Assembly (NCBI GenBank): GCA_017554105.1
Contig: JAFZIY010000022.1
Coordinates: forward strand, 1 to 34,294
Source: Prevotella sp.
Lineage (GTDB): Bacteria; Bacteroidota; Bacteroidia; Bacteroidales; Bacteroidaceae
Direction: 5' to 3'
DNA length: 34,294 nt
Of this stretch, positions 1 through 34,294 are shown one piece after another (within the stretch, counting starts at the first letter, position 1; each line of letters starts with the position of its first letter). Position numbers and translations under genes: made by a program. The notes beneath the pieces were generated by a model. That model saw nothing but the letters and a program-made list of their open reading frames with translations, was not told the origin of the DNA and ran no database searches.

Positions 1-35
1 CTTTTTCATAATTCTTCTATTCAAACGTCATTTAA

Positions 36-3000
36 TTATTTAATATAAACTTTCTTCCCATCTTTGATGTAAATGCCTCTTGCAGATGGTTTACCGTTGA
101 GTTTCTGGCCATTCAGGTTATACCATTGTGCCTTGCTTTCATCATTAACATCGTCAGTGGATATTGTCTCAATCTCCTCGATTGCAGTAGAAGTGCCAAC
201 GTTTTCCTCATCATATTCTGCGAAGAGGAATGTGTATTTAGCACCTGCGGCACCCTTAGGTTTCACGTCTGCTGTCGGTAACTGCAGATATGCGGAGTTA
301 GTATGCAACTTGATACCTGTATTAGCGGCACGATAGAACATCTCATCGCCTGAAATCGGATCGCCAACAGGATTGCCATTGTTGTCCAATTGATAATACT
401 TATACGCAAGAACATAGTTTGTCAAGTCGCCTTCTGAATCGGGGATAACCTTTCCCTCTACAGAATTTGCCTTCATCATGTTTCCACTAGTTGAAGCTAA
501 CTTCTCACCGTCGTGCATGTCAGGAACGAAAAGGTGGAAACCTCCATTAAGGATTTCTGCCTTATTCTCATCTGTTGCATTGAACATCACACAGCCAGTG
601 TTTTCTGGCAGCACATAGTTAGCTTCACTTCCGCCGATATCGGTAAGTTTTAATGTGCGGTTGGTATGGTCTGGATCTCCCACAAGATAAGTCTTTATGT
701 CCTTACCTGTCATATAGGCGGTCAGTGATGCATCAATAGCATGGTCGCGGCTTTCAGAAGTCCAACCTTTGGTATTCACCTTCTTGGCATCGGTAGAGAC
801 GGCAATCTTGTTGATTTCATAACCTTTGAAGTTTAATGTTACGTTAGCGGTAGTAGCATTGTCGGCCATCTGCATGGCAAAGATACCGTCCTTAGCATAT
901 GTGAAAGACTTCGCTTCACCACTGCCTATGGCAAATGTTGCACTCTGAGTATTACCTACTGGCTTAGCATGTACATAAACAGCCTGACCTGCTGCCACCT
1001 GCGGAACGATGAAACCGAATTCATCACTAACGGCCAGACCGCCATCTTCTGCATCGGCACTACCGTTCATGGTCATCGTCTTATTATCAACATCATTGTG
1101 GAAGATGCCAATACCACGGGTCTCATCGAACATAGTTGTACCGCCGTAGAGTTGACCTCCCGGTGCGAAGATATAACCATCATATTCCTCAGAATTGGTG
1201 CGGAAACCATATTCATCCCAAATTTTAAAGTCGTCTTCGTCAACTTCCTTCTCTACACCGTCCTCATCGATACCTGCGCTGACATATTTCTTCAGGTCGG
1301 TGAAGTCCCAAGTGTAAGGATACTCCATTGTCTGACGGTAACCTACGGGAATCATGCACTCAGCATAGTCGGTAACGTATGTTTCGCCTATTGTCTTCAC
1401 ACCAAGACGTACCTTGAAGATTCCAAATTTTGCATTTGCAGGATCTTGAGCACTGTTAACAGAGTAGTTATACCATTCATCATTTGCAGGAGCACCTGTG
1501 TCGGGCTGAATGTCATCAGCAGTGATGTTACCAGTCTTTCTCGATTCCTGATGGAACCTGGTGGGTTCATCCTCACCGCGATAGTTGATATGCAGGTAAG
1601 CGTGGTCTTTAGCGTCATTCTCAGGAACATTGAGTATATAGCGTTTGTCGTCTTCTGCAGCTACGCTATTTTCTGTCAGGATGTCGGCATTGTCATTCGC
1701 AGCATTGCGGTAGATAGCGATAGAGTATATCTTCAACAGGTCAGCTTCCTTAACTTGTAAAGTAAAGTCTCCACCAGTAGAGATAAAGTGATATTCGCCG
1801 TATGGTTTTGACAGGTCATCAAATCCTTCGCTTTCCAACCCGTTTTTGACTTTCACGCCAGATCCGCCAATCTTATAGTCACCTGTAATGGCTGTACCAA
1901 GCGCATCCTTTGCATTTGTGAATGTCAGGGTTGCAGGTTGGGTTGTATCATTGTTGTCTGCATTACCAAAGCATCCCATCTTTATAACCACGCGGTCGTT
2001 TTCTTTTAAGAACGGGATAATGAGTTTGCCACCACCCATCAGTCCGATGAAGCGGTCTTTGAATGATGTGGTTGAGGGAGCATCGTTTTCGTTGTAGATA
2101 CCCAACTCGTTAGGTTCGGTAAAGAACACCAGACCAGCGGTCTCATGAATCATGTCGGCATTGTCGGCTTCCATATCATAGATACTCTTGAAGATAGGCT
2201 CTTTCTCATTAGGCACATCTACATAGTCAAATTCCCAGTCTGCAGTCAGACCATCGGCCTTGTGAACCTCCTTGAAGAGTTTGGATTTGGCCTTCCAACC
2301 ATCAGGATTAGTAGCATATCTTGTGCCGTCATCCTCGCCATACTGGCCGAGATCCCAATCTTTGCTTGAATAGAAGTCCCAGCTCTTCACCTCTTCTCCG
2401 TTTGTTGTAGCAGCCACACGCTCTGTCTTGTCGTCATTCCATTTAGCATCAGCAGCATCATAAGCAATGGTGAGCACGAAGCTGGCCTGTCCTACACCAT
2501 TTTCAACATGAGCCACAACGGCGCCTCCAGGATTAGCAGGAGCAGGTTTAAATGTGATGTCGTAGAAACTCAAAGTCTGCTTGCCATTATTATATTCCAC
2601 CTTGGCTTTAGCACTAGCCACGTTGCCCAGGCATTTCACTCTTGGCTCAGATCCTGCGTTGCGAATAAAGTCACCAGTGAGTTCATAAGTGTAATTACCA
2701 TAACCGTGGTTTGTTCCATCCAAATCATTGTATGGGCCACCCTTGATTTCTGCCACATTTTGTGTCTCAGCTGTATTCACATCAGTGTTTTTCACTACCT
2801 TGTAAAGAGGAGTCACGCTGAACCTGGGAATGAATGTGTATGATTTCACTCGGAGAATTGGATGCTCATGCGAGATGTTCGTTGGCAACGAGCAGAGATA
2901 ATAGATACCGCCCTTTTCAACATTCACTCTGAGGGAATAGTTGTTTGAACCGTTGGTCTGTCCATTTGATAAGCCAACATGTTGCACATTTGGCTGGTCT

Positions 3001-4313
3001 CCGATGCCTGGGTATGAACCGTCAGCCCTTTGTTTATACCAGAAGGCAGGTGTTTCATAAGAGCCTTCGCAGTAATAGTCAATTTGTAACAATCCATCCA
3101 CCTCGGGGAAGAAATAGAAGAAGTTACCACACAAAGGCCAAATGGTATCGAAGAGGTCACCATAAATGACAAGTTGACCATTCGAGTTATTTGTTCCTGC
3201 GCTACTAGCATCAACTGTATAGTCATGCTGGGCGGTAAATGTGGACCATTCTTTTCCAATCAGTTCTACAGTTGTATTTCTAATTTCATCCTCTGTATAC
3301 TTATTATTTGTGTTGTTGTATTCTTTATAGGTTAAACGATATTGCAGATAATCGTAATTGTTCGTTGCAGGGTCCAAGTTGTTCGATGCGTCGATGATAC
3401 TGGCAGCACCCAAAACGCCATTACCGAGGTCTCTGACAAAAGTCATGTCATTATCATTACCAAACTTCATCGTGATATATGGTGCGGCACCACGCTTGTC
3501 CTCAAGCACACCAGCATGTTTAAAAGAATAATTATAACCTAAAGCACCAAACTGTCTGCTGGGATCATCTGCTGAGACACCTTGGCCTGCCAAGAAATTA
3601 TTATAATCACTTGTTATGCTAGAAACATCACCTGCATTTTCAACCTTAAAATCGGATGCTTGGTAGTCTGCAAGTGTAATGGTGACAGAACGGATGATGA
3701 TTCCTTTTCCTACATTGAAATGTACATCACCTGCAGTACTTACTGTATAAGCTTGCTTACTCGTGACATTGTTACCATGGTTAAGCCCATCAAGTGCTCC
3801 CGTAACATCGCCTGTATCGTAAACGAAAATATAATCTGTTGGAGTGTTGGGGTTATCAACATAGTATTCAATACTAATCTGGTCACCTGCTTTCAAATCA
3901 TGAATATAAAAGAAATCGTAACCACCAGAGGTGTTACACAGACCCATACCTTTCCATTCGTAATGGTTTCCTCCGTCATAACCCTGATGATACTGATTAA
4001 CATTTTCTCTAGCCAGGCCCCAACTACCGGTATTACCTACACTAAAGCGCAACTTGTGGTCAAGCCAAGAATAGAACGAGGTTTTAGGTGCCTGTTTGTT
4101 GCCTTGTTGACCAGTATGAGTCTTGACAATAACGATAGACTCGAGATAGTTTCCGTTCCAGTTAATCGTTTTGCTGTCAAAATCATCATTCCAATAGTCA
4201 GCATACTCATAAACTCCAAACCAGTGAGTCTCCTTAATTACTGGTTCATACGCCATGGCATTCCCAACGAATGCTATGACAAAAAACAACAAAGAAAATA
4301 ATTTTTTCATCAT
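36..4313 (-). CDS. Giant secreted protein of unknown function with Prevotella-type C-terminal tail
   Basis: This 1425-residue protein starts with a clear signal peptide (MMKKLFSLLFFVIAFVGNAMA, cleavage near residue 21), so it is exported. I recognise no catalytic domain. The body is rich in Asn, Asp, Gly, Tyr and Thr and looks like a chain of beta-sandwich or adhesin-type modules. Two stretches begin with a similar 'WDF' motif (around residues 643 and 1004) and continue with comparable glycine-rich strands, so they may be a diverged duplication. The last ~33 residues (AQWYNLNGQKLNGKPSARGI and on to the terminal YIK) form a tail also found on the protein at 26308-31350, suggesting a shared sorting or anchoring signal. 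The first ATG of an ATG-ATG pair is used. It is the only gene on its strand here, with a -7 element at 4389-4396. A surface or secreted binding protein is inferred; the substrate is unknown. Confidence 0.85.
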   Translation of the reverse strand: MMKKLFSLLFFVIAFVGNAMAYEPVIKETHWFGVYEYADYWNDDFDSKTINWNGNYLESIVIVKTHTGQQGNKQAPKTSFYSWLDHKLRFSVGNTGSWGLARENVNQYHQGYDGGNHYEWKGMGLCNTSGGYDFFYIHDLKAGDQISIEYYVDNPNTPTDYIFVYDTGDVTGALDGLNHGNNVTSKQAYTVSTAGDVHFNVGKGIIIRSVTITLADYQASDFKVENAGDVSSITSDYNNFLAGQGVSADDPSRQFGALGYNYSFKHAGVLEDKRGAAPYITMKFGNDNDMTFVRDLGNGVLGAASIIDASNNLDPATNNYDYLQYRLTYKEYNNTNNKYTEDEIRNTTVELIGKEWSTFTAQHDYTVDASSAGTNNSNGQLVIYGDLFDTIWPLCGNFFYFFPEVDGLLQIDYYCEGSYETPAFWYKQRADGSYPGIGDQPNVQHVGLSNGQTNGSNNYSLRVNVEKGGIYYLCSLPTNISHEHPILRVKSYTFIPRFSVTPLYKVVKNTDVNTAETQNVAEIKGGPYNDLDGTNHGYGNYTYELTGDFIRNAGSEPRVKCLGNVASAKAKVEYNNGKQTLSFYDITFKPAPANPGGAVVAHVENGVGQASFVLTIAYDAADAKWNDDKTERVAATTNGEEVKSWDFYSSKDWDLGQYGEDDGTRYATNPDGWKAKSKLFKEVHKADGLTADWEFDYVDVPNEKEPIFKSIYDMEADNADMIHETAGLVFFTEPNELGIYNENDAPSTTSFKDRFIGLMGGGKLIIPFLKENDRVVIKMGCFGNADNNDTTQPATLTFTNAKDALGTAITGDYKIGGSGVKVKNGLESEGFDDLSKPYGEYHFISTGGDFTLQVKEADLLKIYSIAIYRNAANDNADILTENSVAAEDDKRYILNVPENDAKDHAYLHINYRGEDEPTRFHQESRKTGNITADDIQPDTGAPANDEWYNYSVNSAQDPANAKFGIFKVRLGVKTIGETYVTDYAECMIPVGYRQTMEYPYTWDFTDLKKYVSAGIDEDGVEKEVDEDDFKIWDEYGFRTNSEEYDGYIFAPGGQLYGGTTMFDETRGIGIFHNDVDNKTMTMNGSADAEDGGLAVSDEFGFIVPQVAAGQAVYVHAKPVGNTQSATFAIGSGEAKSFTYAKDGIFAMQMADNATTANVTLNFKGYEINKIAVSTDAKKVNTKGWTSESRDHAIDASLTAYMTGKDIKTYLVGDPDHTNRTLKLTDIGGSEANYVLPENTGCVMFNATDENKAEILNGGFHLFVPDMHDGEKLASTSGNMMKANSVEGKVIPDSEGDLTNYVLAYKYYQLDNNGNPVGDPISGDEMFYRAANTGIKLHTNSAYLQLPTADVKPKGAAGAKYTFLFAEYDEENVGTSTAIEEIETISTDDVNDESKAQWYNLNGQKLNGKPSARGIYIKDGKKVYIK

Positions 4314-4388
4314 GAAACTTAGTGTAATTGGTTTTAGCTATTTTTGTCTACAGTGAATATTAGTCGTGTAAGTAAGAATAATCGGCTG

Positions 4389-4396
4389 CAAAGTTA
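4389..4396 (-). promoter_or_regulatory. Bacteroidetes-type -7 element for the giant secreted protein gene
   Basis: On the minus strand this reads TAACTTTG, matching the Bacteroidetes TAnnTTTG -7 consensus, about 75 bases upstream of the start at 4313. No good TTTG -33 box stands at the expected 19-20 base spacing; only a weak TGTG is seen. The 5' untranslated region would be about 70 bases. Confidence 0.5.
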
Positions 4397-4589
4397 TTTT
4401 AATTGTATTATATACACATAATTATCAGGTTTCATGGATTTTATGTTACGTCACAATTGACTTTCGATGGTGTATCTTGTTACATACCATAAAGTTACGG
4501 AAACATTTGGTAAACTCTGATTATTGGTTTTGTAAATATTTATTCTTAATTCCTTGCATATAATCATTTAATTGTTGAGGTTTTATTCA

Positions 4590-4671
4590 TTAATTGATGC
4601 CTTCTCGGTGTCCAAAACGATATGTTTTGTATCACAAAAGGTGTCCTTTTGATTCCCCAAAAGGCATCAAT
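4590..4671. repeat. Intergenic 22-base-period repeat, copy A
   Basis: This is a noncoding array in the 488-base gap 4314-4801. AAAACG or AAAAGG blocks start at 4614, 4636 and 4659 (spacings 22 and 23). Short hairpins are nested in it: CAAAAC/GTTTTG (4613-4618, 4624-4629) and CCTTTTG/CAAAAGG (4645-4651, 4658-4664). The whole is bounded by a perfect 11-base inverted repeat, ATTGATGCCTT (4593-4603) and AAGGCATCAAT (4661-4671). A related array starting with the same 12 bases TTAATTGATGCC lies at 16647-16742. The rest of the gap is AT-rich and shows no gene. Confidence 0.7.
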
Positions 4672-4738
4672 CGTTTAATAAAAAGTTCAAGGGTTGGCGT
4701 TAATATGAAACTGGATGTTCTATTCTGAAAAATGATAT

Positions 4739-4785
4739 ACATGAAAATGCCCTGCGGTTGTTTATATCGCAGGGCATTTTCATGT
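4739..4785 (-). terminator. Hairpin terminator after cydB
   Basis: There is a perfect 18-base stem (4739-4756 with 4768-4785, core AAAATGCCCTGCG) around an 11-base loop, 16 bases past the cydB stop. On the minus strand it is followed by a short T-rich stretch (TATATCATTTTTC), so it should terminate the cyd operon. Confidence 0.8.
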
Positions 4786-4801
4786 GTATGGTTGAGATGG
4801 T

Positions 4802-5989
4802 TTAATATGACTCTTCCTCAGCAATCTCTTTCTTGGTGATTTGCTTGCGGTCGAGCGAACGCCATGCGTATGCTATATAGGCGAGCACGAAGGGGATGAG
4901 AAGTGACACATAGAACATCACGCGTAGCGTGAATTCACTGCTTGAGGAGTTCTGTATAGTCAGTGAACTCTGCAGGTCGATGTTTGAAGGATAGTAGGCG
5001 GTGTTGTTCCATCCAGCAAGGAGGAAGAGCACAAGCACCGTAAGCACCGTGCCGATGCCTGCAGGCCATATTCCTTTGTTTTTGAATTTTGCGTTCGGCT
5101 CTGCCGTTTCGCTCGTCGAAGAACTTTGCGCTTTGAACCTTATTTCCGCAATGATGCCATAAAGCACGAGTACCACACCTATTAATAATATAATAAGGAG
5201 ATACCACATGTCAAGCAGGTTGTGCAAATACTTCATTGGTTCCATCACTATCGCGCCAGTGGCGGGGTCAACGGCATAACCGTCTTTAATAAGTGTGCGA
5301 ACAAGGAATGCCACGAAGAGGATGAGGAATGGCACGGCATCGCACAGAACCTTCGCTCTGCAGCGGCTCTCGAGCGTCTCGTCCTTGATGTTGTTCATGA
5401 AGTAAAGTGAGCCGAGAACACGAGCAAGGAAGAACACTGCGAGACCAAGAATGAGGTTCCACGGGTCAAGAAGTGCATCGAGGCCATGCGAGGCATTGGC
5501 CCAACTGCTTATAACGGGTTGCATGCCGTCGGTAAGGTTCTGTTTCGCTACGATGAAGTTGGAACCGTTGAAGAATGTTGCTACGGCACCACCGAGAAGC
5601 AACGGTCCCACCACACCATTTGCCACGAGGAAACACTGGAAGGTCTTTGTGCCCAGGATGTTTCCTATCTTGTTCTGGAACTCATAGCTCACCGCTTGCA
5701 ATACAAAAGAGAATAAGATGAGCATCCACAGCCAATACGCACCGCCAAAGCTAGTGCTATAGAACAGAGGGAAGGAGGCGAAGAATGCTCCGCCAAATGT
5801 CACAAGGGTGGTGAAGGTGATTTCCCACTTGCGTCCTGTGCTGTTTATCATAAGTCGGCGTTCCTCTGCCGTCTTGCCCACGTTGAAGAGCAGTGAGTTG
5901 CCACCCTGTACGAACAATAGGAAAACGAGCAATGCTCCTAAGAGCGATACCAGGAACCACCAGTAATGTTGCAAGAAATCGTATGTCAT
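4802..5989 (-). CDS. cydB: Cytochrome bd ubiquinol oxidase subunit II
   Basis: The product is 395 residues, near the usual CydB length, with about eight or nine hydrophobic segments. The N-terminal segment (HYWWFLVSLLGALLVFLLFV) and the following GGNSLLFNVGKTAEERR region match the CydB pattern. With CydA it forms the inner-membrane quinol oxidase that reduces oxygen to water with high affinity; in Bacteroidales this allows growth at nanomolar oxygen and scavenging of trace oxygen. It lies 27 bases downstream of cydA in the same direction and is followed by a strong terminator. No cydDC or cydX-like gene is evident in the window. The operon order DUF4492-cydA-cydB is usual for the phylum. Confidence 0.95.
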   Translation of the reverse strand: MTYDFLQHYWWFLVSLLGALLVFLLFVQGGNSLLFNVGKTAEERRLMINSTGRKWEITFTTLVTFGGAFFASFPLFYSTSFGGAYWLWMLILFSFVLQAVSYEFQNKIGNILGTKTFQCFLVANGVVGPLLLGGAVATFFNGSNFIVAKQNLTDGMQPVISSWANASHGLDALLDPWNLILGLAVFFLARVLGSLYFMNNIKDETLESRCRAKVLCDAVPFLILFVAFLVRTLIKDGYAVDPATGAIVMEPMKYLHNLLDMWYLLIILLIGVVLVLYGIIAEIRFKAQSSSTSETAEPNAKFKNKGIWPAGIGTVLTVLVLFLLAGWNNTAYYPSNIDLQSSLTIQNSSSSEFTLRVMFYVSLLIPFVLAYIAYAWRSLDRKQITKKEIAEEESY

Positions 5990-6016
5990 GGTTGTTCTTT
6001 TTTATTGTATAATTAA

Positions 6017-7684
6017 TTACTCTGATTCATACTCTGGTCCTTTCTTGATTTGTTTCAGAAGGATGCTAATCTCAACTGCCAGCATCGTGGTGAAGAGTGC
6101 GAGGAAGATGAAGAATGTCAGGGCAACGGAGCCCGCTGAGATATTGCTCACGGCCACACTTGATGGCAACATATCTTGTATCGTCCATGGCTGCCTTCCA
6201 AACTCGGCAACAAGCCATCCGCTCTCAGAGGCTATGTATGCCAGTGGTACCAGAACAATGGCAAGCCAGTAATGCCACTTGGGAAGGCCTGTAAGGTCGT
6301 TGATGTCGGCATGAGTCTCGGGCAGTAGTCCGAAGGTTGCCAGCAAACGGCGTGTCAGAACTGATAACAGCGGAATACGGTACGACAATAGTGCCATTAC
6401 CGCGAAGAAGAGAATGAAGATGCATCCCAGTCCAACCATAGTGCGGAATGCCCAGAAGTTTACGGGGATGAATGGCACCACCTCGTTTTTGTCACGGATA
6501 TATCCATAGCCGAAGTACTTCATGTTCTCGTTCAGGCAGTCGCTTGCTGTTTGCAACTCAGCCTTGTCGTCGTCGGGAATAACGGTCTGGTCCTTGTATT
6601 TCGCTTTCAGTTGCCTGTATGTGTTCAGTGCGGCAATAGCCTTCTTGCCCCGTTCAATCTTCTCGTCAATTGATGGCTCAACCTTGCCGTCAGGAGAAGT
6701 ATAGCCATTGAGAATGTCGTTTATGCCAGGTACATAGCCCTCGGGTTTGTTTGTAGCCATAATACTCAGAGCGTAAGGCATGTCTATTTTCATTGCCGGA
6801 GCCTCTTCGTTGGCATAGTCGGGTTGAGCAAACGGGTTTACCCATGCCACTGCCGTCAGTCCTTGTTCGGTTCCTCCGTTGTAGAGAGCTTCCATTGCCG
6901 CAAGCTTCATCGGTTGTGCCTTTGCCACCTGCTGTCCTGAAATGTGTCCTGTGAAAGCAGCACCCAAGGCGGCAACGAGTCCCACAATAGATGCTATCTT
7001 TATGCTCTCAAGTGCCAGTTTCTTCTCACGTTTCCTCATAAGATACCAGCATGACACGGCAACCACGAAAATGGCACCGATGATCCATGACGAGATAACG
7101 GTGTGGAAGAACTTGCCCACAGCGAATGGTGAGAAGGCCACGGCAAAGAAATCAACCATTTCGTGACGCATAGTGTCTGGGTTGAACTCGCAGCCCACAG
7201 GATACTGCATCCATGAGTTGGCTACAAGTATCCACCATGCAGAGATGGTTGCTCCCAGTCCTGTAAGCCATGTCGAGGCCAGATGGAATCCTCGCGACAC
7301 TTTCTGCCAACCAAAGTACATCACGGCTACGAAGGTACTCTCCATGAAAAATGCCACGATGCCCTCGATGGCAAGAGGAGCGCCGAAGATGTCGCCTACA
7401 ATCCATGAGTAGTTACTCCAGTTGGTTCCGAACTCGAACTCAAGAATGATTCCAGTGGCCACACCCATGGCAAAGTTCACTCCGAAAAGTTTTTGCCAGA
7501 AACGTGCGGCATCTTTCCAAAATAGCTTGCCAGTGCGGTAGTAGCATGTCTCCACGATACCCATTATCACTGCCAGTCCAAGTGTTAACGGCACGAAGAG
7601 CCAGTGATAGATGGCGGTTAGTGCGAATTGCGCCCTTGCCCAATCTACTGCACTTGCATCGATTGCAAGAAATAGGTTATTCAT
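6017..7684 (-). CDS. cydA: Cytochrome bd ubiquinol oxidase subunit I
   Basis: This 555-residue multi-pass membrane protein carries the haem and quinol sites of cytochrome bd. The N-terminus has the conserved Phe-Ala-Leu-Thr-Ala-Ile-Tyr-His motif (His27, corresponding to the axial haem ligand His19 of E. coli). Near residue 495 is the hallmark GRQPW motif (EFGRQPWTIQDMLPSS). The hydrophilic stretch at about residues 290-400, between membrane segments, is the quinol-binding Q-loop; its size and the total length suggest the long-loop form, which is an inference. The gene sits between a small DUF4492-like gene and cydB and is probably co-transcribed with both. No residue essential to the family appears to be missing. 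Confidence 0.96.
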   Translation of the reverse strand: MNNLFLAIDASAVDWARAQFALTAIYHWLFVPLTLGLAVIMGIVETCYYRTGKLFWKDAARFWQKLFGVNFAMGVATGIILEFEFGTNWSNYSWIVGDIFGAPLAIEGIVAFFMESTFVAVMYFGWQKVSRGFHLASTWLTGLGATISAWWILVANSWMQYPVGCEFNPDTMRHEMVDFFAVAFSPFAVGKFFHTVISSWIIGAIFVVAVSCWYLMRKREKKLALESIKIASIVGLVAALGAAFTGHISGQQVAKAQPMKLAAMEALYNGGTEQGLTAVAWVNPFAQPDYANEEAPAMKIDMPYALSIMATNKPEGYVPGINDILNGYTSPDGKVEPSIDEKIERGKKAIAALNTYRQLKAKYKDQTVIPDDDKAELQTASDCLNENMKYFGYGYIRDKNEVVPFIPVNFWAFRTMVGLGCIFILFFAVMALLSYRIPLLSVLTRRLLATFGLLPETHADINDLTGLPKWHYWLAIVLVPLAYIASESGWLVAEFGRQPWTIQDMLPSSVAVSNISAGSVALTFFIFLALFTTMLAVEISILLKQIKKGPEYESE

Positions 7685-7744
7685 ATCTGTTTGGTATTTA
7701 GAGATTTATGTTTTGCTTATACCGTAGATTTAAGTATATATCAT

Positions 7745-7960
7745 TTACCTTTCAAGTATCTCCGTCGCCACGAATTCTGCTTCCTCTCCTTTCTCGCTAT
7801 GCTGAGATATGAAGTTGGGGAAGAAGAACAGTTTTAATATTATGAAGATAATAAAGAGTTTTATGCCTATAATAAGCCAAAGAGTCTTGCCAAGCCTCAT
7901 GTTCCTGAAGCCGTCATAATAGAGGTCGTAAACCTTATATAATAAACTGCGTTTTTTCAT
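7745..7960 (-). CDS. Small membrane protein, DUF4492-like, first gene of the cyd operon
   Basis: The product is 71 residues with one strong membrane helix at about residues 27-48 (LWLIIGIKLFIIFIILKLFF). A basic, aromatic N-terminal part (KVYDLYYDGFRNMRLGKTLW) should lie in the cytoplasm, and a short acidic tail follows the helix. The pattern and the position just upstream of cydA match the DUF4492 family that accompanies cydAB in Bacteroidetes. Its role is not established. An assembly or accessory subunit of the bd oxidase, analogous to CydX but unrelated in sequence, is a reasonable guess. It lies 60 bases upstream of cydA on the same strand, with the promoter-like element 8040-8047 ahead of it. 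Confidence 0.8.
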   Translation of the reverse strand: MKKRSLLYKVYDLYYDGFRNMRLGKTLWLIIGIKLFIIFIILKLFFFPNFISQHSEKGEEAEFVATEILER

Positions 7961-8039
7961 AATGGTCCAAAAGGTTGGAATGTCATTGCTTCTGCAGAAG
8001 TCAATGTAGCAAGTTAGTGTAATAGTAGGTAATACGGTA

Positions 8040-8047
8040 CAAAGATA
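8040..8047 (-). promoter_or_regulatory. -7 element for the cyd operon
   Basis: On the minus strand this is TATCTTTG, a full match to TAnnTTTG, 80 bases upstream of the DUF4492-like start. A matching -33 TTTG is not evident, which may mean an activator is used. The 229-base gap 7961-8189 is a divergent promoter region and otherwise shows no gene. Confidence 0.5.
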
Positions 8048-8116
8048 ATACTTTTTTTCTTTTCTTCCTTAAAATTCTTAATTTTTAGTTACTTAAAGTT
8101 TTATATAAAGAAAATA

Positions 8117-8148
8117 TTTGGTTGTATTGCCTAAAAAACGTACTTTTG
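8117..8148 (+). promoter_or_regulatory. Consensus promoter for the exporter operon
   Basis: TTTGG at 8117-8121 and TACTTTTG at 8141-8148 (TAnnTTTG) are separated by 19-20 bases, an almost ideal Bacteroidetes housekeeping promoter. It lies about 40 bases upstream of the ATG at 8190 and probably drives the genes to 14577. Confidence 0.8.
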
Positions 8149-8189
8149 CAATTCAATTATTAATACTAGATAGAGTGTAGATTCTAATT

Positions 8190-9062
8190 ATGAATAAGAA
8201 AATACTTATACCGCTCATTATAGTCATTGCACTGCTTATCGCGGGTGTCGCTTGGCTGGCAGTGAGCTTGAAAGAACAGAAGAAGGAAAATCAGGATATG
8301 CAGGAACTCGCCGAACTCGACAAGAAAGAGATGGAGAACGAGTACCAGCGTTTTGCAGAACAATATACTGAGATGAAGTCACGCATCAACAATGACTCCA
8401 TCGTAGCACAGTTGACGCGTGAGCAGTTGCGTACTCAGCAACTATTGAAGGAACTCAAGGCAGTCAAGGCTAACGATGCACGCGAGATTGCACGACTCAA
8501 GAAAGAACTTGCCACATGTAGGGCGGTAATAAGAAGTTATGTGCTTGAGATTGACTCACTCAATAGGTTGAACCAGAACCTCACAGAGGAGAATACACGT
8601 GTGAAAGGACAATATGAGGAGGCAACGCGCCAGATAGAAGGACTGAATGCTGACAAACAGACACTGACGGAGAAAGTTGCAATAGCTGCCCAGCTCGATG
8701 CTACTGCCATACAGATGTCAATGCTTGACAAGAAAGGAAAGCAGACAGAGAAGATGAATAAGGCAAAGCAGTTGAGAGTGTCGTTTAAGATTGCAAAGAA
8801 CGTTACTGCGACCAACGGCATTCGCACTCTTTATGTGCGTATAACTACACCTGCAGGAACAACACTTGGTAATGCCGGAACATTCCAGTATGAGAACCGA
8901 CAGTTGCAATGCACAATGAAGAAAGGCATTGAATATAGCGGTAATGAAACACCAGTTACACTTTATTATGACATCAACCAGTTCCTTGATGCAGGAAACT
9001 ATCAGGTAAGTATATTTGCTGACGGACAGATGATTGGCTCAAGAAGCGTTAGGTTTGAATGA
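8190..9062 (+). CDS. Membrane-anchored coiled-coil protein of unknown function
   Basis: The product is 290 residues. An N-terminal membrane anchor (residues about 5-27, ILIPLIIVIALLIAGVAWLA) is followed by a long, charged, heptad-like coiled coil (about 28-170, rich in Glu, Lys, Gln and Arg). A compact C-terminal domain (about 185-290) looks like a beta-sandwich (VSFKIAKNVTATNGIRTLYV, then VTLYYDINQFLDAGNYQVSI). The anchor type predicts a periplasm-facing protein. The ATG at 8190 is 41 bases downstream of a strong promoter, and the next gene starts 16 bases after the stop, so this is probably the first gene of the TolC-HlyD-permease operon. I do not recognise a named family; such proteins are often annotated loosely as SMC-like because of the coiled coil, which is not evidence of function. 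A periplasmic structural or scaffold role beside the exporter is a guess. Confidence 0.85.
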   Translation: MNKKILIPLIIVIALLIAGVAWLAVSLKEQKKENQDMQELAELDKKEMENEYQRFAEQYTEMKSRINNDSIVAQLTREQLRTQQLLKELKAVKANDAREIARLKKELATCRAVIRSYVLEIDSLNRLNQNLTEENTRVKGQYEEATRQIEGLNADKQTLTEKVAIAAQLDATAIQMSMLDKKGKQTEKMNKAKQLRVSFKIAKNVTATNGIRTLYVRITTPAGTTLGNAGTFQYENRQLQCTMKKGIEYSGNETPVTLYYDINQFLDAGNYQVSIFADGQMIGSRSVRFE

Positions 9063-9078
9063 AAAAGACAGAACAGCT

Positions 9079-10569
9079 ATGATTAAAATGTATAGGTTTT
9101 TGCTGCTGACAGTTTTGTCAATGTTATGCTGTCATGTCAATGCGCAGAAGGTGCTCACGTTAGAGGAGTGCCGCAGCATGGCATTGCAGAATAATAAGCA
9201 GCTGAATGTGGCACGTCTCGGTCAGGATGTGGCAGAGAACACGCGGAAGATAGCGCGTACGAAATATCTTCCGAGGGTAAGTGCCCTTGGCGGTTACGAA
9301 CTGACAAGCCGCGAGATATCATTGCTTAACGATGACCAAAAATCAGCATTGGACAATCTTGGATCTAATGCAGTTGGTAAAGCGGGAAATGCATTGACCG
9401 AGACACTGACAGGATTCGTGCAGAAGGGTGTTATTACTCCAGAGATGGCACAGTCGTTAGGTGGGTTGTTTAATGATCTGGCGACACCAGTGGCTCAGGC
9501 ATTTAATGGTTTGGGAAGTGATATCAGGAGGGCTTTCCGTACTAACAACCGTAATATGTTCGGGGCATCGGTCATGGTGACACAGCCTATTTACATGGGA
9601 GGTGCCATCACTGCTGCCAACCGCCTTGCCGACCTTCAGAAAGAACTTTCGGCAAATAAATATGAACTAGCACGCCAGACAACGCTATATGATATCGATC
9701 AGGCGTATTGGTTGGTCGTGTCGGTAAAGCACAAGGAACGCCTTGCACGCAACTATCTTGAACTGGTTAAGAAGTTTGACAGCGATGTTGAAAAGATGTT
9801 CAATGAGGGAGTGGCAACGCGTGCCGATGCTCTTCAGGTGAACGTGAAGGTGAACGAGGCAGAGATGCAGGTGTTGCAGGCAGAAGATGGTGTGGCACTT
9901 GCTAAGATGTTACTGTGCCAACTGTGTGGAATGCCGTGTGAGGAAGACATTACACTTGCCGACGAAGACAGTGAGAACCTTACATTGCCACTATATGATG
10001 AGGCAACGGGAGTGACGAAATACGACAATCGTCCGGAGATTCAGATGTTGCAGACGGCAGTGGACATGAGCAAGGCTTCTACGAAACTTGCACGCTCTGA
10101 GTATCTTCCTCAGGTAGCAATGACAGGAGGATACCTTCTCACTAACCCTAACGTTTATAACGGTTTCGAGAAGAAGTTCGCAGGAACATGGAATGTCGGA
10201 GTTCTAGTAAGGGTCCCAATATGGAACTGGAACGAGGGAACGTATAAGGTAAGGGCAACAAAGGCTGCAACACAGATAGCGCAGATGGAACTTGCCGATG
10301 CCACTGAGAAGATCTCGCTACAGGTAAGTCAGTGCCGGTTCAAGGTCAAGGAGGCTCACAGAAAGTATAATGTGGCAGTGAAGAATGTCGAAAAGGCAGA
10401 GGAAAACCTTCGTTGTGCCAACCTCGGATTTGCCGAGGGTGTGATGCAGACTTCTGATGTTATGGCAGCACAGACAGCGTGGATGCAGGCTGAGACAATG
10501 AAGGTTGAGGCTGAAATCGAGGCGCGACTCAGTGATGTGGCACTTAAGAAGGCTCTTGGTGAACTGTAA
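9079..10569 (+). CDS. TolC-family outer membrane efflux channel
   Basis: The product is 496 residues from the ATG at 9079. An upstream in-frame ATG at 9034 lies inside the previous gene and would put 15 hydrophilic residues ahead of the signal peptide (MIKMYRFLLLTVLSMLCCHVNAQ), so 9079 is preferred. After the signal come LTLEECRSMALQNNKQL, the standard TolC/OEP opening, and two repeated OEP halves; the second begins near YDNRPEIQMLQTAVDMSKAS. ARSEYLPQVAMTGGYLLTNP is typical of the strand-turn segment. The protein should form the trimeric outer membrane channel of a tripartite exporter with the HlyD adaptor encoded next. A stretch rich in small residues around 80-160 is longer than in E. coli TolC. 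Confidence in family is high; the substrate is unknown. Confidence 0.93.
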   Translation: MIKMYRFLLLTVLSMLCCHVNAQKVLTLEECRSMALQNNKQLNVARLGQDVAENTRKIARTKYLPRVSALGGYELTSREISLLNDDQKSALDNLGSNAVGKAGNALTETLTGFVQKGVITPEMAQSLGGLFNDLATPVAQAFNGLGSDIRRAFRTNNRNMFGASVMVTQPIYMGGAITAANRLADLQKELSANKYELARQTTLYDIDQAYWLVVSVKHKERLARNYLELVKKFDSDVEKMFNEGVATRADALQVNVKVNEAEMQVLQAEDGVALAKMLLCQLCGMPCEEDITLADEDSENLTLPLYDEATGVTKYDNRPEIQMLQTAVDMSKASTKLARSEYLPQVAMTGGYLLTNPNVYNGFEKKFAGTWNVGVLVRVPIWNWNEGTYKVRATKAATQIAQMELADATEKISLQVSQCRFKVKEAHRKYNVAVKNVEKAEENLRCANLGFAEGVMQTSDVMAAQTAWMQAETMKVEAEIEARLSDVALKKALGEL

Positions 10570-10603
10570 GAATATAGATTAATAAAACAAAAATCAATAT
10601 ATT

Positions 10604-11590
10604 ATGTCAGTAAAGACGCAACATAACAATATTTTACTTGCCGTGCTCGGCTTGATTGTCGTTGTGGCAATAGTCGCCATCATCGGTTTATTCGCTTTCG
10701 GACATGCCGATGAGGAGATACAGGGTGAGGTTGAAGTAAGTGAATATAGAGTTTCAAGCAAGGTACCGGGGCGTATTCTTGAACTACGTGCCAAGGAAGG
10801 CGACTATGTCAAGGTCGGCGACACTCTTGCCATTCTTGATGCTCCTGAAGTAGAGGCTAAGATGACTCAGGCGCAGAGTGTGCAGAATGCGGCTGCTGCG
10901 ATGAGTGAGATGGCACAGAACGGAGCGCGTCATCAGCAGATACAAGGTGCTTACGAGTTGTGGCAGCAGGCAACGGCTGGACTTGAGATTGCCAAGAAAA
11001 GCTACGAGCGTGTGCAGCGACTCTATGACGAAGGTGTGATGAGTGCCCAGAAACGTGACGAGGCATTGGCTCAGTACAAGGCTCTCGAAGCACAGGCGAA
11101 GGCTGCCAAGAGCCAATATGACATGGCTGTCGAGGGTGCGCGTAAGGAAGAGAAGAAGGCTGCCGCAGCACAGGTAAACCAGGCACAGGGTGCCGTCCAG
11201 GAAGTTAGGTCGTACAAGCGAGAGCTTGTTCAGATAGCACAGATGGAGGGCGAGGTAAGCAATGTGTTCCCCAAGGTAGGTGAACTCGTCGGTACTGGCT
11301 CGCCAATCATGAATATATCTGTGATGAACGATATGTGGGGAACATTCAATGTGCGTGAGGACTTGCTTAAGGGAATGAAGGTGGGCGACATGATTACAGC
11401 CTACAGTCCGGCATTCGATAAAAACATAAAGTTGAAGGTTTTCTACATAAAGGATCAAGGTTCTTATGCCGTTTGGAAGGCAACCAAGAGCAACGGACAG
11501 TATGACCTCAAGACCTTTGAGGTGAAAGCACGTCCTGTTGAGAAGATTGACGGTCTGCGTCCAGGTATGTCATTGATAGTGAAGAAGTAA
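10604..11590 (+). CDS. HlyD-family periplasmic adaptor (membrane fusion protein)
   Basis: The product is 328 residues. One N-terminal membrane helix (about 8-30) leads into a biotinyl-lipoyl-like half-motif (EYRVSSKVPGRILELRAKEGDYVKVGDTLAILDAP, about 46-82), an alpha-hairpin with a long Ala/Gln/Lys-rich coiled coil (about 83-205), and the second lipoyl half plus beta-barrel (GEVSNVFPKVGELVGTGSPI onward). This is the classic membrane fusion protein order, bridging an inner-membrane pump and a TolC channel. It lies 34 bases after the TolC gene and 58 bases before the first permease. The overall design resembles YbhG/YhiI-type adaptors that work with ABC-2 permeases, which is an inference from family and context. 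Confidence 0.93.
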   Translation: MSVKTQHNNILLAVLGLIVVVAIVAIIGLFAFGHADEEIQGEVEVSEYRVSSKVPGRILELRAKEGDYVKVGDTLAILDAPEVEAKMTQAQSVQNAAAAMSEMAQNGARHQQIQGAYELWQQATAGLEIAKKSYERVQRLYDEGVMSAQKRDEALAQYKALEAQAKAAKSQYDMAVEGARKEEKKAAAAQVNQAQGAVQEVRSYKRELVQIAQMEGEVSNVFPKVGELVGTGSPIMNISVMNDMWGTFNVREDLLKGMKVGDMITAYSPAFDKNIKLKVFYIKDQGSYAVWKATKSNGQYDLKTFEVKARPVEKIDGLRPGMSLIVKK

Positions 11591-11602
11591 GAGTCGTTTA
11601 TT

Positions 11603-11632
11603 CGACCTTTGGTCGTATTTCTTTGCAAAGAA
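11603..11632 (+). other. Intercistronic hairpin and 14-base palindrome
   Basis: In the 58-base gap between the HlyD and permease genes, CGACC/GGTCG (11603-11607, 11611-11615) can form a small hairpin, followed by the perfect palindrome TTCTTTGCAAAGAA (11619-11632). No T-run follows, so termination is unlikely. It could be an mRNA processing site or an operator; the sequence does not decide. Confidence 0.4.
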
Positions 11633-11648
11633 CTCGTCAACTAATATA

Positions 11649-12830
11649 ATGTATAACAAGAGGAATCCTTTCTTGCGTATCCTAAGTGTGGCACGTCGCG
11701 AATGTGGCATATTGATGTCAACACCGATATACGCTTTCTGTATGGTGATATTCCCCATCTTCTGTGTGATATTCTTTACATCACTGATGGATGACGGACT
11801 GCCACAGGAGTTGCCTATCGGTATCGTTGACCTTGACAATAGCGCCACAACACGTTCCTTGATACGACGTCTCGATGGAATGCAGACCAGCCATGTAGTG
11901 GGGAAGTATGCCAATCCCGCGGAGGCTCGCAAGGCGATGCAGAAGAATGAGATATATGCGTTCCTCTATTTCCCTGAGGGTACTACTTCGGACCTCATGG
12001 CTCAGCGACAGCCAAAGATTTCTTTCTATTATAACAGTACGTCGCTGATGGCGGGAGCATTGCTCTTCCGCGATATGAAAACGGTGTGTACATTAGGTTC
12101 GGCAGCAGTGGGGCAGGCAACGATGCGTGCCCGTGGCTACACTGATGAGCAGATAGTCGCATTCTTGCAACCAATATCCATAGACTTGCACCTGCTGGGT
12201 AATCCGTGGGCCAACTACAATTTCTATCTCTCTGTGTTCATGATTCCGGGAGTACTGTTGCTTTTTGTATTGCTCATAACAGTCTATTCCATAGGTACGG
12301 AGGTGAAATTCAACCGCAGCAAGGTGCTCATGCGCCTTTCGGGTAATGATGTATGGGTGGCTATGTTAGGTAAGATGTTGCCTCAGACGCTCATCTCGTT
12401 AATCATTTTTTATGGTTACCTTTTCTATATATATGTCTTCCTCCATTTCCCACATCAGGGAGAATGGTATGAGATAGCACTCATCGGACTTCTCGCAGTC
12501 ATCGCGTCCCAGTCGTTCGGTATGTTCATATACGGACTGATGCCTTCGCTCCGAATGTCTATGAGTGTATGTTCGCTATGGGGAGTGCTCAGTTTCACCA
12601 TGTGTGGAGCGGCGTTTCCTGTGTTCTCTATGAATCCTATGCTGGAGGGTCTGTCGCTGCTCTTCCCGCTGCGCCATTACTATATGTTCTATCAGATATG
12701 CGTTTTCAATGGCTATCCAATTAGTGACGCATGGTTCAATCTGCTCGCTCTCTTCATCTTCATCTGTCTTCCTGTCTTCGTCATGAAGAACATCCGCAAG
12801 GCAATGCTTGAGTATGTTTACATTCCATAA
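11649..12830 (+). CDS. ABC-2 type transporter permease (first of two)
   Basis: The product is 393 residues with the topology of the ABC2_membrane_3 group. One N-terminal membrane helix (about residues 20-42, TPIYAFCMVIFPIFCVIFF) is followed by a ~150-residue extracytoplasmic domain (PIGIVDLDNSATTRSLIRRL... region) and five or so closely spaced helices (about 195-385). It would be the inner-membrane pore of a multidrug or lipid-like exporter working with the HlyD and TolC proteins encoded upstream. The second permease at 13336 is a paralogue with the same layout, so the two probably form a heterodimer as in YbhS/YbhR. No nucleotide-binding domain is fused to it. The ATPase must come from elsewhere, or the pair uses another energy source. 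Confidence 0.9.
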   Translation: MYNKRNPFLRILSVARRECGILMSTPIYAFCMVIFPIFCVIFFTSLMDDGLPQELPIGIVDLDNSATTRSLIRRLDGMQTSHVVGKYANPAEARKAMQKNEIYAFLYFPEGTTSDLMAQRQPKISFYYNSTSLMAGALLFRDMKTVCTLGSAAVGQATMRARGYTDEQIVAFLQPISIDLHLLGNPWANYNFYLSVFMIPGVLLLFVLLITVYSIGTEVKFNRSKVLMRLSGNDVWVAMLGKMLPQTLISLIIFYGYLFYIYVFLHFPHQGEWYEIALIGLLAVIASQSFGMFIYGLMPSLRMSMSVCSLWGVLSFTMCGAAFPVFSMNPMLEGLSLLFPLRHYYMFYQICVFNGYPISDAWFNLLALFIFICLPVFVMKNIRKAMLEYVYIP

Positions 12831-12839
12831 GGTGTGTGG

Positions 12840-12878
12840 GGAGTTATGGAGTTAAGGAGTTATGGAGTTAAGACAAAA
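12840..12878 (+). repeat. Left inverted-repeat arm of the intervening-sequence-like element
   Basis: This arm contains two perfect tandem copies of GGAGTTATGGAGTTAA followed by GACAAAA. It starts 9 bases after the first permease stop and ends 9 bases before the start of the enclosed gene. Confidence 0.85.
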
Positions 12879-12887
12879 GAATAATAT

Positions 12888-13271
12888 ATGATTGCAAAGA
12901 CAACGTTTAGCTTCGAAAACATAGTAGCATGGCAAAAAGCGCATGCTTTTGTGCTATCTGTCTATAGCATAACTAGACATTTCCCTGAAGAAGAGAAATA
13001 TGGGCTTACCTCCCAGTTCCGAAGAGCGGCGATTTCAATAGAGGCAAACATAGCCGAAGGGTATAAAAAACTGAGCAAGGCAGATAAACTCAGATTTCTT
13101 AACATTGCACAGGGAAGCCTCGAAGAATGTAGAGATTATATTATCTTATCAAGAGATTTATTATATATTAATGAAGAAGAGCAAAACATCCTATGTAATA
13201 ACATTGAGGCGGCGAGCAAACTCCTGAACGGATACAGCCGAGGAATATTGGACAATAACGCCATTAAATAA
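12888..13271 (+). CDS. Four-helix-bundle protein of the 23S rRNA intervening-sequence family (TIGR02436-like)
   Basis: The product is 127 residues, the usual size of this family. The diagnostic segment YGLTSQFRRAAISIEANIAE (about residues 41-60) is present, preceded by the FENIVAWQKAH opening and followed by GSLEECRDYIILSRDLLYIN. The fold is a four-helix bundle that forms pentamers and is related to Avd of diversity-generating retroelements; its function is not known, and binding to nucleic acid has been proposed. The gene interrupts an exporter operon and is flanked by inverted repeats 12840-12878 and 13287-13325. By eye it is more AT-rich than the permease genes on either side, which fits a separate origin. 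It has the same orientation as the operon and no promoter of its own is evident. Confidence 0.9.
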   Translation: MIAKTTFSFENIVAWQKAHAFVLSVYSITRHFPEEEKYGLTSQFRRAAISIEANIAEGYKKLSKADKLRFLNIAQGSLEECRDYIILSRDLLYINEEEQNILCNNIEAASKLLNGYSRGILDNNAIK

Positions 13272-13286
13272 TAAAAACAATAATGG

Positions 13287-13325
13287 TGTTGTCTTAACTC
13301 CTTAACTCCATAACCTCATAACTCC
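13287..13325 (+). repeat. Right inverted-repeat arm of the intervening-sequence-like element
   Basis: Read on the minus strand this is GGAGTTATGAGGTTATGGAG and so on to GACAACA, matching the left arm at 34 of 39 positions. It ends 10 bases before the second permease start, so a folded stem would bring the two permease genes close together. Confidence 0.85.
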
Positions 13326-13335
13326 ATAGATAAAA

Positions 13336-14577
13336 ATGTTCAAAAGACTGAGAGAAGGAATATACGATACCTGTTACATCTGGGTAAAGGAGATGCGCTC
13401 CGTCATAAGTGACGAGGGAGTGCTCATCTTCTTTATCCTTGTGCCTTTGTTTTATCCCTTGCTTTACTCATGGGCATACAATAACGAGGTGGCTCGCGAT
13501 GTTCCGGTGGCAGTTGTTGATTTCTCCAACGGCCAGACATCACGGCAGTTCATACGTCAATGCGACGCTTCACCCGATGTTAAGGTGGCATACAGATGTG
13601 CCTCTCTCGATGAGGCGAAGCAACTGGTGGGTCATCAGGTGGTGCGCGGAATTATATATATCCCTGCTGATTTCGACAACCGTCTTGGACGAATGGAACA
13701 GTCGAAAATCAGTCTTTTCTGCGACATGAGCATGATGCTTGCATACAAGGCAATATATTCCACTGCGATAGCAGTGTCACAAGACATGAATGCAGGTATC
13801 CAGGTGAAGCTCTCTAACAACTATACCGACCGCGAAGACGCTATCCTGACCAAACCACTTGACTTCCAGGAGGTGCAGATGTTCAATACAACAGGCGGTT
13901 ATGGAAACTTTATCCTGCCTTGTGTCCTTGTGCTTATTATACAGCAGACACTGCTTCTCGGCATTGGACTCAGTGCAGGTACCGCACGTGAGAACAACCG
14001 TTTCAAAGACCTCGTGCCAGTTAGCCGACACTATAACGGCATCTTCCGCATAGTATTCGGAAAATCTTTGTGCTACTTTATGATTTATGCTGTCATGGCA
14101 GCCTACGTCACTCTCGTCGTACCGCGAATCTTCGGCTTCATCAGCATACCGCAACCATCAGACCTTTTCGCGCTGATGTTGCCTTATGTGCTTGCATGTA
14201 TCTTCTTCGGAATGTTCATGTCGTGTCTCGTACGCTATCGTGAGAACGTCATATTGCTCGTAGTGTTCACCTCGCTTCCGTTCCTTTTCCTTGCCGGAAT
14301 CTCATGGCCTGAGACCAGTGTTCCTGCTGCATGGCGGGGCATTGCCTATCTCCTTCCTTCTACTTTCGGTGTTCGTGGTTTCGTGAGGATAAGCAGTATG
14401 GGTGCGACGCTTAACGATGTTACCCACGAGTATATGATGCTTTGGATTCAGGTGCTGGTATATTTCTTCGCCACCTGTATCGTTTACCGTTTCCAGTTGA
14501 TACAGACACGACGCCATGCTGTGGATAGAATCATATCCATCAAGCGCAAGGCAGAAAAACATAAGGCTTCAAGGTAA
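13336..14577 (+). CDS. ABC-2 type transporter permease (second of two)
   Basis: The product is 413 residues with the same plan as the permease at 11649. It has one N-terminal helix (about 29-48, GVLIFFILVPLFYPLLYSWA), a large extracytoplasmic domain opening with DVPVAVVDFSNGQTSRQFIR, and a block of membrane helices from about 195 to 400. The parallel motif 'GIVDLDNSATTRSLIRR' in the first permease shows that the two are paralogues. The protein ends in a basic cytoplasmic tail (IISIKRKAEKHKASR). It is the last gene of the operon and its stop codon lies inside the loop of a terminator hairpin. No ATP-binding subunit is encoded in the operon. A role in efflux of a drug, lipid or other hydrophobic compound follows from the family; the substrate is unknown. 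Confidence 0.9.
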   Translation: MFKRLREGIYDTCYIWVKEMRSVISDEGVLIFFILVPLFYPLLYSWAYNNEVARDVPVAVVDFSNGQTSRQFIRQCDASPDVKVAYRCASLDEAKQLVGHQVVRGIIYIPADFDNRLGRMEQSKISLFCDMSMMLAYKAIYSTAIAVSQDMNAGIQVKLSNNYTDREDAILTKPLDFQEVQMFNTTGGYGNFILPCVLVLIIQQTLLLGIGLSAGTARENNRFKDLVPVSRHYNGIFRIVFGKSLCYFMIYAVMAAYVTLVVPRIFGFISIPQPSDLFALMLPYVLACIFFGMFMSCLVRYRENVILLVVFTSLPFLFLAGISWPETSVPAAWRGIAYLLPSTFGVRGFVRISSMGATLNDVTHEYMMLWIQVLVYFFATCIVYRFQLIQTRRHAVDRIISIKRKAEKHKASR

Positions 14578-14597
14578 TCCCCTGAAGCCTTTTTTAT
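14563..14597 (+). terminator. Terminator overlapping the end of the second permease gene
   Basis: AAGGCTTCA (14563-14571) and TGAAGCCTT (14583-14591) form a perfect 9-base stem followed by a T-run. The stem begins inside the last codons and the TAA stop (14575-14577) is in the loop. On the opposite strand it is followed by a weaker T-rich tract, so it may also serve the convergent mrp gene ending at 14615. Confidence 0.85.
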
Positions 14598-14614
14598 TGT
14601 ACGACATTCATTGT

Positions 14615-15715
14615 TTAACTCTTCACACCTACAATCTTTGTCGGTGGCTGTTCCTTGTTTCTGCGGTTGACAACAGTGACAACAGCCTGTGCCAGATTAA
14701 GAAACGCTATGCCAGTCATCGTGTCTGACGACAGTGCGGCAGGCTTTCCCTCGTCACCGCTCTCACAGATACCCTGCACAAGTGGTATTTGTGCCAGTAA
14801 CGGAACGTTCAGTTCTGCTGCCAGTTGCTTGCATCCTTCCTTGCCGAAGATGTAGTATTTGTTCTCTGGCAGTTCCTTTGGAGTGAACCAAGCCATGTTC
14901 TCCACAAGTCCGAGGATTGGAACATTCACCTTCTCGTTGCGGTACATGTCAACACCTTTTCGTGCATCGGCAAGTGCCACCTGCTGAGGTGTGGATACGA
15001 TTATGGCACCCGTTATGGCAAGTGTCTGCAACAGGGTAAGGTGTATGTCGCTCGTTCCTGGTGGAGTGTCGAGGATGAGATAGTCCAGTTCTCCCCAGTT
15101 GGCATCTCCGATGAGTTGTTTCAGAGCGTTCGATGCCATTCCTCCGCGCCATAGGGTTGCCGTGTCGGGATTTACGAAAAATCCTATCGACAGCAGGCGC
15201 ACACCATATTGCTCTATCGGTTCTATCAGGTCGCGTCCGTCAACATGAACAGCGTAGGGACGAGCGTCCTCGACATTGAACATCTTTGGCATGCTCGGAC
15301 CGAAGATGTCGGTGTCGAGCAGTCCCACACGATAGCCCAGTCGAGCCAGCGAAATTGCGAGATTTGCCGACACGGTGCTCTTACCTACACCGCCCTTGCC
15401 ACTGCTTACTGCCACGATATTCTTCACTCCAGGCAGCATCTTGCCTGCTTCGGGACGCGGTTTCGACTTAAACTCGCATACAATCTCAACCTCCACGTCC
15501 TTCGATACATGGTAGTGTATCGCCGCCTCAGCAGCCTTGATGGTCGATTTCATGAAAGGATCGGTGTCGCGAGGGAACTCCAGCACTACCTTCACTTTCA
15601 TCCCGTCGATAGTGGGCTGGTCGGCAACCATCCCGCTCTCGACGAGGTTTTTCTTCGTGCCTGGATACGTCACCGTCTCCAGAGCATCCATTATAAGTTT
15701 CGGATATAATGTCAT
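14615..15715 (-). CDS. mrp: Mrp/ApbC-type P-loop ATPase, iron-sulfur cluster carrier
   Basis: The product is 366 residues. An N-terminal MIP18/DUF59-like domain (about 1-90) is followed by a ParA/MinD-type ATPase with the deviant Walker A GKGGVGKS at 106-113, then LLDTDIFGPSMPKMF and DYLILDTPPGTSDIHLTLLQ, all diagnostic of Mrp/NBP35 proteins. The family carries and transfers iron-sulfur clusters in the cytoplasm. The C-terminal CxxC that binds the bridging cluster in many members is not present. The matching region reads ENKYYIFGKEGCKQLAAELN with a single Cys, and there is no CxxC anywhere in the protein. The start at 15715 gives the expected N-terminus. A weak -7-like TACCTTCG on the minus strand lies at 15744-15751. 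The gene converges on the exporter operon. Confidence 0.93.
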   Translation of the reverse strand: MTLYPKLIMDALETVTYPGTKKNLVESGMVADQPTIDGMKVKVVLEFPRDTDPFMKSTIKAAEAAIHYHVSKDVEVEIVCEFKSKPRPEAGKMLPGVKNIVAVSSGKGGVGKSTVSANLAISLARLGYRVGLLDTDIFGPSMPKMFNVEDARPYAVHVDGRDLIEPIEQYGVRLLSIGFFVNPDTATLWRGGMASNALKQLIGDANWGELDYLILDTPPGTSDIHLTLLQTLAITGAIIVSTPQQVALADARKGVDMYRNEKVNVPILGLVENMAWFTPKELPENKYYIFGKEGCKQLAAELNVPLLAQIPLVQGICESGDEGKPAALSSDTMTGIAFLNLAQAVVTVVNRRNKEQPPTKIVGVKS

Positions 15716-15804
15716 CTTGTTGCTATTATTTGTAATTTGCCTGCGAAGGTACTACTTTTTTCGCTAATGGCAAAATGCCCTATGGCCATTTCTACTTTTG
15801 TTGC

Positions 15805-16569
15805 TCACTCCTTGCCCATGCTCATCCACTGCTGTCTCTCCTTTTCTCCCATCTTCTCTATGGCGTAACGCAGTGCCGTTCGGGGCATTTCGGCGGCATG
15901 CATAGTGAGGAACGAGCGCAGAAGTTCAATGCTCACACGCTTTCCCATCTCACGAAGCATCCAGCCAACGGCCTTGTGCATCAGGTCGTGAGGGTGGTGA
16001 AGGTGCATCTCGGCATATCTTAGCGTAAACGAGGGATTGCCTTTCTGCAATGCTCCCCACGTGCTTACCATAGATATTCGCTCCTTCCATAGGTTACCGC
16101 TTGTGGCAAGACCGTCAACCATTTCACGCTTCTCTTCGTCAGAATAGCATGAAGGCATTATCAGCCAGTAGCCTAATGTCTTGGGCGCCGACAGGTCAAC
16201 GAGGTCCCAGTTGTTGGCTCTCTCCGCATTCTCGACGTAGAATTCCACTATGGAATCGCGACTCTTCATCGCCTCCTTGTCGTCAACAAGTCGCTTGGAG
16301 CATAACTTGCCGAACTGCGCCACAAGTATAAGCAGACCGCAAAGACGTGCCTCGTGCCACTCGGAATGTAGCAGTTTGGCTATCTCATCACGTGACATGT
16401 CCTTACATTCTGACGCTATTTGTCGCGTCAGAGGCACCCTTAGCCCAAGAAACTTGTCGCCCTCCCCATATTCGCCTTCGCCAGTCTTGAAAAACCTCAT
16501 CAGTATCTCACGTTGTTTTTCGTCGGCTTTGCCACGCATGGCGGCAATCACTTCGTCTGCTGTCTTCAT
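15805..16569 (-). CDS. DNA alkylation repair protein, AlkD-like HEAT-repeat glycosylase
   Basis: The product is 254 residues with the ALK-repeat (HEAT-like) architecture of the AlkD/PF08713 family. MSRDEIAKLLHSEWHEARLC, ANNWDLVDLSAPKTLGYWL and HHPHDLMHKAVGWMLREMGK are conserved family motifs. AlkD-type proteins excise positively charged alkylated bases such as 3- and 7-alkylpurines without base flipping. The Trp-Asp pair in NNWDLVD corresponds to the catalytic-site Asp region and appears intact. It lies 89 bases upstream of mrp on the same strand and has its own -7 element at 16606-16613, so it may be a separate unit or head a two-gene operon with mrp. Some family members have no proven glycosylase activity, so substrate range is open. 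Confidence 0.88.
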   Translation of the reverse strand: MKTADEVIAAMRGKADEKQREILMRFFKTGEGEYGEGDKFLGLRVPLTRQIASECKDMSRDEIAKLLHSEWHEARLCGLLILVAQFGKLCSKRLVDDKEAMKSRDSIVEFYVENAERANNWDLVDLSAPKTLGYWLIMPSCYSDEEKREMVDGLATSGNLWKERISMVSTWGALQKGNPSFTLRYAEMHLHHPHDLMHKAVGWMLREMGKRVSIELLRSFLTMHAAEMPRTALRYAIEKMGEKERQQWMSMGKE

Positions 16570-16605
16570 TCTTCCGTGATTAGATTAATACCATTTTTAA
16601 GACTG

Positions 16606-16613
16606 CAAATATA
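16606..16613 (-). promoter_or_regulatory. -7 element for the alkD-like gene
   Basis: On the minus strand this reads TATATTTG, matching TAnnTTTG, 37 bases upstream of the start. No clear -33 box is seen at the proper distance. Confidence 0.5.
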
Positions 16614-16646
16614 CATATTTTTCTTTAAATCACCGCCAGTCGTCTT

Positions 16647-16742
16647 TTAATTGATGCCCTTTTGCATTGCAAAACGTATCCTTTCGCACTTCAAAAGGAC
16701 ATGTTTCGCATGGTAAAAGGTCATGTTTTGAACGGTGAAATA
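16647..16742. repeat. Intergenic 22-base-period repeat, copy B
   Basis: AAAACG, AAAAGG, AAAAGG and GAAATA blocks start at 16671, 16693, 16715 and 16737, exactly 22 bases apart. Each block is followed by a similar TATCCTTTCG or CATGTTTYG segment. It opens with TTAATTGATGCC (16647-16658), the same 12 bases that open copy A at 4590. It occupies the middle of the 382-base gap 16570-16951, which also holds the promoters of the two flanking genes and no recognisable coding sequence. Confidence 0.75.
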
Positions 16743-16852
16743 ACATCTCCTTATTTCGCCTTCAACGTCACTCGTCATAAGGTTTAATATGGCCGTATGT
16801 TTATTTATACAAAAAAGAGTAGAAAAACATAAATAAAAAAGAATAAATTCTT

Positions 16853-16883
16853 TTTGTAATTCGCATGATTTGCAGTAACTTTG
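16853..16883 (+). promoter_or_regulatory. Consensus promoter for the lipoprotein-murB group
   Basis: TTTG (16853-16856) and TAACTTTG (16876-16883) are 19 bases apart, a good Bacteroidetes promoter. It is about 68 bases upstream of the lipoprotein start at 16952. Confidence 0.75.
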
Positions 16884-16951
16884 CAAGCGGAAAGAGATGG
16901 TTACTGAACATACAATATAAATATAGAGATTGCAAGGTTTTTGATAGAGAA

Positions 16952-17803
16952 ATGAGAAAGGCTTTTGTTTTTGTGATTGTGGCTTTCGTATGCTCGTTCT
17001 TTGTGATGCAGACAACGAGTTGTACGGACAAGAAACCTGTACAGGATAGTATATTGCAGGACTCCCTGATGCAAGATACTACGGCGATGGATTCTATGGA
17101 AATGGCTATCGAAGAAACGCCGATGCCAAAGACTGCGGACGAACTATTCGACGATTTCGTATTCAACTTCGCAGGCAATAGTAAGCTGCAACGCACGAGA
17201 ATAGTGTTCCCACTGCCTGTAATAACCGGAAACAAGACCACGATGTTACAGAGCAACCAGTGGAAGACCGAGCATTTCTTCATGGACCAGGGGTTCTATA
17301 CGCTGATATTCGACAACCGTAAGCAGATGTCGTTGGTGAAAGACACCGCGATAAACCATGTTGTTGTGGAGAAGATAAACCTCGGTAGCAAGGCCGTGAA
17401 GCAGTTTGTTTTCGACCGAAACAATGGACAATGGATGCTGACGAGCATCGTCAACAGCACCGTAGGACAGAATCAGAATGCATCGTTCCTAAACTTCTAT
17501 AGCAAGTTTTCTACCGATACCACCTTTCAGATGCAAAGCCTGAACGACCCAGTTCATTTCACTGGTCCCGACCCCGATGACGATTTCGCCACTATGACGG
17601 GCGAGATAGCACCGGAGACGTGGCTCGCTTTCGCTCCTACAGACATGCCCACAGGGCAGATTTTCAACATCATCTACGGCCCGAAGTATAGTGGCGGGGC
17701 AGAGAAGATATTCTGCTTGCGAGGCATTGCCAACGGTCAGGAGATGGAAATGACGTTCAGGTTGATAGGCGGGAAGTGGAAACTGACGAAACTTGTGGAA
17801 TAA
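16952..17803 (+). CDS. Lipoprotein, probable DUF4348 family
   Basis: The product is 283 residues from the ATG at 16952. The longer open frame from 16865 is rejected because that start lies upstream of the promoter -7 element and the ATG at 16952 gives a clean lipoprotein signal (MRKAFVFVIVAFVCSFFVMQTTSC, lipobox ending at Cys24). An Asp- and Met-rich linker is followed by ADELFDDFVFNFAGNSKLQR and a C-terminal beta-rich domain (GEIAPETWLAFAPTDMPTGQ, GNEMEMTFR-like end). I believe this matches the Bacteroidetes DUF4348 family, from memory of its pattern; the function is unknown. Being lipidated, it should sit on a membrane facing the periplasm or the surface. murB starts 5 bases after the stop, so the two are co-transcribed. 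Confidence 0.8.
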   Translation: MRKAFVFVIVAFVCSFFVMQTTSCTDKKPVQDSILQDSLMQDTTAMDSMEMAIEETPMPKTADELFDDFVFNFAGNSKLQRTRIVFPLPVITGNKTTMLQSNQWKTEHFFMDQGFYTLIFDNRKQMSLVKDTAINHVVVEKINLGSKAVKQFVFDRNNGQWMLTSIVNSTVGQNQNASFLNFYSKFSTDTTFQMQSLNDPVHFTGPDPDDDFATMTGEIAPETWLAFAPTDMPTGQIFNIIYGPKYSGGAEKIFCLRGIANGQEMEMTFRLIGGKWKLTKLVE

Positions 17804-17808
17804 TCGTG

Positions 17809-18816
17809 ATGAAAGACATAAGAGACTATAGTCTGCTACGGCATAATACCTTCGGCATAGAGGCGCGATGCAGTCGCTTCCTTGAGTTCTGTACGGTGGA
17901 GGAAGCACAGCAAGTGGCGCGTATAGTGCAGGCGGACGATACTCCTTATATTATAATAGGTGGCGGGAGCAACCTTCTGCTGACAAAGGATTTCAGCGGA
18001 ACGGTGGTTCATTCGGCAATCAAGGGCATCGAACAACTGGGCGATGGACGGCTTCGTTGCGGTTCCGGCGAGCAGTGGGACGATGTCGTTGCCTATTGCG
18101 TTTCCCATGAGTTGTGGGGTGCAGAGAACCTGTCACTAATCCCCGGTGACGTCGGTGCCAGCGCCGTTCAGAACATCGGGGCATATGGGGCAGAGGCGAA
18201 GGATATCATAGAGACCATCGAGGCGGTAGAGATTGCAACGTCTGAGGTGGTAACAATCAGTGCTGCCGACTGTCAGTATGCCTATCGCCAGAGTCGTTTC
18301 AAGGGCGAGTGGAAAGACCGTTTCCTTATCACTCATGTGACATATAGGTTGGATACGGGTGACTTTACCCCCCATACCGAGTACGGAAACATAAGCAGTG
18401 AACTGCAGCGGAAGGGCATTGAGAACCCAACGGCAGAGCAGTTACGCCAGACGATAATAGACATACGCCGACAAAAGTTGCCCGACCCCGAGGTACAGGG
18501 CAATGCCGGCAGTTTCTTTATGAACCCTGTTGTTGACAAGGAGAAGTACGAAAGCCTTGCTGCACAGTATCAGGGAATGCCTCACTATTCTCTGCCCGAC
18601 GGCAGGGAGAAGATTCCTGCGGGATGGATGATTGACCAATGCGGTTGGAAAGGACGTTCACTTGGCAGGGCAGGGGTGCACGACAAGCAGGCTCTTGTAC
18701 TCGTAAACCGAGGCGGTGCGACAGGACAGGAGATAGTGGAACTATGCGAGGCGGTTAGGAAAGATGTCCTCGAAAAGTTCGGTGTCGCTATATTCCCTGA
18801 GGTAAATATAATCTAG
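17809..18816 (+). CDS. murB: UDP-N-acetylmuramate dehydrogenase (UDP-N-acetylenolpyruvoylglucosamine reductase)
   Basis: The product is 335 residues from the ATG at 17809, 5 bases after the lipoprotein stop. An in-frame upstream ATG at 17776 overlaps that gene and adds residues not expected in MurB. This is the FAD enzyme that reduces UDP-GlcNAc-enolpyruvate to UDP-MurNAc in the second committed step of peptidoglycan synthesis. Visible motifs are RHNTFG (11-16), the FAD-binding GGGSNLLL (51-58), GASAVQNIGAYGAE (116-129), YRQSRFKG (159-166), and AGSFFMNP with the catalytic Ser235. The C-terminal FPEVN carries the catalytic Glu331. The YRQSRFK segment and total length mark it as a type I MurB like that of E. 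coli. All key residues are present. Confidence 0.97.
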   Translation: MKDIRDYSLLRHNTFGIEARCSRFLEFCTVEEAQQVARIVQADDTPYIIIGGGSNLLLTKDFSGTVVHSAIKGIEQLGDGRLRCGSGEQWDDVVAYCVSHELWGAENLSLIPGDVGASAVQNIGAYGAEAKDIIETIEAVEIATSEVVTISAADCQYAYRQSRFKGEWKDRFLITHVTYRLDTGDFTPHTEYGNISSELQRKGIENPTAEQLRQTIIDIRRQKLPDPEVQGNAGSFFMNPVVDKEKYESLAAQYQGMPHYSLPDGREKIPAGWMIDQCGWKGRSLGRAGVHDKQALVLVNRGGATGQEIVELCEAVRKDVLEKFGVAIFPEVNII

Positions 18817-18843
18817 GAAGGAGCCTTATTAAGCAAATAAAGG

Positions 18844-19608
18844 ATGAAACTTACTTTTCTCGGGACAGGAACATCGGTGGGAGTACCGGCGATAGGTTGC
18901 ACATGTCGTGTGTGTCAGAGCAATGACCCGCATGACAAGCGGCTTCGGTGCTCGGCATTGGTGGAGACTGAGAACACCAGAATACTCATTGATGCCGGTC
19001 CGGACTTCCGTCAGCAGATGCTGGGACAACCTTTTCGCAAGATAGATGCAGTGCTGTTGACGCATATCCACTATGACCATGCCGGCGGAGTTGACGACTT
19101 GCGTCCTTTCTGTCAGTTCGGTGAGGTAAACGTCTATGCCGATGATATAACCGCGGATGCCTTGATGCACACCGTGCCTTATTGCTTTGCAGACCATCGT
19201 TATCCAGGTGCTCCCAAGATAAACCTGCTGCGATTGAGGCATCACAGAGAAATAAAGGTGAACGAATTGAGCGTCATTCCGTTCAAGGTGATGCACAGCA
19301 AGATGCCCATCACGGCTTATCGCATCGGGAAACTGGCATATATCACGGACATGAAGACCATTGACGACAGTGAGATGGCATATCTCAAAGATGTTGATAC
19401 GCTTGTTGTCAACGCACTAAGATATACTCCCGACCATCATGCTCATCAGAATGTGGACGATGCTGTGGCATTCGCACGTAGGGTAGGGGCGCGACAGACA
19501 TTCCTCATACATAGTTGTCACGATATCGGATTGCATGAGGAGGTTAATAAAAAACTACCGCCCGACATACAACTTGCGTATGACGGGCAGACAGTGATTC
19601 TCCATTAA
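18844..19608 (+). CDS. MBL-fold metallo-hydrolase, PhnP-like
   Basis: The product is 254 residues with the metallo-beta-lactamase metal site HIHYDH (His74, His76, Asp78, His79). Later metal ligands are in the KVMHSK and ITDMKT segments. The N-terminus GTGTSVGVPAIGCTCRVC includes the Cys cluster CTCRVC (19-24), which in PhnP binds a structural zinc. PhnP itself is a phosphodiesterase acting on cyclic ribose phosphates. No phosphonate genes are present here, so the substrate is uncertain and a general cyclic phosphodiesterase is a fair guess. It starts 28 bases after murB and ends one base before the stop codon of the convergent gene at 19610. Confidence 0.88.
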   Translation: MKLTFLGTGTSVGVPAIGCTCRVCQSNDPHDKRLRCSALVETENTRILIDAGPDFRQQMLGQPFRKIDAVLLTHIHYDHAGGVDDLRPFCQFGEVNVYADDITADALMHTVPYCFADHRYPGAPKINLLRLRHHREIKVNELSVIPFKVMHSKMPITAYRIGKLAYITDMKTIDDSEMAYLKDVDTLVVNALRYTPDHHAHQNVDDAVAFARRVGARQTFLIHSCHDIGLHEEVNKKLPPDIQLAYDGQTVILH

Positions 19609-19609
19609 G

Positions 19610-19900
19610 CTAGTTCTTTTTCTTGAACTTGCTCAAAAAGCCGTAGTACTTTCGATAGAGTTTCCATCCCAGCATGGCACCGTCGAAGATTCCGGCACCT
19701 GTGTTCAGCATATCTGCCATGCGCAGCCCTCGAGTGGGTTGCTCATGCTTTGCGGTCAAGTCCTTCCAGAGCGTGTCCATCTGAGCATGGTCTGCCCTGA
19801 TGCCTGTCAGCAGTTGCTGTTTCCTCTCAGATATAGACTTCAGCGTCTTGTATTTTGTTGGCGCTGCCGGTATTTGAGTTATCTGTTTGTTCTCTTCCAT
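19610..19900 (-). CDS. Small hypothetical protein in the YtxH/holin-like cluster
   Basis: The product is 96 residues, with no signal peptide and no strong membrane helix. A basic N-terminal half (KTLKSISERKQQLLTGIRAD) is followed by a Gly/Ala-rich stretch (ADMLNTGAGIFDGAMLGWKL, about 62-81) that might lie on a membrane, and a Lys-rich end. I do not recognise the family. It is the third gene of a minus-strand set with the holin-superfamily protein (15 bases upstream) and the YtxH protein, so it probably works in the same envelope-associated process. Its stop codon is one base from the stop of the convergent hydrolase gene at 19608, leaving no room for a separate terminator. Confidence 0.75.
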   Translation of the reverse strand: MEENKQITQIPAAPTKYKTLKSISERKQQLLTGIRADHAQMDTLWKDLTAKHEQPTRGLRMADMLNTGAGIFDGAMLGWKLYRKYYGFLSKFKKKN

Positions 19901-19915
19901 ATCTTTTGAGTTGTT

Positions 19916-20284
19916 TTAAAGGTCGGACTTCATACTGTTGTCGAAGAGCATCTCGGCAAGGAACTTCACGAGCGGACGTTCGATGATAGGCTTTCGGAAC
20001 AGGTATAAGATGACGAGTACTATCAGGTAGAAAGCAGCCACGATGCAGAATGCCCACGGGTAGCCTATGGAGGGAGCCATAGCGCATGCTGCGGCAAAAG
20101 AGAGGTAGATAAGCGCCAGCATCATAACGAGTGATGTTGCCGCGCCTATCACGAGTATTGTGATTAGGCGCACCGTCTTGTCGATGACGTCCAGTTTCAC
20201 ATACTCGGTTTGCAACCCGACGTAGTGCCTGAGCACTTCCACGAGTTGTCCTATCGTCTCAATGTTTCTGTCGCTCGAGAACAT
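19916..20284 (-). CDS. Holin-superfamily membrane protein (Phage_holin_3_6/DUF1469-like)
   Basis: The product is 122 residues. An amphipathic N-terminal segment (about 1-42) is followed by two adjacent membrane helices (about 45-70 and 75-100), separated by the short turn MAPSIGYPWA, and a basic tail. This matches the Phage_holin_3_6 family, which despite its name is common in chromosomes as a two-helix envelope protein of unknown role. There are no phage genes nearby, so a lysis function is unlikely. It is probably co-transcribed with the YtxH gene 43 bases upstream and the small gene 15 bases downstream. Such trios are often linked with envelope or stress physiology, which is an inference from context. 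Confidence 0.82.
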   Translation of the reverse strand: MFSSDRNIETIGQLVEVLRHYVGLQTEYVKLDVIDKTVRLITILVIGAATSLVMMLALIYLSFAAACAMAPSIGYPWAFCIVAAFYLIVLVILYLFRKPIIERPLVKFLAEMLFDNSMKSDL

Positions 20285-20327
20285 ATCCTTTGTTTAAGTT
20301 TCGTTCTGCTTGACTCCTACTAAACGA

Positions 20328-20546
20328 TTAATCCTCCGATGTTGCTGCAATCTCCTCGAGGTCATCTGCAAATTCCTCAATCTCCTTGCGGCTCAGCTTC
20401 AGCTTATGCTTCTCACAGAAGTCCTCAATAGTGCCACTGATCTTCTTACGTGTATCTTTTCCTGTCTCAGGAGCCATGAGCAAACCAAGTGCAGCTCCGG
20501 CAATTGCGCCTCCGAGGAATGCGCCAATGTAACCAACTGTTTTCAT
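20328..20546 (-). CDS. YtxH-domain small membrane protein
   Basis: The product is 72 residues. An N-terminal Gly/Ala-rich helix (GYIGAFLGGAIAGAALGLLM, about 5-24) is followed by the APETGKDTRKKI motif typical of YtxH/GvpP-like proteins and a charged helical tail with many Glu and Lys. The family is associated with stress response in several bacteria, but its molecular role is not known. It is the first gene of a three-gene minus-strand set. A -7 element TAAATTTG on the minus strand (20593-20600) lies about 47 bases upstream. Confidence 0.88.
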   Translation of the reverse strand: MKTVGYIGAFLGGAIAGAALGLLMAPETGKDTRKKISGTIEDFCEKHKLKLSRKEIEEFADDLEEIAATSED

Positions 20547-20592
20547 TTCTTTTCCTATTTAAAAGTTAAACATTTCGAATTGTTATGCATGG

Positions 20593-20624
20593 CAAATTTA
20601 TTAATTCTTTCTCAAACTTCCAAG
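20593..20624 (-). promoter_or_regulatory. Promoter for the ytxH-like operon
   Basis: On the minus strand TAAATTTG (20593-20600) fits TAnnTTTG, and CTTG (20621-20624) stands 20 bases upstream as a near-consensus -33 box. It lies in a 228-base divergent gap shared with the SPOR gene. Confidence 0.55.
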
Positions 20625-20715
20625 AAACAGACGTTTTTTTTCAAAAAAAGGTTACTATTTACGTCATTTAACAAACTTTATGTACACTTTTCCTTTACAT
20701 TTGATTGTTTTTGTG

Positions 20716-20723
20716 TAATTTCG
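20716..20723 (+). promoter_or_regulatory. Possible -7 element for the SPOR gene
   Basis: TAATTTCG differs from TAnnTTTG at one position and lies about 50 bases upstream of the SPOR gene start. No TTTG stands at the right distance, so this is a weak call. Confidence 0.35.
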
Positions 20724-20774
20724 CAGCAGTTTTTATAAAGAACTACAATACATTTTTCAATTAACAAACAGCAA

Positions 20775-21290
20775 ATGAAGATTATGAAGAAGTACATGTT
20801 AGTTTGCGCCGGACTCGCTATGGCACTGGCGTTCACAAGTTGCAAATCCTCAGAGAGTGCTTATCGCAAGATGTATGACGCTGCCAAGAGCAACCAGGAT
20901 GCTGGTCTCAGCACGCTGGCAAACAACAATCAAGGTGAGGAGACTGTCGTTGTTGCTCCTGTCACCGAGCGTCCTATCTCTGAGACCACGGTAACCGATA
21001 ACTATGACAATGTATCGGTACGTCAGGAGAATGTTCGCGTAGTGAACGGTAGCGGACTGAAGAACTTCAGCGTTGTTGTTGGTTCGTTCAGCGTTGATGC
21101 CAATGCTTACGGACTGCAGCAGAAACTTAAGAACGCAGGCTATGATGCTCAAGTAGCATATAGTGAGGCACGCCGCATGTATCGTGTTGTTGTTACCACC
21201 TTCGACAGCAAGGCTGACGCAGCACGTAGCCGCAACGAGTTCCGTGCTCAATACCCGGACGCTTGGTTGCTCTCACCAGAGATTAAGTAA
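20775..21290 (+). CDS. SPOR-domain lipoprotein
   Basis: The product is 171 residues. It carries a lipoprotein signal ending in the lipobox FTSC (Cys23 from the first ATG; a second ATG at 20784 would also serve as start). A low-complexity linker (about 24-90) is followed by a SPOR domain (about 95-171, opening LKNFSVVVGSFSVDANAYGL and including RMYRVVVTTFDSKADA). SPOR domains bind denuded glycan strands of peptidoglycan and bring proteins to sites of cell wall turnover, often the septum. It is probably attached to a membrane by lipid with the SPOR domain in the periplasm. ruvX follows after 16 bases. Confidence 0.92.
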   Translation: MKIMKKYMLVCAGLAMALAFTSCKSSESAYRKMYDAAKSNQDAGLSTLANNNQGEETVVVAPVTERPISETTVTDNYDNVSVRQENVRVVNGSGLKNFSVVVGSFSVDANAYGLQQKLKNAGYDAQVAYSEARRMYRVVVTTFDSKADAARSRNEFRAQYPDAWLLSPEIK

Positions 21291-21306
21291 TCGCGACATA
21301 AAAGAC

Positions 21307-21753
21307 GTGGCGAGGATTGTTTCTATCGACTACGGCAAGCGACGAACAGGAATAGCAGTCACCGACCCATTGCAGATTATTGCTAATGGGTTGGCGACTG
21401 TTTCTACATCAGAACTCTACAAGTTTCTTGTGGATTATATGGCGAAGGAGTCGGTGGAGCGCATTATAATAGGAAAACCGATGCAACCAAACGGACAGCC
21501 CAGTGAGAACCTGGCACGTGTGCAGCAGTTCGTGTCGCATTGGAAGAAGTCGCAACCAGATGTTCCAATCGAGTATGTTGACGAGCGTTTCACTTCCGTT
21601 CTGGCCCATAGGGCAATGATAGACGGAGGACTGCATAAGAAGGCACGGCAGGACAAGGCTCTCGTTGATGAGATTTCCGCCACCATAATCCTGCAAAGTT
21701 ATATGGAGGGACGTAGGAAGGAAAGCGAGAATGCTTCCAATAGCACCGACTAA
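21307..21753 (+). CDS. ruvX: Putative pre-16S rRNA nuclease / Holliday junction resolvase-like protein (YqgF family)
   Basis: The product is 147 to 148 residues from a GTG at 21307, which gives VARIVSIDYGKRRTGIAVTD, the expected N-terminus with the conserved catalytic Asp8 in an RNase H fold. The frame stays open upstream to 21163 inside the SPOR gene, but those residues do not resemble the family. Other motifs are GKPMQPNGQPSENLARVQQF, VDERFTS and, near the end, QDKALVDEISATIIL with the conserved Asp. The protein is known in E. coli to process the 5' end of 16S rRNA. It lies between the SPOR gene and def, with def starting 67 bases later. Confidence 0.9.
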   Translation: MARIVSIDYGKRRTGIAVTDPLQIIANGLATVSTSELYKFLVDYMAKESVERIIIGKPMQPNGQPSENLARVQQFVSHWKKSQPDVPIEYVDERFTSVLAHRAMIDGGLHKKARQDKALVDEISATIILQSYMEGRRKESENASNSTD

Positions 21754-21820
21754 CAGATATTTAAACGATAACCTCAAACATATAACCAATAACCTTTAAA
21801 CCCCTAAACACGATAATAAA

Positions 21821-22381
21821 GTGATATTACCAATCTACATCTATGGTCAGCCTGTTCTCCGAAAGGTGAGTGAGGACATTCCAAAGGACTTCCCCGAGTT
21901 GGAGGAACTGACCGCAAACATGTTCGAGACATTGGCCGCAAGTGAGGGAATAGGTCTCGCTGCACCACAGATAGGACGAAACATCAGAGTGGTGGTCATC
22001 GACCTTGACCTTATTTCTGATGACAAGCCAGAGTATAAAGGATTCAAGAAGGTTTTCATCAATCCTCATATTGTGGAATATGACGAAAGCGAGACGGAGA
22101 CAATGGAGGAAGGATGTCTCTCCTTGCCGGGTATTCACGAGAAGGTGAAACGTCCGACGCGTATCCGTGTTCGCTGGGAAGACAGTGAGCGTAACGAGCA
22201 TGACGAGTGGGTTGACGACTATCTCGCACGTGTAATGCAACACGAGTTCGACCATCTTGATGCCAAGATGTTCATTGACCGCATTGCTCCACTGCGAAAG
22301 ACAATGATAAAGAACAAACTGAAGTCGCTGACTCTCGGCAAGTATCGTTGTGGATACCGCACAAAACCAGTCAGAAAATAG
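21821..22381 (+). CDS. def: Peptide deformylase
   Basis: The product is 186 residues from a GTG start at 21821, giving ILPIYIYGQPVLRKVSEDI, the normal opening. All three metal and catalytic motifs are present: GIGLAAPQ (43-50), EGCLSLPG with the metal ligand Cys99 (97-104), and HEFDH (141-145) with two His ligands and the catalytic Glu142. The enzyme removes the formyl group from the N-terminal Met of new proteins in the cytoplasm. It follows ruvX in what looks like an operon continuing into the TPR gene 18 bases later. Confidence 0.97.
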   Translation: MILPIYIYGQPVLRKVSEDIPKDFPELEELTANMFETLAASEGIGLAAPQIGRNIRVVVIDLDLISDDKPEYKGFKKVFINPHIVEYDESETETMEEGCLSLPGIHEKVKRPTRIRVRWEDSERNEHDEWVDDYLARVMQHEFDHLDAKMFIDRIAPLRKTMIKNKLKSLTLGKYRCGYRTKPVRK

Positions 22382-22399
22382 ATTATATATATCAGTTTG

Positions 22400-24445
22400 A
22401 TGGGAGGAAACGGCAGTGCATTGGCAAGCAAGGACGCAAAAGCCATGTTGCGTGGGAGGTCATCTGTCTTATTCAGATGGCTTCTGCTATTCTTCTGCCT
22501 TTCGCCTCTTGCCTCCCTGTCATCCCGTGCACAGTATAATGTTGACAGACTGATAATGATAGGACGCAGTGCTCTTTATTATGAGGACTACGTTCTTTCG
22601 ATACAGTATTTCAACCAGGCAATTACTGCCAAGCCATTCCTCTATGAGCCATGGTTCTTCCGTGGAATAGCAAAGTTCTACCTTGATGATTTTGTCGGTG
22701 CGGAAAGCGACTGCTCCGAGGCGATAGAACGCAACCCTTATATCACGGGAATGTATGAGTTGCGCGGGTTGTGCCGCATACGTCAGAAGAAATACGACGA
22801 AGCCATCAGCGACTACGACATGACTATAAAGTACGAGCCGATGAGCCGTGGATTATGGTATAACCGTGTGCTTTGCCGCATCGAGAAGAAGGACTTCGAC
22901 CGTGCCAATGCCGACCTTGACACAATGATGGGGCGTTGGAGTGATTATTCAAAAATTTACTCCCTAAAGGCAGAGGTGTGCCTGATGCAGAAGGACACCA
23001 TAGGTGGTGCTCAGTATCTCGATAAGAGTCTTGAGAAAGACCCTTATGACGGTGAGGCATGGATGGTTCGTGCGATGATAAGTTTGTCGAGAAAGCAGTG
23101 GCGTGATGCCGACGAGCAGTTGAGCAAAGCCATTCATCTGAAGCCAAACACTGTAGGCAACTATGTCAACAGGGCGCTCGCACGTTATAATATCAATAAC
23201 CTCAGAGGTGCAATGGCCGACTATGACAAGGCAATAGAGATTGACCCGAACAACTTCCTGGCGCATTATAATCGTGGACAGTTGCGTGTTCAGGTAGGAG
23301 ACGACAACCGTGCCATTGCCGACTTCGACTTCATAATACAGCACGAGCCACAAAACTTTATGGCGATATTCAACCGTGCGCTGCTTCTCGACCGCACGGG
23401 AGACCTGCGTGGTGCGATACGCGACTACACCACCGTCATCAATCAGTTCCCTAATTTCTGGACAGGACTTCATTATCGCGCTCAGTGCTACCGTCGTCTT
23501 GGCATGACATCACGTGCCGAACAGGACGAGTTCCGCATCTTCCAAGCCCAGAACAACAAGCACTTCGGTATTCAGCAACGATGGAGTGCAAGCAAGACTC
23601 GTGAGGTGAGGAAACAGAGCGAGATAGACATGGACAAGTATAACCAGATGGTGGTTGCTGACGAACAGACCGTGGAACATGAGTATAGCAGTGAGTATCG
23701 TGGAAAGGTGCAGAACCGTAAGACCGACGACGAACTGATGCCGATGTTCGTTCTTGCCTTCGGTCAGGCTGTCAATGGCATCAGGTCGTATATTGCCTTT
23801 GATGTGGAACTTGAGAAGATTAACACCCTCAAGAAGGAGGACGACAATCTATATCTCGTCTGCAATCGCGGTTCTCTGTCGGAGAAGGAGAGCAATCGCT
23901 ATTTCTCTCTCATCGACAAACTGAGTGGTGAGATTGCAGCCGGGATGGACATGGAGAAGGTAAGGCCTTTGCTGATGAAACGCGCTGCCGCATACTTGCA
24001 GACGCAGGACTTAGACGATGCCATCAGCGACTTCACAACCTATATCTCGTCTGACAGTACGTCGGCAATGGCTTTCTGGCAGAGGGCGGTCTGCCAGTCA
24101 ATGATGAACGATTTCAATGCCTCGCAGGGTATCGATATACAACTGAAAACGGCACGGACACTCGACGATTTCAACCATGCGGTTAAACTCAATCCCAACA
24201 GTGCATTCATCTATTACGACCGCGGAAACTTCTATGCATCGCGAAAAGACTATGCACGTGCCATCGACGACTATACAGAGGCTTTGCGCATAGACCCTAA
24301 TCTTGCAGAGGCATACTATAACCGCGGCATCGTGCGGCATATTTCAGGCAATAGCGACACCGGAATATCAGACCTCAGCAAGGCTGGCGAACTCGGTCTC
24401 TTCGATGCATACAGTGTGATACGCAAGTTCAGAGGCAAGCACTGA
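22400..24445 (+). CDS. Exported tetratricopeptide-repeat protein
   Basis: The product is about 681 residues from the ATG at 22400. A second in-frame ATG at 22445 would start directly at a cleaner signal peptide (MLRGRSSVLFRWLLLFFCLS up to SSRAQ) and may be the true start. At least eight TPR units fill two blocks, roughly residues 50-385 and 520-680, with recurrent patterns such as AIxDYDxAIxxxPxNxxAxYNRG (for example near 270-300 and 610-660). Between the blocks is a charged stretch with no recognised domain. TPR arrays are protein-binding scaffolds, here in the periplasm. It lies 18 bases after def, and the next gene begins 40 bases after its stop. The partner is unknown. Confidence 0.88.
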   Translation: MGGNGSALASKDAKAMLRGRSSVLFRWLLLFFCLSPLASLSSRAQYNVDRLIMIGRSALYYEDYVLSIQYFNQAITAKPFLYEPWFFRGIAKFYLDDFVGAESDCSEAIERNPYITGMYELRGLCRIRQKKYDEAISDYDMTIKYEPMSRGLWYNRVLCRIEKKDFDRANADLDTMMGRWSDYSKIYSLKAEVCLMQKDTIGGAQYLDKSLEKDPYDGEAWMVRAMISLSRKQWRDADEQLSKAIHLKPNTVGNYVNRALARYNINNLRGAMADYDKAIEIDPNNFLAHYNRGQLRVQVGDDNRAIADFDFIIQHEPQNFMAIFNRALLLDRTGDLRGAIRDYTTVINQFPNFWTGLHYRAQCYRRLGMTSRAEQDEFRIFQAQNNKHFGIQQRWSASKTREVRKQSEIDMDKYNQMVVADEQTVEHEYSSEYRGKVQNRKTDDELMPMFVLAFGQAVNGIRSYIAFDVELEKINTLKKEDDNLYLVCNRGSLSEKESNRYFSLIDKLSGEIAAGMDMEKVRPLLMKRAAAYLQTQDLDDAISDFTTYISSDSTSAMAFWQRAVCQSMMNDFNASQGIDIQLKTARTLDDFNHAVKLNPNSAFIYYDRGNFYASRKDYARAIDDYTEALRIDPNLAEAYYNRGIVRHISGNSDTGISDLSKAGELGLFDAYSVIRKFRGKH

Positions 24446-24485
24446 CATATATAAAAGCAATTACTAACCCTAAATAACGACAGAT

Positions 24486-25130
24486 ATGAGAAAAGCATTT
24501 CTATTTTTACTGCTACTGCTTCCCGCTATGGCAATGGCCCAGAGTCTGGCACAGCGTGGCGCTTCCATAGAGGCAATAGTCCCAGAGGGATGGGAGCACA
24601 GCGAGGAATTCGGCGACATGAATAAAGACGGTTTGAAAGACCTCGTTGTTATCGCAATACCCAACTTCAAGGAGAACATGAAAGAACGTGAGGATGGCTA
24701 TGTCTATAACCTTAACCGTCCACATTTGGCAATCTATTTCGGCGATTCGTCGGGCGATTTCGTGTTGTTCAAGAAGTACGAAGAATTGATTCCGGAAAGG
24801 GATGAGAACATGATTGTGGAAACTTCGTTGAATATCAATGACAAAGGAATCTTGCGCATAGGTGTTTCGATATTTATGATTGCTGGAGGTGCGACCACTG
24901 GTGGGCCCACTTATGTGTTCCGCTATCAGGATGGCGACTTCTTCCTTATTGGCAAAGACGACACAGAACTGTCCCGATATTCAGGTGAAACGACTGACAC
25001 CAGTGAGAACTATCTGACTCATAAACGTCAGGTGACGACGGGCAATGCTTTTGAAAATCAAAAGGAAAAGGTAAAATGGTCAAACCTGCCTAAAGAGCCA
25101 TTGAAACGCTTGGGTGAGTTTGAAATGTAA
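24486..25130 (+). CDS. Exported hypothetical protein with a calcium-loop-like segment
   Basis: The product is 214 residues with a signal peptide (MRKAFLFLLLLLPAMAMAQ). The segment EFGDMNKDGLKDLVVIAIPN (about 39-58) looks like one FG-GAP/EF-hand-type Asp-rich loop, as in proteins annotated as VCBS or FG-GAP repeat, but only one unit is obvious. The rest is a beta-rich domain (MIAGGATTGGPTYVFRYQDG, about 118-137) that I do not recognise. It follows the TPR gene by 40 bases and precedes a strong hairpin, so it is probably the last gene of that operon. A periplasmic or surface location is likely; the function is unknown. Confidence 0.8.
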   Translation: MRKAFLFLLLLLPAMAMAQSLAQRGASIEAIVPEGWEHSEEFGDMNKDGLKDLVVIAIPNFKENMKEREDGYVYNLNRPHLAIYFGDSSGDFVLFKKYEELIPERDENMIVETSLNINDKGILRIGVSIFMIAGGATTGGPTYVFRYQDGDFFLIGKDDTELSRYSGETTDTSENYLTHKRQVTTGNAFENQKEKVKWSNLPKEPLKRLGEFEM

Positions 25131-25181
25131 TGGGAATTTAGTCTCACATTTCACCTTTTTCCAATACCTTTTATCAAAGAA

Positions 25182-25216
25182 AAAGCGCCATTTTCTATCT
25201 GTGAAAATGGCGCTTT
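25182..25216 (+). terminator. Hairpin terminator after the TPR operon
   Basis: A perfect 14-base stem, AAAGCGCCATTTTC (25182-25195) and GAAAATGGCGCTTT (25203-25216), surrounds a 7-base loop. It lies 51 bases after the stop at 25130. The T-run after the stem is poor, but the stem is long and its base ends in TTT. Confidence 0.7.
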
Positions 25217-25252
25217 GTAATATATTGGATTCCAACATGTTACAAATGGGGT

Positions 25253-25310
25253 AACAAAGTTAATAACATAGTCGAACAAAGTTAATAAGATTGTTCAACA
25301 AAGTTAATAA
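25253..25310. repeat. Three tandem copies of a 14-base motif at 22-base spacing
   Basis: AACAAAGTTAATAA is repeated exactly at 25253-25266, 25275-25288 and 25297-25310, with similar 8-base spacers. The array lies between the TPR-operon terminator and the promoter of the M15 peptidase gene, about 150 bases upstream of the TAnnTTTG box. Next to it an inverted repeat TTTGATATG (25324-25332) and CATATCAAA (25349-25357) could form a hairpin. No gene was seen in the 377-base gap 25131-25507. Confidence 0.8.
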
Positions 25311-25458
25311 CATTGTTAAGCGGTTTGATATGAGTGGTGTTCCAAGAGCATATCAAATAGTTCCTCTGTCCCTTTTCTTTTGTTTGCCTTTTGTTGTTCT
25401 CTTATTCTTTAATTATGTGTTATTGTGGCTTTTATGATTGCAAATATATGCTTTTTTC

Positions 25459-25489
25459 TTGTGTTATTATAGGAAAAGCACTACCTTTG
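25459..25489 (+). promoter_or_regulatory. Promoter for the M15 peptidase and BspA-like genes
   Basis: TTG (25459-25461) and TACCTTTG (25482-25489) are 20 bases apart and fit the Bacteroidetes promoter pattern. The start codon at 25508 is 18 bases further on, so the untranslated leader would be short. This also rules out the longer open frame that begins at 25391. Confidence 0.7.
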
Positions 25490-25507
25490 CATCCAAAATC
25501 CGAAATA

Positions 25508-26254
25508 ATGAATAATAAGAGTGTCACCCCTATTATGATATGCATGGTATTTGCCTTCATATTATCGTGCCTTTTCCCATGCGAGGCTGGGGCTGTGGAG
25601 CCACGGATACGACTTATTCATGACTGGCAGCCGGGAATGATTGTGCAGAAAAAGGAAGTGGAGCAGGCAGGCATCGACCGCTGTTTCGTGTCACAAAGAA
25701 TTGATGACAAGGTCTGGAGCCGCATGAAGGGAAAGTCATGGAACGTGGGCTGTCCCGTAGGACGTGATGACCTGCGATATTTGCGACTGCTGCATTATAA
25801 TGTAAAAGGTGAGATACAGACGGGCGAGATGGTTGTAAACAAAGCCATAGCAGAGCGTGTGGTGAACATCTTCAAGCAACTATATTTGCAGGGTTACCGC
25901 ATTGAGCGCATCGCACTCATCGACAATTACAATGCGGACGATGACCGCTCGATGGAAGACAACAATACCTCATGCTTCAACTATCGCAAGGTGGCGGGTA
26001 CAAGTAGTCTCTCGAAACATGCCTATGGACTGGCCATCGACCTCAACCCTCGTTACAATCCGTATGTGAGAAACGGAAAGGTGTCGCCAGAGAACGGCAA
26101 GGATTATGCCTACAACCGTCAGAAACGCAATGACATTCCATATAAGATAGATACCAACGACCTCGCTTACCGACTCTTTATGAAAGCGGGAGCCACTTGG
26201 GGCGGGACGTGGAAAACGATGAAAGACTACCAGCATTTCCAGTTCACGAAGTAG
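25508..26254 (+). CDS. M15-family peptidase (D,D-carboxypeptidase / VanY-like)
   Basis: The product is 248 residues from the ATG at 25508, with a signal peptide (MNNKSVTPIMICMVFAFILS and on to GA). The C-terminal half carries the zinc site of M15 peptidases: SKHAYGLAIDLNPRYNPYV with His171 and Asp178, and DYQHFQF with His243 as the third ligand; TWGGTWKTMKDYQHF is typical of the family. Such enzymes cut peptidoglycan peptides, usually the terminal D-Ala-D-Ala bond or cross-links, in the periplasm. The N-terminal part (about 30-110) does not match a domain I know. The BspA-like gene starts 53 bases downstream with no terminator visible between, so the two may be co-transcribed. The exact bond cut is not shown by the sequence. 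Confidence 0.85.
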   Translation: MNNKSVTPIMICMVFAFILSCLFPCEAGAVEPRIRLIHDWQPGMIVQKKEVEQAGIDRCFVSQRIDDKVWSRMKGKSWNVGCPVGRDDLRYLRLLHYNVKGEIQTGEMVVNKAIAERVVNIFKQLYLQGYRIERIALIDNYNADDDRSMEDNNTSCFNYRKVAGTSSLSKHAYGLAIDLNPRYNPYVRNGKVSPENGKDYAYNRQKRNDIPYKIDTNDLAYRLFMKAGATWGGTWKTMKDYQHFQFTK

Positions 26255-26307
26255 TTTTCCAATTAAAGAGTTCGACATTATAAAGCATTAACAATAAGAT
26301 ATTAATC

Positions 26308-29300
26308 ATGATGAAAAGGAGATTATTTGTATTTCTCTTCGCACTATTGTCACTGTCACAGGTGGCTAGGGCTGAAGAGGTAGCCATCGGTTCTGTCAGT
26401 GACTGGCAGGCGTTTGCCGCACGTGTCAATGCAGGAGAGAATGAGCTTGACGCATACCTGACTCAGGATGTTGACTTGGGCGACGACCAGACCATGGTGG
26501 GCACGTCAGAGTACAGATACAGGGGAAGGTTCAACGGACGTGGACACACGCTGACCATCCACTATATTGCCACAGAGGATGTGTGTGCACCGTTCCGCTA
26601 CACTACAGCCATGAAAATCACAGCACTTCATGTGGCAGGTACCATCAATACCGCCTATAAATATGCTGGTGGTATAGTGGGTAATACCTCTGCCGACGAT
26701 GGTCGCATAAATAACTGCCGCAGCAGTGTGGTCATCAATTCGTCAGTCAACGGCCTGGGCGGTCATGGTGGCTTTGTTGCGGATGAAGACTATAATAATA
26801 TTTACATTACAAACTGCCTGTTCGATGGAAGCATACAAACTACAGACGGTACCACTGATTGTGGTGGATTGATTGGTTACCACTGCCGTTATGTTTATAT
26901 GTATAACTGTCTCTATGCCCCTTCGGCAGAAGGTGTTAACAGTGGCGGAACCTTTGCTTATCCCACCACACCCGACTGGATTAACATTTATAATAGTTAC
27001 TACACTTCGACCATGGGTACCGTACAAGGTACTTCGGCTGCAGGGATGAGTGCAGAGGAACTGGCCAAGAAGTTAGGCGGTATGTGGGAGGTTGTTGACG
27101 GCAAACCCGTTCCCATCATGAGCCAGCGGCCGTTAAGCGGTAACGGCACAGAGGCTTCGCCCTATACCATCAGCAGCGTAACCGACTGGCAGAACTTCTG
27201 TTCAAACATCAACAACGGCGAGAGCTATAGCGGTAAGTATGTGGCAATGACTCAGGACGTGGATCTTGGTGACCTGCAAATCATGGCAGGAATGCCCGAA
27301 TTAGTATTGTCGGGAGACTATTTGATGCTTTTCTCATTTAAAGGCATATTTGATGGAAAAAATCACACGCTTACCGTGAACTATAAGTCAACAGAGAGTT
27401 ATTGTGCGCCATTCAAGTTCATTGAGGCAGCAACCATCAAGAACCTGCACACGGCCGGCACCATTGAGACCGGCCATCAGTTCTGTGGTGGAGTAGTTGC
27501 CGGTATAAGGGGAAACAATACCTCATCTACAATAGAAAACTGCCGCAGCAGTATCGTGCTCACGTCGTCAGTAAATGGTGACGGTACACATGGCGGCATC
27601 GTCGGAACACAAATAGGTTCTGGAGTAACTATAAATATCAAGAACTGCCTGTTCGACGGCAAGATGCTTACCACCAACGGTACCACCAACTGTGGCGGCA
27701 TCCTGGGCTATGTAGGATGGAGAGGCTCCATAGAAAACAGCGCCTACATACCTCAGACTCCGGCCGAGGGCGAGACACCCATCACCGCAGGCAGCAACAC
27801 CATCGGCCGTTATTATGTAGACAACAATCAAAGGCTGACGCTGACCAACTGCTACTATGGTGCCAAGATGGAGACATTGCAGGGCGACCCCATTGCCCGA
27901 AGCATAACAGGCGACGAGGGAATCAGTGTGACAATCCCCGACCAACAGAAAGTAACTGTCTGTGGGGAGAGTTTCTATCCGTCGGGAACAATGGTAGAGC
28001 TGGCCTATAGCGGCACGGAGCCGTTCAACCATTACGAGGTGAACAATGGTGCCATCAGCAATGTCTTCACGCCAGGCGGAAGTCATACGCTGACAGACAT
28101 TTATGGTGATGTGATTATCTTTATGAGCACAGAGGAGATTGAGCGTGAGATGTATATCTCCTATGACGGCCAGGTTGCCACTTATTACTACGACAACCAG
28201 CGTGCGAGTCATGCATATACCAGTGACCCCAACAGGAGGGAAAACGGTTGTCCTGTACCGCCAGATGGTGTAGAGTCACCCAACAAGGTGGTCATCGACC
28301 CGTCGATGGCCGACGCCCGTCCTGTGATGGAGACTGGCGGAATGTTCTTCTTTGGTGTCATATCGTCATCTGACAAATACTATGTACAAGAGATAGAAGG
28401 TCTCGAATACCTTAACACCAGCGAGTCGGTAAATATGGAGGGAATGTTCAATTACTGCAGGGTGAAGTCACTCGACCTGAGCCATTTCGACACTCGCAAG
28501 GTCACCAATATGCAGTTGATGTTTAACCACTGTACAGAACTGAAAGACGTTGAGTTCGGCGACAACTTCAACACCGAGAATGTCACGAACATGTGGGTAA
28601 TGTTCAACAATTGTAGTAAGTTGGAGAACCTCGACCTGAGCAGTTTCAACACCGCTAAGGTTACCGACATGGGTGAAATGTTCGCCAATTGCAGCAACCT
28701 GAAAAACCTCGACCTAAGCAGCTTCAACACCACTCTGGTTACAGACATGCATGAAATGTTCGCCAACTGCGGCAACCTCACTACGGTTGTCGTGGGCAGC
28801 GGCTGGACCGTTGCAAACGTGACGTCGGGAAAGGGAATTATTGACTATTGCGAGAGCCTCGTTGGTGGCAAGGGGTCTTCCATGCAAACGTATGGAGTAA
28901 GACCAAGCGGACTTACCTATTGCCACATCGATGGCGGCACGGAAGACCCGGGCTATTTCTGGAGCATTGATGACATGACACGTCAGACGTATGCAGCTTA
29001 CGACAGCAGCAATGAGACACTCTATTTCTGCAACGACTACTGGAAAGGCAAACGCGGCAGCACTACCACCTGCTATGACCTGCCTACCACACGTGGCATT
29101 ACACCATGGTATGAAAAGCACGAGAACGTCAAGGTTGTGAAGTTTATGCTTGATTTTGCCGACGCTCGTCCTGTTACCACCTTTGAGTGGTTCGATGACA
29201 TGACGTCGCTGCAAACCATCGAAGGAATTGAATACCTGAACACCAGCGAGGTGACCGATATGTCGGGCATGTTCTTTTCATGCGAGGCTCTGCAAAGCAT

Positions 29301-31350
29301 CGACTTCAGCCACTTCGACACCAGGAAGGTGAAAGACATGTCGACTATGTTCAGCAACTGCGAGCAACTAAAAGAACTCGACCTGAGCAGCTTCAACACT
29401 GGCAGCGTTACCAACATGCGCGCCATGTTCTCCGACTGCAGTAACCTCAAGAGTCTCGACGTCAGCAGTTTCAACACCGTAAACGTCACCAACATGTACC
29501 GCATGTTCGATGGGTGCAAGAAACTGGAAGAACTCGACGTGTGCCGCTTCAACACCGCCAAGGTCGACACGCTGGAAATGATGTTCCAAGACTGCGCCAG
29601 CCTGAAGGCGATCGACGTTAGCGGCTTCAACACTGCCAACTCCACCCGCATGCAAAAAATGTTCAGCGGTTGCTCCAGCGTGACTGAGCTCGACGTCAGC
29701 GGCTTCAACACCGCCAAGGCGATATGGATGAACCATATGTTCTACGGATGCTCAAGCTTGACCGAGCTCGACGTCAGCGGCTTCAACACCGGTGCATGCC
29801 GCAATCTGTCATACATGTTCCAGAATTGCAAGAAACTGACGGAAATAGATGTCAGCAACTTCAATACGTCAAACGTGACCACGCTCGCCAATATGTTCTA
29901 TGGGTGTTCCTCTATAACAGAAATCGACCTGGGCAGTTTCGAAACAAGTAATGTGACATCGATGGGAAGCATGTTCTATGGGTGCTCCAACCTGAAGACC
30001 ATCTATGCCAGCGAAGAATTCGTCACAACCAAAGTGAACACCCAGTATGGCGGCACCGACATGTTCAAGGGCTGCACCTCCATCGTGGGCGGTAACGGCA
30101 CCCCCTACCAGGGCGACTCGTTTGAGACGCACAGCTATGCCCGCATCGATGGTGTCGACAACAAGAAAGGCTACTTCACCGATTTCGACTCGAAGAGCTA
30201 TGCCGTTTACGACGAAACCACCCATACGCTGTCGTTCTATGGTGACAACAAGCGCGACGAGCACACCGATGGAACCATTTTAAGCCTCTCTGATATCTAC
30301 AACGGTGGTACCGACCACCATCAGGCTTGGGAGCGCGTGGTGTTCGACACATCGTTCGCAAAGTCAAAGCCGAAGGCTGTGGCAGCGTGGTTCGCCGACT
30401 GCACATCGCTGAAAGAGATCGTCGGTATGGAGAACCTGAACCTTGCGAAGGTGACCGACGTGGGATACCTGTTCTATAACTGCTCGGCCCTCGACTTGCT
30501 CGACCTCAGCAAGCTCGACCTCAGCAAGGCCGAAATCAAGTACTACATGTTCGTGGGCCTCAACCCCGACTGCGTGCTCTATCTGCCAAGCGGCACCAAG
30601 GCATCCGATTTCGAGGGCGAGGGACTGACAGTCGGCGGCCTGGAACATCCCGCCTACAACCTTGTGCTCGATGAAGACGGCGACGGACAGTACACCTGTG
30701 CCGACCTGCGCCTGAAAGACGGCAAAGACTACCTGTATCCCATCGTCACGCCGTTCCATGCCGACAAGGTGACTTACCAGCGCACGTTCACCGGCGGCGT
30801 TCGCGCCACCGTCTACCTGCCCTTCGCATTCGATGCCACACTGTTCGGAAAGATATACGACTACGACGGACAGCTGACGGGGACGGCCATACGTTTCTAT
30901 CCCGTCAGTGCGCCAACCACCACGGCCAACACTCCGTACATCATCGACCCGAACGGTACGCAGATTGAAGCGCAGAATGTTGATGTGGTGGCAACATGTG
31001 ACACCAAGCCAACTGGTGCCAATGAGATGATTGGTGTATGTCGCAGGGGAGTTGTGCCTGTAGGTGCTTATTGCTTCGATGCCACCAATGGTACACTGAA
31101 GCGTGTGACAGCCAACAGCGGTGTCGTGTACATCTCTGCATTCAGAGCCTATTTCTTGTTGCCTTCTATAGACGCTGCCGATAGCAAGGTCATAGAAACA
31201 TTCTTCGACGACACACCAACAGCAATCACCATACCAGATGCTGTAACTACAGAGGAAGAGTGGTACACCGTGAATGGCCAACGCCTTCCTGGTCGTCCTA
31301 ACAAGAAAGGCATATATATTGTTAACGGCAGGAAATATGTGGTAAAGTAA
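26308..31350 (+). CDS. BspA-like giant surface protein with DUF285 leucine-rich repeats
   Basis: The product is 1680 residues with a signal peptide (MMKRRLFVFLFALLSLSQVARA). Residues about 24-275 and 280-530 are two copies of a beta-helix-like module (VSDWQAFAARVNAGE / VTDWQNFCSNINNGE; AGGIVG / CGGVVAG; NNCRSS / ENCRSS; NCLFDG in both). DUF285 repeats of about 24 residues (xLDLSSFNTxxVTDMxxMFxxC) follow: about five at 698-825, ten at 964-1235 and a short run at 1366-1410. The clusters are separated by AYDxxTxTLxFYxDxKR linkers. The C-terminus ends in a WYTVNGQRLPGRPNKKGIYI tail like that of the protein at 36-4313. In BspA of Tannerella such repeats bind fibronectin and other cells; adhesion is therefore a family-based inference. 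An 84-residue peptide gene follows 21 bases later. Confidence 0.92.
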   Translation: MMKRRLFVFLFALLSLSQVARAEEVAIGSVSDWQAFAARVNAGENELDAYLTQDVDLGDDQTMVGTSEYRYRGRFNGRGHTLTIHYIATEDVCAPFRYTTAMKITALHVAGTINTAYKYAGGIVGNTSADDGRINNCRSSVVINSSVNGLGGHGGFVADEDYNNIYITNCLFDGSIQTTDGTTDCGGLIGYHCRYVYMYNCLYAPSAEGVNSGGTFAYPTTPDWINIYNSYYTSTMGTVQGTSAAGMSAEELAKKLGGMWEVVDGKPVPIMSQRPLSGNGTEASPYTISSVTDWQNFCSNINNGESYSGKYVAMTQDVDLGDLQIMAGMPELVLSGDYLMLFSFKGIFDGKNHTLTVNYKSTESYCAPFKFIEAATIKNLHTAGTIETGHQFCGGVVAGIRGNNTSSTIENCRSSIVLTSSVNGDGTHGGIVGTQIGSGVTINIKNCLFDGKMLTTNGTTNCGGILGYVGWRGSIENSAYIPQTPAEGETPITAGSNTIGRYYVDNNQRLTLTNCYYGAKMETLQGDPIARSITGDEGISVTIPDQQKVTVCGESFYPSGTMVELAYSGTEPFNHYEVNNGAISNVFTPGGSHTLTDIYGDVIIFMSTEEIEREMYISYDGQVATYYYDNQRASHAYTSDPNRRENGCPVPPDGVESPNKVVIDPSMADARPVMETGGMFFFGVISSSDKYYVQEIEGLEYLNTSESVNMEGMFNYCRVKSLDLSHFDTRKVTNMQLMFNHCTELKDVEFGDNFNTENVTNMWVMFNNCSKLENLDLSSFNTAKVTDMGEMFANCSNLKNLDLSSFNTTLVTDMHEMFANCGNLTTVVVGSGWTVANVTSGKGIIDYCESLVGGKGSSMQTYGVRPSGLTYCHIDGGTEDPGYFWSIDDMTRQTYAAYDSSNETLYFCNDYWKGKRGSTTTCYDLPTTRGITPWYEKHENVKVVKFMLDFADARPVTTFEWFDDMTSLQTIEGIEYLNTSEVTDMSGMFFSCEALQSIDFSHFDTRKVKDMSTMFSNCEQLKELDLSSFNTGSVTNMRAMFSDCSNLKSLDVSSFNTVNVTNMYRMFDGCKKLEELDVCRFNTAKVDTLEMMFQDCASLKAIDVSGFNTANSTRMQKMFSGCSSVTELDVSGFNTAKAIWMNHMFYGCSSLTELDVSGFNTGACRNLSYMFQNCKKLTEIDVSNFNTSNVTTLANMFYGCSSITEIDLGSFETSNVTSMGSMFYGCSNLKTIYASEEFVTTKVNTQYGGTDMFKGCTSIVGGNGTPYQGDSFETHSYARIDGVDNKKGYFTDFDSKSYAVYDETTHTLSFYGDNKRDEHTDGTILSLSDIYNGGTDHHQAWERVVFDTSFAKSKPKAVAAWFADCTSLKEIVGMENLNLAKVTDVGYLFYNCSALDLLDLSKLDLSKAEIKYYMFVGLNPDCVLYLPSGTKASDFEGEGLTVGGLEHPAYNLVLDEDGDGQYTCADLRLKDGKDYLYPIVTPFHADKVTYQRTFTGGVRATVYLPFAFDATLFGKIYDYDGQLTGTAIRFYPVSAPTTTANTPYIIDPNGTQIEAQNVDVVATCDTKPTGANEMIGVCRRGVVPVGAYCFDATNGTLKRVTANSGVVYISAFRAYFLLPSIDAADSKVIETFFDDTPTAITIPDAVTTEEEWYTVNGQRLPGRPNKKGIYIVNGRKYVVK

Positions 31351-31371
31351 CGGAGTAAGAACAATACAATA

Positions 31372-31626
31372 ATGAGAAAAATGAAGAAGCAATATCAGAT
31401 ACCATCTGCAGACATCCTTAAAATGTGTCCGCTGTCCCCTTTGGCCGTTGACCAGTCAATAAATGGTGAATGGGGACCAGGTGGAGGAGAGGCAGGTGCG
31501 AAGGGCACGACCATCGACATCTTGATTGATGATGAGGAAGAAGATGAAACAGAAACCAATGGTTTTTGGGATTCTTCTTTTAAGCCTTTCGACAAAAAGA
31601 ATAGTTCATTTAAAAAGGAATTATAA
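31372..31626 (+). CDS. Small acidic peptide encoded directly behind the BspA-like gene
   Basis: The product is 84 residues, starting at 31372 or at the in-frame ATG 31381. An N-terminal part, KKQYQIPSADILKMCPLSPL, is followed by a glycine-rich centre (NGEWGPGGGEAGAKG), an acidic run (DDEEEDETET) and a Lys/Phe-rich end. There is no signal peptide or membrane helix. The 'K+Y..P......L......L' opening resembles many short uncharacterised Prevotella and Bacteroides proteins, some of which look like precursor peptides; that is an impression, not a match. It lies 21 bases after the BspA-like stop and ahead of a terminator, so it is probably in the same transcript. The function is unknown. Confidence 0.7.
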   Translation: MRKMKKQYQIPSADILKMCPLSPLAVDQSINGEWGPGGGEAGAKGTTIDILIDDEEEDETETNGFWDSSFKPFDKKNSSFKKEL

Positions 31627-31649
31627 AGTAGAGTAATATCATAAATGAC

Positions 31650-31692
31650 GATAACCGCATCTCAAACAAAGACTGTTTGGATGCGGTTTATC
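31650..31692 (+). terminator. Terminator after the BspA-like operon
   Basis: GATAACCGCATC (31650-31661) pairs with GATGCGGTTTATC (31680-31692, one bulged T). Inside it CAAACA/TGTTTG adds a further stem around a 5-base loop. It is 23 bases after the stop of the small peptide gene, and only a short T-rich stretch follows. Confidence 0.75.
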
Positions 31693-31799
31693 GTTTGTAA
31701 TGAACTACACCATGCGCATTTATTATGCCGTAAAGTGAATTAGGCTATCTTCTATACATTTTCTTTATGTTTTTTCTTCCGATTATTGATAATTCTTTT

Positions 31800-31807
31800 T
31801 ATCTTTG
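31800..31807 (+). promoter_or_regulatory. -7 element for the HhH/beta-barrel gene
   Basis: TATCTTTG matches TAnnTTTG, 53 bases upstream of the ATG at 31861. No good -33 TTTG stands at the usual spacing. Confidence 0.5.
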
Positions 31808-31860
31808 CATTGACAAAAGCTATAAAAAGCATATTAACCTAAGTAATCGAATCTAATAAT

Positions 31861-33894
31861 ATGACTGAAAGCATGAGGTCCTCTTTCTTTTCTATACTGT
31901 CTGCGAGGGTTCTACTCTTGCTGATTACTGTTTTTTGCACATCGTTATTGTCTGCACAAGAACATCAGCGTTCATGGGAAAGTCTGTTCAATGAAGTGAT
32001 GTCGATGGAAGACAGCGAAAGCATGTCGTGGCAAGAGACTTATGATATACTGTGCGAACTGGAGGAACACCCGATTGACCTTAACAATGCTACGAGGGAA
32101 GACCTGGAGGCAATACCGTTCCTTACGGGACAGCAGGTAATGGACATCTGCGAATATCTATATAAATACGCTCCGATGAAAACTCTCGGCGAACTGGCAA
32201 TGATAGAGTCGCTCGACTATTATCAACGTGAGTTGTTGCGACATTTCGTAATACTGGGTGAAGTTGAGAAGCGTGGGTTTCCTTCGGCAAAGAATATAAT
32301 GAAGTATGGTAACCACGAGCTGGTGGCGACGGCTAAGATTCCAACGTATAAAAGGAAAGGCGACGAAGATGGTTATCTCGGAAGTCCTTATAAACATTCG
32401 CTGAAATACACTTTCAATTACGGACAGTATGTCAAGGCGGGAGTGCTTGGTTCGAAGGATGCGGGCGAGCCATTTTTCACTAAGGGCAACTCACTGGGAT
32501 ATGATTTCTATTCTTTCTACCTGCAACTGCGTAAAATGGGTAGGTTGAAGAATCTTGTAGTGGGGCGCTATAAGGCGAAGTTCGGCATGGGACTGGTGAT
32601 TAACAATGACTTCATGCTCGGAAAGGTGGCATCGTTACAGCAACTCGGTAATACACCATATAACATCAGGGCACATTCCTCACGTATGGAAAGCAACTAC
32701 CTTCAAGGAGTGGCGGCAACGGTGAATGTGGCGAAAGGACTTGATGCCACGGCATTCTTTTCTTATAGGTATATCGATGCCACCTTGAACAAAGACTCTA
32801 CGATAGCGACAATCCTCGATGATGGTTACCATCGCACTCAGACGGAGATGGATAAAAAAAACAATTCATCGATTACTCTGGGAGGTTTGAACCTCACATA
32901 TCGAAGGGGTGGCTTCCATGTCGGTGCCACGGGCATTTACTCTCATCTGTCACGAGATATCAAGCCAAACACTTCGGCACTGTATAGAAAATACTATGCG
33001 GCAGGAAACGATTTGTGGAATGTAAGTCTGAACTATGGCTATGTATCTCATAAACTGCAGTTCTCAGGTGAAACGGCAACAGGTGATTGTGGGGCTATGG
33101 CTTCACTGAACACCCTTTCATATCGCGCGACAGGCGACATCGACATTCTGACTCTCTATCGATTCTACTCTAAGAAGTATTATTCTCTTTATTCTGAGAG
33201 TTTTAGTGAAGGCGGAAGAGTGCAAAATGAAAGTGGTTTCTATATCGGAGCCAACTGGCATCCTTCTGCAAAATTCCGTCTGATGGGTTATTTTGACTTT
33301 GCTTTCTTCCCATGGCCTAAATATCAGGCAGTAATAGCATCGCATGCGTACGATGGTTTCGTTCAGGCTACGTATAAGTTTGGCGCCTGGAATCTTCTGG
33401 CTCGTTATCGTATTAAAATCAAGGAAAGGGACAACGAGGACAAAACGGCTCTCATCAATAGAAGCGAGCATAGGGGTAGAGTTGTCGTTGGATATGATGG
33501 AGGGTTGTGGACTTCTTCCACTCAGGCAGACGTGACTTATGTATCTTATAAGGAGAATGATTTTGGTTGGATGGTAAGCGAGAGACTTTCCTTGAAACCT
33601 GTTCGTTGGCTTTCTCTTGTGGGAAGTATCGCTTATTTCAAGACTGACAGTTATGATGCACGCATATATTATTATGAGACAGGACCGCTTTATACGTTTA
33701 ATTTTCCTTCGTTCTATGGTGAAGGAATACGTTATTCGTTTTTTGCGCGTGCCGATTTCTCAAAAAAAGTGATGATGATTGCCAGAGTAGCCACAACCAA
33801 TTATTTCGACAGGAATACCATAGGTTCTTCTTATCAGATGATAAACCATTCTTCGATGACAGATGTCGAATTACAGCTCCGATTGAAGTTCTGA
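31861..33894 (+). CDS. Helix-hairpin-helix protein with predicted outer-membrane beta-barrel
   Basis: The product is 677 residues, with a signal peptide ending near residue 32 (LLLITVFCTSLLSAQ); a second in-frame ATG at 31873 would shorten the N-terminus by four residues. Residues about 60-130 hold helix-hairpin-helix motifs of the ComEA type (HPIDLNNATREDLEAIPFLT, then PMKTLGELAMIESLDYYQRE). From about 150 to the end the sequence alternates short aromatic-bounded beta strands and polar loops (for example KYTFNYGQYVKAGVLGSKDA, FRLMGYFDFAFFPWPKYQA) and ends in a strand closing on Phe, ELQLRLKF, as outer-membrane barrels do. This family is widespread in Bacteroidetes but not characterised. A DNA-binding HhH in the periplasm joined to an outer-membrane barrel could point to DNA handling at the surface, which is speculation. 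It stands alone, with its own promoter. Confidence 0.85.
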   Translation: MTESMRSSFFSILSARVLLLLITVFCTSLLSAQEHQRSWESLFNEVMSMEDSESMSWQETYDILCELEEHPIDLNNATREDLEAIPFLTGQQVMDICEYLYKYAPMKTLGELAMIESLDYYQRELLRHFVILGEVEKRGFPSAKNIMKYGNHELVATAKIPTYKRKGDEDGYLGSPYKHSLKYTFNYGQYVKAGVLGSKDAGEPFFTKGNSLGYDFYSFYLQLRKMGRLKNLVVGRYKAKFGMGLVINNDFMLGKVASLQQLGNTPYNIRAHSSRMESNYLQGVAATVNVAKGLDATAFFSYRYIDATLNKDSTIATILDDGYHRTQTEMDKKNNSSITLGGLNLTYRRGGFHVGATGIYSHLSRDIKPNTSALYRKYYAAGNDLWNVSLNYGYVSHKLQFSGETATGDCGAMASLNTLSYRATGDIDILTLYRFYSKKYYSLYSESFSEGGRVQNESGFYIGANWHPSAKFRLMGYFDFAFFPWPKYQAVIASHAYDGFVQATYKFGAWNLLARYRIKIKERDNEDKTALINRSEHRGRVVVGYDGGLWTSSTQADVTYVSYKENDFGWMVSERLSLKPVRWLSLVGSIAYFKTDSYDARIYYYETGPLYTFNFPSFYGEGIRYSFFARADFSKKVMMIARVATTNYFDRNTIGSSYQMINHSSMTDVELQLRLKF

Positions 33895-33915
33895 TTTTCC
33901 TTGTAGTATATTATT

Positions 33916-33954
33916 AATGTACACGCGCGTACATTTTATAATATTTGTACAAAT
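33916..33954. other. Two palindromes after the HhH gene
   Basis: AATGTAC (33916-33922) and GTACATT (33929-33935) form a palindrome around ACGCGC, and ATTTGTACAAAT (33943-33954) is a perfect 12-base palindrome. Both share a GTAC core. They may act as a weak terminator for the gene ending at 33894, or as operator sites upstream of the following promoter. Confidence 0.55.
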
Positions 33955-34003
33955 TGGACCAAATGAAAAAAAATGTTATTTTCTAAAATTTCCCGCAGAA
34001 ATA

Positions 34004-34035
34004 TTTGGAGGGTATTATTATTTGTCGTACCTTTG
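34004..34035 (+). promoter_or_regulatory. Strong promoter of a probable rRNA operon
   Basis: TTTGG (34004-34008) and TACCTTTG (34028-34035) are 19-20 bases apart, a near-perfect Bacteroidetes promoter. The following CACTCGCTTCGC stretch is the start typical of rRNA transcripts in Bacteroides and Prevotella as I know them. Confidence 0.75.
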
Positions 34036-34294
34036 CACTCGCTTCGCTCCTAAAAATGGTGCTGAAGCGAGCGAAATTTTGAGTTCTTTGAAAGATTTCT
34101 ATAAGACAGAGAAGTAGTACAAGAAGCGGGTCGCCCTGCTTGATGCATGGCGATCCGGGTATATGGGAACAACCGTCAGGCGGTATTTTATGTATGCCGC
34201 CCTTTTGATGTTTTGATGTCCTTTGCCCAGTATTGATTGTACCGGATATGCGTCCTTGTGACAGACAGACTTTTTCGCGTCCGGCCTTTTCGGC
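34036..34294 (+). ncRNA. Probable 5' leader of an rRNA operon (16S gene beyond the window)
   Basis: CTCGCTTC (34038-34045) and GAAGCGAG (34064-34071) form the first stem. GTTCTTTGAAA (34083-34093) matches the boxA antitermination site of rRNA leaders (TGTTCTTTGAAA in Bacillus). The segment AAGACAGAGAAGTAGTACAA (about 34103-34122) resembles pre-16S leaders of Prevotella and Bacteroides. Two more hairpins follow: CGGGTCGCC/GGCGATCCG (34127-34135, 34149-34157) and GGCGGTAT/ATGCCGCC (34179-34186, 34194-34201), each with one G-U pair. The 16S start (AGAGTTTGAT) is not reached, so the call rests on the leader alone. A short open frame at 33917-34117 that crosses the promoter and boxA is not taken as a gene. 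Confidence 0.65.

Follow-up and report, generated by a model that had tools for sequence, protein, structure and literature searches.

The 0.5-kb unit described here, lying in the window (the whole stretch of 34,294 nucleotides of Prevotella sp. DNA that was analyzed), is probably a minimal mobile DNA element of the S23p/intervening-sequence (IVS) kind, an interpretation drawn from sequence comparison. It is made of one IVP gene and of two inverted terminal arrays. Each array has four short direct repeats, of which three are degenerate on the right side. The unit occupies the space between two operon genes, with its gene in sense orientation. The comparison of close plasmids shows that a relative of this element inserted as mobile DNA, and the evidence for DNA insertion in these plasmid relatives is good. 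For the window copy, we infer insertion from its structure, from gene-less kin in the same genome, and from the empty junctions of distant relatives.

The unit between the two permease genes

The features of the unit and of the operon around it are collected in Table 1. The original prediction of a 127-residue IVP gene within 39-base inverted repeats is confirmed by the complementarity of the arms and by the matches to both protein families, which are well over the curated cut-offs (128.5 vs 33.8 bits for PF05635 and 118.4 vs 24 bits for TIGR02436). Also, the left arm is indeed the perfect tandem pair that had been described.

Table 1. Positions in the window of the arms and gene of the unit, the surrounding operon genes, and the candidate target duplication
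Feature	Position	Strand	Basis or remark
TolC-type outer-membrane efflux gene, same operon	9034..10569	+	PF02321 E 7.6e-59
HlyD-type adaptor gene, same operon	10604..11590	+	PF16576 E 9.2e-11
Upstream ABC2-type permease gene	11649..12830	+	PF12698 E 9.8e-44
Candidate left target-duplication copy CCATA (hypothetical)	12825..12829	+	overlaps permease stop codon
Left inverted arm	12840..12878	+	repeat comparison
Exact tandem pair of 16-mer GGAGTTATGGAGTTAA	12840-12871	+	equals four 8-nt units GGAGTTAW
IVP/S23p four-helix-bundle gene, 127 aa	12888..13271	+	PF05635 E 1.5e-37; TIGR02436 E 1.5e-34
Right inverted arm	13287..13325	+	degenerate units TAACTCCA; 34/39 complementary to left arm
Candidate right target-duplication copy CCATA (hypothetical)	13324..13328	+	overlaps end of right arm
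Downstream second ABC2-type permease gene	13336..14577	+	PF12698 E 9.7e-56

A longer alignment of the arms extends over 46 nt, with 38/46 positions matching, and the pair comes first in a list of 20 inverted pairs from the entire window that are spaced by up to 1.5 kb. Its flank-against-flank score is 54; flanks taken from different loci of different genomes give a median of 18, with the 99th percentile at 36. The unit fills the gap between the two permease genes, behind the TolC- and HlyD-type genes, and is not inside an rRNA gene; as in an IVS, complementary ends enclose the S23p ORF. Moreover, short tandem 8-nt units precede the S23p start, as the heptamers do in the Coxiella element, a feature that is not known to be general among IVSs.

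No known transposase or other nuclease was detected in the unit, where Pfam gives only the IVP match and weak bAvd matches. The Rfam scan of the window returned one match, far under the gathering score and on the opposite strand of the second permease. Tandem repeats of other kinds are also present in the window: 78-nt repeats at 28566-29791, inside a 1680-aa ORF (26308-31350) that probably encodes a repeat-rich surface protein, and a 22-nt AT-rich repeat in three copies at 25253-25317, between genes.

Paired arms around other IVP genes

Two sets of loci were compared. Set 1 comprises 72 loci, being the 7 IVP genes over the cut-off in this genome and 65 of the 82 over-cut-off PF05635 matches in 39 relatives; the remaining 17 matches of the relatives, all below 70 bits, were left out (L073, also below, was kept), together with three sub-cut-off matches of this genome. 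Set 2 comprises the best 80 of 550 relatives from a scan with the subfamily of the window gene itself. According to the record titles, nearly all of these are from Bacteroidales, mostly Prevotella or Prevotellaceae, with two labeled only as Bacteroidetes and one as Candidatus Minthosoma. Two loci of set 2 coincide with loci of set 1 (L215 with L059, and L217 with L058); they are included in the counts for arms, orientation, stop distance, duplication, and mismatches, but are excluded from the hairpin stability analysis. For the arm score, the right flank was reverse-complemented and aligned to the left flank, and the best alignment was taken, with a threshold of 30.

The arms expected around other copies of the gene family are present in both sets. 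In set 1 the median arm score is 43, compared with 18 for flanks of different loci and genomes, and 46/72 loci exceed the 99th percentile of the latter. The threshold is reached by 55/72 loci of set 1, leaving 17/72 below it, and by only 4/265 control ORFs, which were taken from 400 kb of this genome. Two of these four are Y1 (IS200-type) transposase genes, L125 (8384-8923) and L131 (2830-3285), with strong inverted repeats of their own on both sides. For set 2, as the best 80 of 550 relatives, the median is 56, with 76/80 loci at or above the threshold and 4/80 below; here the unit is so widely shared within the subfamily that 30% of mismatched flank pairs reach the threshold too.

The best period in the 55 arm pairs of set 1 is 7 or 8 nt in 32 cases and 14 or 16 nt in 13, and the arms of set 2 typically have about four GGAGTTA-like units, often with an inner end such as GACAATAG. 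At several loci a small hairpin, with a TTCG loop in several of them, interrupts both arms (L177, L197, L198, L204, and L212 in set 2; L079 and L104 in set 1). Moreover, protein identity and arm similarity are correlated across genomes (rho 0.23 for 55 loci, with 0.08 as the largest value in 500 permutations). The unit of the window is also found at four other places of the same genome, corresponding to three gene-less hairpins (L014, L015, and L020), which have open frames in the same direction on both sides, and to one array on a single strand (L011).

Filled and empty sites in plasmids

At site 1, an IVP element has inserted into an otherwise intact transfer operon of conjugative cyanobacterial plasmids from Trichormus variabilis and Scytonema. 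The site is empty in records from Microchaete, Nostoc linckia, Aulosira, and Nostoc carneum, whose identity is 97.5-97.9% across the 82% of the query that aligns. Empty records have a single GTAAT, at the upstream stop codon, and filled records have two, a clear target duplication of 4-5 bp; if the element begins with TAAATCAG, as another copy suggests, the duplication would be GTAA. Four more distant records (H40-H43) are likewise shorter across this site, by 337-435 nt according to the alignment coordinates, which indicates that presence of the element is the derived state. Derivatives of the element are found here as well, namely a truncated copy in Nostoc C052 and a gene-less hairpin in Brasilonema (plasmid pBOCT2, L226), the latter with arms of the type that the complete elements in Trichormus and Scytonema have at this site.

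Three further filled and empty comparisons are provided by sites 2-4. At site 2, in Nostoc plasmids, TTCTA is found at both ends when the site is filled and once when it is empty. This is ambiguous because an element at a different site (L231) ends identically, so the letters may be the element's own end. At site 3, an IVP of another subfamily, with other arms, is accompanied by an imperfect duplication (TAATG/TTATG), also ambiguous. Site 4 corresponds to a copy at the cas10 stop codon on a plasmid of Picosynechococcus PCC 7003, with the gene between cas10 and cmr3, that is missing in PCC 7002. Also, of three related operons in Nostoc ATCC 53789, one has an element between genes A and B, another has it between B and C, and the third has none. 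In these comparisons, the difference between near-identical plasmids is the complete unit with its arms, which supports the alternative of a selfish DNA element raised in the original prediction.

A shared 5-mer test for target duplication at 121 Bacteroidales loci of the two sets gave 28 cases vs 25.1 expected, suggesting that duplications at these loci have been lost or blurred, or are absent; the test was not significant at 4, 5, or 7 bp and gave p 0.04 at 6 bp. Concerning the vehicle, phages were rejected as carriers of the element after a search that gave no match in 50,697 phage records and a single relative in viral contigs.

The permease junction in relatives

Permease 1 was found in 23/39 other genomes searched, at 26 places. 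The IVP core motif, present in the window, is on the permease strand in 0/26 of these loci, and the second permease follows the first directly in 25/26. Thus, comparing exporter operons, as had been proposed, reveals that the two permeases are adjacent without the unit. The one exception (L042, in relative G021) has a repeat-bearing spacer with no IVP gene and no second permease in the part read; this spacer, behind permease 1, holds two direct copies of a stretch of about 120 nt with short repeats and a TTCG-type hairpin. The closest relative shares 64% permease identity, and thus the ancestral junction of the window copy is not exactly readable; its insertion would follow from the empty junctions of these distant relatives.

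Placement in operons

The orientation of neighboring genes, called crudely from the longest open frames, is biased toward the sense direction. In set 1 both neighbors are sense in 57/72 loci, 9 loci are mixed, 6 have one side uncalled, and none has both antisense. The corresponding values for set 2 are 56/80, 19, 3, and 2 (L164 and L186). Among ordinary genes of this genome, 134/252 are sense-sense and 19/252 antisense-antisense; against this background the lack of antisense neighbors has a p of 0.002 for set 1 and 0.07 for set 2, and it is far stronger against an even split. In a raw tally without control genes, an upstream stop codon is near the left arm in 124/131 loci, at a median of 8 nt before the arm.

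One junction recurs. In 19/80 loci of set 2 the element lies behind etfA, in most or all of them before an acyl-CoA dehydrogenase gene. This junction was surveyed in 70 of the 109 family genomes with the dehydrogenase: 3 have the element, 36 a gap of less than 60 nt, and 7 something else, whereas 24 were uncallable because the etfA pattern missed some true junctions. The junction (e.g., L203, L218, L239, and L247) is likely an insertion hot spot, filled in many Bacteroidales species and empty in others. Among loci whose dehydrogenase N-termini are 87-97% identical, the IVP proteins at this site are 50-80% identical. This divergence suggests repeated insertion, and a fast-evolving IVP gene would fit it too.

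RNA stem or DNA ends

The original prediction placed the activity of the unit at the RNA level: the arms would pair in the exporter mRNA, RNase III would cut the stem, the operon would be split or regulated, and the stem would be under selection. Part of this holds, since the sense RNA of the unit can form a stem (folding z of -5.9). The elements are placed in the sense direction in operons, and the Coxiella 23S IVS is described as excised by RNase III in the available part of PMC4990558. However, the antisense strand folds as well (z of -6.3).

If a stem in the sense RNA were selected, mismatches between the arms should be G-U rather than A-C. The summed mismatches compatible and incompatible with sense pairing are 62 vs 65 in set 1 and 71 vs 122 in set 2, so that the proposed check on covariation of the arms revealed no bias toward sense pairing. 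Counted by locus, the excess in set 1 is toward the stem in 22 loci vs 12 against (p 0.12), whereas in set 2 only 13 loci are for the stem and 42 against (p 1e-4). Moreover, the stability of arm hairpins does not favor the sense strand in set 1 (p 0.94), and in set 2 the sense-strand hairpins are the weaker ones (46 vs 18 loci, p 0.003). The arm mismatches of set 1 also include 73 purine-purine and 36 pyrimidine-pyrimidine cases. Selection on a sense-RNA stem is therefore supported neither by the mismatch asymmetry nor by folding, and the claim of a long stem under selection stands only for the capacity to form it. Taken together, the mismatch and folding results favor reading the arms as DNA ends, which would fit them better than a stem in mRNA; an intervening sequence acting at the RNA level appears unlikely.

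Slippage and reverse transcription

Another explanation would be that the arrays arise spontaneously by slippage and that IVP genes are ordinary small operon genes of the host, located between two arrays by chance. Arrays without the gene do occur. The 400-kb sample of this genome has 12 further short arrays, of which 9/12 lack an inverted partner above the 95% chance level, and this weakens the claim that an array alone marks an element. Also, in relative G014 (L023), a gene-less tandem 7-nt array (GGAATGAGGAATGTG...) occupies the spacer between the two permease genes, and heptamer arrays are described in cyanobacteria, Bacteroidetes, and Beggiatoaceae (PMC4679880, available part). Nonetheless, chance pairing does not account for arms that match within a locus far above control flanks, nor for near-identical plasmids that differ by the entire unit, and the copies broken by stops (L086, L200, and L243) suggest no steady need of the host for the gene. 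This makes slippage around a host gene quite improbable, somewhat more so than the RNA-level explanation.

A retroelement helped in trans, where the IVP protein, like the related Avd, would work with a reverse transcriptase copying the transcript back into DNA, is the least probable reading and a very improbable one: the weak similarity to Avd (NF033474, 32.2 bits; bAvd, E 3.8e-5) and the mostly sense placement are in line with it, but the Avd-type models remain under their cut-offs (24.6 of 40 bits for bAvd and 32.2 of 80 for NF033474), and four IVP-rich genomes (G004, G007, G008, and G019, with 4 to 8 over-cut-off IVP genes and 90-99% completeness) have no RVT_1 match, so that a reverse transcriptase is seemingly not required and was rejected as the mover. 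No reverse transcriptase lies beside the window gene, the only RVT_1 match of this genome being on contig C29 and the window on C20.

Comparison with known elements

The closest known system is the IVS in the 23S rRNA of Coxiella, which in the available part of PMC4990558 is described as a 428-nt sequence that is closed by a terminal stem of 28 bp and carries an S23p gene together with tandem heptamers, the copy number of which differs among strains. The window unit resembles it in size, in its complementary ends, in the S23p/IVP gene between them, and in the tandem repeats before the gene, which bears out the prediction that the layout of an rRNA intervening sequence is kept outside rRNA. The two differ in that the window unit is between two protein genes of an operon and not in rRNA, in that sense-RNA pairing is not favored by the evolution of the arms, and in that insertion is visible in plasmid relatives. 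In the view of the Coxiella authors, as given in the same part of the text, the S23p protein is not produced in vivo; Ralph and McClelland, as cited there, had proposed in 1993 that such elements are mobile.

Two other kinds of repeat-bearing elements share part of this organization. BrickBuilt, a miniature inverted-repeat element of Porphyromonas gingivalis, is also short and intergenic, with tandem repeats and inverted ends. In the part of PMC4596501 available, it appears as a gene-less MITE with a 23-nt unit inside small inverted ends, whereas in the window element the arrays are the ends and the gene lies between them. Single-gene elements of the REP/IS200 type, with a Y1 transposase and palindromes, likewise have one small gene with inverted repeats, but the window gene is not a Y1 transposase.

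The arrays themselves recall the heptamer arrays of cyanobacteria, Bacteroidetes, and Beggiatoaceae, which are made of 7-nt tandem units, exact or degenerate, located next to genes or between them, and for which no means of spreading is known according to the available part of PMC4679880. They also recall the heptamers in P6b of the Nostoc tRNA-Leu intron, likewise tandem 7-nt units, which pair into a hairpin (PMC3488679, available part). In the portions of both papers available, no IVP gene is reported alongside, and the tie to S23p elements is one that we infer. At the protein level, the accessory protein Avd/bAvd of diversity-generating retroelements (NF033474, PF22296) is weakly related to IVP, below the model cut-offs.

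IVP genes outside the context studied here have been noted in rRNA insertions of CPR bacteria (PMC11270868) and between guanylate kinase and nucleotide adenylyltransferase genes, in a table of phage-like genes (PMC5524665), both as given in the available parts of these reports. A search by title and abstract found no literature on S23p elements that reside in operons, have paired arrays, and can be compared with empty sites; most subscription journals are outside its coverage, so this is weak evidence of novelty.

Proposed mechanism and implications

For the minimal mobile DNA element proposed here, the IVP protein probably binds the repeat ends. In this scheme, it would recognize the DNA of the repeat units at either end of the element and bring the two ends together, with cutting and joining being an activity of the IVP protein or of the host. 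The solved relatives 2gsc and 2rld have five chains each, and the S23p protein of X. campestris forms, according to the available part of PMC4990558, a ring of five four-helix bundles; a five-chain ring might suit arms of about four units. Sense placement would allow the IVP gene to be expressed from the host operon, and an S23p-bearing IVS of 23S rRNA would represent an insertion of the same element into rRNA.

A broader and more tentative proposal, which we regard as possible but rather doubtful, is that S23p elements are their own class of minimal DNA transposons. In such a class, a ring-shaped four-helix-bundle protein would recognize terminal repeat arrays that drift together with it, would move them without a known transposase type, and would prefer the stop-start junctions of expressed operons. 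The 23S rRNA IVSs, the gene-less hairpins, and perhaps some cyanobacterial heptamer repeats would then be its traces.

The nature and spread of S23p intervening sequences is a long-standing question. Here, the IVS layout is seen in an element that inserts as DNA into ordinary operons, in two phyla, and that has exact empty sites. Its repeats track the protein, derivatives without the gene exist, and one junction is filled in many species. Moreover, operon-borne elements make the spread of S23p directly testable. Insertion may also explain the IVP genes reported in CRISPR-cas loci, as described in the available parts of PMC3936711 and PMC10910872, considering that the copy between cas10 and cmr3 is missing in a close relative.
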